This document shows, piece after piece, positions 1 to 64,000 of a stretch of DNA of 64,000 bases. The number at the start of each line of letters is the position of its first letter. Positions within the stretch are counted from its first letter, which is position 1. Source of the stretch: Bacteroidota bacterium (GTDB lineage Bacteria; Bacteroidota; Bacteroidia; Bacteroidales; Prolixibacteraceae); NCBI GenBank assembly GCA_030684645.1, contig JAUXUF010000093.1, forward strand, positions 1 through 64,000, in the 5' to 3' direction. The notes beneath the pieces were generated by a model. It was not told the origin of the DNA and did no database searches. It saw nothing but the letters and a program-made list of their open reading frames with translations. A program made the position numbers and the translations under genes.

Positions 1-156
1 GGTTACGAAGTTTCGACTGGCACACATGCCTTTCAGATTTACATGGGATCAACCAACGCTTTGTTACCTCAGGATAATATCATGTGGAATCAATACGACT
101 GGCAAAACAAAGGCCTGTCTGTTGGTTTTACGATTACCAGACTTTGGGGATTTTAA
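1..156 (+). CDS. C-terminal end of an outer-membrane beta-barrel-like protein (DUF5777-like), truncated by the window edge
   Basis: Frame 1 is open from base 1 to TAA at 154-156: GYEVSTGTHAFQIYMGSTNALLPQDNIMWNQYDWQNKGLSVGFTITRLWGF. It resembles the C-terminal strand of barrel proteins often found next to multiheme cytochromes. Confidence 0.55.
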   Translation, partial: GYEVSTGTHAFQIYMGSTNALLPQDNIMWNQYDWQNKGLSVGFTITRLWGF

Positions 157-351
157 TCTTGTCAAATAATTTTAAAAAATAGATTTTTAGAAATGGTAAT
201 ATTCCTTATCTTAGGGTATTACCATTTTTTACAATGATCAGGCAACCTGACTAAACCAACGATCATCAATTCGTTGTGAAATTTCATTTTTACCAAGATT
301 GTATATTGAAAAAGTTGAGAAAATTGATTTGCTGCAACAAAACTTAAATCC

Positions 352-1296
352 TTGAAAATGAACAATCGCTTCATTAGTCTAATTTTGATCTTATTTTTAG
401 GCACATTCCAGCATTCCAATGCTCAATCTTATGAGAATGCAAAGCATCATCAATGTTTAAAATGCCATTCCAATCAAACCTATTCTTTTTATAATAGTGT
501 AAAAGAGAAGGAAGAAAAAAGGCTGATGAATCCTTATTTTATCCTCGATACTGTTGCCTTAGTGGCAGGAGTGCATAAACAGTTTGATTGTACCGATTGC
601 CATTCAGGTGAATACGCTACCTATCCACACCAATCGAATCTAAAACTGGAACCTTTAAGTTCTTGTCTGGATTGCCACGGAGGTGATGCCTCCTTTGCTT
701 CTTACCAGTTTGAAAAGATCGAGGAAGAATTTAAGAAAAGTGTCCATTACAAGGTGTATGGCGAGAATTTTACCTGTTCGAAATGTCACAGCCAGCATAC
801 TTATATCGCTACAGCGAGAACCAGTAGCAATGTGCTCGAAATTGTCGGTTACAGCAATAAAATGTGCCTTTTGTGCCATAACGATATGAAACGTTACAAA
901 ATGGTATCCGGACATGATAATCCAAAATTAATTCAGATTCATGACTGGTTGCCTAATGAAGAACTGCATTTCAGCCATGTAAGGTGTATCGAATGTCATA
1001 CTGAAGTTATTGACAGCCTGATGGTTTCTCACAATATCCTAAGCAAAGACAAAGCTTTAAGAAAGTGTGTTGAATGCCACTCTGCCAACTCCAGATTAAA
1101 AGCTTCATTATACAAATACCAAAATTTGCAGAAACGTGCTGAAAAGGATGATATAAATACGGTTTTGGCAAACGAATCATACATTATAGGATCACACCAG
1201 AGTCCAATTCTTCAATTATTAAGTGTTATAATTTTCCTTATTTCTCTTTTAGGGATTATAGTACACAGCATTTTCAGAATTATTAAAAAGAAATAA
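352..1296 (+). CDS. Membrane-anchored heptaheme cytochrome c
   Basis: Seven CxxCH motifs (CLKCH, CTDCH, CLDCH, CSKCH, CLLCH, CIECH, CVECH), signal peptide, C-terminal TM helix. ORF starts at TTG 352; ATG at 358 is more likely. Confidence 0.88.
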   Translation: MKMNNRFISLILILFLGTFQHSNAQSYENAKHHQCLKCHSNQTYSFYNSVKEKEEKRLMNPYFILDTVALVAGVHKQFDCTDCHSGEYATYPHQSNLKLEPLSSCLDCHGGDASFASYQFEKIEEEFKKSVHYKVYGENFTCSKCHSQHTYIATARTSSNVLEIVGYSNKMCLLCHNDMKRYKMVSGHDNPKLIQIHDWLPNEELHFSHVRCIECHTEVIDSLMVSHNILSKDKALRKCVECHSANSRLKASLYKYQNLQKRAEKDDINTVLANESYIIGSHQSPILQLLSVIIFLISLLGIIVHSIFRIIKKK

Positions 1297-1297
1297 G

Positions 1298-1918
1298 ATG
1301 ACATCAACTGAAAAAATCTATTTTTATCCACTCTGGTTGAGAATCTGGCATGGATTAAATGCAATAGGAATACTCACTTTAATCATTACCGGCATCTCCA
1401 TGCAATCAAGTGTTGAATCATCTCATATTGTTGGATTTAGCCTGATAGTAACCCTTCATAATATTGCCGGGATTCTGGTAACCTTTAGTTATTTTGTTTT
1501 CTTTATTGGAAACCTGGTAACCCCGAACGGGAAATTTTACATCGTAAAACCAAGTGGTTTTTGGAAAAGGCCAATTAGACAGGCATACTATTATGGATGG
1601 GGTATGTTCCATGGGATGAAGGCTCCATATCCACTTTCAGCAAAAAGGAAATTTAATCCTTTACAGAAATATTCCTATATACTGGTGATGTACCTGGCTG
1701 TTCCGATAATTATAATAACCGGGATTGCACTTTTATTTCCTGAAATAATAATCGATCAGGTTTATACTTTCAGCGGTGTATTTGTAACTGCAGTATTCCA
1801 TTCCGCGATGGGCTTTTTTATTTCAATTTTTCTAATGATTCACCTTTATATAGCTTCGATTGGAAAATCACCTTTGGAAAATTTTAAAAGTATTATAACT
1901 GGTTGGCATCATGTGTGA
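1298..1918 (+). CDS. Cytochrome b561-like / thiosulfate reductase cytochrome b subunit-like membrane protein
   Basis: 206 aa, four TM segments with conserved His (LRIWHGLNAIG, VTLHNIAGI, VFHSAMGF, MIHLYIASIG). Overlaps the next gene by 8 bp. Confidence 0.75.
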   Translation: MTSTEKIYFYPLWLRIWHGLNAIGILTLIITGISMQSSVESSHIVGFSLIVTLHNIAGILVTFSYFVFFIGNLVTPNGKFYIVKPSGFWKRPIRQAYYYGWGMFHGMKAPYPLSAKRKFNPLQKYSYILVMYLAVPIIIITGIALLFPEIIIDQVYTFSGVFVTAVFHSAMGFFISIFLMIHLYIASIGKSPLENFKSIITGWHHV

Positions 1919-4715
1919 AAAGAGCATTGGATTTTTGAATTTCAGGGTCTCCCAAAAAATTCTTTTAATAGTTGTATATCTGTTCTTTGGAATTAGCCAT
2001 CTGTCGGCCCAGACGAACGATGATTGCCTGACGTGTCACAACGATCCGGAATTGACTTCGGAACAGGACGGCAAAAAAAGATCCTTGTATATTAAGCCTA
2101 AGGCCCTTGATCATTCAGTGCATCAGAATATTTTATGTGCTGCATGCCACACTGATGCTAATGTAACTGATTTTCCGCATCCTGAAAATCTGAAACCGGT
2201 CGATTGCGGAATTTGTCATATGGAGGCAAAGGAAAAATTTTATAGGGGTATTCATGGCCAGGCTTACCTGGCAAAGGATAGAAATGCTCCAAATTGCAAA
2301 GAATGTCACGGCGCTCATCAAATTCTGAAATCGACTCAGCCCGAATCGCGTACTTATAAAATGAATATTCCTGTTTTATGCGGGTCTTGTCATAAGGAAG
2401 GGGCGCCGGTTGCCAGAGGTTATAACATTGCCGAACACAATATCCTTGAAAATTATAGTCAGGGTACTCATGGGATTGGTTTATTCAAGCGTGGGTTAAT
2501 TGTAACGGCAACCTGCAACGATTGCCACGAGAACCACCTGATATTGCCTCATACTAATGTAAATTCAAGTATTTCGCCTCGAAACATTGCTGCCACCTGT
2601 ATGAAATGTCATACCCGGATTGAAGATGTGCACTTAAAAACGATCAATAAGGAATTGTGGGAGAAAAAACCGGGAGCTATTCCTGCGTGTACTGCCTGCC
2701 ATCCGCCTCATAAAGTAGAACTTAAAAATCTGGTTGAAACTATTTCTGATCAGTCTTGCCTCAAGTGCCATAGCAACGATGACGTTCATAAGGTAGTTGA
2801 TAATCAGAATATCTCTCTGAAAGTTAGTGTTGCCGATCTTTCAGTTTCAAGCCATAAAAATATTACCTGTGTAAAGTGCCACTCCGATGTAACGGTTAAC
2901 CTTAAACGTCCTTGTGAGACGGTAGGAAAAGTTGATTGCTCTGCCTGTCATGCTGAGGAATCGGATGTTTATTTCTCGAGCGGACATGGACAAGCTTATT
3001 TCAATAAACATGAAAATGCGCCTTATTGTACCGATTGTCATGGAACCCATTTAGTAAAACCCAAATCTGATGAAAGTTCACCTGTTTACCGGTCATCAAT
3101 TCCTTCACTTTGCGGCAAATGCCACAATAAGGATGGCAAAGCAGTTCAGGGGACCGACCTGCTTGAAAAAGATGCCTTTCACGATTATTCGTCGAGTGTT
3201 CATGGACGAAGTCTTACTGAAAAAGGATTACTTTCGGCCGCTGTGTGTACCGATTGCCATACGACGCATTTCAATTTGAAAGAATCGGATGTGCGGTCTT
3301 CCGTTAATCCCAAAAATATTGCTGCGACATGCGGAAATTGCCATAAAGGTATTTACAACGATTATATGGCCAGTGACCATGCCTATAAACCCAATACTGA
3401 AAATTTAAAATTTCCAACTTGCGGCACCTGCCATTCGGCACATACTATTTCCGAAGTCCATAAAGACAAATTTATGTCGGAAATAACGATGCAGTGCGGT
3501 AAATGCCACAAAGACCTGGCCGAATCATACCTGAAAACCTACCACGGAAAGGTATATCAACTGGGTTATCTTCAGGCAGCCCGATGTTCTGATTGCCATG
3601 GTGCCCATAATATTCTGAACCGGCATAATCCAAAATCAGCCATAAATTCACAAAACATTGTGGGCACCTGCCAGAAATGTCATGCCGATGCCAATGAGAA
3701 ATTTACAGGCTATCTGACTCATGCCACACATTCCAACAAGACTAAATTCCCCTGGCTGTATTATACTTTTTGGGCCATGACCACTTTGCTGGTGAGCGTA
3801 TTTCTCTTCTTTGGACTTCATACGCTATTGTGGTTTCCCCGGTCAATCGATGCCATGCGTAAAAAGAAAAAGCATGAAACGGAAACGGGAGATAAAGTAT
3901 ATATTCAACGATTCACAAAGAGCCAGCGTATTACGCATATTTTTGTGATTGTCAGCTTTTTATCACTGGCATTTACGGGGATGTTGTTAAAATTTGCCTA
4001 TATGGATTGGGCCAAATTCTTTGTGAAAATGATTGGTGGAGCCCATAATGCCGGAATTATTCACCGTTTTGCCGCTGTAATTACTTTTGGTTATTTTGGT
4101 TATCATGTTTTCTCTCTGGTGAAAATGAAAATCAGTAAAAAACAAAACTTTTCCAAATTCATTTTTGGATATAATACACTCATGTTTAATCGTCAGGATT
4201 TAAAGGATTTTTGGGCATCAGTGAAATGGTTTGTTGGTAAAGGGCCTCGACCACAATATGGACGCTGGACCTACTGGGAGAAATTCGATTATATGGCCGT
4301 ATTCTGGGGTGTTGTTGTGATTGGTTCAACCGGCCTGATTCTTTGGTTTCCGGAATATTTCACTGCGATTTTGCCTGGTTGGGTCATCAATGTGGCTATG
4401 ATTATTCACAGTGATGAAGCATTATTGGCGGTAGGATTTATATTTACGATCCATTTCTTTAATACGCACCTTCGACCTGAGTCTTTCCCAATGGATACCG
4501 TAGTTTTTACAGGTCATGTATTGCTTGATGAATATAAAGCCGACAGACCCAGGGAATTTGAAGATTTGGAAAAAACAGGAATGCTGGAAAGTGTGACCGT
4601 CAAGAAAGACTTTTCAAAAAAACAAATGAGACTGGTAAAGGTATTTGGATATATATTCTTATTTACCGGAATTGTTCAGGTTATTTTTATCATCTATTCA
4701 TTGCTCTTTCATTAA
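1911..4715 (+). CDS. Large multiheme cytochrome c (19 CxxCH) fused to a C-terminal cytochrome b (formate dehydrogenase gamma-like) domain
   Basis: Signal peptide, 19 CxxCH motifs, then a multi-TM domain with His-bearing helices ([67 protein letters not shown]). Confidence 0.88.
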
Positions 4716-4911
4716 TGGAAATGCTTGAATAGTTCTGGAATACATGCAATTTTCGTTCAATCAGAACTACCGAGGCAGGTCAAAAACGTCAATCTTGCAT
4801 TCCATTCAACACTAAGTAGAAGTGATCTAAATAACCCGTGCCTGTTGAATTATTACCATTTTTTTGCAAACTTGCGGCGCGATTAAATTAGTCTTAGTCA
4901 AAAAGAATAAC

Positions 4912-6414
4912 ATGAAATTACCTTCGTCGATTAAAAACTGGATTTCAATAACAGGAGCCATTCTGGCCGTTTTCAACCTGGCCACAATTTTGTCATTAAT
5001 AGTCTTAAATTCACTTTTTAATTTCGGTGGAGCATATATAGGCTTGTTCATTTATATGGCATTGCCTGCATTTATGATTACTGGTTTAATTATGATCCCA
5101 ATCGGGATGAAAATTTACCATAAGCGCGCAAAAGAAGAGGAAGATGCGGGAGAAGTAAGAAACTGGCCAGTCCTCAATTTTAATAATCCGGCAACACGTA
5201 ACGCTTCTGTAATTTTCATTTTTGGCACTGTTTTTCTGTTGATTATTTCATCAGTTGGAAGTTATGAAGCTTTTCATTATACCGAATCGGTTGAGTTTTG
5301 CGGAAAATTATGCCATCAGGTGATGGAACCTGAATTTGTTACTTACCATGGTTCATCGCATGAACGGGTAGCCTGTGTTGAATGCCATGTCGGAGCAGGT
5401 GCAACCTGGTATGTGAAAAGTAAACTATCAGGTTTGTACCAGGTTTATTCGGTCTTAGCCCATAAATTTCCAACTCCAATTCCAACACCAATTGCGAACC
5501 TTCGCCCTGCAAGAGAAACTTGCGAAAAATGTCACTGGCCCGAAAAATTCTATGATCGCAAGATGAAAGATGAGCATTCGTTCCTTGCTGATGAATCAAA
5601 CACCGAAGAGATTGTTCAATTGCAGATGAAAACCAGTTCTAAAATGACTGCAGAAGGACTTGAAAAAGGAATCCATCAACACATTAACGCTGATGTCAGG
5701 ATTGAATATAAAACCACATCACCAAATCGCCAGGTCATTCCTTGGGTCAAATACACCAACTTGAAAACAGGTGAGGCTGAGGTATTTACCGACAGTGAAA
5801 ACCTTTTAAGCCAGGCTAAATTGGATTCACTTGAAACCAGGGTGATGGATTGTCTGGATTGCCACAACAGACCCTCACATAATTACAAAACACCTCAGAA
5901 TTTTATCGACAAGCTGATGAGTGAAGGCAAAATTTCGAAAACACTACCGGGAATCAAACAGGTATCCATGTCGGTTTTATACCCTGAATATTCGACAAAG
6001 GACAGTGCTTTTGCCGCAATCAAAAGTAAAGTTACCGAATTTTATCAATCAGGTTATCCTGATTTGATGACCAGCAGAAAATCTGAAATTGATAATGCTA
6101 TTGTTGAAATCCAAAATGGGTATGGCAATAATATTTTCCCTTACATGAAATCAAGCTGGAAGTCATATCCTAACAATATTGGTCACATGGAATTTGATGG
6201 TTGTTTCCGTTGTCACAATGACCGGCATGCAACCGAAAAGGGAAAAGTAATTTCAAGAGATTGCAATTTATGCCATAACATCGTTGCTCAGGGAACACCC
6301 GGGAATATGGAATATTCCAAATCTTTCGAACCTCTTGAGTTTAAACATCCGGTTGATATTGATGAGGCCTGGCGCACTGAACTTTGTTCTTCTTGCCATT
6401 CACAACTTTATTAA
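4912..6414 (+). CDS. NapC/NirT-type multiheme cytochrome c (ImcH-like architecture)
   Basis: N-terminal TM helices; CGKLCHQVMEP (CX3CH) followed by six CxxCH; NapC-like context ERVACVECHVGAGATWYVKSKLSGLYQV. ATG at 4912 preferred over the upstream ORF start at 4864. Confidence 0.8.
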   Translation: MKLPSSIKNWISITGAILAVFNLATILSLIVLNSLFNFGGAYIGLFIYMALPAFMITGLIMIPIGMKIYHKRAKEEEDAGEVRNWPVLNFNNPATRNASVIFIFGTVFLLIISSVGSYEAFHYTESVEFCGKLCHQVMEPEFVTYHGSSHERVACVECHVGAGATWYVKSKLSGLYQVYSVLAHKFPTPIPTPIANLRPARETCEKCHWPEKFYDRKMKDEHSFLADESNTEEIVQLQMKTSSKMTAEGLEKGIHQHINADVRIEYKTTSPNRQVIPWVKYTNLKTGEAEVFTDSENLLSQAKLDSLETRVMDCLDCHNRPSHNYKTPQNFIDKLMSEGKISKTLPGIKQVSMSVLYPEYSTKDSAFAAIKSKVTEFYQSGYPDLMTSRKSEIDNAIVEIQNGYGNNIFPYMKSSWKSYPNNIGHMEFDGCFRCHNDRHATEKGKVISRDCNLCHNIVAQGTPGNMEYSKSFEPLEFKHPVDIDEAWRTELCSSCHSQLY

Positions 6415-6560
6415 TTGAACAGTAAATGAGTCAATAAATTAATGGCATTCTTTTTGCAAACAGAAATAATATGTGCATATTTATATTTATAAAGTGATTT
6501 TATTTCGAATGAAAAAGCAGTCGTTCATAAAAACAAAATATTCAACTAATCTTTAAGACA

Positions 6561-7058
6561 ATGACTATGAATTTCAAAAAATTAGTTTTTTTACTGGGAA
6601 TAGTAATCATTTTCAGTTCAATGGCAAATGCCCAGGATGCCAAGTATGTTGGTGCAGCCAAATGTAAAATGTGCCATAACAAGCCGGAAAAAGGTGGACA
6701 GTACGCCAGCTGGGCTGCAGGCCCGCACGCAAAAGCGATGTTGTCTCTTAAAGGAGACGAAACTAAAAATCCTAAATGTTTGAAATGTCACTCTACAGCA
6801 GCCAGTGTTGATCAAAGTTTGGTTGCTACAATTACTGTTGAAGAAGGTGTTTCATGCGAGTCATGTCATGGAGCAGGTAGTCTTTACAAAGTAGCAACAA
6901 CAATGAAAGATATGAAGTTGGCCATGTCTAAAGGGTTAATTATGCCTGACGAAAAAGTTTGTAAAAAATGTCATAATCCTGAAAGTCCAAATTACAAACC
7001 TTTCGATTTCAAGGTGTATTCTGCAAAAATTGCTCATAAGGATCCGACAAGAAAATAA
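6561..7058 (+). CDS. Tetraheme cytochrome c554-like protein
   Basis: Signal peptide; CKMCH, CLKCH, CESCH, CKKCH; YVGAAKCKMCHNKPEKGGQYASW fits the cytochrome c554 family. Confidence 0.8.
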   Translation: MTMNFKKLVFLLGIVIIFSSMANAQDAKYVGAAKCKMCHNKPEKGGQYASWAAGPHAKAMLSLKGDETKNPKCLKCHSTAASVDQSLVATITVEEGVSCESCHGAGSLYKVATTMKDMKLAMSKGLIMPDEKVCKKCHNPESPNYKPFDFKVYSAKIAHKDPTRK

Positions 7059-7090
7059 GTTTCGCTTCGAAACCGGATAAATAAAAGAAT

Positions 7091-7128
7091 TCCTTTGTTT
7101 TAAAACTTAAAACAAAGGAGTTTTTTTT
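7091..7128 (+). terminator. Intrinsic terminator
   Basis: Perfect 13-bp stem TCCTTTGTTTTAA/TTAAAACAAAGGA with loop AAC, followed by a T8 tract after one AG step. Confidence 0.85.
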
Positions 7129-7210
7129 AATAAATAGATCTGCCAAAAGCCACTTGCCGGCTGTAGAAGTCATTGGTATTCAATTTTAAATTACTGATAG
7201 AATAAAAATC

Positions 7211-10027
7211 ATGAAAAGATTTGTTTCATTTCTATTCTCCATGCTTTTCAGCGTATTGTTGCTGATGATGTTTGCATTTTCCATCGCCTATGCGACTTTT
7301 ATTGAAAATGATTACGGTACTTCTACAGCTCAGGCGCTGATATACCAATCCAGGTGGTTCGAAATTTTGCTGCTTTTGGGTGTTATTAACCTGGCCGGAA
7401 GTGTAGTTAAATATAAACTTATTTCCCGTAAGAAATGGGCCATCCTCTTGTTCCATCTGGCGTTTATCGTCATCATCATAGGCGCTGGAGTCACTCGTTA
7501 TTTTGGATTCGAAGGAAGTATGCACATTCGTGAAGGCGAATCAAACAATCAGGTGGTATCCGAAGCAAGTTATATTGTTTTGAAAGCTTCAGTTTCAGGA
7601 GAAGAAGTGACTGAAATGACCAAAGTTAGCTTTACTCCCAATACGAATAATTCCTACCGCAAAACCATTGAGATTGGAGGAAAACAGCTTCAGGTTGAAA
7701 ATGAACTATTTGTTCCAAATGCAGCCGAACGAATGGTTACCGACGCGAATGGAATGTCCGTGCCTTCATTGGTTCAACTGCCCGGCAATACAGGTCAGGG
7801 CGGAATGGATGCTTTTACCGCAAAAATTACTTCCGGAACTGAAGTCCGGCGAGTTAATGTTTTTGGACGCGACGGTATGATCCTGAGTCCAGCTAATTGC
7901 ACAATTAATGGTATTCAGGTTAGTCTTTCTTACGGTTCGATAATCCGCGAATTACCATTCAGTATTTACCTGCGCGATTTTCAACTTGAAAGGTATCCCG
8001 GTTCAATGAGCCCATCATCGTATGCCAGCGAAATTACCCTGAAGGATCCGGCATTATCAATCGAACGTCCGTTTCGCATATTTATGAATAATATATTGAA
8101 ATACAATGGCTACCGTTTCTTTCAATCTTCTTTTGATCAGGATGAAAAAGGAACTATTCTTTCAGTCAACCAGGATTACTGGGGAACTTTGATTTCCTAT
8201 CTTGGATATTTTTTAATGGCCCTGGGAATGGTATTTACTATTTTCCTGAAGGACAGCCGTTTCCAAACCTTGATCCGGCTAAGTTCCAAACTTCAGGCTA
8301 CACGCAAAACTGCTAAAATCCTGACTATTGGATTGATTATTTCCGGAATAAGCTGGACGACTAATTCTGCATTAGGAGCCGCTAATTCTGCGTCAAAAGG
8401 GAAACATATTGAAGCATTTGGCGAGTTATTGGTTCAGGATCACGAAGGGCGAATTGAACCGGTGAGTACCCTGGCATCTGATTTACTGCGCAAAATCGCG
8501 AAAAAAGATAATTGGGAGGGAATGTCTTCGGTTGAATTTTTTCTGGATATGAGTGCCAACTCCGAAAAATGGAAAAGTATCCCGATTATCAAGGTTTCCA
8601 ATCCGGAACTTAAAAAAACTTTGGGAATTTCAACTGACTTGATTTCTTATAGCCAGATTTTTGATCAATCTGGAAATTACCGGTTGAATAACCTGGTTCA
8701 GGAATCGTATAATAAGAAACAAACTTTACGGAATAAGTATGACAAGGAAATTATTAATGTGGATGAACGGGTTAATATTTGTTATCAGATTTTCAATGGC
8801 GATTTCCTGAAAATATTTCCAATACCCAACGATAAGCGCAAAACCTGGGTGACGTATTCCAATCTTCCCAGGATATTGAATACGGAAGATACCGATTTTA
8901 CTGACAAAATTCTGAATTTGTATTACCAGGAATACAACAATTCCACGCTTTCCGGGAATTGGTCAAAGCCTGAAGAATATCTGGGTTACATCAAGAGGTA
9001 CCAGACCAAATACGGCGCTGATATTATTCCTTCATCAACAAAAATCAGCCTCGAAATAATTTACAACAAGTGGAATATTTTCGGAAAGCTGGCCAAAATA
9101 TATGCACTTCTGGGGATTGTTTTGCTGGTATTTCACTTCTTGCTTATTTTTAAACCGGGAGCCCGTTTCGAAAAATCGATCAAGGTTGGAGTGGCACTGG
9201 TCTTTCTTTCATTTCTGATGTACACCGTAGGTTTGATGATTCGGTGGTACATTGCAGGTCATGCTCCCTGGAGTAACGGTTATGAAACCATGATTTACGT
9301 TGGTTGGGCAACAAGTCTTTCAGGATTTGTTTTTATGAAAAGATCGCCAATTACGCTGGCAGTAACGACTCTTTTGTCATCGATTATCCTTTTTGTTGCC
9401 GGAATGAGTTGGATGAATCCGGAGATTACCAATCTGGTCCCTGTATTGAAATCTTATTGGCTGGTGGTTCATGTGGCAATTATAACAGCCAGTTATGGAT
9501 TCTTAGCGATGGGAGCGTTACTTGGGATTCTCAATCTGGTTCTCATGATTTTGAGAAACAAAAAGAATGAAAAGAATATCGGTTTTACCATACTGGAGGT
9601 CTCCTATATCATCGAAATGGCTTTAATGATTGGACTTTTGATGCTGACAATCGGTTCATTCATCGGTGGAGTCTGGGCCAACGAATCGTGGGGAAGATAC
9701 TGGGGCTGGGATCCGAAGGAAACCTGGGCATTGGTTACCGTACTGGTTTATTCAATCATATTGCATTTGAGGAAGATCCCAGGATTGAAAAGCGTATTTG
9801 CATTAAGTAGCCTGTCTATTTTCGGTTTAGGTTCTGTGTTAATGACTTTCTTTGGCGTGAATTATTATTTATCAGGAATGCACTCCTATGCACAAGGCGA
9901 TCCGCCTCCAATCCCCAATGCCTTGTATGTGGCCATTGTGGTAGTTATTGCACTCATTTTGGCTGCCTGGTACGCCGAGAATAAGGTGACAAAGATTACA
10001 GAACCGGAGGACGAAATTATCGAATAG
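7211..10027 (+). CDS. ccsBA: Cytochrome c biogenesis protein, ResB/ResC (CcsBA) fusion, System II
   Basis: 938 aa; N-terminal ResB-like TM region and C-terminal CcsA domain with WGWDPKETWALVT tryptophan-rich signature. Confidence 0.9.
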   Translation: MKRFVSFLFSMLFSVLLLMMFAFSIAYATFIENDYGTSTAQALIYQSRWFEILLLLGVINLAGSVVKYKLISRKKWAILLFHLAFIVIIIGAGVTRYFGFEGSMHIREGESNNQVVSEASYIVLKASVSGEEVTEMTKVSFTPNTNNSYRKTIEIGGKQLQVENELFVPNAAERMVTDANGMSVPSLVQLPGNTGQGGMDAFTAKITSGTEVRRVNVFGRDGMILSPANCTINGIQVSLSYGSIIRELPFSIYLRDFQLERYPGSMSPSSYASEITLKDPALSIERPFRIFMNNILKYNGYRFFQSSFDQDEKGTILSVNQDYWGTLISYLGYFLMALGMVFTIFLKDSRFQTLIRLSSKLQATRKTAKILTIGLIISGISWTTNSALGAANSASKGKHIEAFGELLVQDHEGRIEPVSTLASDLLRKIAKKDNWEGMSSVEFFLDMSANSEKWKSIPIIKVSNPELKKTLGISTDLISYSQIFDQSGNYRLNNLVQESYNKKQTLRNKYDKEIINVDERVNICYQIFNGDFLKIFPIPNDKRKTWVTYSNLPRILNTEDTDFTDKILNLYYQEYNNSTLSGNWSKPEEYLGYIKRYQTKYGADIIPSSTKISLEIIYNKWNIFGKLAKIYALLGIVLLVFHFLLIFKPGARFEKSIKVGVALVFLSFLMYTVGLMIRWYIAGHAPWSNGYETMIYVGWATSLSGFVFMKRSPITLAVTTLLSSIILFVAGMSWMNPEITNLVPVLKSYWLVVHVAIITASYGFLAMGALLGILNLVLMILRNKKNEKNIGFTILEVSYIIEMALMIGLLMLTIGSFIGGVWANESWGRYWGWDPKETWALVTVLVYSIILHLRKIPGLKSVFALSSLSIFGLGSVLMTFFGVNYYLSGMHSYAQGDPPPIPNALYVAIVVVIALILAAWYAENKVTKITEPEDEIIE

Positions 10028-10183
10028 CCGATCTGTCTGAAGGGGTGACAAATTTCACTTCAGGCAATGTTTCAAAAGATTTGTACCGTCGGATTTGAAC
10101 AATGGAAAACGGATCTGACGATTATGAATTAATATGAAGCCAGTTCTATAATTTGAAAGGATTGAATTAAATGAGTAATTCCT

Positions 10184-10642
10184 TTATTTAAAAAGTTTTA
10201 CCTGAGTAGCTGTTGGCCCTTTTTGGCCCATTTCCACTTCAAAACTAACCAGATTACCTTCCTTAATTTCTTCGAGCAAATTGTTCGCATGGACAAAAAC
10301 ACTTTCCTGTGTTTCCAAATCCCGTATAAATCCAAATCCTTTCGACTCATTAAAAAAGGATACTGTTCCTTTTCTTATAGGATCGAATACTTCATTCGGA
10401 TCGCTTTTTGGAATGCTAATCTCGATATCTTCCAGTTTAATAGCCTTCTTTTTCGTTGGATCAGGAGGGGTTGAAGTAATCATTCCATTCTCATCGACAT
10501 ATGCAATCATGTCGTTAAGGCTGCCACCTTTTTCGTTTTCTTTCCTTGTCAACTTCTTCTTCTCTTTGTCTTTTCTCTTTTTCTCTTTTTTATTTCTTAC
10601 TTCTTTCTTATTGAACGTTTCCTGCGATCTACCCATAATCAA
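10184..10642 (-). CDS. Cold-shock domain protein with basic N-terminal extension
   Basis: GTVSFFNESKGFGFIRDLETQESVFVHANNL is a CSD RNP1/RNP2 signature; Lys-rich N-terminus. Start probably at the second Met. Confidence 0.85.
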   Translation of the reverse strand: MIMGRSQETFNKKEVRNKKEKKRKDKEKKKLTRKENEKGGSLNDMIAYVDENGMITSTPPDPTKKKAIKLEDIEISIPKSDPNEVFDPIRKGTVSFFNESKGFGFIRDLETQESVFVHANNLLEEIKEGNLVSFEVEMGQKGPTATQVKLFK

Positions 10643-10866
10643 TTTTTCCTTTAATTAATAATTTTCTAAATTTTATCAACGGTTGGCTTCAAATCCTTAA
10701 ACCTGAATTTCATCAAAGGTAATTTTTATTTTTTGTGTTTTGCTATTTACCTGCCTTTATCCAATTATTAAGTAACGGGATACGCCTATTATCACCGCAT
10801 TAGCTGTTCTTTCAGTGGATTTTCGAAACGAATATCTTTTTGCCGGGTAAAAAGTCCGATGGCTGG

Positions 10867-11790
10867 TCAGGCATTCATTTTATGTTTGAGCGACTGGAAT
10901 CCTTCACCAAGGATTTCGTGGGTGTCCATTACTGTAATGAAAGCTGCCGGATCAATTTCACTGATATACTCTTCCAGAATAGCTACTTCGCGACGGCTTA
11001 CCACGGTGTAAATGATTTGTTTATCTTCTTCGGTGTACATACCTGATCCTTTCAGGTAAGTTCCACCGCGTTCCAGATCGACCAGTAATTTGTTCCTGAT
11101 TTCCTTGTGCTTTCCGGAAATGATGAGCAAGGCTTTGTTGTAATCGCTTCCTTCCAGAACCAAATCGATAGCGCGACCGGTAATGTAAATAACCACCCAT
11201 GAATAAAGCGGAATCTGCCAGTCTTTAAAGGCAACCAAACTGAGTAAAACAATGGTTGAATCCACATAAATCATCAGTTGGCCTAGCTGCATGTGGGTAT
11301 ATTTGGCAATAATCATGGCAATAATGTCAGAACCGCCGGAAGTTGCCCGGGCTTTGAAAATCAATCCCAGTCCAAAGCCAATCAGTACACCGCCAAACAC
11401 GCACGAAAGCAAGATGTCTGGTACCAGCGGAGCATCGCCATCAACCCGCAAATAGGTGATAGCATCCATAAAAACCGAAGAGAGAACAAATCCGACAACT
11501 GTTTTTACGCCGAAACGCGGCCCCAAAATTTTGATGCCTGCAATAGTGAGTGGGATGTTTAGAATTAAGCCGAACAACCCGATTGGAAAACCTTCAGGCC
11601 AAAACGAAAACATTCCCTGAGTCATGTAATGCACCACGATGGCAATACCATAAACTCCGCCCGGAACAATCCGGTGAGGCGAAATGAAATACACAAACCC
11701 AACTGCCAGGATAAATGAACCGATAACAATCATACTGTAATCTCTAAACCACTTGAGGCTAAAGATTTTGTCGTTTGGAACAAAGGTCAT
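10867..11790 (-). CDS. YitT family membrane protein (DUF161 + DUF2179)
   Basis: 307 aa, multi-TM with SPHRIVPGGVYGIAIV and C-terminal IDPAAFITVMDTHEILGEGF. Confidence 0.85.
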   Translation of the reverse strand: MTFVPNDKIFSLKWFRDYSMIVIGSFILAVGFVYFISPHRIVPGGVYGIAIVVHYMTQGMFSFWPEGFPIGLFGLILNIPLTIAGIKILGPRFGVKTVVGFVLSSVFMDAITYLRVDGDAPLVPDILLSCVFGGVLIGFGLGLIFKARATSGGSDIIAMIIAKYTHMQLGQLMIYVDSTIVLLSLVAFKDWQIPLYSWVVIYITGRAIDLVLEGSDYNKALLIISGKHKEIRNKLLVDLERGGTYLKGSGMYTEEDKQIIYTVVSRREVAILEEYISEIDPAAFITVMDTHEILGEGFQSLKHKMNA

Positions 11791-12053
11791 AATGAGGATT
11801 TTTATAGGAGATACAAAGAAACACAGGATATTCGGGATATACTGTGTTTTTTATCAATCCTGACAGATACTTTTTGATCAAGGAGGAAATTTATCTATTA
11901 CGATAGACAAAACTGGAAAAAAAGACTCATTTGTCAATCATGAATGCATTTAATTCGTCTTTATTTCAAGCAAGTAAAATTGGGGAACCGATGTGTTAAT
12001 TTGCTTTAAAGGAAACATTTATTAATATTTGTTTGCTTGTAAGATATAATTGT

Positions 12054-12061
12054 TAACTTTG
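12054..12061 (+). promoter_or_regulatory. Bacteroidota -7 box TAACTTTG upstream of the toxin-antitoxin pair
   Basis: Exact match to TAnnTTTG, 20 bp upstream of ATG 12082, with TTTG about 19 bp upstream. Confidence 0.55.
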
Positions 12062-12081
12062 TAGGCACAAAAGTCAACTCA

Positions 12082-12417
12082 ATGAAAGAAATAACAGTGA
12101 CATTACTCGATGAAGCCATTGAATTTACTGGAACACTTTCTGAAAAACAACTGTTCAAACTATTTTACAACATTGAATTAATCAAGTCGGGTATTGTTTC
12201 TATTGATATCCTTAAGAAGCTCAACACTGATATTTGGGAAATTAGAACAGTTAGTTTGGGTGCAGGAATCAGGGTATTTGCATTTTGGAGCAAACTTGAA
12301 AAATCGAAACTAATTTGCACCCATGGGATAATTAAAAAAACCAGCAAGGTTTCAGCTAAAGAAATTGAAAAAGCAATCGGAATAATGAACAATTATTATA
12401 AAAAAAAGCAACCATGA
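12082..12417 (+). CDS. RelE/HigB-type toxin (phage-derived Gp49-like)
   Basis: 111 aa with DIWEIRTVSLGAGIRVFAFW and HGIIKKTSKVSAKEIEKA; overlaps a downstream XRE antitoxin by 4 nt. Confidence 0.85.
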   Translation: MKEITVTLLDEAIEFTGTLSEKQLFKLFYNIELIKSGIVSIDILKKLNTDIWEIRTVSLGAGIRVFAFWSKLEKSKLICTHGIIKKTSKVSAKEIEKAIGIMNNYYKKKQP

Positions 12418-12725
12418 ATGAACTATCATTTGAAGAAGTAAAAAACTTGCGTATTGGGACAATCGGTACACCAGCAAGGGATAAATATGAATTGGAAGCC
12501 GAATCAATAATACTGGCTGCCAAAATTAAGCAATTACGGAAGCAAAAAGGTATGAACCAGGATGAACTGGGAGTCCTGATTGGGGTGAAAAAATCGCAAA
12601 TCAGCAAAATTGAAACAAATCCGCAGGACATGAAGTTAAGCACGATTATGCGAATTGTTAAAGCATTGGACATGGAAATAGTGCTGGAATCCGGGGGGAT
12701 CAAGGTTAAAAGCGTTTTGGTATAA
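12414..12725 (+). CDS. XRE-family HTH antitoxin (HigA-like)
   Basis: IKQLRKQKGMNQDELGVLIGVKKSQISKIE HTH; ATGA overlap with the toxin. Confidence 0.88.
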   Translation: MNELSFEEVKNLRIGTIGTPARDKYELEAESIILAAKIKQLRKQKGMNQDELGVLIGVKKSQISKIETNPQDMKLSTIMRIVKALDMEIVLESGGIKVKSVLV

Positions 12726-12739
12726 AATAGATTTATAGT

Positions 12740-15700
12740 TTATTCTTTCCTCACAACTATTTTACTGATATATTGCTGATTGCCACTGATAACCTTTAGC
12801 ATATAGATTCCGCTTGCCTGATTCGAAAGGTCAATCTGGAACTTGGCTGCATCAGTTATTTCTTTTCGGAAGATTTCAACACCAACCATACTTGAAACAG
12901 AAATATCGGTTTTATTGCCAGTACTTTGAGTGAATTCAAGATTAACAATACCCGTTGTTGGATTGGGGAAAACCTTAAAGAATTGAGAATCCAAAGTTGA
13001 AACGCCAACCTTTATAACGTTTAGAACGGTCACTTTAACTGTCGCCGGAGTAGAATTCGCCATTCCATCATTTACCAATAGAGAGAAGGTAAGAATAGAA
13101 TCATTTTTTACCTCAGGTGCTATAAATGTTGGGTTGGCTACAGTCGTTGAACTCAATATGGATTCTATGACCAGAGTTCCCTTTTCGGTCCCATCCACAA
13201 CGAATTCATATGACCCGATGGCAGGCGCAGGAAACTGAATAGACTTACTGCCTTCGGCCTTGCTAAACGAAACTACTATGAATTGCAAATTCTTGTCGGA
13301 AAAAGTAAAAACATGAGACTTATCATCACTAGCTGATAAGGTGAGGAATGCCTTAGTTCCTTCTTTCTCCTTAACTATTTTAGTCTCTAAACCATTTGGA
13401 CTATATTTTATAAACGCTTCAGGACTATTTGGAAGGTTTTGTATATCTTGTGAAGTAATATAAGTCCATTTATAAATTAAGGTATTGTTGTCCGGGTCAG
13501 AAGAATTTGAACCGTCTAAGATAACAGTTGCACCTTCATTGACCGTTTGATTGGATCCGGCATTGGCAATAGGAGATTTGTTTACTTGTTCCAATAAACC
13601 TTCACCATATAAATTTACCAAAATAGAATCGAAGTCGGTTTTTATTAGTAATTTAACTGATAAAATACCATTTTTTTTAGGAGTAAAATAAATATCTATA
13701 ATTTTATTATCAAAACTTTTTATTGTCAGATTTTTAATGATTGGTATGGACGAGAATGCACTGTCAGAAAATGCCAGTCCATTAATTACTAAACTTCCTT
13801 GTCCAATGTTACTTATACGTAACTTCCTAACTTTACTTTCACCAATATTAATCTTTCCAAAGTCAATATTGTATTCATCTGCTTCCAAAACAGGATGTTT
13901 ATTCTCAATATTTGTTTTGAAGTTTAAAGAACTGATTGTGTTATATTGGAACGCATCAAAGGTAGGACCCCATTCACCATCAAGTGAATTAAAATCATGA
14001 AAACAAACACTGCTAGCACCTGATCGAATCATTTTTTTTGATAACCCGGTATAGAAATCAGGGGTGTATATCCATTCATCTTTTACTGGAAGTGAAACAA
14101 TAATAGGTTTCTCTGCGCCTAATGATACTTTTTTAATATAATCTTCTAATAAAAATGGGTCTGGATTTTTTGGTGGATTTTCATTAGCTGCCATTATTTC
14201 AGGAATTAACCATTGGGTATATCCAACAGGAAGTAAATAAGCATCGGCCAAGTTTTTCATCAATTCTTTATCTTGCATTCCTTCAAAGTCAAGTTCAGGG
14301 GAAAATACAATGGGAAATGATGATAATATTACTTTTGTATTCTTATTTTCACTCTTAATTGCACTAATTAAATCAATAGCATATTTTTGTAGTAATTTAC
14401 TCTGCCACAAAGAATCATTCCAGCAGCAATTACAATTAGGATTTCCATCAGGTACATTCTTGTAATCAGCTGGCGTGTTTGTTTTGTATTTTTGGGTTTC
14501 CATATACAAGGAACTAAGTACTATTCCTGATACGCCTGGCAAATATGTTAACTCCTTCAAGTATTTTATAATTTGATTTTTATATGATTCAATGCAAGGA
14601 GAAATCGCAGTTTCATTTAAGTATTTGTCCAAGTTTGTTTCATCTACAAAGTATTGATACCACCATCCTTCCTTAAGAGGTCCAAATTGTGGGTCAACTC
14701 TTCCAGCCCGACTCATTATATCATCATGGAGGATATTTATTGCAGGAAATATTTTTATTCCATAGCATTCAGCCTTACTAGTTAAAGGTGTAATTGCATC
14801 AAATTTAAAGATGGGAACCATATAGTAAGTATAGTCTCCAATGTTATAATTTGAAGGATAGTATAGATTACCATGGCTTGATTTAATAGTAAGAATAATG
14901 TTATTTATTCCGGCAGATTTACACTTAGTTAAAATATAATCTGCACCATAACTAGAAACATCTGATGAATTAATCCAAATATATTTTTCTTGAATATCAG
15001 AATTATTATTGTTAGAAATAATATCTTTTATTTTATTTACTAAAAGTGATTCTTTTTCTAGTGGCCTTGCATAATCCCAAGATTTTTGAGTTTCATCAAA
15101 TCCATAAGGTTCGTCGCCGAATGGCTTATGAACATCTATATTAATCCATTTATTCGAATTATCATCATACATTCTGTTATCTGTACAGGGTAAGCCCACT
15201 GAACGTATTAGCATATTGATTTTATCCTGTTGGGAAGCTGAATTGGAACGATTAAAGCGATAATTTGAATACGCATAATCTGGTTCACCAAACGGTTTAA
15301 TCCATAGATAATATCCGGCTTTATTCATCCAACGATCAATTACATGGTCAAAGAGTCGTTTCCCAGCATTGTAAGGGTTGGTCTCATTTCCTATGATTTT
15401 CTTACCAATTTTATAAGTTTCATATTTTCCAACATTGTACATATTATTTGTTGCCAAATATTTCGATCCACTATTCATTGAAGTATATATACGTTTGTTT
15501 TGCGATAACTCCCATGGTACTATTCCTTTAGGTGTTATCATTATTTGAGCTAAAGCCGGAAGCTGGTTGTAGAAATGATAGTAACGTATTACAGAAGCCA
15601 AAAGATAGACAAGTTCTACCGTTCTAATTTGAGAATTTCTCAGGTCAATTAAATTAGGTAATTGTATTGAACCTGATAATTCTTGCTGCAATTGTGAACA

Positions 15701-16096
15701 AAGAGATAAATACTCACTTTTTAACATAGGATTTTCATAAACAGCACTGTCAAGTTCAATCTTGATGTATAAATCTGATGGTGGTTCAATATTATTATTT
15801 ATTGTAAAAATGGAATCACCATTCTCATTAATAGCAAGTATGGCATCAGCATATACTTTTAAAAGTTGTTGAATTGGATACTTTTGATCACCTGAAGATA
15901 TTGTAGCTGGAAATTCTCTGTAATCTTCAAAAGAATTTACAGCTTCCATTGCTGTCCTAATTATTTTTGAAAGGCTTATGGTGTAACTAGCACTTCCATC
16001 GGGCTGTTTCAAGTCAACAGGCACATTTTTCAGGAAGGCTGAATAGGCAGTAAAAACAAAGAATGTTGCGATTATAAGCAAGGCAAGTTTCTTCAT
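12740..16096 (-). CDS. Secreted multidomain protein, putative GHL10-like (DUF187) glycosidase-fold region, PKD-like domain and T9SS type A sorting domain
   Basis: Signal peptide; TIM-barrel-like segments (GADYILTKCKSAGINNIILTIKSSHGNLYYPS, GIKIFPAINILHDD, PGVSGIVLSS); SPIANAGSNQTVNEGATVILDGSNSSDPD; C-terminal FKVFPNPTTGIVNLEF...GIYMLKVISGNQQYISKIVVRKE. Confidence 0.7.
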   Translation of the reverse strand: MKKLALLIIATFFVFTAYSAFLKNVPVDLKQPDGSASYTISLSKIIRTAMEAVNSFEDYREFPATISSGDQKYPIQQLLKVYADAILAINENGDSIFTINNNIEPPSDLYIKIELDSAVYENPMLKSEYLSLCSQLQQELSGSIQLPNLIDLRNSQIRTVELVYLLASVIRYYHFYNQLPALAQIMITPKGIVPWELSQNKRIYTSMNSGSKYLATNNMYNVGKYETYKIGKKIIGNETNPYNAGKRLFDHVIDRWMNKAGYYLWIKPFGEPDYAYSNYRFNRSNSASQQDKINMLIRSVGLPCTDNRMYDDNSNKWINIDVHKPFGDEPYGFDETQKSWDYARPLEKESLLVNKIKDIISNNNNSDIQEKYIWINSSDVSSYGADYILTKCKSAGINNIILTIKSSHGNLYYPSNYNIGDYTYYMVPIFKFDAITPLTSKAECYGIKIFPAINILHDDIMSRAGRVDPQFGPLKEGWWYQYFVDETNLDKYLNETAISPCIESYKNQIIKYLKELTYLPGVSGIVLSSLYMETQKYKTNTPADYKNVPDGNPNCNCCWNDSLWQSKLLQKYAIDLISAIKSENKNTKVILSSFPIVFSPELDFEGMQDKELMKNLADAYLLPVGYTQWLIPEIMAANENPPKNPDPFLLEDYIKKVSLGAEKPIIVSLPVKDEWIYTPDFYTGLSKKMIRSGASSVCFHDFNSLDGEWGPTFDAFQYNTISSLNFKTNIENKHPVLEADEYNIDFGKINIGESKVRKLRISNIGQGSLVINGLAFSDSAFSSIPIIKNLTIKSFDNKIIDIYFTPKKNGILSVKLLIKTDFDSILVNLYGEGLLEQVNKSPIANAGSNQTVNEGATVILDGSNSSDPDNNTLIYKWTYITSQDIQNLPNSPEAFIKYSPNGLETKIVKEKEGTKAFLTLSASDDKSHVFTFSDKNLQFIVVSFSKAEGSKSIQFPAPAIGSYEFVVDGTEKGTLVIESILSSTTVANPTFIAPEVKNDSILTFSLLVNDGMANSTPATVKVTVLNVIKVGVSTLDSQFFKVFPNPTTGIVNLEFTQSTGNKTDISVSSMVGVEIFRKEITDAAKFQIDLSNQASGIYMLKVISGNQQYISKIVVRKE

Positions 16097-16380
16097 ATCC
16101 GGGACAGTTTAGTTGCAGCTTTTTTGTGATTAAATCTTTGAGCAACAGTTAATTTTTGTATGTCCTAAATCTAAAGATTTATATTTGAAATCAGGAGAAG
16201 TTGGGTGAAATTAATTTGGGGAAAGGTCGAAATGTGATTTTATGTTCAATGCGAATAGTCTGAAAAAGATTAAACTGAGAATGTGAGACCCGACATCGAG
16301 TGATGTTCCGGTCAGCGTTCCTGACATTTAGACGCAGTCAGGTTTTTCAAATGCTTTAAGGTCATTCAGCAATTCAATAT

Positions 16381-16620
16381 TTACTCAGCCTTTTCTTCCT
16401 CCGGCACCTCATTTTTCTTGAATCCTTCGTTCAGGTTTAATGCAACCGAAATCAAATTGCTCGATCCTGCTAAATGATAACGCACTGATCCAGAATTGAT
16501 CTGAAAGCGCGAAACCCGGAACCCGAATCCCCATGAAAATCCTACTGCTGCATGTGATCTTGAAATTGTCTTTAACGCATTTACTTCTTCTCTTAACCAG
16601 CAATTACAAATGCTTTTGGT
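16381..16620 (-). pseudogene. Diverged 3' remnant of a second porQ copy
   Basis: Reverse-strand frame ending at TAA (16383-16381) reads AAVGFSWGFGFRVSRFQINSGSVRYHLAGSSNLISVALNLNEGFKKNEVPEEEKAE, matching the PorQ C-terminus STVGFSWGFGFRVSRFQINYGSARYHLAGSSNLISVALNLNDGFRKNEVPVKEQTE. No upstream start and no rest of the gene. Confidence 0.85.
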
Positions 16621-16692
16621 TTTAAGCGATTCAAAACCATTTAGTAAAGCAAACGAAAATCCAAATCAAATCGGACAAATCAGTTTTTTGAA

Positions 16693-16700
16693 TATCTTTG
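16693..16700 (+). promoter_or_regulatory. -7 box TATCTTTG immediately before the nucleotidyltransferase gene
   Basis: TAnnTTTG match ending 4 bp before ATG 16705. Confidence 0.45.
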
Positions 16701-16704
16701 TTTT

Positions 16705-17019
16705 ATGGAACGATCTGAAATACTTAAAAGAATCAGAAACGGGATAAGCAATCAAGACCCCAAAGCCGAAATATATCTTTATGGATCAAGGGCTCGTGGT
16801 GACAATCGGAAAGATTCGGATTGGGATATACTTGTAATTTCACCAAACGACAAGATTACGTTTGATTACGAATCTGAATTAAGAGACCCGATTGTAGATA
16901 TTGAACTAGATTCAGGAGAAATTGTCTCCATCTTGGTTTATTCCAAAAAAGATTGGATGGGGAAACAATCTTTTTCGCCACTTTTTTTGAATGTTTCAAA
17001 AGAAGGTATAAGAATTTAA
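16705..17019 (+). CDS. MNT-type minimal nucleotidyltransferase
   Basis: LYGSRARGDNRKDSDWDILV (GSxARG...DSDWD) and third acidic position VDIELDSGE. Confidence 0.85.
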   Translation: MERSEILKRIRNGISNQDPKAEIYLYGSRARGDNRKDSDWDILVISPNDKITFDYESELRDPIVDIELDSGEIVSILVYSKKDWMGKQSFSPLFLNVSKEGIRI

Positions 17020-17029
17020 AATTATAGAA

Positions 17030-18088
17030 TCATTCAGTCTGCTCTTTCACAGGCACTTCATTTTTCCGGAATCCATCATTCAGGTTTAATGCGACTGAAA
17101 TGAGGTTACTCGATCCGGCGAGGTGATAACGCGCTGAACCATAATTGATCTGGAAGCGCGAAACCCGGAATCCAAATCCCCATGAGAATCCCACAGTTGA
17201 CATTTTTTCATCCAGCCGTAACTCCTGCCTGAGTTGGTAATTGTACCCAGCACGGATGGTGAAATTCGGAGAAGGAAGCAACTCGACTCCCAAAACCAGG
17301 TGGCGCATGAATTTTTTAGTAAAATTATCTTCCTTCAAAACAACAGTTGTTGAGGTTTTATCTTCCGCCGGTTTGGCCAGGTCCCATTTCTGAAGATGTT
17401 GCATGGTAGCCGCAAACCGTATCGGCGCATGTTGCAGCTTTTTAGAAATCCCGAACTGAAGGTCGAACGGAATCGATTCTCTTGCGGCGCCATCGTAATA
17501 AGTGGAGATTTGTGTTCCGATGTTGCGGGCAACCAACGAGGTGACAGAATTTCGGTTTTTGCTGAAATAGCTGATACCCAGATCGGCTGCAATCCCGATG
17601 GATTGATAGCTTTCGAAGGAGGAAAGTATTGGTTTTAAATTAATTCCATAGGTGAATTGCCTGTACTCGTTCGACCAGATCAGGTTTAAAGCATATTCAG
17701 CCGCGTTAAAAGTAGCTCCGGTTCTTTCTCCGTTTGGAAGCGCTTCAATAAATTTTCCGTAGTTGATGTAATGCATACCAACAGCAAAATTTCCGGGCAG
17801 GGGAGTACTAAATGAATATGCCGCAAAACCGTAATTGACACCCGCAAAATAATCGACATAGTTTATCGCCAGCATGTTCTTCATGTCGGGCCTGAGCAAG
17901 GAAGGATTGTTGTACGAAACATTCAAATCAAGAGAATCATTCAGGGCGACCTGATTTCCGCCCAAAGCAGCCATCCGGGCCGAATTGGTCAGGTTCAGGA
18001 AGTCGTAGGTATTTTCGCCGCCAATCTGGCCATAAACCAGTGGATAAATAAATGCTTGAAGAACGAAAAGAATAAGGAGTTTGCGCAT
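17030..18088 (-). CDS. porQ: Type IX secretion system protein PorQ
   Basis: GGENTYDFLNLTNSARMAALGGNQVALNDSLDLNVSYNNPSLL N-terminal signature, beta-barrel pattern. Confidence 0.88.
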   Translation of the reverse strand: MRKLLILFVLQAFIYPLVYGQIGGENTYDFLNLTNSARMAALGGNQVALNDSLDLNVSYNNPSLLRPDMKNMLAINYVDYFAGVNYGFAAYSFSTPLPGNFAVGMHYINYGKFIEALPNGERTGATFNAAEYALNLIWSNEYRQFTYGINLKPILSSFESYQSIGIAADLGISYFSKNRNSVTSLVARNIGTQISTYYDGAARESIPFDLQFGISKKLQHAPIRFAATMQHLQKWDLAKPAEDKTSTTVVLKEDNFTKKFMRHLVLGVELLPSPNFTIRAGYNYQLRQELRLDEKMSTVGFSWGFGFRVSRFQINYGSARYHLAGSSNLISVALNLNDGFRKNEVPVKEQTE

Positions 18089-18146
18089 ATTTCTCAGGAT
18101 TCGGCTTTTTAACCGAACGTAAAAATGAGGTTTTTAGTATAGCTAT

Positions 18147-19313
18147 TTATTTCACTATTGACATGCCTTGTTGTTGAAGTTGACTGTCCAGTTCTTCCGG
18201 TTTTGGAATGTCATTGAAATGATATTTTCGTAGAATGGTTCCTTTCTTCAGGATAATAAGGCCTGGATTGGAGCGGACAATGGTTTTCAGCGCAATTTCG
18301 TCGGTGTTGAAAAAGTCGAAATAAGCGGCAGTTTCGTTCTTGAAAGTTTCAAAACTATCGGGTGAAGAGGCTGTCAGCAGAATGAAATTGTATCCTCTGC
18401 TTTTGGCTTCCCGGTTCAGGGTGACAATCTTTGCCATCGCTTCTTTGTTGGTTTTCTGAAGATTGGAGGCTATAACCATGAAAGTGTATTTGTCATCGTA
18501 AAGAAAAAAATCTTTGATGTCTTCACCTTCCGGAGTTTCAATCCTGAAGTCATGAATGGGTGGGGTATAACCTTTCTGGATTATTACCGCATCATTCATT
18601 TTTACAAATTTCCAGTTGAGCGTATCTTTCCAGGGATAGTTCGTTTCGGTAAATTTCTGTTCTTTCCCGGTTTTTAAATTTCGGTATATAAAACTGTTTT
18701 CATAGATTGCTTTTGGCGCTCCATCCGGAATTTTCATGGCATCCGGTATATTCACACCCACTTTGTAAGGACTGAAATCGATGATGGGTAAGTGATTGTA
18801 AGAATAAGCGACCAGGTAGAAATAGAAAACAATGGTCATGCCGGTGAATGCAATGGAAATAACCGGACCATTTTTGCTTTTGAAATTTTTACGCTGAACA
18901 AAAACGAAAATGGCCAGGGCCAGCAAGACGATATTTTTGTAAAACGTTTGCCAGTTGGTAATGACCAGCGCATCGCCAAAGCAGCCGCAATCGGTAACCG
19001 GGTTGGTAAGTGCCAGCACAAAAGTTAAACCGGTGAAAAATACCATAAACGCCAACATAAACCAGCTTGTGACCCTGATGAAAAAATTAAAAATCATAGC
19101 CAGTCCCAGAAAAAATTCGGCAGCTGCAAGCAAAACACCCAGTGCAAAAGCCAGATTGGTGAGCCATGGCATCTGAAAAGCGATGAAATAATCGGTGAAT
19201 TTATAGGCTGATCCCCACGGATCGATGCCTTTGACAAAGCCGGAAAAAACAAAGGTTAATCCAAGCAGGATGCGTACAATGTGTTTGAACATGAAAGTAA
19301 TTTTAGAATTCAA
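18147..19313 (-). CDS. DoxX/MauE-family membrane protein with thioredoxin-like C-terminus (BT_3928 family)
   Basis: KHIVRILLGLTFVFSGFVKGIDPWGSAYKFTDYF; NPVTDCGCFGDALVITNWQTFYKN. Start probably MFKH at 19292. Confidence 0.85.
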   Translation of the reverse strand: MNSKITFMFKHIVRILLGLTFVFSGFVKGIDPWGSAYKFTDYFIAFQMPWLTNLAFALGVLLAAAEFFLGLAMIFNFFIRVTSWFMLAFMVFFTGLTFVLALTNPVTDCGCFGDALVITNWQTFYKNIVLLALAIFVFVQRKNFKSKNGPVISIAFTGMTIVFYFYLVAYSYNHLPIIDFSPYKVGVNIPDAMKIPDGAPKAIYENSFIYRNLKTGKEQKFTETNYPWKDTLNWKFVKMNDAVIIQKGYTPPIHDFRIETPEGEDIKDFFLYDDKYTFMVIASNLQKTNKEAMAKIVTLNREAKSRGYNFILLTASSPDSFETFKNETAAYFDFFNTDEIALKTIVRSNPGLIILKKGTILRKYHFNDIPKPEELDSQLQQQGMSIVK

Positions 19314-19863
19314 TCTTAATTAACGCAAAAACGGCATAATTGATCATGTCAAGGTAATTGGCCTCGATTCCTTCCGAAATTAAAGTCTGGCCCAGGTTGT
19401 CTTCAATTTGTTTGGTCCGTTTCAATTTCATCAGTATCAGGTCGGTATATGAACTCATGCGCATGTTTCGCCAGGCTTCGTCGTAATCATGGTTTTTGGC
19501 CATCATCAGTTCTTTGGCTTCCTTAAAATGATTGAGATACAAGCTGAGTGTTTCTTCAGGTGTCAGGTCGTCGCTTTCCGAAGTTCCTTTTTCAAGCTGA
19601 ATGATAGCCATGATGCAGTAATTGACTATCCCGATGTATTCCGAACGAATACCTTCATCAATTTTGCTGACTCCTTTTTGTTCGATACTCCTGATCCGCT
19701 GTGCTTTAATATAGATTTGGTCGGTCATCGAACTGGGACGAAGAATTCGCCAGGCAATGCCGTAATCTTTCATTTTTTTGGTAAAAATATCCTGACAAAC
19801 AGTAATTACATGATCGTATTGCTGGCTTGTTTGATCCATGATTATCTTAATTATTAGGGCCAT
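19303..19863 (-). CDS. DUF1599 domain protein (nucleotide modification-associated domain 1-like)
   Basis: Repeated CxDIFTKKMKDYGIAWRILRPSSMTDQIYIKAQRIRSIE / KNHDYDEAWRNMRMSSYTDLILMKLKRTKQIED motif. Confidence 0.85.
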   Translation of the reverse strand: MALIIKIIMDQTSQQYDHVITVCQDIFTKKMKDYGIAWRILRPSSMTDQIYIKAQRIRSIEQKGVSKIDEGIRSEYIGIVNYCIMAIIQLEKGTSESDDLTPEETLSLYLNHFKEAKELMMAKNHDYDEAWRNMRMSSYTDLILMKLKRTKQIEDNLGQTLISEGIEANYLDMINYAVFALIKIEF

Positions 19864-19904
19864 AAAAGTATTAATTTAATGTGTATTTTGAGTGCATTTT
19901 ATTT

Positions 19905-19912
19905 TACTTTTG
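19905..19912 (+). promoter_or_regulatory. -7 box TACTTTTG upstream of folP
   Basis: TAnnTTTG match; lies downstream of the ORF-track start 19881, supporting ATG 19950 as the true start. Confidence 0.5.
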
Positions 19913-19949
19913 TGAAATACATGACTTTGAGTGGTCTAATCTTTATCGT

Positions 19950-20828
19950 ATGTTAATCACTACAACTGCTACTAAGTTTCTGAAACGTAAGAATACCATT
20001 AACCTTAACGGACGAATTCTTGATCTTTCGCAACCTGTTGTCATGGGCATTATCAATGTGACTCCGGATTCGTTTTTCGATGGTGGAAAGTATAAGACGG
20101 AGAAAAAGGTCGTTAAACGGGCCGAAGAAATTCTGGAGCAGGGTGGAACTGTAATTGATATTGGAGCTGTATCAACACAGCCAGGTTTGGAGGGAATATC
20201 TACCAAGGAAGAAATTTACCGCCTTTTACCAGCGGTAAAAGCAGTAAAAAAAGCATTTCCGGATGCGTTTATTTCTATTGATACCTACCGGTCGTGGGTC
20301 GCATTAAAAGTCATTGAAGATTGTGGCCCCTGCATGGTTAACGATGTGTCGGGCGGTAATTTTGATGTTCACATGTTCGAAACCATTGGTAAACTGGGAG
20401 TTCCATACATTTTAATGCACATGCAGGGCACACCGCTCAAAATGCAGGAAAATCCGGAGTATGAAGACATTATCCGCGATATTTCGTTGTTCTTTACTGA
20501 TCGGGTGAAACAACTGACAAAGGCTGGGGTAAAGGATGTGATCATTGATCCGGGTTTTGGTTTCGGTAAAACGCTGAGACACAATTATGAATTGCTGAAC
20601 CGCCTCGATTCATTTAAGGTCTTTCAGTTGCCATTGATGGTTGGCGTTTCACGTAAATCAATGATATATAAATTATTGACGACAAATCCGGAGGAAGCAC
20701 TCAACGGAACTTCAGTAGTTAATACTTTGGCGTTGATGGGTGGCGCCGATATTTTGCGGGTTCACGATGTTCGCGAAGCCGTTGAAGCAGTTCGTATCCT
20801 GAATATGATCCGTTCGACATCAAAATAG
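19950..20828 (+). CDS. folP: Dihydropteroate synthase
   Basis: VMGIINVTPDSFFDGGKY, DIGAVSTQPG, VNDVSGG, DPGFGFGKT, GVSRKSMI. Confidence 0.93.
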   Translation: MLITTTATKFLKRKNTINLNGRILDLSQPVVMGIINVTPDSFFDGGKYKTEKKVVKRAEEILEQGGTVIDIGAVSTQPGLEGISTKEEIYRLLPAVKAVKKAFPDAFISIDTYRSWVALKVIEDCGPCMVNDVSGGNFDVHMFETIGKLGVPYILMHMQGTPLKMQENPEYEDIIRDISLFFTDRVKQLTKAGVKDVIIDPGFGFGKTLRHNYELLNRLDSFKVFQLPLMVGVSRKSMIYKLLTTNPEEALNGTSVVNTLALMGGADILRVHDVREAVEAVRILNMIRSTSK

Positions 20829-20838
20829 AGAACTGATT

Positions 20839-21627
20839 ATGACATTGTTTATTACCATACGGGTTTTGGATGTAATCGATATTTTACTGGTAGCTTTTTT
20901 GCTTTACCAGATGTACCGGATTATCAAAGGAACAGTAGCCTTCAGTATTTTTATCGGCTTTTTCCTGGTTTATGTAGCCTGGCTGGTGATTAAAGCCATG
21001 AACATGGAACTTCTCGGAACTTTGATGGGGCAGTTCATCGGGGTGGGCGTGCTGGCTTTGATTGTTGTTTTTCAGCAGGAAATCAGACGGTTTTTACTTT
21101 TAATTGGCACAAAATATCAGGTTAGCCACAGCTTTGGACTCGAAAAACTCTTTGCTTCCGAGAAACTAAAACCGGCCACCAATCAGCAAATTAAAGAAAT
21201 TATCAGGGCATGCGACAACCTGGCACGTTCAAAGACAGGGGCTCTGATCGTGATTCCCCACAATTCTGAATTGAAAGAGATCATCCGGTCGGGCGAAAAA
21301 ATAAATGCCCGGATTTCATCAGCCTTAATCGAAACTATTTTCTTTAAAAATACACCTTTGCACGATGGGGCGCTGGTCATTCTGGGTAACCGGATTGCCG
21401 CTGCACGTTGCATTCTTCCCTTGACTGAGCAACATGACCTTGATTCCAGTTTTGGACTCCGGCATCGGGCAGCCCTGGGTATTTCTGAATTAACCGATGC
21501 GCTGGCAATCGTGATTTCCGAAGAAAGGGGCAACATTTCACTTGCAATAAATGGAGAACTGATGCATAAAATTTCGCTCATCCAACTTACCACCGAACTC
21601 GAAAAAGTGATTATTGAAGAGGCGTAG
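20839..21627 (+). CDS. cdaA: Diadenylate cyclase CdaA
   Basis: Three N-terminal TM helices, DisA_N motifs LHDGALVILGNRIAAARCILPLT and GLRHRAALGISE. Confidence 0.93.
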   Translation: MTLFITIRVLDVIDILLVAFLLYQMYRIIKGTVAFSIFIGFFLVYVAWLVIKAMNMELLGTLMGQFIGVGVLALIVVFQQEIRRFLLLIGTKYQVSHSFGLEKLFASEKLKPATNQQIKEIIRACDNLARSKTGALIVIPHNSELKEIIRSGEKINARISSALIETIFFKNTPLHDGALVILGNRIAAARCILPLTEQHDLDSSFGLRHRAALGISELTDALAIVISEERGNISLAINGELMHKISLIQLTTELEKVIIEEA

Positions 21628-21709
21628 ATTGAACAGTATTCAGTCGTAGCTTGAAGAAGATGAACACTTGCTGTCTGTTGTTTGGTCGTTAGCGATTCAG
21701 CTTGTTTTA

Positions 21710-22906
21710 TTAAAATGTTTCTTGCAGAAATATCGAAAAATTATTCCAGTTTAGTAGCTGAACATCTGAGATAGTAGTATTTTGATCTCCTGAATAAATA
21801 AGCTTTTTCTGAATGGTCTGGTCGTTCTGAGGGAAATTTCTAAGATTTTTTAGGTAGTCCTTGTTAAAAGTCTGACCAACTTTTATTTCAAGAGCTATGA
21901 TTTCCTTATTCCCTTTTTCAATAATGCAATCTATTTCAAGTCCATTGCTTTCGCGCCAATAATATACCACCGGGCGTTTACCAGAGTGAATTTGATATTT
22001 AATGATTTCGCTTATCACGAGATTTTCGAATAATGCACCGTATAAATAATGGGTACTGACCATTTCGGGACTTACAAGTCTAAGCAATGAACAAGCAACA
22101 CCTGTATCATAAAAATATAGTTTAGGTGACTTGATTAATCTTTTGTTGAAATTCCTATAGTAGGGCTGCAGTTGATAAATAATAAAACTGGATTCTAATA
22201 ATGACAGCCATGATTTTGCCGTATTTACAGCTATACCGGCATCATTTGCCAGTGATGTAAGATTTAATACCTGCCCAATACGACCGGCACATAATCCTAA
22301 AAATCTTGAAAAGGTGTTCAGATTTTCTACTGCTTTTAATGTTCTGACATCTCTTTCTATATAAGTCTGCAAATAGGATGGGTAAAAGTCATTTGCTGCT
22401 ATTTGATAATCGTAAAGCCTCGGGTAAAAACCATTTAAAATGGTCTGGCAGATGTTCTGATTTTTTAGGATTGTTAATTCTGTAATATCAAACGGAAGCA
22501 AATGATTGATATTTACTCTGCCGGCTAATGATTGAGAAATTCGCTCGTTCAGCAGAAAACTTTGTGAACCTGATAAGATGTATTGCCCGGGTGTATTTCG
22601 TTCGTCGGAAATGACTTGAATATAACTGAACAGTTCAGGTACGTTCTGCGCTTCATCAAAAATTACTTCCGGGCCTGTTGATCTCAGAAAACCCATCGGA
22701 TCAGTTAAGATCATCTCCCTTAGATCAATACGTTCAAGGTTGAAGTATTGGTAATTGGGGAATACATTTTTCAATAAAGTTGTTTTCCCTGATTGACGTG
22801 GTCCTGTCAACGAAACAACAGGAAACTGCTTAAGCATGTTTTGTAGATGCGATGCAAGCTTTCGTTGGATAATCATTTTATATGTATATATGCAATTTGA
22901 TTGCAA
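21710..22906 (-). CDS. AAA ATPase with DUF4143 domain
   Basis: Walker A LTGPRQSGKTTLLKN, Walker B EVIFDEAQNVPELF, C-terminal YYWRESNGLEIDCIIEKGNKEIIALEIKVG. Start may be MIIQRKL at 22876. Confidence 0.9.
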   Translation of the reverse strand: MQSNCIYTYKMIIQRKLASHLQNMLKQFPVVSLTGPRQSGKTTLLKNVFPNYQYFNLERIDLREMILTDPMGFLRSTGPEVIFDEAQNVPELFSYIQVISDERNTPGQYILSGSQSFLLNERISQSLAGRVNINHLLPFDITELTILKNQNICQTILNGFYPRLYDYQIAANDFYPSYLQTYIERDVRTLKAVENLNTFSRFLGLCAGRIGQVLNLTSLANDAGIAVNTAKSWLSLLESSFIIYQLQPYYRNFNKRLIKSPKLYFYDTGVACSLLRLVSPEMVSTHYLYGALFENLVISEIIKYQIHSGKRPVVYYWRESNGLEIDCIIEKGNKEIIALEIKVGQTFNKDYLKNLRNFPQNDQTIQKKLIYSGDQNTTISDVQLLNWNNFSIFLQETF

Positions 22907-23126
22907 ATATACATGCTTTTAAGTTGAAGTTAGTTTAGAGAAGTTATTATTTTTTTGATTTGTTATAATTCTCCGAATCGCTACAATTCAGGTTCCAGTG
23001 ATTCTTTGGTTCCGAAACATAGCATTATAGGTTCACAAAACCACATTCCAACAATTCAATCTTCATTCACTCATTAGTTGACTTCTTTCTTCTACCTTTG
23101 CAACGCATTTCAGAATTCAATTTTTC

Positions 23127-24083
23127 ATGGAAAACCGGATTTGTAAACTCTTCGGAATAGAATACCCAATCATTCAGGGTGGAATGGTTTGGTGCAGTGG
23201 CTGGCGACTGGCTTCTGCTGTCAGTAACAATGGTGGCTTGGGCCTGATTGGCGCTGGCTCCATGCATCCTCAAGTACTTCGAGAGCACATCCTGAAGACC
23301 AAACAGGCCACCAATAAACCGTTTGGGGTAAACGTTCCGCTGTTTTATCCTGAATTGGATACGATTATGAATATTATTGCGGAAGAAAAAGTTCCGGTGG
23401 TTTTTACATCTGCCGGTAGCCCGAAAAAATATACAACCTGGCTGAAAGAGCGAGGTATCATCGTGGCTCATGTGATTGCCAGTTCGGCTTTTGCAGTGAA
23501 ATGTGAAGAGGCCGGAGTGGATGTTATCGTGGCCGAAGGTTTTGAAGCTGGTGGACACAATGGGAAAGAAGAAACTACCACATTGGCATTAATTCCGGCT
23601 GTGCGTCGTGTTACAGAAATGCCACTTTTGGCGGCCGGAGGAATCGGTACAGGTGAAGCCATGCTGGCTGCAATGGTTTTGGGCGCCGATGGCGTTCAAA
23701 TCGGATCGCGGTTTGCCATTTCAGAAGAATCGTCGGCCCATCCCGAATTTAAAAAACTGGTGACCGGACTGAAAGAAGGCGATACTAAACTTGCCCTCAA
23801 AAAAATTGGAGCGGTTCGGCTGATCAAAAATGAATTCTTCCAAACGGTTAATAAACTCGAACTGGAAGGTGCAAGTCCCGATACTCTGAGAGTTTTGCTC
23901 GGACGCGGACGTGCTAAAAAAGGAATGTTTGAGGGTGATTTGGCGGATGGTGAACTGGAGATTGGCCAGGTTTCGGCAATTATCAACGAAATATTGCCGG
24001 TTCAAACCATCATGGAGAATCTGATTCAGGAATATCAACAGGCTCACGAGCGTATGAATTCGGAAAAGTTAAAATTTTATTGA
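23127..24083 (+). CDS. NAD(P)H-dependent flavin oxidoreductase / nitronate monooxygenase (FabK-like)
   Basis: GIEYPIIQGGMVWCSGWRLASAVSNNGGLGLIGAG; EGFEAGGHNGK; AAGGIGTGEAMLAAMVLGADGVQIGSRF. Confidence 0.9.
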   Translation: MENRICKLFGIEYPIIQGGMVWCSGWRLASAVSNNGGLGLIGAGSMHPQVLREHILKTKQATNKPFGVNVPLFYPELDTIMNIIAEEKVPVVFTSAGSPKKYTTWLKERGIIVAHVIASSAFAVKCEEAGVDVIVAEGFEAGGHNGKEETTTLALIPAVRRVTEMPLLAAGGIGTGEAMLAAMVLGADGVQIGSRFAISEESSAHPEFKKLVTGLKEGDTKLALKKIGAVRLIKNEFFQTVNKLELEGASPDTLRVLLGRGRAKKGMFEGDLADGELEIGQVSAIINEILPVQTIMENLIQEYQQAHERMNSEKLKFY

Positions 24084-24103
24084 AAATAATAGCTGTTTAG
24101 GGA

Positions 24104-24152
24104 TGCGTGTTTCGGGTTTAACGAAACGCGTAACCCGAAACGCGTAACCCGA
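24104..24152. repeat. Tandem plus inverted short repeat
   Basis: Two perfect tandem 14-mers AAACGCGTAACCCG (24124-24137, 24138-24151) preceded by an inverted copy GCGTGTTTCGGGTTTA. Confidence 0.75.
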
Positions 24153-24161
24153 AACTCTTTT

Positions 24162-25400
24162 ATGATACATTTTGAACGGACCAAATTGGCAAACGGACTG
24201 ACGGTGATCGTCCATCAGGACAAAACAACACCAATGGTGGCGATGGATGTTTGTTACAATGTTGGCTCACGCGACGAACATCCCGATCGTACCGGGTTTG
24301 CACACCTTTTCGAACACCTGATGTTTGGTGGTTCAAAGCACATTCCGTCGTACGACGAACCTTTGCAAAAGGCAGGTGGCGACAACAATGCGTTCACATC
24401 CAACGACCTTACCAATTATTACCTGACTTTACCGAAAAATAATATTGAAACCGGTTTTTGGCTCGAATCGGACCGTATGCTCGAACTGGCTTTTTCAAAA
24501 ACGAGCCTGGATGTACAGCGAAATGTGGTGATTGAGGAATTCAAGCAACGCTATCTGAACCAGCCATATGGTGATGTGTGGCCTTTACTGAGGCAGCTCG
24601 CTTTCAAGGTTCATCCGTATCAGTGGCCCACCATCGGACGCGAAATCAGTCACATCGAAAACGCGACCATGCAGCAGGTTAAAGATTTTTTTTTCGCGCA
24701 TTATGCACCCGACAATGCGGTGCTGGTTGTTTCGGGCAATGTGGATTTTGATGAAGTTCTGACCCTCGCCGATCGCTGGTTTGGGCCCATTCCAAACCGG
24801 AATGTGAAGCCTAGAAACATTCCGCAGGAACCAGTACAGACCGAAATCCGTGAGCAAACAGTAATTCGCGATGTGCCGAATGATACGATATATTTTGCCT
24901 GGCATATGGTTGATCGGCTTGATCCTTTGTATTTCGCAACCGACCTGATTTCGGATGTGCTTTCGAATGGAAACTCATCGCGCATGTATGTGAACCTGGT
25001 GCAGAAAGAAAAACTTTTTTCCGAGTTGGATGCCTATCTTTCAGGAGATTATGAGCCTGGATTGTTTGTTGTCTCCGGAAAGCCAAGCAACGGCGTATCG
25101 CTCGAAACAGCACGCAAAGCGATTGAACGGGAACTCGACCGCATGAAACAGGATCTGGTGCCGGAATATGAACTCGAAAAAGTTAAGAATAAGTTGGAAG
25201 CCAGCATCGTTTATGGCGAAATGAACTATCTGACCAAGGCCATGAATTTGGCTACCAACGAAATATTGAAGGATGCCGAACTGATCAATTCACAGGTTGA
25301 TAGTTACCGTTCGGTAACTACAAAACTCATTCAGGAAGTTTCGCGGCAACTTTTCAGGCCTGAAAACTGCTCCGTTTTAAATTACATTGCTAAAAAGTAA
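24162..25400 (+). CDS. M16 family zinc metallopeptidase
   Basis: HLFEHLMFGGSKHIPSYDEPLQKAGGDNNAFTSND (inverted zinc motif HxxEH). Confidence 0.93.
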   Translation: MIHFERTKLANGLTVIVHQDKTTPMVAMDVCYNVGSRDEHPDRTGFAHLFEHLMFGGSKHIPSYDEPLQKAGGDNNAFTSNDLTNYYLTLPKNNIETGFWLESDRMLELAFSKTSLDVQRNVVIEEFKQRYLNQPYGDVWPLLRQLAFKVHPYQWPTIGREISHIENATMQQVKDFFFAHYAPDNAVLVVSGNVDFDEVLTLADRWFGPIPNRNVKPRNIPQEPVQTEIREQTVIRDVPNDTIYFAWHMVDRLDPLYFATDLISDVLSNGNSSRMYVNLVQKEKLFSELDAYLSGDYEPGLFVVSGKPSNGVSLETARKAIERELDRMKQDLVPEYELEKVKNKLEASIVYGEMNYLTKAMNLATNEILKDAELINSQVDSYRSVTTKLIQEVSRQLFRPENCSVLNYIAKK

Positions 25401-25404
25401 AAAT

Positions 25405-26688
25405 ATGCTTAACCGCACCATACAACCCCCGGTAAATCCCATTGAACACATTGATATCGTACAGGCTGAAAAACGCCTGCTTTCCAATGGCATTCCGGTA
25501 CATTTTGTAAATGCCGGAACACAGGATGTCGTGAAGATCGATTTTATCTTCGAGGCAGGAACCTGGTTTCAACCAATTAACCTGGTCGCAAGTTTATGTA
25601 ATTCGATGCTCGAAGAAGGCAGCGAAAAATATACAGCAGCCGAAATTGGCGAGAAATTTGATTTCTACGGTGCTTATATTCAATTGATAGCCGATCAGAA
25701 TCAGGGTTTTGTGAATGTGATAAGTCTTGGAAAATATTTGCCTGCGATACTTGAAGTGACTGAAAATCTGCTTAAGCATTCAGTTTTTCCGGACCATGAA
25801 CTAGAGGTATTGATTGCTAAAAACAAGCAAAAATTCTTGCTCGAAAACGAAAAAGTCCGCACACTTTGCCAGAAGAAATTTACGCAGGTGATGTTTGGTG
25901 ACGCGCATCCGTATGCCATCAACAATAAACTGGAAGATTTCGACAAGGTAAGTCGCGAAGAATTGATCCGGTTTTATAAATCGTTTTATCACTCCGGAAA
26001 TTGCCACATCATTGTCGCCGGAATGGTTGACGAATCAGTTTTGAACCTGCTGGATAAACATTTTGGAGGAAACGACTGGCAGCAAAGTCCAATAAAAGTT
26101 CCTGAATATGCCATTTGTTCCGATCCGGAAAAAAGACATTGGGTTGAAAAAGCCAATGGTGTTCAATCTGCGGTGCGGGTAGGAAAGTTTTGGGTTCCGA
26201 AAACTCATCCGGATTATCATGCCTTGTCTGTTCTGGTTACCATTCTGGGTGGTTATTTCGGTTCACGCCTCATGGCTAATATCCGCGAGGAAAAGGGTTA
26301 TACCTACGGAATCGGTAGTTTTATTTTGACATTGAAACAGGCCAGTTATCTGGTCATTTCAACCGAATTGGGTAACAAAAATGTTGAACCCGCATTGACT
26401 GAAGTTGCTTTTGAAATGAGGCGTTTGCAAACTGAACCAGTTTCAGAAAACGAGTTGGAGACCGTGAAGAGTTATCTGTTGGGCGAATTTCTCCGCGATT
26501 TTGATGGTCCGTTTGCCCTGGCCGGAAGTTTCAAAGCCATCAACGATTTTGGCCTCGATTATTCGTTTTACGACAACTATCTTCATGTTTTGCGAACCAT
26601 CACTTCCGAAGAACTGATGAAACTGGCACAGCAATTCCTGAATCCGGAAGATTGCTACACGGTCGTAGCCGGAAGTAAATTGGTTTGA
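25405..26688 (+). CDS. M16 family peptidase partner subunit (no HxxEH)
   Basis: M16 fold motifs (GSRLMANIREEKGYTYGIGS) without the zinc site; adjacent to the catalytic paralogue. ATG at 25405 preferred over 25387. Confidence 0.88.
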   Translation: MLNRTIQPPVNPIEHIDIVQAEKRLLSNGIPVHFVNAGTQDVVKIDFIFEAGTWFQPINLVASLCNSMLEEGSEKYTAAEIGEKFDFYGAYIQLIADQNQGFVNVISLGKYLPAILEVTENLLKHSVFPDHELEVLIAKNKQKFLLENEKVRTLCQKKFTQVMFGDAHPYAINNKLEDFDKVSREELIRFYKSFYHSGNCHIIVAGMVDESVLNLLDKHFGGNDWQQSPIKVPEYAICSDPEKRHWVEKANGVQSAVRVGKFWVPKTHPDYHALSVLVTILGGYFGSRLMANIREEKGYTYGIGSFILTLKQASYLVISTELGNKNVEPALTEVAFEMRRLQTEPVSENELETVKSYLLGEFLRDFDGPFALAGSFKAINDFGLDYSFYDNYLHVLRTITSEELMKLAQQFLNPEDCYTVVAGSKLV

Positions 26689-26740
26689 AGATTTGCAAAT
26701 TAAACCGTTTGGAAATTACCTTCGGTGAAAACATAAATGA

Positions 26741-26786
26741 AAGCGGTTGAATACAGGATTAAAACACTGAGTTCAACCGTTTTTTA
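26741..26786 (+). terminator. Probable intrinsic terminator
   Basis: CGGTTGAA ... TTCAACCG followed by TTTTTT, downstream of the M16 genes. Confidence 0.6.
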
Positions 26787-26913
26787 TTATTAGGGTAATT
26801 CCGGTTTCGGTCTGATCATATAAAAATGATCTTTGGTGATTTTTATATTGCAAAGCTTTGTAACTTTAGATAAATGTATGGAAAGGATTGTGTTATATAA
26901 ATAAAAAGCTAAC

Positions 26914-27738
26914 ATGAATAAAAGCAAAGTAATTATAGTTAAAGGTATTTCTGTTGCTACATTAAAAATTGGTGATGAAACATTTATCTCATTAACTGAT
27001 ATAGCACGAAATAAAAATGCTGAAGAACCTAAAGATGTTGTAAAGAATTGGATGAGGTCAAAAACAACGATCGAATTTATAGGTTTATGGGAACAACTCA
27101 ATAACCCAAATTTTAAAGGGGTCGAATTCGACTCCTTTCTATATGTAGCAGGTACCAATGCCTTTACACTTTCTCCATCAAAATGGATTGAAACTACAAA
27201 TGCAATTGGGATTGTTTCCAGAACCGGGAAAAACGGAGGCACTTATGCTCAAAAAGATATTGCATTTGAATTCGCTTCTTGGATTAGTTCTGGTTTTAAA
27301 CTATATCTGATCAAAGAATTCCAACGCCTCAAAGCTGACGAAAACGATCGGCTAAAACTGGAATGGAACTTTCAACGCACTCTTGCTAAAGTGAATTATC
27401 ATATCCATACTGATACCATAAAAGTGAACCTCATTCCTGCGGAATTGACCAAACTGCAAATAAGTTTTGTCTATGCCAATGAAGCCGATTTACTAAACGT
27501 GGCATTGTTTGGCCAGACAGCCCAGCAATGGCGCAGCGAAAACCCGGATGCCGAAGGCAATATCCGCGACCAGGCCACCATCGAACAACTGGTGGTGTTG
27601 TCAAATATGGAAAGTATCAATGCTGTTCTGATCCACCAAGGCTTCCTGCAAAATGAACGATTGTTCCAACTAAACCAAATTGCCATTACCCAAATGCGGT
27701 CGTTATTGGGCTATCAGAACCTGAAGAATTTGAAATGA
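26914..27738 (+). CDS. KilA-N domain protein
   Basis: FISLTDIARNKNAEEPKDVVKNWMRSKTTIEFIGLWEQLNNPNFKGVEFD ... GGTYAQKDIAFEFASWISSGFKLYLIKEFQRLK. Confidence 0.92.
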   Translation: MNKSKVIIVKGISVATLKIGDETFISLTDIARNKNAEEPKDVVKNWMRSKTTIEFIGLWEQLNNPNFKGVEFDSFLYVAGTNAFTLSPSKWIETTNAIGIVSRTGKNGGTYAQKDIAFEFASWISSGFKLYLIKEFQRLKADENDRLKLEWNFQRTLAKVNYHIHTDTIKVNLIPAELTKLQISFVYANEADLLNVALFGQTAQQWRSENPDAEGNIRDQATIEQLVVLSNMESINAVLIHQGFLQNERLFQLNQIAITQMRSLLGYQNLKNLK

Positions 27739-27898
27739 CCATAACATAATTGCGAAAGGGATTCCTTCTTTCAAAAAGAGATGGAATCCTTATGAGTTAT
27801 AAAGTAATTTAAACATTCCGGACATTTTAATTCATTTCCCAATTTCTTAACGAACCGTCATTTTCGAAGGTTAAAAATCATTCAGTCCAAGGTTTTTC

Positions 27899-27906
27899 TA
27901 CTTTTG
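27899..27906 (+). promoter_or_regulatory. -7 box TACTTTTG upstream of the MFS gene
   Basis: TAnnTTTG match, 32 bp upstream of ATG 27938. Confidence 0.45.
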
Positions 27907-27937
27907 TGACCGATTCATTTCGTTTAGAAACCCAGTC

Positions 27938-29137
27938 ATGTCAGATCAATCTCAAAGTTTAACGATACAAACCGAATCCGTTCCTAATAAAAAACGGATC
28001 CGGATAGCTGTGGCGCTGGTTTATTTCAGCATGGGACTTTGTTTTTCGTCGTGGGCAAGCCGGATACCAGATATCAAAACTGCCCTTCATTTAAATGATG
28101 CGCTGTTCGGCAGCATTCTATTTGCTTTGCCGGCAGGGCAGTTCCTGATGATGCCTTTCTCCGGAAAACTTGTAACCCGTTTTGGCAGCCACCGGGTGTT
28201 GCTTTTTGCACTTCCGGCCTATACCATCTGTTTGAGTAATATGGGATTGGTACAGGAAGGCTGGCAATTGGCCATTGCTTTGTTTTTGTTCGGTCTGTCT
28301 GGCAACATGTGCAACATTTCAATCAACACGCAAGGCATTGCAGCCGAACGTTTGTATGGGCGCCCCATCATGGCCTCTTTTCATGGCGGATGGAGCCTGG
28401 CAGGATTTACCGGTGCACTCATTGGACTGGCCATGATAAACCTGAAAGTACCTCCTTACTGGCATTTTGTAACTGTTATCCTGATTGTTTGGACCATCGT
28501 TTGGATCAACTATCCATTCCTGGTTCGAAGTATGCCGACAAATACTTCAGAGGAACCTCGACGGAAATTCTTTAACAAACCGGACGGTATTCTTTTGCAG
28601 CTTGGAATCATTGGTTTTTGCAGCATGGCCAGCGAAGGCGCCATGTTCGACTGGAGTGGTATTTATTTCAAAGATGTGGTCAAAGCGCCACCATCATTGG
28701 TCATTCTGGGATATACTTCGTTCATGATCATGATGGCCACCGGGCGGTTTTTAGCAGATTATCTGATTTCAAAAATTGGACGAAAACGACTGTTGCAAGT
28801 TTGTGGATTGATGATTTCTACCGGTTTGTTTACATCGGTTGTTTTTCCGTTTCTGATTCCTTCCACTATTGCATTCATGATTGTTGGGTTGGGCGTTTCG
28901 AGTATTGTTCCAACTGTTTACAGCGCTGCAGGACGACATGCAAAGGTTCCGCCGGGTATCGCATTGGCAACTGTTTCGAGCGTAAGTTTTCTGGGTTTTT
29001 TAATGGGGCCTCCGTTAATCGGGTATATTTCTGCGGCTGCTGGATTACGCTATTCCTTTGCTGTAATCGGAGTTTTTGGCATTGGTATAGCTCTTTTGGT
29101 TTCCAAAATAAAAGCATTGCAGGACGTGGCTGGATAA
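27938..29137 (+). CDS. MFS transporter
   Basis: 12-TM hydrophobicity; YFSMGLCFSSWASRIPDIKTALHLNDALFGSILFALPAGQF. Confidence 0.9.
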   Translation: MSDQSQSLTIQTESVPNKKRIRIAVALVYFSMGLCFSSWASRIPDIKTALHLNDALFGSILFALPAGQFLMMPFSGKLVTRFGSHRVLLFALPAYTICLSNMGLVQEGWQLAIALFLFGLSGNMCNISINTQGIAAERLYGRPIMASFHGGWSLAGFTGALIGLAMINLKVPPYWHFVTVILIVWTIVWINYPFLVRSMPTNTSEEPRRKFFNKPDGILLQLGIIGFCSMASEGAMFDWSGIYFKDVVKAPPSLVILGYTSFMIMMATGRFLADYLISKIGRKRLLQVCGLMISTGLFTSVVFPFLIPSTIAFMIVGLGVSSIVPTVYSAAGRHAKVPPGIALATVSSVSFLGFLMGPPLIGYISAAAGLRYSFAVIGVFGIGIALLVSKIKALQDVAG

Positions 29138-29162
29138 ACGGATTTAAGGTTCATATAGCAAA

Positions 29163-29325
29163 AGGCAGTCTCAGAAGTCAAAGTCCAAATCATCCTGAAC
29201 TTCCTGCCCGTTCGCTTGGCAGGCGGGGTTTCAGGATCTCAACGCATTGCATGTCAGACCCCGATCCCGATTTATATCGGGACGGGGTACGAGTTCTGCG
29301 GACATTGTGACTTTTGAGACAGCCT
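29163..29325. mobile_element. MITE-like element with terminal inverted repeats
   Basis: Left end AGGCAGTCTCAGAAGTCA and right end TGACTTTTGAGACAGCCT (reverse complement AGGCTGTCTCAAAAGTCA), 2 mismatches in 18; internal hairpins including CCCCGATCCCGAT-TTAT-ATCGGGACGGGG. Confidence 0.7.
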
Positions 29326-29339
29326 CTTTGTTGTGAGTG

Positions 29340-30338
29340 CTATTTTGTTAAAATTGCTTTGGCGTATTCAACACATTTGCCAACTTCTTTAGCTGCATCC
29401 GAACCTGTCGGGACTTCGTATTCCAATTCAACATCAACGTAGATAGGCCATTTTTCTTTTTTTAGTAATAACAGCACATCGGCAATGGGCATTTCGCCCT
29501 TTCCCCAAACCTGATTGGTATTTGGGGGTGTCGATTTTGGCCCGGTTTTGTCTTTCATGTGTATGCTGACAATACGGTTGTGTAGCCTTTTAATAATTTC
29601 GTTTGGGTGTAAGCCGGTGGAGCCAAAGTAGTGTCCGGCATCGAAATTCAGCATGTTGTTTGGCGAGTAGGCCAGAAACTGATCAAAGTTCCATCCCGGT
29701 TCTCCAGGCTGCCCATGCTGATGGAAAATAGCGTACATCTCATGCTTTTCAGCGAAAGGCCCCAGGCGCTTGCAGGCTTCGTCGCCAATTTCGTTCGTTA
29801 CTCCTTTTGCACCTATGGCTTTTGCCGCATTAAAAGCATAATCAATTTCTTCGTCAGTCCAGTTTGCCGGCGAAAATTTAATGATATGAATATTGATGCC
29901 TGCATCATTAAACATTTTACGCAAATCGGTATATTTCTGCATCGGTAAAGCAAGTCGCCACTTTCGTTGAGCTTCAGTTGCTGCTGCCGCTGCCTTTTCA
30001 TAAGCTTCTGTTTGCTCTTTGGTTTGATCTGCGCCCCGAGGTGGCCTGGCCGGGCTTTGCGGGATTCCAAGATAATCTTCAGCAACGTTTCCCATTAATT
30101 CAAGATCACTAATCCCAGCCTGTATGCAATAATTGATAATGTCGTTTGGAGTACCGGGCATGCTTCTCCAACTGTAGGTAATAGCCCCGATCTGTACGCC
30201 ACCAAACTTTGAATTTGGTTTTACAGTTCTTGATCCAGCCATAAAACTCTTAAACCCATAATTAAAAGGAATTACGGATAATGCGGCCACAGCTGCTGCA
30301 GAGTTTAAAAATTTTCGGCGCGATAATTTATTTTCCAT
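29340..30338 (-). CDS. Sugar phosphate isomerase/epimerase (TIM barrel), Tat-type signal
   Basis: MENKLSRRKFLNSAAAVAALSV Tat-like signal; ISDLELMG, MLNFDAGHYFGSTGLHPNEIIKRLHNRIVSIHMKD. Confidence 0.88.
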   Translation of the reverse strand: MENKLSRRKFLNSAAAVAALSVIPFNYGFKSFMAGSRTVKPNSKFGGVQIGAITYSWRSMPGTPNDIINYCIQAGISDLELMGNVAEDYLGIPQSPARPPRGADQTKEQTEAYEKAAAAATEAQRKWRLALPMQKYTDLRKMFNDAGINIHIIKFSPANWTDEEIDYAFNAAKAIGAKGVTNEIGDEACKRLGPFAEKHEMYAIFHQHGQPGEPGWNFDQFLAYSPNNMLNFDAGHYFGSTGLHPNEIIKRLHNRIVSIHMKDKTGPKSTPPNTNQVWGKGEMPIADVLLLLKKEKWPIYVDVELEYEVPTGSDAAKEVGKCVEYAKAILTK

Positions 30339-30394
30339 GTCTTTTATTTTTTTATGTGCGATTAGTTTTTTTTCCGATGAAACAGTCCATTTAT

Positions 30395-31819
30395 TTATTT
30401 TTCAGGTTCCCATTCGTCAGTACGGAATGATGAAACGGGAAATCCATCAGTACTGAATAAATCACCAACAATATAATCTTTGAATGCGTAACGCACAGCA
30501 ACCGGTTCGGTTACTAACGGCGACATCAATGTTATGCCAGTTCCTGTGATATAAGCGCTGGCCGGAAAAAACCGTTTATTGGCTCCTGCTACCTCGAAAC
30601 ATGATAGTTCTTTGCTATAAGAAGTCAGTCCGTTTGGAGCATTATCGAAAGTCAGTTTAACAACTCCTTCAGTAACTTTCATCTCCTTTAATACCGGACT
30701 TTGGCACGCAATACCTTTCATTCCGTAGGTTTGAGAAAGTGCCAGGTAAGCAAGTCTTTTGGAACCAACTTCCTTGTGGGCCGGATGAATGATGTCTTTC
30801 TCGCCGATATCCATGATGCAGGCCATTCCAACATTTGGGATTGCTGTTGAGGCCTTTAGCTGGGCTTCGCGCAGATAGGCTGAATTGAGACCGGAAGGAC
30901 CGTAATCGAACGGTGCAATCTGGACATAATAAAATGGAAACTCGCCGATTCCCCATACTGAGCGCCAGTTTTCGATAAGTCCGGGCATCAGTTTCTGATA
31001 TTCCTTCGGTTCGTTTCGGTTCGATTCGCCCTGATACCAAATTGCTCCCCGCATACCATAACCAACAATCGGATTAATCATCGCATTGAAGAGAACCGTT
31101 GGTGTTTGTGGCGATAAATTTTCAACCGGTTTTTTCTCCGGAAGTTTTACCCAATCGAAGTTTTTAATTCCACTTTCGCTGATCCATGGTTCGATTCGGG
31201 TACCGCCCCAGCTGGTGTTGATCAGTCCAACAGGAACATGTAGCGCTTTTTGCAGCATCAAACCAAAATAATAAGCGGTGGCGCTGAATTCGGACACATT
31301 TTCAGGTTCACACATTTTCCATTCTCCGGTAAAATCGTCGAGTGGATCGAGACTGGTGGCTTTTTTTACCGTAAATAACCTGATATTTGGATTGGATGAC
31401 ATCGCGATGGCATCCGCCGAACCCAGAATGGGCTGGTTTCTATAACCTTTTACCGGCATTTCCATGTTCGATTGTCCCGAACAAACCCAGACTTCGCCAA
31501 TGAGCACATTTTTCAACTTCAGGGATTTCCCGTCGCTGATGGTGATTTCATAAGGTCCGCCTGCTTTGGGAGTGGCCACTTTCAGTTTCCAGTTCCCATC
31601 GTTCGATGCGTTGGCTGTATAGCTTTTACTGTTCCACGATGTGGTAACTTTGACTGATGAATTTTTGTTGGCTTTCCCCCAGATAGCAGCTTCGGTTTGT
31701 TGTTGCAAAACCATGTTGTTGCAAAAAATGGCAGGTAATTTAATTTCAGCAAACAATTGGACTGATGAATACATGCTGACCAAAAGGAAGGCCATGACAT
31801 AAAATAGAGTTCGTTTCAT
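30395..31819 (-). CDS. Sialate O-acetylesterase-like SGNH esterase
   Basis: GEVWVCSGQSNMEMPVKG, INTSWGGTRIEPWIS, GAIWYQGESNR, signal peptide. Confidence 0.92.
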   Translation of the reverse strand: MKRTLFYVMAFLLVSMYSSVQLFAEIKLPAIFCNNMVLQQQTEAAIWGKANKNSSVKVTTSWNSKSYTANASNDGNWKLKVATPKAGGPYEITISDGKSLKLKNVLIGEVWVCSGQSNMEMPVKGYRNQPILGSADAIAMSSNPNIRLFTVKKATSLDPLDDFTGEWKMCEPENVSEFSATAYYFGLMLQKALHVPVGLINTSWGGTRIEPWISESGIKNFDWVKLPEKKPVENLSPQTPTVLFNAMINPIVGYGMRGAIWYQGESNRNEPKEYQKLMPGLIENWRSVWGIGEFPFYYVQIAPFDYGPSGLNSAYLREAQLKASTAIPNVGMACIMDIGEKDIIHPAHKEVGSKRLAYLALSQTYGMKGIACQSPVLKEMKVTEGVVKLTFDNAPNGLTSYSKELSCFEVAGANKRFFPASAYITGTGITLMSPLVTEPVAVRYAFKDYIVGDLFSTDGFPVSSFRTDEWEPEK

Positions 31820-31913
31820 TTGTTTTAATTTGAAGTATTAGTTTGTTCGACTTTAGATGAAGTTCATAGACGCAAGGTATCTGTTAATTTTGACAGAAAC
31901 AAACGGACTTTCG

Positions 31914-31956
31914 TTGTTCTTCAATGATGAAATGAGAATGCATCACTGAAGAACAA
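31914..31956. repeat. Inverted repeat / strong hairpin upstream of the esterase gene
   Basis: TTGTTCTTCAATGATG - AAATGAGAATG - CATCACTGAAGAACAA, 16-bp arms with one mismatch. Confidence 0.8.
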
Positions 31957-32049
31957 TGAGCAAAAGTTTATTCATTACAAATTAAAGGTTTATCGAAAAA
32001 TTCCAAATGCCTTACTTTTTTTGGTAAGCTGAAATATTTGATCCGCTTA

Positions 32050-32280
32050 TTATTTGGCTGCCAACATGGTTTTATACTTGTCGCGGAAATTATAAGCCAG
32101 AAACAGGTTTCCGAGCATCAGCAAAACAGCCATCGGTAATGCCGAAGGATCCATGAAAATATGGTACAGTAGGATGTTTAGCATAATCGGGAAGAGCGCT
32201 ACTGTGGCTAGCGGAACAAACCTTCCGGAGAGAAAGGCAATAGCGCAAAGGAGTTCAAATATTTTTACCGTTGGCGATAG
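32050..32280 (-). pseudogene. 5'-truncated DoxX family protein
   Basis: Reverse strand reads TVKIFELLCAIAFLSGRFVPLATVALFPIMLNILLYHIFMDPSALPMAVLLMLGNLFLAYNFRDKYKTMLAAK*; N-terminal half absent. Confidence 0.75.
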
Positions 32281-32381
32281 GTACGTTCAATTACAAATGC
32301 TTCATTTTCCATAGTGAAAATGGTAAAGTGCCTGTATCTGGGAAATTAAACCATTTTATGATAAAATTGTTTAATCTCAGT

Positions 32382-32945
32382 ATGAAACGACTCTTTATTG
32401 GTCTTCCGATTGAATCAGAAAAGGCGGTTGAGACAGTCGAAACCTGGCGGAAAAATATAGCGTTGAACCGTAATTTACTCAAATGGGTAGATCCTGAAAA
32501 TTGGCACATTACCCTGATTTTTCTGGGCGGCACACCGGAATCGGCAGTCGCTTTGTTGCAACAATTGGTAGAAGAATCTTTCAGCGGGATTGAATCATAT
32601 GGTACTGAATTGAGTGGAGTGGGGGTGTTCCCCAGCGCACATAATCCGAAGGTTTTATGGCTTGGTCTTGAAAACATACAACCGATGATGTCCGCTTATA
32701 TTCATATGGGAGAATTGCTTCAACAGAACGGATTTTCAATAGAAAATAAACCGTTCAAACCACACCTGACCCTGGCTCGTGTGAAAATCCTGGAGCATAG
32801 GATTTCGTTCGATGCTCTGTTGAATCAATACCGGCAATTTTCCTTTGGACGTGTTGGCATTAACCGCGTGGTTTTGTACGAAAGTATTACCTCGCCTGGC
32901 GGACCGGTTTACAAGCCCTTGTTTGTGAAAGAGCTGGAGAAGTAG
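32382..32945 (+). CDS. thpR: RNA 2',3'-cyclic phosphodiesterase (LigT/ThpR family)
   Basis: MKRLFIGLP; two HxT motifs NWHITLIFLG and FKPHLTLAR. Start ATG 32382 rather than 32271. Confidence 0.9.
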   Translation: MKRLFIGLPIESEKAVETVETWRKNIALNRNLLKWVDPENWHITLIFLGGTPESAVALLQQLVEESFSGIESYGTELSGVGVFPSAHNPKVLWLGLENIQPMMSAYIHMGELLQQNGFSIENKPFKPHLTLARVKILEHRISFDALLNQYRQFSFGRVGINRVVLYESITSPGGPVYKPLFVKELEK

Positions 32946-32967
32946 CTTCCTAACCCCTCCTTCGGCA

Positions 32968-33008
32968 AGCGTTCGACTGAGCTCACGCCGAAGTCTCAGT
33001 CGAACGCT
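32968..33008. repeat. Intergenic hairpin repeat
   Basis: Perfect 14-bp arms AGCGTTCGACTGAG/CTCAGTCGAACGCT, overlapping an alternative CTTCGGC/GCCGAAG pairing. Confidence 0.85.
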
Positions 33009-33047
33009 CACACCGAAGTTTCAGGCAGCACAAACGGGGAACCTTTG

Positions 33048-33540
33048 AAGGTACCAGTTTGTCGAGGTATTGGTTATACAATTCGTCCTTTTCGCCTCCG
33101 GGAAGCATCGAAGCCACTGTTTTTTTTGAACTCACATCCCACGCGCTTCCACCAGTCAGAACATTTGTGAAATGCCAGCTGATGGTGTTAATTGCACCCA
33201 TTTTATTTACTTTTTGTATTCCATCACGAATCCGGTCGAAATAAACCGAGTCGAGGCTGTAGGAATCTCCAAGTTCCAGATGCCCCAATTCCCAGCCGAT
33301 AATTGCCGGATAATCGCCGCAAACATCTTTAACATCGGAACGACCTTCTTCAGCATACCAGCTGGTTCCGTATGCCAGTGCATCCTGATGGCCAAATAGT
33401 AGTCCTTTGTATTGAAGGCTTAACATGTTCCGGTATAATTTAACAGCTTCCGGAGTAGCATTAGGATCGGAAGGAACAGGTTTGGCAGCCTGAATTGTGA
33501 ATCCAAATCCGATAAGAAACAGGATGAGGATGCTTTTCAT
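33048..33540 (-). pseudogene. Truncated GH26 beta-mannanase-like gene
   Basis: Signal peptide, then ALKLYRN-like/GLLFGHQDALAYGTSWYAEEGRSDVKDVCGDYPAIIGWELGHLELGD ... ELYNQYLDKL, then the frame runs into the repeat (VPSKVPRLCCLKLRCERSTETSA*). The rest of the catalytic domain is missing. Confidence 0.8.
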
Positions 33541-33547
33541 AATAGAG

Positions 33548-34228
33548 TTATTTTAAGTTTGCGATATTCCGGAATACTGCAGTTGCAGTTTCTTTGGTGC
33601 TGTGAGAGGTGACCGCTAGTCCGAGATATACTTTTTCCGATAGTTCCATTGTAAACGAAGTATATAGTTTCCAGGTTTTGCCATCGGTTGAGTAAAATCC
33701 GGTAAAAACATTTCCTTCGCGTTTCAGTCTGATCCATGTATTTGGATAGTTCACCGGAAACTCAGGCGCTCCTTCAATTCTGGATGGATAAATAGCTTTC
33801 ATTTCACCGGCTTTTTCTTTACGGTACTGAAATTCGTAGCCGCCATTGTTTTTATTCCGGGGGTTGTTGTTCGGAAATACCTGAAAAAAGATGTGACGAC
33901 TATTGTCTGAAAGATCTTCGCGGGCCATCAGTCCGGCTTTAGTATATAAGTGCGGAGCGCTCAGGCTTTCGATACGGGCAACCAGATCGAAATCTCCATT
34001 TTGTTCGAAATACGAAATACGAAATTCGTCCTTAACTCCCCAAACATCGGCACCACCCGCTGTTAAACCGATGCCATCTTTCATCAATTGGGTAGAACCA
34101 CTAAGGGCAGGATTCCCGATATCAGCACTTTTGAATTTTTTTGGTGAAACCGTTTTTTCTTTGGCTGCCAACGATAGTCCGTTTATAATCAAGAGGATTG
34201 CAATCAGAAAAATATTCTTTTTAGTCAT
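33548..34228 (-). CDS. DUF1349 (concanavalin-like) domain protein, secreted
   Basis: DFDLVARIESLSAPHLYTKAGLMAREDLSDNSRHIFFQVFP; RLKREGNVFTGFYSTDGKTWKLY. Confidence 0.8.
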   Translation of the reverse strand: MTKKNIFLIAILLIINGLSLAAKEKTVSPKKFKSADIGNPALSGSTQLMKDGIGLTAGGADVWGVKDEFRISYFEQNGDFDLVARIESLSAPHLYTKAGLMAREDLSDNSRHIFFQVFPNNNPRNKNNGGYEFQYRKEKAGEMKAIYPSRIEGAPEFPVNYPNTWIRLKREGNVFTGFYSTDGKTWKLYTSFTMELSEKVYLGLAVTSHSTKETATAVFRNIANLK

Positions 34229-34518
34229 ACAGTTTAGTTTTTAGTATCATGTTATAAGTTAGTCAGTACCGAATTCCAAGATAGTGAAATAAGTCATCGC
34301 TTTTCCATCTTCCTTATTTTTTAAACTTTGTTTTGAAATATCAATCTTTTGTACGGAATGGCAATGAAACGAACTGTTCATTACTTCTTAAATCATTTCG
34401 ATATAAGCTGATTTCTATTGCCGTTAAACAAAATCAGTGCTTCCTGATACTATTTTGAAAGTATAGAAAGTAAGTTGTTTTTCTTGTTAATTTTTATCAC
34501 TATAGCAAACATCAACGT

Positions 34519-35586
34519 GTGAAGAGTCCCATTAAAATACCGCTTCTCCTAATTTTTCTTTTCAGTCTCTTTTCTGTTTCGGCACAAACTGCGTTCAACA
34601 AAGGTGTTAACCTGACTAACTGGTTTCAGACCGGAAGCGCCCGGCAGGTGCAGTTTGCCAGATACACCAAAGAGGATTTTATCCGGATTAAAAGCCTGGG
34701 GTTGACTGTTCCTGCTCAGAAAGACTATGTTTCAATTGCTGAGAACAAACCTTTTGATATTTATACCGATTTTATCGGGCAGTCCGTTTTTGAGCCCGGA
34801 TATGCCGGAAACGGAACGATTGACTACTATTCATCCGGCTCTCAGATTGGTAAATATGCTTTGTACTGGACAGGAAGTGACCGGTATGCTGGTCCTGGTT
34901 TTGATCTGAAGCCAGACAAAGACTTATCGATCCTGGTGGCAAACAATTATGAATTCGGTTTTTGGGTCAAGGGCGACTCACCGGGAACCCAGTTTCAGGT
35001 TCGGTTTGTCGATTCGAAATCGGCAGTTGCAGGCGACCATCCATGGCGGATCAGTTATACCATCGATCAAAGCCTGGTGACCTGGAACGGAACCTGGCAG
35101 CATCTGAAAATTCCGCTGAAAAGCTTTAAGGAAACCGGTTCTTGGGATAATGGTGCCTGGTATAATCCCGAAGGAAAGTTTGAATGGAAAGCCGTTGACC
35201 GGCTCGAATTTATTTCAGAATTTAATCAGTTGGGAACCCAAAAGATTTGGTTTGACGATATTCGTGTAAATGGAACTCCAATTACTTCGACCAATGAAAT
35301 ATCGGATCAGCAGGAATTCAAGGCAAAGGCTTATCCAAATCCTTTTACTGAAGGAACAACCATCGAATATGATTTGCCTGAATCAGGCCAGGTTATTGTG
35401 CGAATATCTGATCTTACAGGAAGGGAACTTGCCGTATGGACTGATTCCCGTCTGACTCAGGGGCGTCATCAGATTTACTGGAATCCCCGGCAAAATGGCT
35501 TTTTAAAATCGGCAGATGGCGTGTGTGTTTGTAAAATCACCTCGTCAGGAATAACAGAGGTTTTGAAGTTGGTTTTCAAAAACTAA
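34519..35586 (+). pseudogene. Apparent GH5 endoglucanase remnant: N-terminus joined in frame to a C-terminal carbohydrate-binding domain plus T9SS sorting domain (catalytic core absent)
   Basis: N-term TAFNKGVNLTNWFQTGSARQVQFARYTKEDFIRIKSLG is GH5-like, but continues directly into LTVPAQKDYVSIAENKPFDIYTDF and a CBM-like domain; C-term AYPNPFTEGTTIEYDLPESGQVIVRISDLTGRELA. The frame stays open, so it may still be expressed. Confidence 0.65.
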
Positions 35587-35768
35587 CCGGTCGATTCTTC
35601 CCGGAAACTGCAATTTTAGATTGATTAAAATTTTACCTTTTTGGGTCTGCTAAAATTGTTTATTTTTAACACCTGATGATTGCAGCGAAAAATTATCCTC
35701 AATTGACAATAATTGAGCGTATTTTCGGTTTAAAAATTGCAATATTCTCTGAAATTAATCCATAAAGA

Positions 35769-36069
35769 ATGAGTCAATATTTACTTTCAATCATAATTCC
35801 AGCCTACAACGAGGAGAAAACCATTTTTTTCCATTCTGGACAAAGTGTCCGAAATCGTATTAATCGGAAATCTGGCAAAAGAAATTATCGTCGTTAATGA
35901 TTTTTCAAAAGATCAGACCTCAGCTGTTGTTGAGCAATTTCAGGCTGCCAATCCTGAAGTCAATATCCGGCTTTTTCATCAGCCGGTGAATATGGGGAAA
36001 GGTGCGGCCATTCATCGTGGAATTCTGGAAGCAACAGGCGATTATATTAACGAACATGTTTGTAATTAA
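35769..36069 (+). pseudogene. GT2 glycosyltransferase fragment, frameshifted and 3'-truncated
   Basis: [20 protein letters not shown] then a frame change at a T7 run (about 35824-35830), continuing [30 protein letters not shown]...[25 protein letters not shown]. Confidence 0.82.
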
Positions 36070-36077
36070 TTTATAGA

Positions 36078-36791
36078 ATGAAACTAAGTATTATAATCCC
36101 TTTATATAACGAACAAAGTAATATAATTACGGTACTTGAACAGTTGAAAAGCATTAAGTTTCCTGAATATCTTGCTGGTGTTGAATATGTAATTGTTGAC
36201 GATTGTTCAAAAGATAATTCTTTTGGAGTTGTTTCTGCATTTATTCAAGATAAGCCTGAGTTTGTTCTAATGAGGCATGAGCACAACAAAGGCAAAGGAG
36301 CTGCGGTTAGAACTGGTATCGCGAAAGCTCAAGGTGATGTGTTTTTAGTTCAGGATTCGGATTTGGAACTTAGTCCTTCTGACATACCTTCGATGATTGA
36401 AGCAATGCAGGTACTTCATGTCGAATTTATCAACGGATCGCGTTACCTGCCCGGTATTGCCCGGCCTTTGGCTTCATACAAACGGTATTGGGGGAATAGG
36501 ATATTTACTAATCTGACCTCAATTCTAATTAATGTTAAACTTACCGACATGGCTTGTGGATATAAGTTAATACATCGGAATTTGTACCAGCAAATTGACC
36601 TGAAAGAGAACAGGTTTGGATTTGAAGCAGAACTGCTTATTAAAGCACTAAGAATAAAAAAGAATAACATTGCTGAAGTGCCTGTTAAATATTTCCCACG
36701 TAATTCCGGAGAAGGGAAAAAATTGAATAACAAGGATGCATTTAAAATACTGTGGACAATTTTTAAGTATGGATTTTTACGTCTTAAATAA
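36078..36791 (+). CDS. GT2 family glycosyltransferase (DPM1-like)
   Basis: MKLSIIIPLYNEQSNI, YVIVDDCSKDNS, NKGKGAAVRTGI, FLVQDSDLELSPSDI, DMACGYKLIHRN. Confidence 0.93.
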   Translation: MKLSIIIPLYNEQSNIITVLEQLKSIKFPEYLAGVEYVIVDDCSKDNSFGVVSAFIQDKPEFVLMRHEHNKGKGAAVRTGIAKAQGDVFLVQDSDLELSPSDIPSMIEAMQVLHVEFINGSRYLPGIARPLASYKRYWGNRIFTNLTSILINVKLTDMACGYKLIHRNLYQQIDLKENRFGFEAELLIKALRIKKNNIAEVPVKYFPRNSGEGKKLNNKDAFKILWTIFKYGFLRLK

Positions 36792-36797
36792 CAGCAA

Positions 36798-38171
36798 ATG
36801 CTACACCTGAAAAATAATCTTTCTAAATATAGTCTCTGCCTTGTTATATTGATTGTTTGTGTAATAATTTTCAGCGCAAAGCATTGGAGAAAAGACGATA
36901 AAGTTATTGCTATGGATGTGGTGAGCTACTATGCTTATTTACCGGCAACCTTTATCTTTCACGATATTAAACTTGAAAAAAGGGAAACTTTCGATAAAGG
37001 ATTATTCTGGCCGGAACCTTTGCCCGATGGGAATAAAGTTATAAAAACCAGTATGGGAATGTCGATACTCTACTCACCATTTTTCTTTATTTCTCATGGA
37101 ATAGCTAAACTTTCAGGAGACAAGGCATATGGTTTTACCCCGATATATAAAGTAGGACTTTTGGCAAGTGCAGTTTTTTATCTTTTTATAGGATTGTTTT
37201 TTTTACGTCGAACCTTAAAGAATTATTTCTCCGAACAGATAGTCGCTTTAACAATTCTAACTACAGTTCTGGGTACAAATCTGCTTAACTATTCTACTTA
37301 CGATGCATGTATGTCGCATGTATATAATTTTGCACTGATCAATACATTTGTTTGGTATACAATTGATTGGTACAAATCGCCCCGATTATTCAATTTACTT
37401 CTCCTTGGTTTACTGTCGGGATTAATTACCCTGGTTAGACCTAGTAATATTGTTGTTCTGCTTTTCTTTTTCATTTATGGAATTTCTTCAAAAGAAACCT
37501 TAAAACAGAGAATTGGAATGATATTTACGAAGTTTCACTGGTTTCTTTTTATGGGACTTGCTTTTGTGATAGTTTGGATTCCTCAGATTATTTACTGGTG
37601 GATAATTACTGGCCATTTTTTAGTGAATTCATATCCTGATGAGCAGTTTTTTTGGGGAAGCCCACATTTTATAGATGGACTTTTCAGCTACCGGAAAGGG
37701 TGGTTGGTATATACACCGGTAATGATTTTTGCACTTCTGGGGATTCCTTTTTTGTTTAAAAGACTGAAAGAATTTTCATGGGCAATAGCAATATTTATTT
37801 CAGTTGCAACTTACATCATCGTTTCGTGGTGGTGTTGGTGGTACGGTGGCTCTTTCGGCATGAGATCGTATGTGGATTATTATGGGATTCTTGCAATACC
37901 AATGGCGCTTTTCTTTACCATATTATGGGATTACAGGAAATACTCTAAAATACTTGTATTGAACATTGTTTTTTTATCTCTTGCACAAAACTATTTTTTC
38001 ATGGAAAAGTATAGAAGAAGCTCATTGCATTACGATTCAACAACCAAAGCTTCATTCTGGCACTCATTCTGTCATTTAAATCCGCAAAATGGGTACTGGG
38101 AATTACTGGAAAAACCAGATTACCCAAAAGCGCTTGAAGGTATTGATGCTATTGCTCCTGAAAATAAATAA
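36798..38171 (+). CDS. Polytopic membrane protein, GT-C-like
   Basis: 457 aa, about 10 TM segments, downstream of GT2; no confident family motif. Confidence 0.65.
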   Translation: MLHLKNNLSKYSLCLVILIVCVIIFSAKHWRKDDKVIAMDVVSYYAYLPATFIFHDIKLEKRETFDKGLFWPEPLPDGNKVIKTSMGMSILYSPFFFISHGIAKLSGDKAYGFTPIYKVGLLASAVFYLFIGLFFLRRTLKNYFSEQIVALTILTTVLGTNLLNYSTYDACMSHVYNFALINTFVWYTIDWYKSPRLFNLLLLGLLSGLITLVRPSNIVVLLFFFIYGISSKETLKQRIGMIFTKFHWFLFMGLAFVIVWIPQIIYWWIITGHFLVNSYPDEQFFWGSPHFIDGLFSYRKGWLVYTPVMIFALLGIPFLFKRLKEFSWAIAIFISVATYIIVSWWCWWYGGSFGMRSYVDYYGILAIPMALFFTILWDYRKYSKILVLNIVFLSLAQNYFFMEKYRRSSLHYDSTTKASFWHSFCHLNPQNGYWELLEKPDYPKALEGIDAIAPENK

Positions 38172-38198
38172 GATTTTCGGACAAATTTTCCATTTGTG

Positions 38199-39626
38199 TT
38201 ACAACTCGTCGATTTTTATAATTGCGTATGGCAATTCCTTGGAAAGATTAAAATACTTATGATTTAAATTGTCAATATTCCATTCCAGCCAGAAATCTGC
38301 TCCCAGAAATACATTATTGGCATTTTCTGTATATTTGGTTAGAAGGCTTATGTCGTTTGCCGGATAAATGGTTTGAGTGGGAATATTATCAGTTATCGAG
38401 CTTAATATTAAAGTCTCAAAAGAATGCGACCAATAAGTGTAGTGGTGTTTTTGTAATTCACTGCTTTCTACAATAAATTTCCTGTTAGGTAATTTAGCTG
38501 TCTTTGCCATGAGTTCCTGATTAAAGCGTGTCCTTTCGCGAAATACTTTCCCTTGTGCATCGATTCTGTTTAAGCTGACAACAATAATCAGGGTTAAGAA
38601 CGTTAATTTGAGCACCCTGTATTGATTATTATTCTCAAGTATTTCTTTCAACAAAGGAATAGATGTCAGCAAGGCAAGTGGCATAAATGCCCTTTCCATT
38701 AACATATCCGAATCGCCTTTATTATAAGTAAGCAGCGTTACTGTAAGAAAAAAGCCAGAAATACCCAATTGCCAAAAGAGTTTCAAGTACTCTTTTTTGA
38801 AGATAAGATGCAGGATCAGAATAAGTTCAAGAATCACCACCCCAAAATATAAACCAGAAATTCTATCAAAAAAGAATTTTTTACTGTAAGCATCAGGCAG
38901 ATCAAAAATAATCGAAGGTGATTTTAATAACTCTGAAAAAAATTTGCCTTCGTATGAATTTTCGTCTGTGAGCATAACTTTTGTCACTGCCAGGCCAATT
39001 GTTAGAATTAATAAAGCATATGGCTTAATCGAGCGTAGCTGTTTTTTATCGATGGCGCTATATCCGATAATAAATGTGAGGGGATATAATGCTATTGGAT
39101 GAGCGAGGAAAGAAATTATGATGACAAGGGATGCAAGCAGAATCTGAACGTAGGAATAGCGAAAAGATGAATATTGGAGTATTGCAAAAAGCAAAACAGA
39201 AAATACCAGGCTTTGATGAGTTTCAGTTACCGGATAAAAAAATGATTCACTGATGCATAGTATTAATATAAGGACGATTGATAGCCCGGCAGCAGTATTT
39301 TTTAATAGCTTTATGCAGAGCAGGAAAACAATGTAGTAAAGCGCAATAAAAGATACCGAGTAGGTAATGATCAGCAATTTTAAGTTAAATCCCAGTTTCA
39401 TTGCAAGTAATACCGGAAGTTCCGGGAGAATTGCTCCATATCTGAAAGCTTCAACATTAATCTTTTCGAAATTAACAATTTTAAAAAACTGAAATGCGGA
39501 GTCAGCAAACAGAATACGCTCTTTGTAATAATAGACTGAAGCAATTATCAAAACAAAGAAGGACAAATGCCCCAAAATAATAAATGCCCAATCTTTATTT
39601 TTTTTTGAAAAAATGGAATATTTCAT
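38199..39626 (-). CDS. Polytopic membrane protein, GT-C-like/unknown
   Basis: 475 aa, multi-TM, in a GT cluster. Confidence 0.6.
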   Translation of the reverse strand: MKYSIFSKKNKDWAFIILGHLSFFVLIIASVYYYKERILFADSAFQFFKIVNFEKINVEAFRYGAILPELPVLLAMKLGFNLKLLIITYSVSFIALYYIVFLLCIKLLKNTAAGLSIVLILILCISESFFYPVTETHQSLVFSVLLFAILQYSSFRYSYVQILLASLVIIISFLAHPIALYPLTFIIGYSAIDKKQLRSIKPYALLILTIGLAVTKVMLTDENSYEGKFFSELLKSPSIIFDLPDAYSKKFFFDRISGLYFGVVILELILILHLIFKKEYLKLFWQLGISGFFLTVTLLTYNKGDSDMLMERAFMPLALLTSIPLLKEILENNNQYRVLKLTFLTLIIVVSLNRIDAQGKVFRERTRFNQELMAKTAKLPNRKFIVESSELQKHHYTYWSHSFETLILSSITDNIPTQTIYPANDISLLTKYTENANNVFLGADFWLEWNIDNLNHKYFNLSKELPYAIIKIDEL

Positions 39627-39675
39627 TTCAAGCTTCTAAAAGTATTGTATTTGTTTGGTAATCCGTTCTGATCGT

Positions 39676-41628
39676 TCAGTTTTGTCGTTTAATAATCTGC
39701 AAATCATCAAAATAAATGGGCGAGACGCCTGCATTCCAAAGATAAATAATTGTAGTCGCCAGTTTTTGATTTTCCTTAAAAGAACATTTTAGCGTAATTT
39801 TTTTCCATCCTTTTTCATCGACAGTTTCAATGCCATCACTCTTTTGGTAAAGATTTTCCTTGTTATCAATTACAACAGAAGCGCTGTTATTTGGTCCCAA
39901 ATACCAAACACTAACTTCAATCTGATCTGTATTTTTTATGTCATTCAATGAAATTCCATGACTGTATGGATCAACTGGTGTTAAGCATATAGATGAATTC
40001 TTGCTTCTGAAATAATCGTTGCTTAAGTGGCTGATTGTATCGGCCTTTGTCAGGTTAGAGAACTGTACTTGTTTTTTATTTTTATCAATAGTCTCAAAGT
40101 TACATGTAAGTGTATCTGTTCTGTTGTTGTTGTGTATTTGATCGGATGAATGAGCCTCCGTTTTTTTCTTTAACAGAAATACAGGATATTCTTTCCCGAT
40201 TATTTGCCATTCAGGACTGTTCAGGTAATTGTTCCGGTGTTTGTCGTTTTCTTCAACCGACATTAAGTAATTATTGTCGAACATTGAAAATACAATGTAT
40301 TCAGCGTCTCTGACTGTTGGGAAGAAATAGATAAATTGCCTTTGTGCAAGGTGAGGAGTAATTACATTCGAGGCGCTAACTTTTGCATTTTCAGGTATTT
40401 GTTTCAGGAGCCGGTTTACTTTTTTTACGTCGAAAGGAGCCTCATAAAAGCTCTTGTCATAGAATTTGATTTTTGCTTTGTAAAAAGTCCACGGAACCTG
40501 GTGGTTACTGCTGTCCATTTTATGAATGGTCATTGCGAGCGAACCAATGCAAACCAATCCTGCCAGTGTGTTCTGTAACTTCTTGGTTTTAAATGAACCC
40601 AGAACAAGAAAAACGGAAATAGGCAGAAGTGTTACAATTTCAACAGAATAATAAGTGGCCAGACCCCACCTGAAAAAATCATCATTGAGTACTTTCTGGG
40701 CAACAATGGGGATAAACCAAATCATATATTTGGGGCGGAACAACAAAACAAAACCACCTGAAATCAAATAAGTTATATAAAATTCGAGTTTTACCTTATC
40801 ATATTCAGGATTACCGAGATGATTTACAAAGAAAAGCTTAATTGTTTCTACCGGATGCAGAAGTGTGAATTTGAGAGCTTCTCCCGGCCCTGAACCCAAT
40901 GCAGAATAATTAAAAAGGGAATATTTGACTCCGGGAGTTTCGATACCTGGAATAAATACTTTAAACAGTAGGATGAAATAGATAATTGAAATAGCAATGC
41001 CGGCAAGCGAATAAATAACTGCCTTCTTTTCTTTCCAATGCGACAGAATCAATACAACAAAAATAAAGATAAACCAAATCGGCATGTTTTCCCTGGAAAG
41101 CAAAGAAAGAATAAGTATAATGAAAGCGATGAGATATTTTCGTATTTCAAAATAATACAGGAAAACAGGAACAAAACAGGCAGACATTACGGCCAGGTTA
41201 ACGTCGGTGCCAAATGCAGAGTATCTCCCAAACAATAAAAAAAAGTAAAGCACAACTCCTGATGTAAGCCATATATTGTCTGTTTTCAGTTTTATCAGCT
41301 TATACGAATACCAGGCTGCAATGAGGATTAATGAATTTTGAATAATAATCAGGGTATATGTTCCGGTTAACCAGTTGAGCAACCAGTAAACCGGAATAAA
41401 ATACATGAGCGTAAATGAAAAATGGTCCTGAAGAAAGTTTCCCCTGAATGTTGGGAGTGGGCTTATTCGGAAATGGGAATAATCCCAAAAAGCAAAATTG
41501 TAGTTGGCGTAATCGTAGGTAAAAGTTTTAAATAAGTAGTGATTATAAATTCCAATGAATGATATTAGCAATCCAAAAAAAACGAGGATAACAGCGGGAA
41601 TATGTTTTTTTTGTATCTGAAATTTCAT
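39676..41628 (-). CDS. DUF2079-like membrane protein with C-terminal beta-sandwich (CBM-like) domain
   Basis: TYDYANYNFAFWDYSHFRISPLPTFRGNFLQDHFSFTLMYF; C-term ends IIYLWNAGVSPIYFDDLQIIKRQN. Confidence 0.7.
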   Translation of the reverse strand: MKFQIQKKHIPAVILVFFGLLISFIGIYNHYLFKTFTYDYANYNFAFWDYSHFRISPLPTFRGNFLQDHFSFTLMYFIPVYWLLNWLTGTYTLIIIQNSLILIAAWYSYKLIKLKTDNIWLTSGVVLYFFLLFGRYSAFGTDVNLAVMSACFVPVFLYYFEIRKYLIAFIILILSLLSRENMPIWFIFIFVVLILSHWKEKKAVIYSLAGIAISIIYFILLFKVFIPGIETPGVKYSLFNYSALGSGPGEALKFTLLHPVETIKLFFVNHLGNPEYDKVKLEFYITYLISGGFVLLFRPKYMIWFIPIVAQKVLNDDFFRWGLATYYSVEIVTLLPISVFLVLGSFKTKKLQNTLAGLVCIGSLAMTIHKMDSSNHQVPWTFYKAKIKFYDKSFYEAPFDVKKVNRLLKQIPENAKVSASNVITPHLAQRQFIYFFPTVRDAEYIVFSMFDNNYLMSVEENDKHRNNYLNSPEWQIIGKEYPVFLLKKKTEAHSSDQIHNNNRTDTLTCNFETIDKNKKQVQFSNLTKADTISHLSNDYFRSKNSSICLTPVDPYSHGISLNDIKNTDQIEVSVWYLGPNNSASVVIDNKENLYQKSDGIETVDEKGWKKITLKCSFKENQKLATTIIYLWNAGVSPIYFDDLQIIKRQN

Positions 41629-41663
41629 GTTAGTTTTTTACTATTTGTTTTTGTTTGATATTC

Positions 41664-43745
41664 TTAAGGATTGCTTAAAGATTGATCTGAAATACGGGAA
41701 ATTTTTTTGATGCTTAAATCGTCAAAATAAGCAGTTCTTCTTCTGGGATTCCACAGATATATTTTAAGGTTTTTCCCCTCCATTTCATTTTTTATATCCA
41801 CATTAATTCGTAACAATTCCCATCCGTTCTCATCGTATTTTATAGCTTCGTTCTGGGCCTGATAAAAGGTTTTTGAGTCATCGGCTGTAACTACAAGGTA
41901 CCCGCTTGATGTATCCGATTTTCTCCAAACATCAATTTGATATAACTCTCCCGTTTTTGTATTTTTTAAGCTGTAATCCACTGCGAACGGATTTGATTTT
42001 TCAAGCTTAATTGAATAAGTGCCAGAGCGGGCTTGGTCAGTTGACAACGCGTTTACCGGACCAAATATTTCGGAGCCTGATCCTCCTATGAATAATTTTC
42101 CATCGGTACTAAACTGATCTGCGTTAAAGCTAATTGTGGGGCCTGTTTGTTGTATTTTATCACTGGCTGGTGGCGTATATTTCAGTGTGTCAAGAATGTA
42201 TATATTCTGTGCGTTGCCTTTATGAACCATTTTTAAAGGAAATTCGCGCTGCTCCATTTCTGCTATCTGAGATGAGTCGGAGGGCCCGTTCATTAAAAGT
42301 ATCTTGTTGCCATTCATTTCAACAATATCATCAAGGCTTGTCCGTAAGTTCCAGTTTAAATAGGTGTCACTCGATAATTCGTAGAAGTATGTTTTTGGGA
42401 ACAACTTCTTAAGATGTGGGTACATTTTCCCTTTCGCAAAATCGGTTCCGAACTTAAGGCCGGTAAAATTATTCAACGAATAAATGTAATAATTGACGTG
42501 TGTATATTGTCCATAATTCTTTTCGACCAATGAATTTGCTGAGTCAATTTCCTCACTGGCTGCTTTGTATTGTTTGTTAGATATTATCATCTTCGAAGGA
42601 TGGTTCCATGCCATAAAACCGATAAAGGCTATAACAATAACGGGTAACAAAAATGAATTAAGCGCTTTATATTCAAAAATGTGTTTTATGATATTCAGGA
42701 TTATATACAATGTTATTCCTGTAAGCAAAAGCACGGGTATCAGGTAGTGATTCCCTCCGTAATGTTTTGCAACTAACAGGGTTCCTGCAACAAAAGTCAC
42801 TAATAATCCGGCTAGAAATTTCAAATCCTCGCTGACATTATTTCGTTTTCTGAAGTAATAGCCCACACATAAAGTTATTATGCCCATTATCAAAATAATT
42901 GTAAATGCGGGGAAGAAAGAAAGGATGCTTTGAATATTTGGGATATATGTTTTTGTATCAATAATCCCCTTTTCTCCGTTGCCGTAATTACCAGAGTGGC
43001 TTATCATGTCGCGGAACCAAAAAAACATTCTGTCATATTCAGGGATTGCAGGAATGGTGAATAACACAAAAGACGGAACTATTCCCAGTAAATAGAAGAT
43101 TTTTTTCTTAACTGATGGAAGTAAAAATAAAGGTAATATGAATAATGGAAGGAATGTGGCTTTGGTAGCTAATCCTGCCCCTGTAATCAAAGCAAAAAGA
43201 ATTACATATTTCCATTGACCTTTTTCTTGTTCGTGATAAAAACAGAATACAAGAATTACATAAATACCGGTTATAAAAAAGAGTAGAGGTTCAGGTGAAA
43301 GCTTTGCCCAGGTTACATCTAAAATATATGTGGAAAGAAATGTGCTAACCTGCAATAATAAGGCGGGCCAAACTGATCTTGTTTTTCTAAAAACTATCCA
43401 CCCAAGTGAAAGTAAAAATATTGCGTTTAATACAACAATAACTTTCCTTATGCCTTCAATAAATTCATTCGGGTTTTTTAGTACTTGTTCAACAATTGTT
43501 TCGTTATTCGGACCAGAAATTAAATGCATTAATCCAATAGTTCCAGCACCAATTTGCATTAAGGTGGTTCCGGGATTATCTATGTGCCCTACACTCTGGC
43601 CATCACAAATGCATAAAGCATTCATGAGATAAATATATTCGGGATCGTTAGGGTAGTTGTTTCTATCGAAATTCAATCCAGCCCATAAAAAAATAAGAGG
43701 AAAGATTATTACAACATATTTGATAAACGCTGGTTTTCCCTTCAT
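41664..43745 (-). CDS. GT39-like membrane protein with C-terminal beta-sandwich (CBM-like) domain
   Basis: NYPNDPEYIYLMNALCICDGQSVGHIDNPGTTLMQIGAGTIGL; C-term LKIYLWNPRRRTAYFDDLSIKKI. Confidence 0.7.
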   Translation of the reverse strand: MKGKPAFIKYVVIIFPLIFLWAGLNFDRNNYPNDPEYIYLMNALCICDGQSVGHIDNPGTTLMQIGAGTIGLMHLISGPNNETIVEQVLKNPNEFIEGIRKVIVVLNAIFLLSLGWIVFRKTRSVWPALLLQVSTFLSTYILDVTWAKLSPEPLLFFITGIYVILVFCFYHEQEKGQWKYVILFALITGAGLATKATFLPLFILPLFLLPSVKKKIFYLLGIVPSFVLFTIPAIPEYDRMFFWFRDMISHSGNYGNGEKGIIDTKTYIPNIQSILSFFPAFTIILIMGIITLCVGYYFRKRNNVSEDLKFLAGLLVTFVAGTLLVAKHYGGNHYLIPVLLLTGITLYIILNIIKHIFEYKALNSFLLPVIVIAFIGFMAWNHPSKMIISNKQYKAASEEIDSANSLVEKNYGQYTHVNYYIYSLNNFTGLKFGTDFAKGKMYPHLKKLFPKTYFYELSSDTYLNWNLRTSLDDIVEMNGNKILLMNGPSDSSQIAEMEQREFPLKMVHKGNAQNIYILDTLKYTPPASDKIQQTGPTISFNADQFSTDGKLFIGGSGSEIFGPVNALSTDQARSGTYSIKLEKSNPFAVDYSLKNTKTGELYQIDVWRKSDTSSGYLVVTADDSKTFYQAQNEAIKYDENGWELLRINVDIKNEMEGKNLKIYLWNPRRRTAYFDDLSIKKISRISDQSLSNP

Positions 43746-43790
43746 CCTGGTTTTTATTTGGAGAACTTTACCTCAATTAATAACGAGTGA

Positions 43791-44540
43791 TTATTCTTGT
43801 TTGGCAAAGTAACTATATTTTGCCAACCCCCACTTTTGCAACCGAAACTGTAGTGACGTTTTCAGCACTCCCATCCCGTAAACCGAACTGTTCTTAATAT
43901 TAATGCTCGAGGCATCGTCGAAATATTTGGTTGGACAAGTGATTTCAGCGATTTCGTAGCCTGCATACCAGATCTGGGCAAGCATCTGGTTGTCGAATAC
44001 AAAATTGTCAGAATTGACATTGTAGTTCACTTTCTCCAACACTTCGCGCGAAAAGGCCCGGTAGCCGGTGTGATATTCCGAAAGTTTGGCATTCATCATG
44101 ATATTCTGAAACATGGTGAGCAGGCGGTTGGCTACATATTTATACCAGGGCATGCCACCGGCTAATGCACCTTTGCCTAAAATGCGCGAACCCAAAACAA
44201 CCTGGTACAAATCGTTAGCGATCAGGTGGGTCATTGATGGAATCAACTTTGGTGTGTATTGGTAGTCGGGATGAAGCATAATCACAATGTCAGCGCCCAA
44301 TTCAAGAGCTTTATTGTAACACGATTTCTGGTTCCCACCATATCCTTTGTTTTCCTGATGCTTAACAATGTGCTTGATTCCTAACCTTTGAGCTTCTTTA
44401 ATGGTTTCATCTTTACTTTTATCGTCAACCAAAATGACTTCATCGACAATGGTGAAGTCTATCTCCTGGTAGGTAATTTCAAGCGTTTTCGCTGCGTTGT
44501 AAGCCGGTAATACCACTACAACCTTTTTACCGTTTATCAT
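43791..44540 (-). CDS. GT2 family glycosyltransferase
   Basis: VVVVLPAYNAAKTLEITYQEID, EVILVDDKSKDETI, KGYGGNQKSCYNKAL, YHTGYRAFSREVL. Confidence 0.93.
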   Translation of the reverse strand: MINGKKVVVVLPAYNAAKTLEITYQEIDFTIVDEVILVDDKSKDETIKEAQRLGIKHIVKHQENKGYGGNQKSCYNKALELGADIVIMLHPDYQYTPKLIPSMTHLIANDLYQVVLGSRILGKGALAGGMPWYKYVANRLLTMFQNIMMNAKLSEYHTGYRAFSREVLEKVNYNVNSDNFVFDNQMLAQIWYAGYEIAEITCPTKYFDDASSINIKNSSVYGMGVLKTSLQFRLQKWGLAKYSYFAKQE

Positions 44541-44563
44541 TTATATTTTATTTTATCAGTCTA

Positions 44564-45319
44564 TTACAGTTCGCGAATCCAAATATTCCGGTAACTAACC
44601 GGATTGCCGTGATCCTGAAGAATGATTGGTCCGTTTCCGTGAGGTTTTTCAAAATACTCCGGAATGCCTATGTATTCGGTTGGTCCACGTAAAGCCACAT
44701 GATTTTGAACCAGGACCCCATTGTGCAAAACAGTCACAGTTGGAGGGGTAAAGTATGTGCCATTTGGATTAAAACGCGGGGCAGTATAAATAACATCGTA
44801 AACCTGCCACACACCGGGAGCTTTGCAAGCATTGACCAATGGAGGATATTGTTTGTAAAAACTGCCGGCCTGACCATTGCGGTATGTTCGGTTATTGAAG
44901 TTGTCCAATACCTGCAATTCATAAAGTCCCTGGAGGAAAATACCACTATTTCCACGACCCTGACTTTCGCCAACTACTTCCGAAGGAGAGCGCCATTCGA
45001 TATGAAGTTGAAAATCATTAAATGAACGTTTGGTCTTAATAACTCCGGATCCTTTCACAACCGTCGCTGAACCGTCGGCTACTTTCCAGCCGGGCTCAGT
45101 TCCAGCTTCATTTGTCCATTCAGTACTCAAGTTTACCCCATCAAACAAGATAATGGCATCTGATGGCGCATCCATTGGTGTTTCTCCCGGAGTGACCACA
45201 CTTACTTCCGGATCCCAGATTTCGGTCATTTCAGGTTTCATCGGAAAATCGGTTCTGCCTTGGGCAAAAACTGCAGTAATTGCAAGAAAGCCTGCAATTG
45301 ATATGAAAATACGTTTCAT
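44564..45319 (-). CDS. DUF1080 (3-keto-disaccharide hydrolase-like) secreted protein
   Basis: AIILFDGVNLSTEWTNEAG...FQLHIEWRSP...GNSGIFLQGLYELQVLDN. Start MKRIFIS at 45319. Confidence 0.88.
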   Translation of the reverse strand: MKRIFISIAGFLAITAVFAQGRTDFPMKPEMTEIWDPEVSVVTPGETPMDAPSDAIILFDGVNLSTEWTNEAGTEPGWKVADGSATVVKGSGVIKTKRSFNDFQLHIEWRSPSEVVGESQGRGNSGIFLQGLYELQVLDNFNNRTYRNGQAGSFYKQYPPLVNACKAPGVWQVYDVIYTAPRFNPNGTYFTPPTVTVLHNGVLVQNHVALRGPTEYIGIPEYFEKPHGNGPIILQDHGNPVSYRNIWIREL

Positions 45320-45341
45320 TTTTTGTTTTGTTTTTATTAGT

Positions 45342-47090
45342 TTATAAATCAAGCTCTTTCATGATTGCATCAATTTTTTCATCGGCCCGTTTTTCAACGG
45401 CATCAAAATCTGCCCTATTGGTAAGTTCACCGGTGACCTCGAAATAAAATTTGATTTTGGGTTCGGTACCTGATGGACGGACTGAAATTTTTGTTCCATC
45501 TTCGGTAAAGAATTGCAATACGTTTGATGTAGATTTCTGATTGATTGGTGTTTCAGTACCAGTAAGCAAATTTTTCTCAATATTTACATCGTAATTTTTC
45601 ACAATTTTCAATTTCGAACCACCCAGTACTTTTGGCGGATTGGCGCGAAAGTTAACCATCATCTGTTGGATTTCTTCCGCTCCGGTTTTTCCTTTGCGAA
45701 CCACGTATTTCATTTTTTCACGGGAAAAACCATATTCCATGTAAATATCGAGCAACATTTCGTACAGCGATTTACCCTGATCTTTTGCCCAGGCAACAAT
45801 TTCGGCCATCAGCGCGCACGACGAAACGGCATCTTTGTCGCGAACAAAATCGGCAGGCATAAAACCAAAACTTTCTTCGCCTCCGCCAATGTAGGTTTTT
45901 TGACCTTCCAAATCGCGGATAACTTCGGCAATGTATTTAAAGCCAGTGAAGACATCATAAAAATCGACCTTATTTTGCTCAGCAATTTTAGCTATCAGTT
46001 CAGTAGTGACAATTGTTTTTACGATAAACTCGTTGCCTTTAAGCAGGTTGTTTTCCTTGCGCTTACTGATGATGTAATAAATGAACACCAATGCAGTCTG
46101 ATTACCGTTCAGGATCACAAACTTTCCCTGGTCATTTTTAACCGCCACTCCAATCCGGTCGGCATCCGGATCTGAAGCAAGCACCACATCAGCATCGACT
46201 TCAACCGCTTTCGCAATCGCCATTTCAAGAGCGGCAGTTTCTTCAGGATTAGGTGAAATTACGGTTGGAAAATTTCCGTCAACTACATCCTGTTCAGGAA
46301 CATTGATGATGTTGGTAAAGCCAAAAGCCCGCAAAGCAGCCGGTATCAGCCGCACACCTGTTCCGTGGATTGGCGTATATACGATTTTGAGATCTTTCTG
46401 CCGATGTACAACTTCGGGAGAAATGGAAACCGTTTTTACTTTTTCGAGGAAAAGCTTATCCATATCACTTCCCAAAATAGTAATTAAATTCTGATCACCA
46501 TTAAATTTGATGTCGGCAGCTTTTACTTTCGAGACTTCATCGATAATGTTTTCGTCGTGTGGGGAAACGATTTGTGAACCATCGTCCCAGTATGCTTTGT
46601 AGCCATTATATTCTTTTGGATTGTGGGAAGCTGTCAGGATAATTCCACTCTGACATCCCAATTCGCGCACGGCAAACGACAATTCCGGAGTAGGACGTAA
46701 ATCTTCAAACAGATAAACTTTGATTCCATTGGCGGCAAAAATTCCTGCGCTGGTTTCGGAGAATAAACGGCTGTTGTTACGGCAGTCATAGCCAATAGCA
46801 ACCTTAATTTCAGGAAGTTGGGCAAATTCTCTTTTCAAATAATTGCTTAATCCCTGGGTCGCTGCACCAACCGTATAAATATTCATCCGGTTGGTACCGG
46901 CGCCCATAATCCCACGTAATCCTCCGGTACCAAATTCAAGGTCACGGTAAAACGAATCAATCAACTCGGTTGGATCTTCATTGCTAAGCAATCGTCGGAC
47001 TTCTGCCTTTGTTGCTTCGTCATAAACATCGGTTAGCCATTCTGCTACTTTCAATTTTACACTTTCTATAACTTCCTGATTTGTTGCCAT
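45342..47090 (-). CDS. Phosphoglucomutase/phosphomannomutase
   Basis: GTGGLRGIMGAGTNRMN, TASHNPKEYNGYKAYWDDG, DPDADRIGVAV, GGGEESFGFM, RPSGTEPKIKFY. Confidence 0.94.
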   Translation of the reverse strand: MATNQEVIESVKLKVAEWLTDVYDEATKAEVRRLLSNEDPTELIDSFYRDLEFGTGGLRGIMGAGTNRMNIYTVGAATQGLSNYLKREFAQLPEIKVAIGYDCRNNSRLFSETSAGIFAANGIKVYLFEDLRPTPELSFAVRELGCQSGIILTASHNPKEYNGYKAYWDDGSQIVSPHDENIIDEVSKVKAADIKFNGDQNLITILGSDMDKLFLEKVKTVSISPEVVHRQKDLKIVYTPIHGTGVRLIPAALRAFGFTNIINVPEQDVVDGNFPTVISPNPEETAALEMAIAKAVEVDADVVLASDPDADRIGVAVKNDQGKFVILNGNQTALVFIYYIISKRKENNLLKGNEFIVKTIVTTELIAKIAEQNKVDFYDVFTGFKYIAEVIRDLEGQKTYIGGGEESFGFMPADFVRDKDAVSSCALMAEIVAWAKDQGKSLYEMLLDIYMEYGFSREKMKYVVRKGKTGAEEIQQMMVNFRANPPKVLGGSKLKIVKNYDVNIEKNLLTGTETPINQKSTSNVLQFFTEDGTKISVRPSGTEPKIKFYFEVTGELTNRADFDAVEKRADEKIDAIMKELDL

Positions 47091-47091
47091 A

Positions 47092-47964
47092 TCATTGATT
47101 CTTGATCTGAAAATATTCGGTTAAACTGTCCCTCCAGTGAGATATTTGTATGCCAAAAATAAGTTTAATTTTCGACTTATTCATGACACTGTATGGTGGC
47201 CGCTTCACTGGAGATGGGTATTCTTCGGTTGCAATGGGCTTCACATAACAATTGATTTTGCCAATTTCGAAAATGGCTTTGGTGAAATCGTACCAGCTGG
47301 CAACACCTTCGTTTGAATAATGGTAAATTCCGGGAACGAAAGGTTTTTCGCCACGAGCTGTAGCTGAAATGATCGATAAAATGGCCAGCGCCAAATCGGC
47401 TGCATTGGTTGGGCTTCCAATCTGGTCAGAAATTACACCTAACTCGGATCTTTCATTTCCCATGCGGATCATGGTTTTTACAAAATTATTCCCGAATGCA
47501 GAATACAACCAGGAAGTACGAATAATCAGGCTTTCCGGATTGAATTTCTGACACAGGATTTCTCCTTCCAGCTTGGTTTTTCCGTACGCCGATTGCGGAT
47601 CAACCGGATTGTCTTCCTTGTAGGGTCTTGGTCCATTCCCGTCAAAGACATAATCGGTTGAAATGTGAATGATTTTACAGCCTGCTTTTGCCGATTGTTC
47701 AGCCAGAATTCCAACAGCAGTAGCATTCAGTAAAGTTGCCATTTCAAGATCTGTTTCAGCTTTATCGACATTCGTATAGGCTGCGCAGTTGATCAGATAT
47801 TCAGGTTTAATTTCAGCCAGAAATGCAGCAACTTTTTCCGGAATCGTAATGTCTAATTCAGCCACATCGGTGAAGCAAAACTCCATTTCAGGAAGTAATG
47901 CTGAAGCTTTACGGATCTCCGATCCCAATTGTCCGTTGGCGCCTGTAACCAGTATTTTAATCAT
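47092..47964 (-). CDS. rfbD: dTDP-4-dehydrorhamnose reductase
   Basis: ILVTGANGQLGSEIR, INCAAYTNVDKAE, ISTDYVFDG, YGKTKLEGE. Confidence 0.93.
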   Translation of the reverse strand: MIKILVTGANGQLGSEIRKASALLPEMEFCFTDVAELDITIPEKVAAFLAEIKPEYLINCAAYTNVDKAETDLEMATLLNATAVGILAEQSAKAGCKIIHISTDYVFDGNGPRPYKEDNPVDPQSAYGKTKLEGEILCQKFNPESLIIRTSWLYSAFGNNFVKTMIRMGNERSELGVISDQIGSPTNAADLALAILSIISATARGEKPFVPGIYHYSNEGVASWYDFTKAIFEIGKINCYVKPIATEEYPSPVKRPPYSVMNKSKIKLIFGIQISHWRDSLTEYFQIKNQ

Positions 47965-48523
47965 GAGATTCGAATTTGAAGTTCATTTCGGCATCGGCTA
48001 AACAGGGGTGAACCAAATCTTTACCTGAAATAAGCGCTTCTTCAAGGGGAAGTTTCCAGTCGATTGCTAACGCCGGATCGTTATAACGGATTCCGCGTTC
48101 GGCTGCCGGATTGTAAAAGGCATCGCACTTGTATGAAAAAATGGCATATTCACTCAGTACCGAAAATCCATGGGCAAATCCTTTTGGGATGTAAAACTGA
48201 TTTTTTTTGGAAGCGCTCACTTCCAGACCATACCACTGACCAAATGTTGGCGATCCTTCGCGTAAATCAACCGCGACATCGTAAACCGTTCCACGGACCA
48301 CCCGAATCAATTTAGTTTGTGCAAAAGGCGCAAGTTGATAGTGCAGACCACGGATGACGCCACGATGTGATTTCGACTCATTATCCTGAACAAAATTGGA
48401 GATCAAACCATGTTCGGCAAATTTGGTTTCGCTAAAGCTTTCGAAAAAGTATCCCCGTTCATCAGCAAAAACCCGGGGCTCAATAATTAAGAGTCCCGGG
48501 ATTGGTGTTTCAATTATCTTCAT
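47957..48523 (-). CDS. rfbC: dTDP-4-dehydrorhamnose 3,5-epimerase
   Basis: GLLIIEPRVFADERGYFFESF, FVQDNESKSHRGVIRGLHYQ, PKGFAHGFSVLSEYAIFSYKCD. Confidence 0.94.
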   Translation of the reverse strand: MKIIETPIPGLLIIEPRVFADERGYFFESFSETKFAEHGLISNFVQDNESKSHRGVIRGLHYQLAPFAQTKLIRVVRGTVYDVAVDLREGSPTFGQWYGLEVSASKKNQFYIPKGFAHGFSVLSEYAIFSYKCDAFYNPAAERGIRYNDPALAIDWKLPLEEALISGKDLVHPCLADAEMNFKFESHD

Positions 48524-48535
48524 TACTTTTTTCTG

Positions 48536-49417
48536 TTAAAACGATAAAACTTTTCGGTTGGCGAGATTGATTAAATATTCGCCGTATTGATTTTTCCTAA
48601 GCGGTTCAGCCAGCTTAAGCAGTTGTTCTTTATTAATATATCCTTTCAAAAAGGCAATTTCCTCGATGCATGATACTTTCAATCCCTGGCGCTGTTCGAT
48701 GGTATGTATAAAATTCGATGCCTGCATCAGGCTTTCATGAGTGCCGGTATCCAACCACGCAAAACCACGCCCCAGCAACTTCATTCGTAAACGACCTTCT
48801 TCCAGATACAACCGGTTTAAATCGGTTATTTCGAGTTCACCCCGTTTCGACGGTTTTAAAGCCAATGCCTTTTTAACCACATCATTGCTGTAGAAGTATA
48901 AACCCGTAACCGCATAATTTGATTTCGGATTTTCAGGCTTTTCTTCGATCGACAATACTTTGCCAGTCTCATCAAATTCAGCAACTCCGTAGCGCTCAGG
49001 GTCGTTCACGTAATATCCGAAAACAATGGCGCCATCTTTCAGGGCTGCGGCTTCTTCCAGAATTGAACTGAAATTGTAGCCGTAGAATATGTTGTCGCCC
49101 AAAACCATACAAACTGAATCGTCACCAATAAACTTTTCGCCAAGGGTAAAGGCCTGAGCCAATCCATCCGGTGAAGGTTGAATAATATATTCCAGTTTTA
49201 ACCCAAGCTGACTACCATCTTCCAATAAATCCTGATACAAATGAATATCTTTTGGAGTCGAAATAATCAGGATTTCATGGATACCAGCCAACATCAGTAC
49301 CGACAACGGATAATAAATCATTGGTTTGTCGTAAATCGGTATAATTTGCTTCGAAATGCTTTTCGTGATCGGATAAAGACGTGTGCCGGAGCCCCCGGCA
49401 AGAATAATTCCTTTCAT
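48536..49417 (-). CDS. rfbA: Glucose-1-phosphate thymidylyltransferase
   Basis: [46 protein letters not shown]. Confidence 0.95.
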
Positions 49418-49434
49418 AAGTTATATTTTTAATT

Positions 49435-50376
49435 TTATTCGGATAAAAGCTGATCAAAATAATCAATGGTCTTTAACAAACCTTCCCTTAATGGAACTTT
49501 AGGTTCCCAGCCGTCAAGTTTTTCTCTGGCAAGTGTGATGTCAGGCTGCCTTTGAGTCGGATCATCGGCCGGCAAAGGAAGGTAACTGATTTTTGATTTG
49601 GAAGCTGTAAGTTCAATGACATTCTGAGCCAATTCAAGCATGGTAAACTCACAGGGGTTGCCAATGTTTACCGGACCGGTAAATTCATCACCGGTTGCCA
49701 TCATCCGGACCATGCCTTCAACCAGGTCTGAAACATATTGAAAACTACGGGTTTGAGTTCCATCGCCAAAAATGGTAATATCCTGATTTTGTAAAGCCTG
49801 AACGATAAAGTTTGAAACCACCCGACCATCATCCGGCTCCATTTTAGGTCCGTAAGTATTGAAAATCCGGATAATTTTGATCCGCACATTATTTTGTGCG
49901 TGATAATTGACGAATAACGATTCAGCGCAACGTTTGCCTTCATCATAGCATGAACGGATTCCGATTGGATTAACATGTCCCCAGTAATCTTCTGTTTGAG
50001 GATGGATGATCGGATCGCCATATACCTCGCTGGTCGATGCCTGTAGAATTTTGGCCCTGACCCTTTTGGCCAGTCCAAGCATATTTACCGCCCCCATGAC
50101 TGAAGTCTTGATCGTCTTGATTGGATTGTACTGGTAATGAACCGGTGAAGCCGGACATGCCAGGTTGTAAATTTCATCAACTTCAATAAAATAAGGCATT
50201 GTCACATCATGCCTGATCAATTCAAAGTATGGATTATCGAGCAAATGAACTATTTTCTGTTTTTTGCCGGTAAAATAATTATCCATGCAAACTACTTCGT
50301 TACCATCATTCAACAGCCTCTCACAAAGGTGAGAACCTACAAATCCGGCGCCTCCGGTTACAAGTATTCGTTTCAT
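49435..50376 (-). CDS. UDP-glucuronate decarboxylase (UDP-xylose synthase), SDR family
   Basis: [95 protein letters not shown]. Confidence 0.93.
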
Positions 50377-50381
50377 TTTGA

Positions 50382-51716
50382 TTATTTTGAGACAACAATT
50401 GATTTACGGCCAATGCTGTAATAATTGAATTTTAATTCCTGCATTTCATCGGGTTCATAAATATTTCGTCCGTCAAAAATAGTTTTGGTTTTGAGCAACT
50501 TCTCAATGACCCTGAAGTTCGGCATCCTGAATTCAGGCCATTCAGTCACAATAATCAAGGCATCAGCGTCAATACAGGCATCGTATTCATCCTTTGCATA
50601 AGCAATTGAATCACCTAAAATACGATGAGCTTCTTCTTTGGCGACCGGGTCGTAAGCCACTACCGAAGCGCCTTCTTTTAGCAATATATCGATTATTACT
50701 AAGGATGGGGCTTCGCGCATATCATCGGTTTTTGGTTTAAAGGACAATCCCCACATCCCAAATTTCAAACCTTTCAAATTGTCGCCAAAATGCAATTTGA
50801 TCTTTTTGATCAACACTTCTTTCTGCCGGTAATTTACAGCTTCAACAGCTTTTAAAATATCGAGCGAGTGACCGCATTCATCTGCGGTGCGAACCAGAGC
50901 CTGCACATCTTTCGGGAAGCAGGAGCCGCCGTATCCGGTTCCCGGATAAATGAATTTGTTTCCGATACGGGCATCAGAACCAATCCCCTTGCGAACCATG
51001 CCAATATCAGCGCCTACCAATTCGCAAAGATTGGCTATGTCATTCATAAAACTGATTCTGGTTGCCAGCATTGCGTTTGCTGCATATTTGGTCATCTCCG
51101 ACGAAGAAATGTCCATGAACAAAATCGGATGTCCGTTCAATAAAAACGGCTTATATAATTTTCTCATCGTCTTTTCTGCTTCCGGCGATTCAATTCCCAC
51201 CACAATTCGGTCTGGTTTTAGGAAGTCATCGACAGCGCTTCCTTCTTTCAGGAATTCAGGATTTGAAGCCACATCAAAAGGTATATCAACATTTCGTTTT
51301 TTTAGTTCTTCCTGAATTGCAGCTTTGACTTTCATAGAAGTTCCCACTGGAACGGTACTTTTAGTCACGATCACCATATAATGATCAATGTTACGCCCAA
51401 TTTCACGTGCTACACCCAAAACATATTTCAGATCAGCGCTTCCATCTTCGTCAGGAGGAGTTCCAACAGCAATAAATACGGCTTCAGCTTCATCCAGACT
51501 GTCTTTCAAATTGGCAGTGAACAAAAGACGGCCTTTCTCAACATTGAATTTAAAAATGTCTTCAAGACCTGGTTCGTAGATAGGAATGTGACCATTGTTA
51601 AGCATGTTGATTTTGCGTTCATCAACATCAACGCAAACTACATCTACCCCTGTTTGCGAAAAACAGGTTCCGGAAACTAATCCCACATAACCTGTACCTA
51701 CAACTACTATTTTCAT
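50382..51716 (-). CDS. ugd: UDP-glucose 6-dehydrogenase
   Basis: [62 protein letters not shown]. Confidence 0.95.
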
Positions 51717-51921
51717 GAATTACAGTTTAAGTATTTTTAATTTATCAAAATTAGGAATTTATTACATTACAGAATTACAATCCGGAATTAAAAACAGATA
51801 TTAATCTGGTTTTGCGGAATTGAAAGAAAGGAATGTTGCAGGTTGAAAACATGAAGATCAAAAAAGGGTATGATATGCACGAAAAATCACTGAAAATCTT
51901 TGTTTTAAAGCAGAATAGTCT

Positions 51922-51929
51922 TAATTTTG
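51922..51929 (+). promoter_or_regulatory. -7 box TAATTTTG upstream of rpsA
   Basis: TAnnTTTG match 52 bp upstream of ATG 51981. Confidence 0.45.
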
Positions 51930-51980
51930 CCGCGCATTAAATTTATATATTGTCTAACTCATTAATTAATTGATTATTAA

Positions 51981-54080
51981 ATGGTAGAAAACAACATTGA
52001 GGACCTTGAACCAAAGGTAGAACTCGAACAACAGGAAACTGTTGAAACACCAACCGCAGTAGTTGAAGAGACTGTTGCAACCGCAGAAGTAGTTGAAGAA
52101 ATTGTTGTACCGGTTGAAGCAGTTGAAGAAATTGTTGCATCGGTTGAAGAAGCAGAAGACGTAGTAGAACCTGTTGCGCAAAAGGAAGAAGTAGCTGTAG
52201 AAGCTGTTGCACCTGAAGAAGCAATAGTTGAAGAATTTGTTGCACCTGTAGTAATTCCGGTAGTAAAGAAAACAAAGGCAGCTAAAACCGTAGTGGCCGA
52301 ACCTGCAGTTTTTGACTGGGATGCCCTTGAAGAAGAAGACAAAGGATTCAGTGGCAAAACAAAAAATGATCTTGAATCTTTATATGAGGCAACTCTGACT
52401 ACTGTTCAGGAGAAAGAAGTGGTTGAAGGTCGAGTTATTTCAATGAACAAACGTGAAGTTGTTATTGACATCGGCTATAAATCAGACGGTATTGTCAGCT
52501 TAAACGAATTCCGCTACAATCCTGAATTAAAACCAAAAGATTTAGTTGAAGTTTACATCGAAAGCCTTGAAGATTTAAAAGGCCAGATGATCCTTTCGCA
52601 CAAAAAAGCACGGGCATTACGCTCATGGGATCGTGTAAACGAAGCTCTCGACAAAGATGAAGTAATCAAAGGGTACATCAAATGCCGTACGAAAGGCGGT
52701 ATGATCGTTGACGTATTCGGAATTGAGGCGTTCCTTCCGGGTTCACAGATCGATGTGAAGCCAATCCGCGATTACGACATGTATGTTGGCAAAACAATGG
52801 AATTCAAAGTGGTTAAAATTAATCATGAATTCCGTAATGTGGTAGTTTCTCACAAAGCATTAATCGAAGCTGAACTCGAATTGCAGAAAAAAGAAATTAT
52901 CTCCAAACTTGAAAAAGGACAGGTACTCGAAGGTACCGTTAAGAATATCACTTCTTATGGAGTATTCATTGACCTTGGCGGCGTAGATGGTTTGATCCAT
53001 ATTACCGACCTGTCATGGGGCCGCATCACTCACCCGAATGAAATCGTTGAATTGGATCAGAAACTGAATGTCGTAATTCTAGACTTCGATGATGAGAAAA
53101 AACGTATTGCATTAGGTCTGAAACAATTAACTCCTCACCCATGGGATAGTCTTGGCGGTGAACTGAAAGTTGGTGATTCCGTTAAAGGTAAAGTTGTGGT
53201 GATGGCTGACTACGGCGCATTTGTTGAAATCGCTGCCGGAGTTGAAGGTTTGATCCACGTTTCTGAAATGTCATGGTCACAGCATCTTCGCAGCGCTCAG
53301 GACTTCCTGAAAGTGGGTGATCCGATTGAAGCTCAGATTTTGACCTTAGACCGTGAAGAACGTAAAATGTCGTTGGGAATCAAACAATTGAAATCTGATC
53401 CATGGCAGGAAATCGACTCTGTATTTGGAGTTGGCACCAAACACAAAGCTACTGTTCGTAACTTCACTAATTTTGGCGTATTCGTTGAAATTCAGGAAGG
53501 TGTTGACGGCTTAATCCATATTTCTGATCTTAGCTGGACCAAGAAAATCAAACATCCGTCAGAATTTACTTCAATTGGTTCTGAAATAGATGTGGTTGTT
53601 TTGGACATCGATAAGGACAACCGTCGCTTAAGTCTTGGACACAAACAATTGGAAGAAAATCCATGGGATGTGTTTGAAACTATTTTCTCAGTTGATTCGG
53701 TTCACGAAGGAACAGTTGTTGAATTGTTCGACAAAGGAGCAACCATCGCCCTTCCTTATGGCGTTGAAGGCTTTGCCACTCCTCGTCACCTGGTGAAAGA
53801 AGACGGAAGTCAGGCTCAGTTGGAAGAAAAATTGGAGTTCAAAGTCATTGAATTCTCTAAAGCTGCCAAACGGATCATTCTTTCTCATTCAAGAGTTTTC
53901 GAAGATGAGAAAAAAGCTGAAGAAACAGCAAAACGGAAAACTCAGGCTAAAACAACAACAAAAGCTGTAAAACAAGTGAAGGAAACCCAGGCGCCGATGG
54001 AAAAAACCACACTTGGAGATATTTCTGAACTGGCTGCGTTGAGAACACAAATGGAAGCTGACGAACAGAAAGAAAATTAG
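51981..54080 (+). CDS. rpsA: 30S ribosomal protein S1 with acidic repetitive N-terminal extension
   Basis: Six S1 repeats (for example VLEGTVKNITSYGVFIDLGGVDGLIHITDLSW); about 110-aa Glu/Val-rich leader. Confidence 0.95.
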   Translation: MVENNIEDLEPKVELEQQETVETPTAVVEETVATAEVVEEIVVPVEAVEEIVASVEEAEDVVEPVAQKEEVAVEAVAPEEAIVEEFVAPVVIPVVKKTKAAKTVVAEPAVFDWDALEEEDKGFSGKTKNDLESLYEATLTTVQEKEVVEGRVISMNKREVVIDIGYKSDGIVSLNEFRYNPELKPKDLVEVYIESLEDLKGQMILSHKKARALRSWDRVNEALDKDEVIKGYIKCRTKGGMIVDVFGIEAFLPGSQIDVKPIRDYDMYVGKTMEFKVVKINHEFRNVVVSHKALIEAELELQKKEIISKLEKGQVLEGTVKNITSYGVFIDLGGVDGLIHITDLSWGRITHPNEIVELDQKLNVVILDFDDEKKRIALGLKQLTPHPWDSLGGELKVGDSVKGKVVVMADYGAFVEIAAGVEGLIHVSEMSWSQHLRSAQDFLKVGDPIEAQILTLDREERKMSLGIKQLKSDPWQEIDSVFGVGTKHKATVRNFTNFGVFVEIQEGVDGLIHISDLSWTKKIKHPSEFTSIGSEIDVVVLDIDKDNRRLSLGHKQLEENPWDVFETIFSVDSVHEGTVVELFDKGATIALPYGVEGFATPRHLVKEDGSQAQLEEKLEFKVIEFSKAAKRIILSHSRVFEDEKKAEETAKRKTQAKTTTKAVKQVKETQAPMEKTTLGDISELAALRTQMEADEQKEN

Positions 54081-54093
54081 TCAGTACGTAACA

Positions 54094-55026
54094 ATGCTAT
54101 TTCAACTAACCATACTCGGTACAAGTTCAGCATTGCCTACATCAAACAGATATCCAACCGCCCAGGTACTACATGTGCCCGGGCGGTTTTTTTTGATAGA
54201 TTGCGGAGAAGGAACTCAAACTCAGATGCGGAAATACAAGATTGGGTTCTCTAAAATCAATCACATTTTCATTTCGCACCTGCATGGCGACCATATTTTT
54301 GGTTTAATCGGACTCATATCAACCATGGTACTCCTGGGCCGGATAAATGATCTGCACATCTATTCCCATTCCGAATTACAAAAATTCCTTTTACCTCAAC
54401 TTCAATTCCTGTACGCGGAGGAAATTCCTTTTAAGATCATTTATCACCCGTTAAATTTCAAAAAGGAGCAGAAAATATTTGAGGATAAGAAAGTTACGGT
54501 TTATTCATTTCCTCTATCGCATCGCATTCCTACCTGCGGTTTCAGGTTTGAAGAAAAACCTGTATTGCCCAATCTGATTCCTGCAAAGATTGAAGAATAC
54601 CAGATTCCGATTCGCGACCGGCAACGGATCAAGGAAGGTGGAGATTTTATTGCCAGTAACGGACAGCTAATCCTACATTCAGAACTGACTACGAACAAAC
54701 ATCAGGCGCGATCGTTTGCCTTCTGCAGCGATACCAGGTACGATGAATCTTACATTGAATCAATCCGGAATGTCGATTTACTATACCATGAAGCAACTTT
54801 TGCTGAAGATAACAGGGAATTGGCCCAAAGTACATACCATTCAACCGGAAAAGATGCTGCAACAGTTGCATTAAAAGCTCAGGTTGGAAAGTTAATCATC
54901 GGACATTTTTCGGCCCGGTACAAAGACCACACTATTATCCTGAAGGAAGCGCAGGCGATTTTCCCGAATACGAAGGCAATTAGCGAAGGGGAAGTGTTTC
55001 AGGTAGAGAAAGTCATTGGTCATTAG
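54094..55026 (+). CDS. rnz: Ribonuclease Z
   Basis: LGTSSALPTSNRYPTAQVL, ISHLHGDHIFGLIGLI, FCSDTRYDES, YHSTGKDAA, IIGHFSARY. Confidence 0.94.
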   Translation: MLFQLTILGTSSALPTSNRYPTAQVLHVPGRFFLIDCGEGTQTQMRKYKIGFSKINHIFISHLHGDHIFGLIGLISTMVLLGRINDLHIYSHSELQKFLLPQLQFLYAEEIPFKIIYHPLNFKKEQKIFEDKKVTVYSFPLSHRIPTCGFRFEEKPVLPNLIPAKIEEYQIPIRDRQRIKEGGDFIASNGQLILHSELTTNKHQARSFAFCSDTRYDESYIESIRNVDLLYHEATFAEDNRELAQSTYHSTGKDAATVALKAQVGKLIIGHFSARYKDHTIILKEAQAIFPNTKAISEGEVFQVEKVIGH

Positions 55027-55146
55027 TAAAAAGTCGATAGGCATGATTTTACCGTTAAACTTCCTGCAAGGTGTTGCTTTTCAAATTACTAATCCTTTGT
55101 CAACTAAATTGGCTGCACGGTTCGCCGCTTTTTTCAGCAGCAAATT

Positions 55147-55737
55147 TCACCCTTTCTCCAGTTCTTCTATTTCCTCAATTTCTTGATTTAATTTTCTAAA
55201 ACGCTCTTTATAGGAATACTTCGTTTTATAAAAAAAAGATGCTACCAAAATGATAATCATTAATATTAAGGGAATAAGAGTCTCCTGTGTCAGAAAAGGA
55301 ATTTTAGCAAACAAGAAAATACTGATTGCACCTATTGGCAAGAATAAAAGCCCAAGACGTAGCATTTTGAGCTGATATTTTTCAAGTTCATTTATTTCTT
55401 TTTTGATTGATGAAACAGAGCTTGAAAAATCAAATTTACCAGCCATTAAAAAAAATTTAACCCTGAAAATACAAGCTAGTATAAAGAGCCCTGCAAACAA
55501 TGATAATCCAATATAAAAATCGACAGTGGTGCGAATTTGGATATTAAACATTAATATGGTAGGTACAAAAAGTAATGAAATAATTAGCCTAATTCCGGCT
55601 TCAACTTTAATTCGATTTAACCTTTTTTCTGTTTTTGATATTAGCATTTTTCTTAAAATTCCCTTGTTCAGGCGAATGTTCTCGGATATTTTTTTATCGT
55701 ATTGATTCCAAATATTCTGTAATTCTAATAGTTCCAT
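55147..55737 (-). CDS. Membrane protein of unknown function, possible sigma-factor partner
   Basis: 196 aa with about four TM segments; 4 bp downstream of a sigma factor gene. Confidence 0.6.
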   Translation of the reverse strand: MELLELQNIWNQYDKKISENIRLNKGILRKMLISKTEKRLNRIKVEAGIRLIISLLFVPTILMFNIQIRTTVDFYIGLSLFAGLFILACIFRVKFFLMAGKFDFSSSVSSIKKEINELEKYQLKMLRLGLLFLPIGAISIFLFAKIPFLTQETLIPLILMIIILVASFFYKTKYSYKERFRKLNQEIEEIEELEKG

Positions 55738-55741
55738 GATT

Positions 55742-56248
55742 TTAAAATTTTGAGATTGATAAACTCTTTATTTGTTCTTTAATTCTGCCAATTCTCGTAC
55801 CCACATTGGTTTTAGAAATACCAGTAATTTCTGATATCTCATCATGAGAATTGCCATCGAGGTAGAGTAAAATAATGGCTTTATTGATTTCGTTTAACTC
55901 ATCAATGCATTTATACAGAATCTCAGATTCTTCTGAGTGATCTTGTTCAATAATCCAAGACAAATTGTCAACATGCTTGAAATCATTTAAAAGATAGAAC
56001 AATGAATCATTCTTCTTTTTTCGTTTATAATTCAATGAAGTGTTTAAAGCAACGCGATAAATCCATGTGGAAATTTTTGAATTGCCTTTGAAGTTTTTAA
56101 ATGATTTCCAGAGCTCAAGTAGAATGTCATTTACCAGGTCCTCTCTATCATGAAAGGTTGTAGTATATGCCCTTGAAATTTTTATTACTATTCCAATGTT
56201 TTCTTCGAAAACACTCGAAAATTGCTCACTTAATTTTTCATTTATCAT
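55742..56248 (-). CDS. ECF-type RNA polymerase sigma factor
   Basis: Region 2 FHDREDLVNDILLELWKSFKNFKGNSKISTWIYRVALNTSLNYKRKKK; region 4 EISEITGISKTNVGTRIGRIKEQIK. Confidence 0.92.
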   Translation of the reverse strand: MINEKLSEQFSSVFEENIGIVIKISRAYTTTFHDREDLVNDILLELWKSFKNFKGNSKISTWIYRVALNTSLNYKRKKKNDSLFYLLNDFKHVDNLSWIIEQDHSEESEILYKCIDELNEINKAIILLYLDGNSHDEISEITGISKTNVGTRIGRIKEQIKSLSISKF

Positions 56249-56384
56249 CTGTCATGATGTTACTTTAAATTGTTAAAGATTCTCTGTGTACACATTTTTA
56301 TCAATTAGTAACATATCATAGCAAAAATTCACAGGCGTGGTATTTTTTTAACTGCTAATGTGAATCAAGGGTTGGATCTTTTAA

Positions 56385-56526
56385 AACCCGAAGGGTTGTT
56401 ATGATTATAGAAAATGGCAGAGAAAACGCTCATAAACCACGAAGTGGTGATATAAATCTGTCATGCCTTCGGCATTTTATCTATTTTGCACCATGAATTG
56501 CTATAATCCTATCATGCCTTCGGCAT
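56385..56526. repeat. Four-hairpin nested inverted-repeat element
   Basis: AACCC-GAA-GGGTT (56385-56397), ACCAC-GAA-GTGGT (56436-56448), ATGCC-TTC-GGCAT (56463-56475), ATGCC-TTC-GGCAT (56514-56526). Centres are spaced 51/27/51 bp, with a conserved GATTATAG spacer motif inverted between halves. Confidence 0.85.
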
Positions 56527-56580
56527 TAAATTTCTCTTATCTTCAACTCTTGATTCGCATTGCTAACTATTGACTATTGC

Positions 56581-58005
56581 CTATTCTCCGAAGAATTCTT
56601 TATTAAAATTCACCAGGTACAACCTTTCTGTCGGTCGGGTAAGAGCAGTATATAACCAGCGTAAAAATTCGATATTAAGCATTTCTTCAGTCACATATCC
56701 CTGATCAACGAACACCGCTTTCCATTGCCCGCCCTGCGCCTTATGGCAGGTCACGGCATAAGCAAATTTTACCTGAAGTGCATTGAAATACGGGTTCTCC
56801 CTAACTTTCTCCCAACGCTTTTTCTTACTTCGGATATCAGCGTAATCTTCCGAAACGGCATCATACAATTGACGGTTTTGTTCGCCTGTTAAAGAGGCTG
56901 ATTCAATGGTTATGGTATCCAGAATTATTTTGCAATCAACTTCTATCTCAGGATAATCAACCAAACGGAGACTAACATTGGCAAACCGGAACCCATATAA
57001 TTCTTCATGTTTCGATATCGAAGTGATTTCGGCAATATCTCCGTTGGCAATAAAATCGATTTTTTCGTTTTCTTCGAGCCAGAAATAATTGTTTTTAACG
57101 ACCATCAACAAGTCGCCAACCGAGATGTCTGCTTCCTTATATAAAATCGTGCTGCGTATCCCTTCATTAAATTTGTTTGCACGTTTGTTTGACCGTGTAA
57201 TTACAATGGTTTCAAACTGGCCATAACGATTGTAGCAGGTCGAAATTTCTTCAATCAGGTCAGCTCCGCCAATTTTCCGAATGTCATCAAAACCTTTCAA
57301 TTCCAGGTGAAAATATCCTGAAGAATAAAATCCTCCGGTAATCAGGTTACGAATTAACGTGGCGTTGTACAAAATTCCGGAGTTTTGATCCTGCCTGACC
57401 ACTTCAGTTAATTCGTATTCAAAAACTATCCGGTCATACGTGTCGAGTTCATTTTTAGATAATGCCGGACTAACATCAAGTCCTACCGGTGGAAGCTGGG
57501 CTGTATCGCCAACCAGTATTAGCCGGCAATTAGTTCCTGAGTAAACATATTCGATCAGATCTTCAAGCAATCGCCCGGAACCGAAAATCGATGATTCGGC
57601 ATTTGAATTTGGAACCATCGACGCTTCATCAACGATAAAAAAGGTATCCTTGAATAAATTTTTATTCAGAACAAAACGGCCCATTCCGTCGCTCGATGAT
57701 TGCTGTCGATAAATGCTTTTATGAATTGTATAGGCATTATGGCCTGTATATCCAGACAAAACTTTGGCTGCACGACCAGTTGGCGCCAGCAAAACCGACC
57801 TGAATTTAAATGTTGTGAAAGTTTTTACCAGTGAACTCAGCATCGTGGTTTTCCCTGTTCCGGCATATCCTTTAAGAATAAAGACAGCATCCGGCTCAGA
57901 TTCGGCAACAAAGTCTGCAAACAAAAGTGATAGCTGTACTTGTCCTTGAGTGGGAACCATCCCTAAATGGGCAATTATTTCCGACTGGATGTATTTTTTT
58001 ATCAT
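56581..58005 (-). CDS. RecD-like AAA DNA helicase with UvrD_C_2-type C-terminus
   Basis: FILKGYAGTGKTTMLSSLVK, FIVDEASMVPN, LILVGDTAQLPPVG, VKFAYAVTCHKAQGGQWKAVFVD, RWLYTALTRPTERLYLV. Confidence 0.92.
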   Translation of the reverse strand: MIKKYIQSEIIAHLGMVPTQGQVQLSLLFADFVAESEPDAVFILKGYAGTGKTTMLSSLVKTFTTFKFRSVLLAPTGRAAKVLSGYTGHNAYTIHKSIYRQQSSSDGMGRFVLNKNLFKDTFFIVDEASMVPNSNAESSIFGSGRLLEDLIEYVYSGTNCRLILVGDTAQLPPVGLDVSPALSKNELDTYDRIVFEYELTEVVRQDQNSGILYNATLIRNLITGGFYSSGYFHLELKGFDDIRKIGGADLIEEISTCYNRYGQFETIVITRSNKRANKFNEGIRSTILYKEADISVGDLLMVVKNNYFWLEENEKIDFIANGDIAEITSISKHEELYGFRFANVSLRLVDYPEIEVDCKIILDTITIESASLTGEQNRQLYDAVSEDYADIRSKKKRWEKVRENPYFNALQVKFAYAVTCHKAQGGQWKAVFVDQGYVTEEMLNIEFLRWLYTALTRPTERLYLVNFNKEFFGE

Positions 58006-58054
58006 GAACGGCTAAAATAATACAAAACCAAAGAATGTAAATTATATTTTTTTA

Positions 58055-58062
58055 TAAATTTG
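58055..58062 (+). promoter_or_regulatory. -7 box TAAATTTG
   Basis: TAnnTTTG match overlapping the ORF-track start at 58060, implying the real start is ATG 58093. Confidence 0.5.
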
Positions 58063-58092
58063 CGACAAACAAAAACTAATCTTAAAATTCGT

Positions 58093-58728
58093 ATGATGAA
58101 AAACGTACTACAAATTGGCCTTATTGCATTAGTTATAATATTGTCTTATTTTCTGTACACCAGTGTCGAAAGACCTTTGGCTTTTGAACAGGAAAAGAAA
58201 GATAGATACGAAGCAACAATTACCCGTCTTAAAGACATCCGGAAAGCAGAACTTGCATACAAGGACGTTAATGGAAAATTTACGGGCAGTTGGGATACCT
58301 TGATTAATTTTGTTAAAACAGGTAAACTACCGCTGGTTCGTAAGATTGGAATGTTGACCGACAGTATGATTGAAGCAGGTTGGACCGAAAAGAAGGCTTT
58401 AAAAGAAGGCAAGATCATCCGCGATACGATTCGTGTTAGTGTTTTGGATACTGTTTTTGGAAAAGGGTTCAAGATTGATGAAATAAAATTTGTTCCGGTG
58501 AAAGATACTGTCGCTCAGTTTCATTTAGGTGCAACCTGGATTATCACAGGATCTGGAATTAGAGTTCCGGTATTTGAAGCAAAAGCTCACAATAATACAA
58601 TCTTGTGTAAGCTTGACAAACAGCAGGTTATCAACCTTAACGAATCAAAGAGAACGAATGGGAAATATCCGGGATTAAAAGTTGGATCATTGGAAGAAAC
58701 AAATAATAATGCAGGTAACTGGGAATAA
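58093..58728 (+). CDS. Conserved hypothetical membrane-anchored protein
   Basis: N-terminal TM (NVLQIGLIALVIILSYFLYTSV); syntenic with DUF3822 and rsmD in Bacteroidota. Confidence 0.75.
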   Translation: MMKNVLQIGLIALVIILSYFLYTSVERPLAFEQEKKDRYEATITRLKDIRKAELAYKDVNGKFTGSWDTLINFVKTGKLPLVRKIGMLTDSMIEAGWTEKKALKEGKIIRDTIRVSVLDTVFGKGFKIDEIKFVPVKDTVAQFHLGATWIITGSGIRVPVFEAKAHNNTILCKLDKQQVINLNESKRTNGKYPGLKVGSLEETNNNAGNWE

Positions 58729-58737
58729 ATTTTCCTT

Positions 58738-59583
58738 ATGCATGAATTAAATATTGTTGACGAATCATACGATTTAAAACTTACTTCAGAATATCATCTA
58801 TCCATCCAGGTCGGCCTGGATGGATTTTCTTTTTGTATTCTGGATATTCACCGAAATAAATACGTCGTATTCCGGCACATTCCGCTAATTGTAGGTAAAC
58901 TTCAATTTCTTTCCAGAAAAATTGAATCCATTTTTGAACAGGAAGAAAAACTTAATGCTGCTTATCAATCCATTTCGATTTCCTATTCGACCAATAAGGC
59001 AACTTTAATTCCAAAGGAATATTCCGATTCTGATTATTTTGAGAAAATAGCAGGATTGACCAACGATATCAGCCGAAGTGAAGAGGTTCGCTCCGACAAA
59101 CTTCCAGGGTTCAACTATCAATTGGTATATAGCTTTCCCAAAGAATTAATGACTTTGTTGAACCGAAAATTTACCGACTTTCAATTCAGGCATAAATCAA
59201 CCTCATTATTGGCATCAGTTGTGGATCAGCGAAATGAAAAGAAGAATACGCTATTGATTAATTTCGAAAAGAAATATATCAGGATGATCGCCTTAAAAGG
59301 AGCGGAAATCTCCTTGTTCAACAGCTTCTATTTTAAAAATGAATCTGATTTTCTGTACTATACTCTCAATATTTGTCACAGTCTGCAATTTGATGCAGAA
59401 AGTGACGAAATCATAATTGGCGGTTATGTGGCAGATGATTCAAGCTACATCAGGCAATTAAAGAAATACATCAGTAATGTGCAGTTTCTGAAACCTTCTT
59501 CAGAGTATAACTACGGAAGTATTTTCGAAAAAGTGCAGAAACATCAGTTTGTAAGCTTATTAAACTCTTACCCATGCGAATAG
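58738..59583 (+). CDS. DUF3822 family protein
   Basis: YHLSIQVGLDGFSFCILDIHRNKYVVFRHIPL; position directly before rsmD. Confidence 0.82.
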   Translation: MHELNIVDESYDLKLTSEYHLSIQVGLDGFSFCILDIHRNKYVVFRHIPLIVGKLQFLSRKIESIFEQEEKLNAAYQSISISYSTNKATLIPKEYSDSDYFEKIAGLTNDISRSEEVRSDKLPGFNYQLVYSFPKELMTLLNRKFTDFQFRHKSTSLLASVVDQRNEKKNTLLINFEKKYIRMIALKGAEISLFNSFYFKNESDFLYYTLNICHSLQFDAESDEIIIGGYVADDSSYIRQLKKYISNVQFLKPSSEYNYGSIFEKVQKHQFVSLLNSYPCE

Positions 59584-60110
59584 TTGGCGGAAAATACAGA
59601 GGCCGGATTTTTCATCCCGGAAAATCGTTTAAAGCCAGGCCGACTACCGACATGGCCAAGGAAAGCCTGTTCAATGTGCTTCAAAATTCAACTGATTTTG
59701 AATCCATCAGGGCGCTCGATCTGTTTTCAGGAACAGGCAGTATCAGTTACGAATTTGCCTCACGGGGATGCCCCGATGTGACTGCTGTTGAGATCAATCC
59801 GGCACACATTCAGTTTATCAAAGAAGTAATCGAAAAACTGGGAGAGAAAAATATCAGGTTGGTTAAATCGAATGTTTTTGTTTTTGCCAAAAGAATTAAT
59901 GAGCAGTTCGACCTGATTTTTGCCGATCCTCCTTATGACCACCCGAAATTTGCTGAAATGGCCGATCTGATTTTCAAAAACAACCTGTTAAAACCGGGAG
60001 GATTATTCGTTTTGGAGCATTCAGGGCAGTTCGATTATTCGGATCATCCGAATTTCAAAGATTTACGTCAGTATGGCAGCGTGCATTTCAGCCTGTTCGA
60101 AAGCGAATAG
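59574..60110 (+). CDS. rsmD: 16S rRNA (guanine966-N2)-methyltransferase RsmD family
   Basis: MRIVGGKYRGRIFHPGKSFKARPTTDMAKESLFNVL, ALDLFSGTGSISYEFASRG, FADPPYDHP. Confidence 0.93.
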   Translation: MRIVGGKYRGRIFHPGKSFKARPTTDMAKESLFNVLQNSTDFESIRALDLFSGTGSISYEFASRGCPDVTAVEINPAHIQFIKEVIEKLGEKNIRLVKSNVFVFAKRINEQFDLIFADPPYDHPKFAEMADLIFKNNLLKPGGLFVLEHSGQFDYSDHPNFKDLRQYGSVHFSLFESE

Positions 60111-60139
60111 GCAATAGCAAATAGGCAATAGGCAATAGT
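60106..60139. repeat. AATAGGC-type short tandem repeat overlapping the rsmD stop codon
   Basis: GAATAGGCAATAGCAAATAGGCAATAGGCAATAG; a related copy, GAATAGGCAATAGTCAATAG, overlaps the helicase stop on the minus strand at 56584-56565. Confidence 0.8.
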
Positions 60140-60536
60140 AAAAAGTCCCTCAGTATTTGAAAATATGACCCTTAATAGAATAACTGGAAGGTAATTGGAG
60201 GCGGTTGAAAGCAATTGAAAACGGTTGTTTTTCAGCTCCAGAGGAGCGAAATCTTTGTAGCATGGGAACGATAAGTGTCGGACGTCCGCGCAATAAGGCT
60301 GGACAAAACAGGGGGTTTCTTTCGGACGGAATGGAATTCGCCTTCAAAAAAGAAATTACATAAGAGCCAAAAGTAAAAGAATACAATCCAGACTTTTTGC
60401 CAAATTGCTTCCGAGAGTTTATTGATAATGGTTTTTCAGTCCAGTTAACCGCCATATTTTAAAAAAAAAGCATTTATATCCCTGTAACATTTGTCCAACG
60501 ATTGACACTGATACCAAAGTTTTCAAATCCTATTTT

Positions 60537-61469
60537 ATGGAAATATTTCAGGCAAACAACATTGTAAAGGAATTTGTTGGTCATGTAGCATTAAGCTCGG
60601 TCAGCATTTCGGTAAAAGAAGCATCCATATTTGGCCTGCTGGGGCCAAACGGTGCGGGGAAAACAACTTTAATCCGGATCATCAACCAGATTACTGCTCC
60701 TGATAGCGGCGAACTGTTTTTTGAAGGCAGGCCAATCAAGCCGGATGATATTTATCAGATTGGCTATCTGCCCGAAGAACGCGGACTGTATAAGAAAATG
60801 AAAGTGGGCGAACAAGCCCTCTACCTGGCGCAACTGAAAGGGATGTCGAAAAAAGATGCTTTGAAAAGCTTGAAATACTGGTTCGAGAAGTTCGAAATTC
60901 AGGCATGGTGGGGCAAAAAGGTCGAAGAACTTTCGAAAGGAATGGCGCAAAAAGTTCAGTTCATCACCACCGTTATTCACCAACCCAAATTGTTGATTTT
61001 TGATGAACCTTTCACTGGATTTGATCCAATCAATACCAACCTGATCAAAAATGAAATTCTCGAATTGAAGAAGAATGGAACAACCATTATCTTTTCGACG
61101 CATAACATGTCGTCAGTTGAGGAAATTTGCGACCACATCGCATTGATTAACCAATCGAAAAAAATTCTGGACGGACAGATTGATCAGGTCAAAGAAAAGT
61201 TTAAAACAAATACCTTCGAAATCATTTACAGGGGTGAAACGCCTGATTTACAACGTCAGCTGGGTTCTCATTTCGATCTGCTTGAACATGACGAAAGCGC
61301 TCAACTGAAGCAAATGAAAGTGAAGTTTTTAAGTGACCAATCCAACAATGAGTTGTTAAAAATACTCATGAATCAGTTCGAGATAGTATCATTCAAAGAA
61401 ATCATTCCAAGCATGAACGATGTTTTTATCCATGTAGTTGAAGAGAATAACCGCGAAATCCAGCTGTAG
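60537..61469 (+). CDS. ABC transporter ATP-binding protein
   Basis: FGLLGPNGAGKTTLIRIINQ, ELSKGMAQKVQFI, LLIFDEPFTGFDP. Confidence 0.94.
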   Translation: MEIFQANNIVKEFVGHVALSSVSISVKEASIFGLLGPNGAGKTTLIRIINQITAPDSGELFFEGRPIKPDDIYQIGYLPEERGLYKKMKVGEQALYLAQLKGMSKKDALKSLKYWFEKFEIQAWWGKKVEELSKGMAQKVQFITTVIHQPKLLIFDEPFTGFDPINTNLIKNEILELKKNGTTIIFSTHNMSSVEEICDHIALINQSKKILDGQIDQVKEKFKTNTFEIIYRGETPDLQRQLGSHFDLLEHDESAQLKQMKVKFLSDQSNNELLKILMNQFEIVSFKEIIPSMNDVFIHVVEENNREIQL

Positions 61470-61471
61470 CC

Positions 61472-62818
61472 ATGAACAAATCAATCTTAATCCTGAAACG
61501 TGAATACCTGACCCGGGTAAAGAAAAAGTCGTTCATTATCATGACTTTGCTGGTGCCTTTATTTATGGCTGCATTAACCATTCTGCCAACCTACCTGGCC
61601 ATGATGGACGACAAGGAAGAACGCATCATCGCCGTTTATGATCCTACCGGACTGATTCTGAATCAGCTCGAAAGCAACGAATTTACCAGGTTTCATTACA
61701 TTCCTGTACAGGAATTTCAGAAATTGAGTAAAGATTTCAAATCAGGAAATTGTTATGCGGTTCTTCATATTCCTGAAAATATCCTGACTACCAGTCGTGC
61801 AGAAATGATTTCGGATAAGCAAGTCACTTTTGATGTTAAAAACCTGGTTACGAACCGGATTGAAAAAATAATTGAAGGAGAAAAAAGGAAACAGGTCATT
61901 GATGAAATTGGTGTGCCTGATCTGGAAAAGAAACTGGCAGCCACCAAAACCAATATCACGGTTGAAACCATCAAGCTGGGCGAAGAAGGCAAGGCTGTAA
62001 AAAGTTCAACCGAAATTGCCATGGCCATTGGCTATGCAGCGGGATTCCTGATTTACATGTTTGTTTTCATCTACGGCACCATGGTGATGAGAGGTGTGAT
62101 GGAAGAAAAATCAAACCGGATTGTTGAAGTGATTATTTCGTCGGTTAAACCATTCCAGCTTCTCTTCGGAAAAATAGTTGGAATCGGCTTGGTCGGACTG
62201 ACTCAAATTGCAATCTGGCTCATACTTGGAACTGCAATTAAGACCGGTGTAACAGCTTTCCTTGGAAATGGATCGGCTGAAACAGCGGTTCATGCTCAAA
62301 ATATCATGGCTGGACAGCAAATGGGGCAGGCAGTAGCAAGTACTCCGGCAGGTCAAAACCAGGTAGCTGAAATCCTGCAGATGATTGGAAACCTGAATCT
62401 CCCGCTGATCCTTTTTGGGTTGTTTTTCTATTTTATCTGCGGGTTCATTCTTTACGCCTCACTCATGGGAGCAATCGGATCGGCTGTTGACAGCGATGAA
62501 GATGCCCAGCAAATGATGCTCCCGGTCATGATGCCATTGATATTCTCAATTATTATTCTTTTTGCTGTGGCCAAGAATCCGGAAGGGCCACTGGCTTTCT
62601 GGGCCTCAATCATTCCGCTTACATCACCGGTAATCATGATGGTGCGGATTCCTTTTGGAGTTCCAGCGTGGGAAATTATTCTTTCCATGGTAACCTTGCT
62701 GGCTACAATTATGGGAACCATCTGGATGGCAGGAAAAATATACCGGACAGGAATCCTGATGTATGGGAAAAAAGTAACTCTTAAGGAAATTGTTAAATGG
62801 TTATTTTATAAAACTTAA
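61472..62818 (+). CDS. ABC transporter permease (ABC-2/NatB-like)
   Basis: NKSILILKREYLTRVKKKSFIIMTLLVPLFMAAL; FIYGTMVMRGVMEEKSNRIVEVIISSVKPFQLLFGKIVG. Confidence 0.92.
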   Translation: MNKSILILKREYLTRVKKKSFIIMTLLVPLFMAALTILPTYLAMMDDKEERIIAVYDPTGLILNQLESNEFTRFHYIPVQEFQKLSKDFKSGNCYAVLHIPENILTTSRAEMISDKQVTFDVKNLVTNRIEKIIEGEKRKQVIDEIGVPDLEKKLAATKTNITVETIKLGEEGKAVKSSTEIAMAIGYAAGFLIYMFVFIYGTMVMRGVMEEKSNRIVEVIISSVKPFQLLFGKIVGIGLVGLTQIAIWLILGTAIKTGVTAFLGNGSAETAVHAQNIMAGQQMGQAVASTPAGQNQVAEILQMIGNLNLPLILFGLFFYFICGFILYASLMGAIGSAVDSDEDAQQMMLPVMMPLIFSIIILFAVAKNPEGPLAFWASIIPLTSPVIMMVRIPFGVPAWEIILSMVTLLATIMGTIWMAGKIYRTGILMYGKKVTLKEIVKWLFYKT

Positions 62819-62857
62819 AAATAAAAGATAGAAATGTATTTTATCTAATTTTTTTCT

Positions 62858-62865
62858 TATACTTG
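62858..62865 (+). promoter_or_regulatory. -7 box TATACTTG upstream of the cys leader peptide
   Basis: One mismatch to TAnnTTTG; would place the TSS about 15 nt before leader ATG 62887. Confidence 0.5.
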
Positions 62866-62886
62866 CACCAACAAAAAACGAAAAAA

Positions 62887-62967
62887 ATGATTGCAAACTT
62901 CTCATACATGTATATGTGCTGCTGTTATAAACAGTGCGGGGAAGGTATGTTTTCGATAGAAATTTGA
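62887..62967 (+). CDS. Cysteine-rich leader peptide (26 aa) of the cysK attenuator
   Basis: ATG ATT GCA AAC TTC TCA TAC ATG TAT ATG TGC TGC TGT TAT AAA CAG TGC GGG GAA GGT ATG TTT TCG ATA GAA ATT TGA = [26 protein letters not shown]. Cys codons at 62917-62925 and 62935-62937. Confidence 0.8.
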
Positions 62968-63001
62968 AACGAATAAAAGAGATAAAATATCGAAGCCTTC
63001 C
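62940..63001 (+). promoter_or_regulatory. Predicted antiterminator, mutually exclusive with the terminator
   Basis: GGAAGGU (62940-62946) + UUCGAUA (62952-62958) pair with UAUCGAA (62988-62994) + GCCUUCC (62995-63001): 14 pairs (one G-U), 5-nt bulge on the 5' side. It uses the terminator's left arm. Confidence 0.7.
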
Positions 63002-63022
63002 GAACCCCGGAAGGCTTTTTTT
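62993..63022 (+). terminator. Attenuator/intrinsic terminator upstream of cysK
   Basis: AAGCCTTCCG (62993-63002) - AACCC - CGGAAGGCTT (63008-63017), perfect 10-bp stem running into a T7 tract (63016-63022). Confidence 0.88.
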
Positions 63023-63049
63023 GTTTATAACCCTAAAAATGACAATAAG

Positions 63050-63961
63050 ATGAAAGTGAACAACATTTTGGAAACCATAGGCAACAGTCCTTTGGTCCGG
63101 ATTAACAATCTGTATCCCGCCGGATACGAAGTCTATGTAAAACTTGAAAAAACCAATCCGGGTGGCAGTATAAAAGACCGTATTGCTCTGGCAATGGTCG
63201 AAGATGCTGAAGCAAAAGGAATACTGAAAGCCGGAAGCGTTTTGATTGAACCCACTTCGGGTAATACCGGAATTGGATTGGCTTTGGTGGCAGCAGTCAA
63301 AAAATACAAACTGATTTTAGTGATGCCTGAATCAATGAGTGTTGAGCGCAGAAGAATACTGACTGCGTATGGTGTAGATTTGGTTTTGACACCACGCGAA
63401 CTGGGAATGAAAGGCGCTAGTGCCAAAGCCAATGAATTGGCTGCCGAAACACCTGATTCCTGGATCCCATCACAATTTGATAATCCATCTAACATTGATG
63501 CTCACAAATTGAATACAGCACAGGAAATACTTAACGATTTTCCTGAAGGATTTGACTACCTGATAACTGGAGTTGGAACTGGCGGGCACATTTCAGGAGT
63601 AACCGAAGTGCTGAAACAAAAATTTCCAAACCTGAAATCGTTTGCTGTTGAGCCTGAACTCTCACCAGTTATCAGTGGCGGCGCTCCCGGCCCGCACCCG
63701 ATCCAGGGAATTGGCGCAGGTTTTATTCCTGTCAACCTGAAAAAAGAACTTCTGGATGGCACGATCCAGGTTTCGAAAGACGAAGCTTTTGACTATACCC
63801 GTAGGGCGGCCAAAGAAGAAGGATTATTTGTTGGTATTTCATCCGGGGCCTCATTCGCAGCTGTGGCCAAGAAGATTGCCGAATTGCCTGTTGGGACAAA
63901 AATACTCACCTTTGCCTACGACACCGGCGAACGGTATTTATCGATTGACGGATTGTTTTAA
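63050..63961 (+). CDS. cysK: Cysteine synthase A (O-acetylserine sulfhydrylase)
   Basis: [32 protein letters not shown] (PLP Lys), [30 protein letters not shown]. Confidence 0.95.
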
Positions 63962-64000
63962 TATACTGTTATAAAAGACAACAAGAAAGGCTGGTTTTTA

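Follow-up and report, generated by a model that had tools for sequence, protein, structure and literature searches.

A predicted cysteine-responsive leader-peptide attenuator upstream of cysK in Prolixibacteraceae

The cysK gene of a Prolixibacteraceae genome is very probably controlled by a cysteine-responsive, trp-type leader-peptide transcription attenuator. The DNA that we analysed, a 64,000-nt stretch referred to here as the window, carries a short ORF with a run of Cys codons ahead of this gene, together with three mutually exclusive RNA helices (1:2, 2:3 and 3:4). Comparison with relatives gives the same elements at a fixed spacing. The promoter, the translation of the leader, ribosome stalling and termination are predicted from these features, as is the response to cysteine itself.

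The leader locus and its alternative RNA folds

All features described for the window lie on the forward (+) strand. The upstream neighbour of the locus is an ABC-2 transporter gene ending at 62818, the last position of an ABC transporter operon (60537-62818). Downstream of it, a putative Bacteroidota-type -7 promoter box, TATACTTG, was read directly from the letters at 62858..62865, and both this box and its distance to the leader ATG are kept in relatives of the genus. Transcription of the cysK leader is expected to start near 62872; a simple sigma-70 promoter scan of the window was uninformative for Bacteroidota. The leader ORF (62887..62967) encodes 26 aa between an ATG at 62887 and a TGA stop at 62965-62967. 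It contains the predicted sensor codons TGC TGC TGT (Cys-Cys-Cys, 62917..62925) and a fourth Cys codon, TGC (62935..62937), which varies even inside the genus, with Ser, Thr, Ile or Met at this position in relatives. An intrinsic terminator (62992-63022) begins 24 nt past the leader stop, upstream of the putatively regulated gene, cysK (63050..63961), which encodes an O-acetylserine sulfhydrylase of 303 aa (Pfam PALP, PF00291, E 6.8e-69). The letters thus confirm what an earlier note on this DNA had described, a 26-codon ORF with TGC TGC TGT and a fourth Cys between a -7-like box and cysK. A tiny ORF, ATG ACA ATA AGA TGA (63041-63054), overlaps the cysK start codon and occurs in some members of the genus only.

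The terminator hairpin, GAAGCCTTCCG-AACCC-CGGAAGGCTTT (62992-63018), forms 10 Watson-Crick pairs, as the earlier note had counted, plus an outer G-U pair, with an energy of -17.4 kcal/mol; the accompanying T7 tract was read directly at 63016..63022. The 5' arm of this hairpin, segment 3 (GAAGCCTTCCG, 62992..63002), is also the 3' arm of an antiterminator, and its 3' arm is segment 4 (CGGAAGGCTTT, 63008..63018). In the antiterminator, GGAAGGT (62940-62946) pairs with GCCTTCC (62995-63001), and an extension pairs TTCGATA (62952..62958) with TATCGAA (62988..62994). A competing helix that uses the left arm of the terminator had been proposed before, and this helix, extension included, proved to be the minimum-energy fold of 62934-63005 (-16.1 kcal/mol; equally stable folds in 3 of 200 shuffles). 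A further pairing, absent from the earlier proposal, completes the full trp-type architecture. This is the protector helix 1:2, in which segment 1 (CTTCTC, 62898..62903), part of the early leader codons ahead of the Cys run, pairs with 62939-62944 in the minimum-energy fold. Segment 2 (GGGAAGGT, 62939..62946), the antiterminator 5' arm, can therefore pair alternatively with segment 1 or segment 3. The whole leader RNA is stabler than 200 of 200 dinucleotide shuffles (z -3.4).

We folded the RNA with blocked positions in place of the ribosome. With a mask for the stalled ribosome and a transcript cut off at 63008, the 2:3 antiterminator formed, and the full-length RNA, either unmasked or masked at the stop, folded into the terminator. 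With the stalled-ribosome mask on the full-length RNA, equilibrium folding still preferred the terminator. Since equilibrium folding of the full RNA always prefers the terminator, the switch must be kinetic, depending on co-transcriptional timing as in known attenuators. A ribosome at the leader stop spans about 62950-62979. The earlier suggestion that such a ribosome frees the terminator was correct for the extension at 62952-62958, which is masked, but did not account for the GC-rich core at 62940-62946, which is left uncovered. The protector helix 1:2 matters because it would occupy this core.

In the mechanism that we propose, scarce Cys-tRNA would stall the ribosome on 62917-62925 and block segment 1 from re-pairing. 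Segment 2 would then pair with the emerging segment 3, no terminator would form and cysK would be transcribed. With ample Cys-tRNA, the ribosome would reach the stop at 62965, and segment 2 would be either covered or re-paired with segment 1. With segment 2 occupied, segments 3 and 4 would form the terminator and transcription would end near 63022. A leader that is not translated would be expected to terminate too, via 1:2.

Conservation and covariation within the family

The family is Prolixibacteraceae according to its named relatives (Sunxiuqinia, Mariniphaga and Draconibacterium, plus MAGs), and the family and genus groupings used here follow the tool's own assignment. When 60 relatives were searched at the DNA level, the region turned up in most members of the genus, and a search with cysK matched 129 of 140 family genomes. 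The sample examined comprised 90 cysK upstream regions of the family. An ATG-started Cys-run ORF with an intrinsic terminator 20-38 nt past its stop was present in 74 of these, representing 15 genera, and a 75th case carries a shortened leader, MCCWFLC. About fifteen of the 90 genomes are without the element, which was absent from all 8 sampled members of one genus, g8.

The Cys codons in the runs vary synonymously, with 149 TGT and 75 TGC family-wide, and the leader peptides outside the run have mostly diverged (for example MKNTGNNMMMCCCFLKNGKGVVVF, MKILMPNTAVCCCCDFQKPQMEG and MNTFLMTYTDCCCCCSYSDCRKVGRV). As a control, each amino acid in turn was sought in the 90 upstreams as three residues within four, together with a terminator. 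Cysteine fitted this pattern in 65 upstreams, and the runner-up was Met in 10, where the Met residues adjoin the Cys run. The antiterminator arm begins a median of 12 nt past the last Cys codon, approximately where a ribosome stalled on that codon would have its downstream edge, and stops a median of 10 nt short of the stop codon.

These comparisons bear on the idea that the product of the short ORF is a functional Cys-rich peptide, for metal or redox binding, and that the RNA structure is incidental. The ORF is genuine and conserved in the genus, where the shared peptide pattern includes ..GEG, but little except the Cys run is kept beyond the genus. Moreover, the residues that are shared largely coincide with the RNA arms: codons for Asn-Phe-Ser or Lys-Asn-Thr fall on arm 1, and those for Gly-Glu-Gly or Gly-Lys-Gly fall on arm 2. 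An equivalent leader before ilvD, described below, is rich in Ile/Leu/Val instead. We regard the probability of a functional peptide as practically negligible.

Covariation was assessed on an alignment of 50 diverged leaders with 500 shuffles as control, in tests that leave some relatedness in. For the 2:3 helix, 91% of cells were paired compared to at most 73% for slid partners, and changes from G-C to A-U on both sides were found in 12 cells, at two pairs. The cell counts and the score exceeded those of all 500 shuffles, whereas the number of doubly changed pairs (2) did not. For the 3:4 helix, 98% of cells were paired and 41 cells were changed on both sides, above all 500 shuffles. Since segment 3 is common to both helices, a change in it has its match in each of the two alternative partners. 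The arms were also permuted across genera, which limits the effect of relatedness. Across 15 genera, own 2:3 arms paired better than permuted arms (median p below 1 in 2000, maximum 0.003), and the advantage of own arms was also seen inside genus g11 (24 members). For the protector helix 1:2, own-genome pairing likewise beat genus permutation in 15 genera (median p below 1 in 2000, maximum 0.001). The pairing between CTTCTC and 62939-62944 in the window has as its counterparts AACACC / GGTGTT in g11, ACCTTCTC / GGGGAAGGT in g47 and ACATGCC / GGCGTGT in g9, and the helix is weak in a few genera (g12, g5 and g13). Many members of the window's genus have a weaker 2:3 core (-8.7 vs -12.5 kcal/mol) owing to the GGAGAAGG variant, and the antiterminator extension is less conserved than the core because of one A-C mismatch in many relatives of the genus. 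The earlier note had put its reading to the test of whether the Cys codons and competing stems are conserved in relatives; they are, in the 74 of 90 upstreams, with compensatory changes in both helices.

The surroundings of the hairpin suggest a more trivial origin, in which it does no more than end the ABC transporter operon upstream, as a 3' terminator, and the Cys-rich ORF has arisen by chance. The ABC gene ends at 62818, only 174 nt upstream of the hairpin. In three members of the genus (G008, G010 and G014), which belong to those without the element, the promoter and leader are lost and the terminator is retained directly past the ABC stop codon, ahead of cysK. The same hairpin sequence is also found as an ordinary terminator after the EF-Ts gene in the genus. 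However, a promoter-like box and a conserved Cys-run ORF intervene between the ABC gene and the hairpin in the window, and the ORF and hairpin arms covary. The element is also kept where the upstream gene differs, as at locus L022, and recurs before cysE, an OsmC-like gene and the DUF2061 operon. A terminator serving only the ABC operon is exceedingly unlikely in our view.

Relation to known leader-peptide systems

Leader-peptide transcription attenuators of the trp/his/ilv type occur in Proteobacteria and Actinobacteria. The cysK element resembles them in its end-product codons within a short leader ORF, its helices 1:2, 2:3 and 3:4, and its intrinsic terminator before a biosynthetic gene. 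It differs from them in its cysteine run, in its occurrence in Bacteroidota and in the position of the antiterminator core, which lies inside the leader ORF about 12 nt past the sensor codons. In Bacteroidetes, a Trp leader-peptide attenuator before trp genes, Bacteroid-trp, has reportedly been predicted. The cysK element shares with it the principle of leader-peptide attenuation, already predicted in the phylum, but involves another amino acid and other genes. The Bacteroid-trp RNA motif is listed in Rfam as RF01692 (Weinberg 2010, PMC2864571). At gathering scores, no Rfam entry matched anywhere in the 64,000-nt window, riboswitches, T-box and Bacteroid-trp included.

Poly-Cys leader ORFs have been reported upstream of the cys/cbs operons of Mycobacterium, Propionibacterium and Bifidobacterium (Seliverstov 2005, PMC1262725). 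In these actinobacterial leaders the run lies near the stop and no terminator is conserved (PMC1262725). The mycobacterial leaders are reported to be cysteine-responsive (Canestrari 2020, cited in PMC13236596) and are described as translation attenuation (PMC13236596). The element in the window is like the actinobacterial leaders in having a Cys-codon run in a short ORF before cysteine/sulfur genes. Unlike in the mycobacterial type, with its run at the stop and no terminator, the run in the window is mid-ORF, with a covarying antiterminator and an intrinsic terminator downstream of it.

Transcriptome studies of Flavobacterium psychrophilum and Bacteroides thetaiotaomicron contain main-text passages that take short ORFs, located ahead of amino-acid operons or within long 5' UTRs, to suggest transcription attenuation; these passages mention neither a cysteine leader nor a target among cysK, cysE and the sulfite-assimilation genes (PMC9723704, PMC7366714). 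Our literature search, which did not extend to subscription papers (e.g. Lopatovskaya 2010), found no paper naming a cysteine attenuator in Bacteroidota. The mechanism is classical, and what seems to be new is a cysteine-specific regulon of intrinsic-terminator attenuators in Bacteroidota.

Related leaders in the same genome, the family and the phylum

A covariance model was searched against the window's genome. The cysK leader had the best score (115.6 bits), and the model also matched directly upstream of cysK in further genomes. A second leader, the Cys-rich MNTKSTMCASMCMCLCLAFQKVDRI with a terminator, scored 43.5 bits (G000 contig C298:19833-19976). It precedes a series of DUF2061, siroheme-synthase-like and flavodoxin/FAD CysJ-like (sulfite-reductase-flavoprotein) genes, and this DUF2061-operon arrangement with a Cys leader recurs in many family members. 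In the same genome, ilvD is preceded by Ile/Leu/Val-rich leaders, MKNISIISLVILSVVVVLRAE and MKNISIISLVIVSVVVLLRAE, each with a terminator. They are two near-identical copies (contigs C341:230-369 and C407:225-364), and such leaders are also found in other genera of the family. Among about 40 secondary model matches in the family, the composition of the leader agrees with the pathway: Cys-rich leaders precede OsmC-like genes, the DUF2061 operon and glutamyl-tRNA-reductase- or siroheme-synthase-like genes, and leaders rich in Ile/Leu/Val precede ilvD. The OsmC-like gene, which stands several times beside a second cysK, has an MCMCCCM-type leader and a GCCCTTCAC..GTGAAGGGC terminator at seven named loci and others. 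Of the arguments short of experiment, the strongest for the predicted attenuator is this match between codon content and pathway within a single genome. Together with the family conservation and the covariation, it supports the attenuation that had been proposed from the window's letters. No leader was found at the cysE of the window's genome, and a search of that genome for the pattern TGYTGYTGY gave 697 matches, too many for use.

In other Bacteroidota the element is sporadic. It is found mostly before the cysE of a cysE-cysK operon (at least eleven loci), with unrelated peptides and hairpins, and once, in another family, before cysK. Of forty more distant cysE upstreams examined in the phylum, only one was a clear case, so the element is regarded as sporadic outside the family, and phylum-wide conservation was dropped as a proposal. 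Ignavibacteria-like genomes have poly-Cys ORFs before cysE in which the run is at or near the stop and no intrinsic terminator is present (ten loci), and C/U-rich, G-poor sequence often follows. These terminator-less leaders are possibly Rho-dependent.

The leader in the window could similarly be translated and sense cysteine but act chiefly on cysK translation or on Rho-dependent polarity, as in mycobacteria. The terminator-less poly-Cys leaders of actinobacteria (PMC1262725) are consistent with this, as are the account of mycobacterial leaders as translation attenuation in PMC13236596 and the terminator-less leaders before cysE in distant genomes of the phylum. In contrast, 74 of 74 family leaders have a strong intrinsic terminator, fixed spacing and alternative pairing. 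The terminator in these 74 lies at least 19 nt from cysK, and often far more, and the cysK start is outside the hairpins. Control acting chiefly on translation or through Rho is very unlikely, and we judge all three alternatives, an ABC-operon terminator, a functional peptide and translational control, to be weaker than transcription attenuation.

We are evenly divided on a broader proposal, that cysteine/sulfur genes across Bacteroidota run as a Cys-codon leader regulon of two designs. One would be the intrinsic-terminator design in Bacteroidia, before cysK, OsmC-cysK2, sulfite-assimilation genes and cysE-cysK; the other would be a terminator-less, possibly Rho-dependent design with the run at the ORF end, before cysE in Ignavibacteria-like lineages. 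Amino-acid regulation in Bacteroidota is poorly known, and these comparisons indicate that classical ribosome-stalling attenuation, whose best-known examples are proteobacterial, operates in this phylum as a cysteine regulon of several operons, in which DUF2061 and OsmC-like genes become tied to cysteine supply. The elements are compact and the predictions clear, so that strains in culture allow a direct test.

The terminator at the end of the EF-Ts gene of the genus, seen at two loci, is nearly identical in sequence to that of the cysK attenuator (GCCTTCCG..CGGAAGGC).
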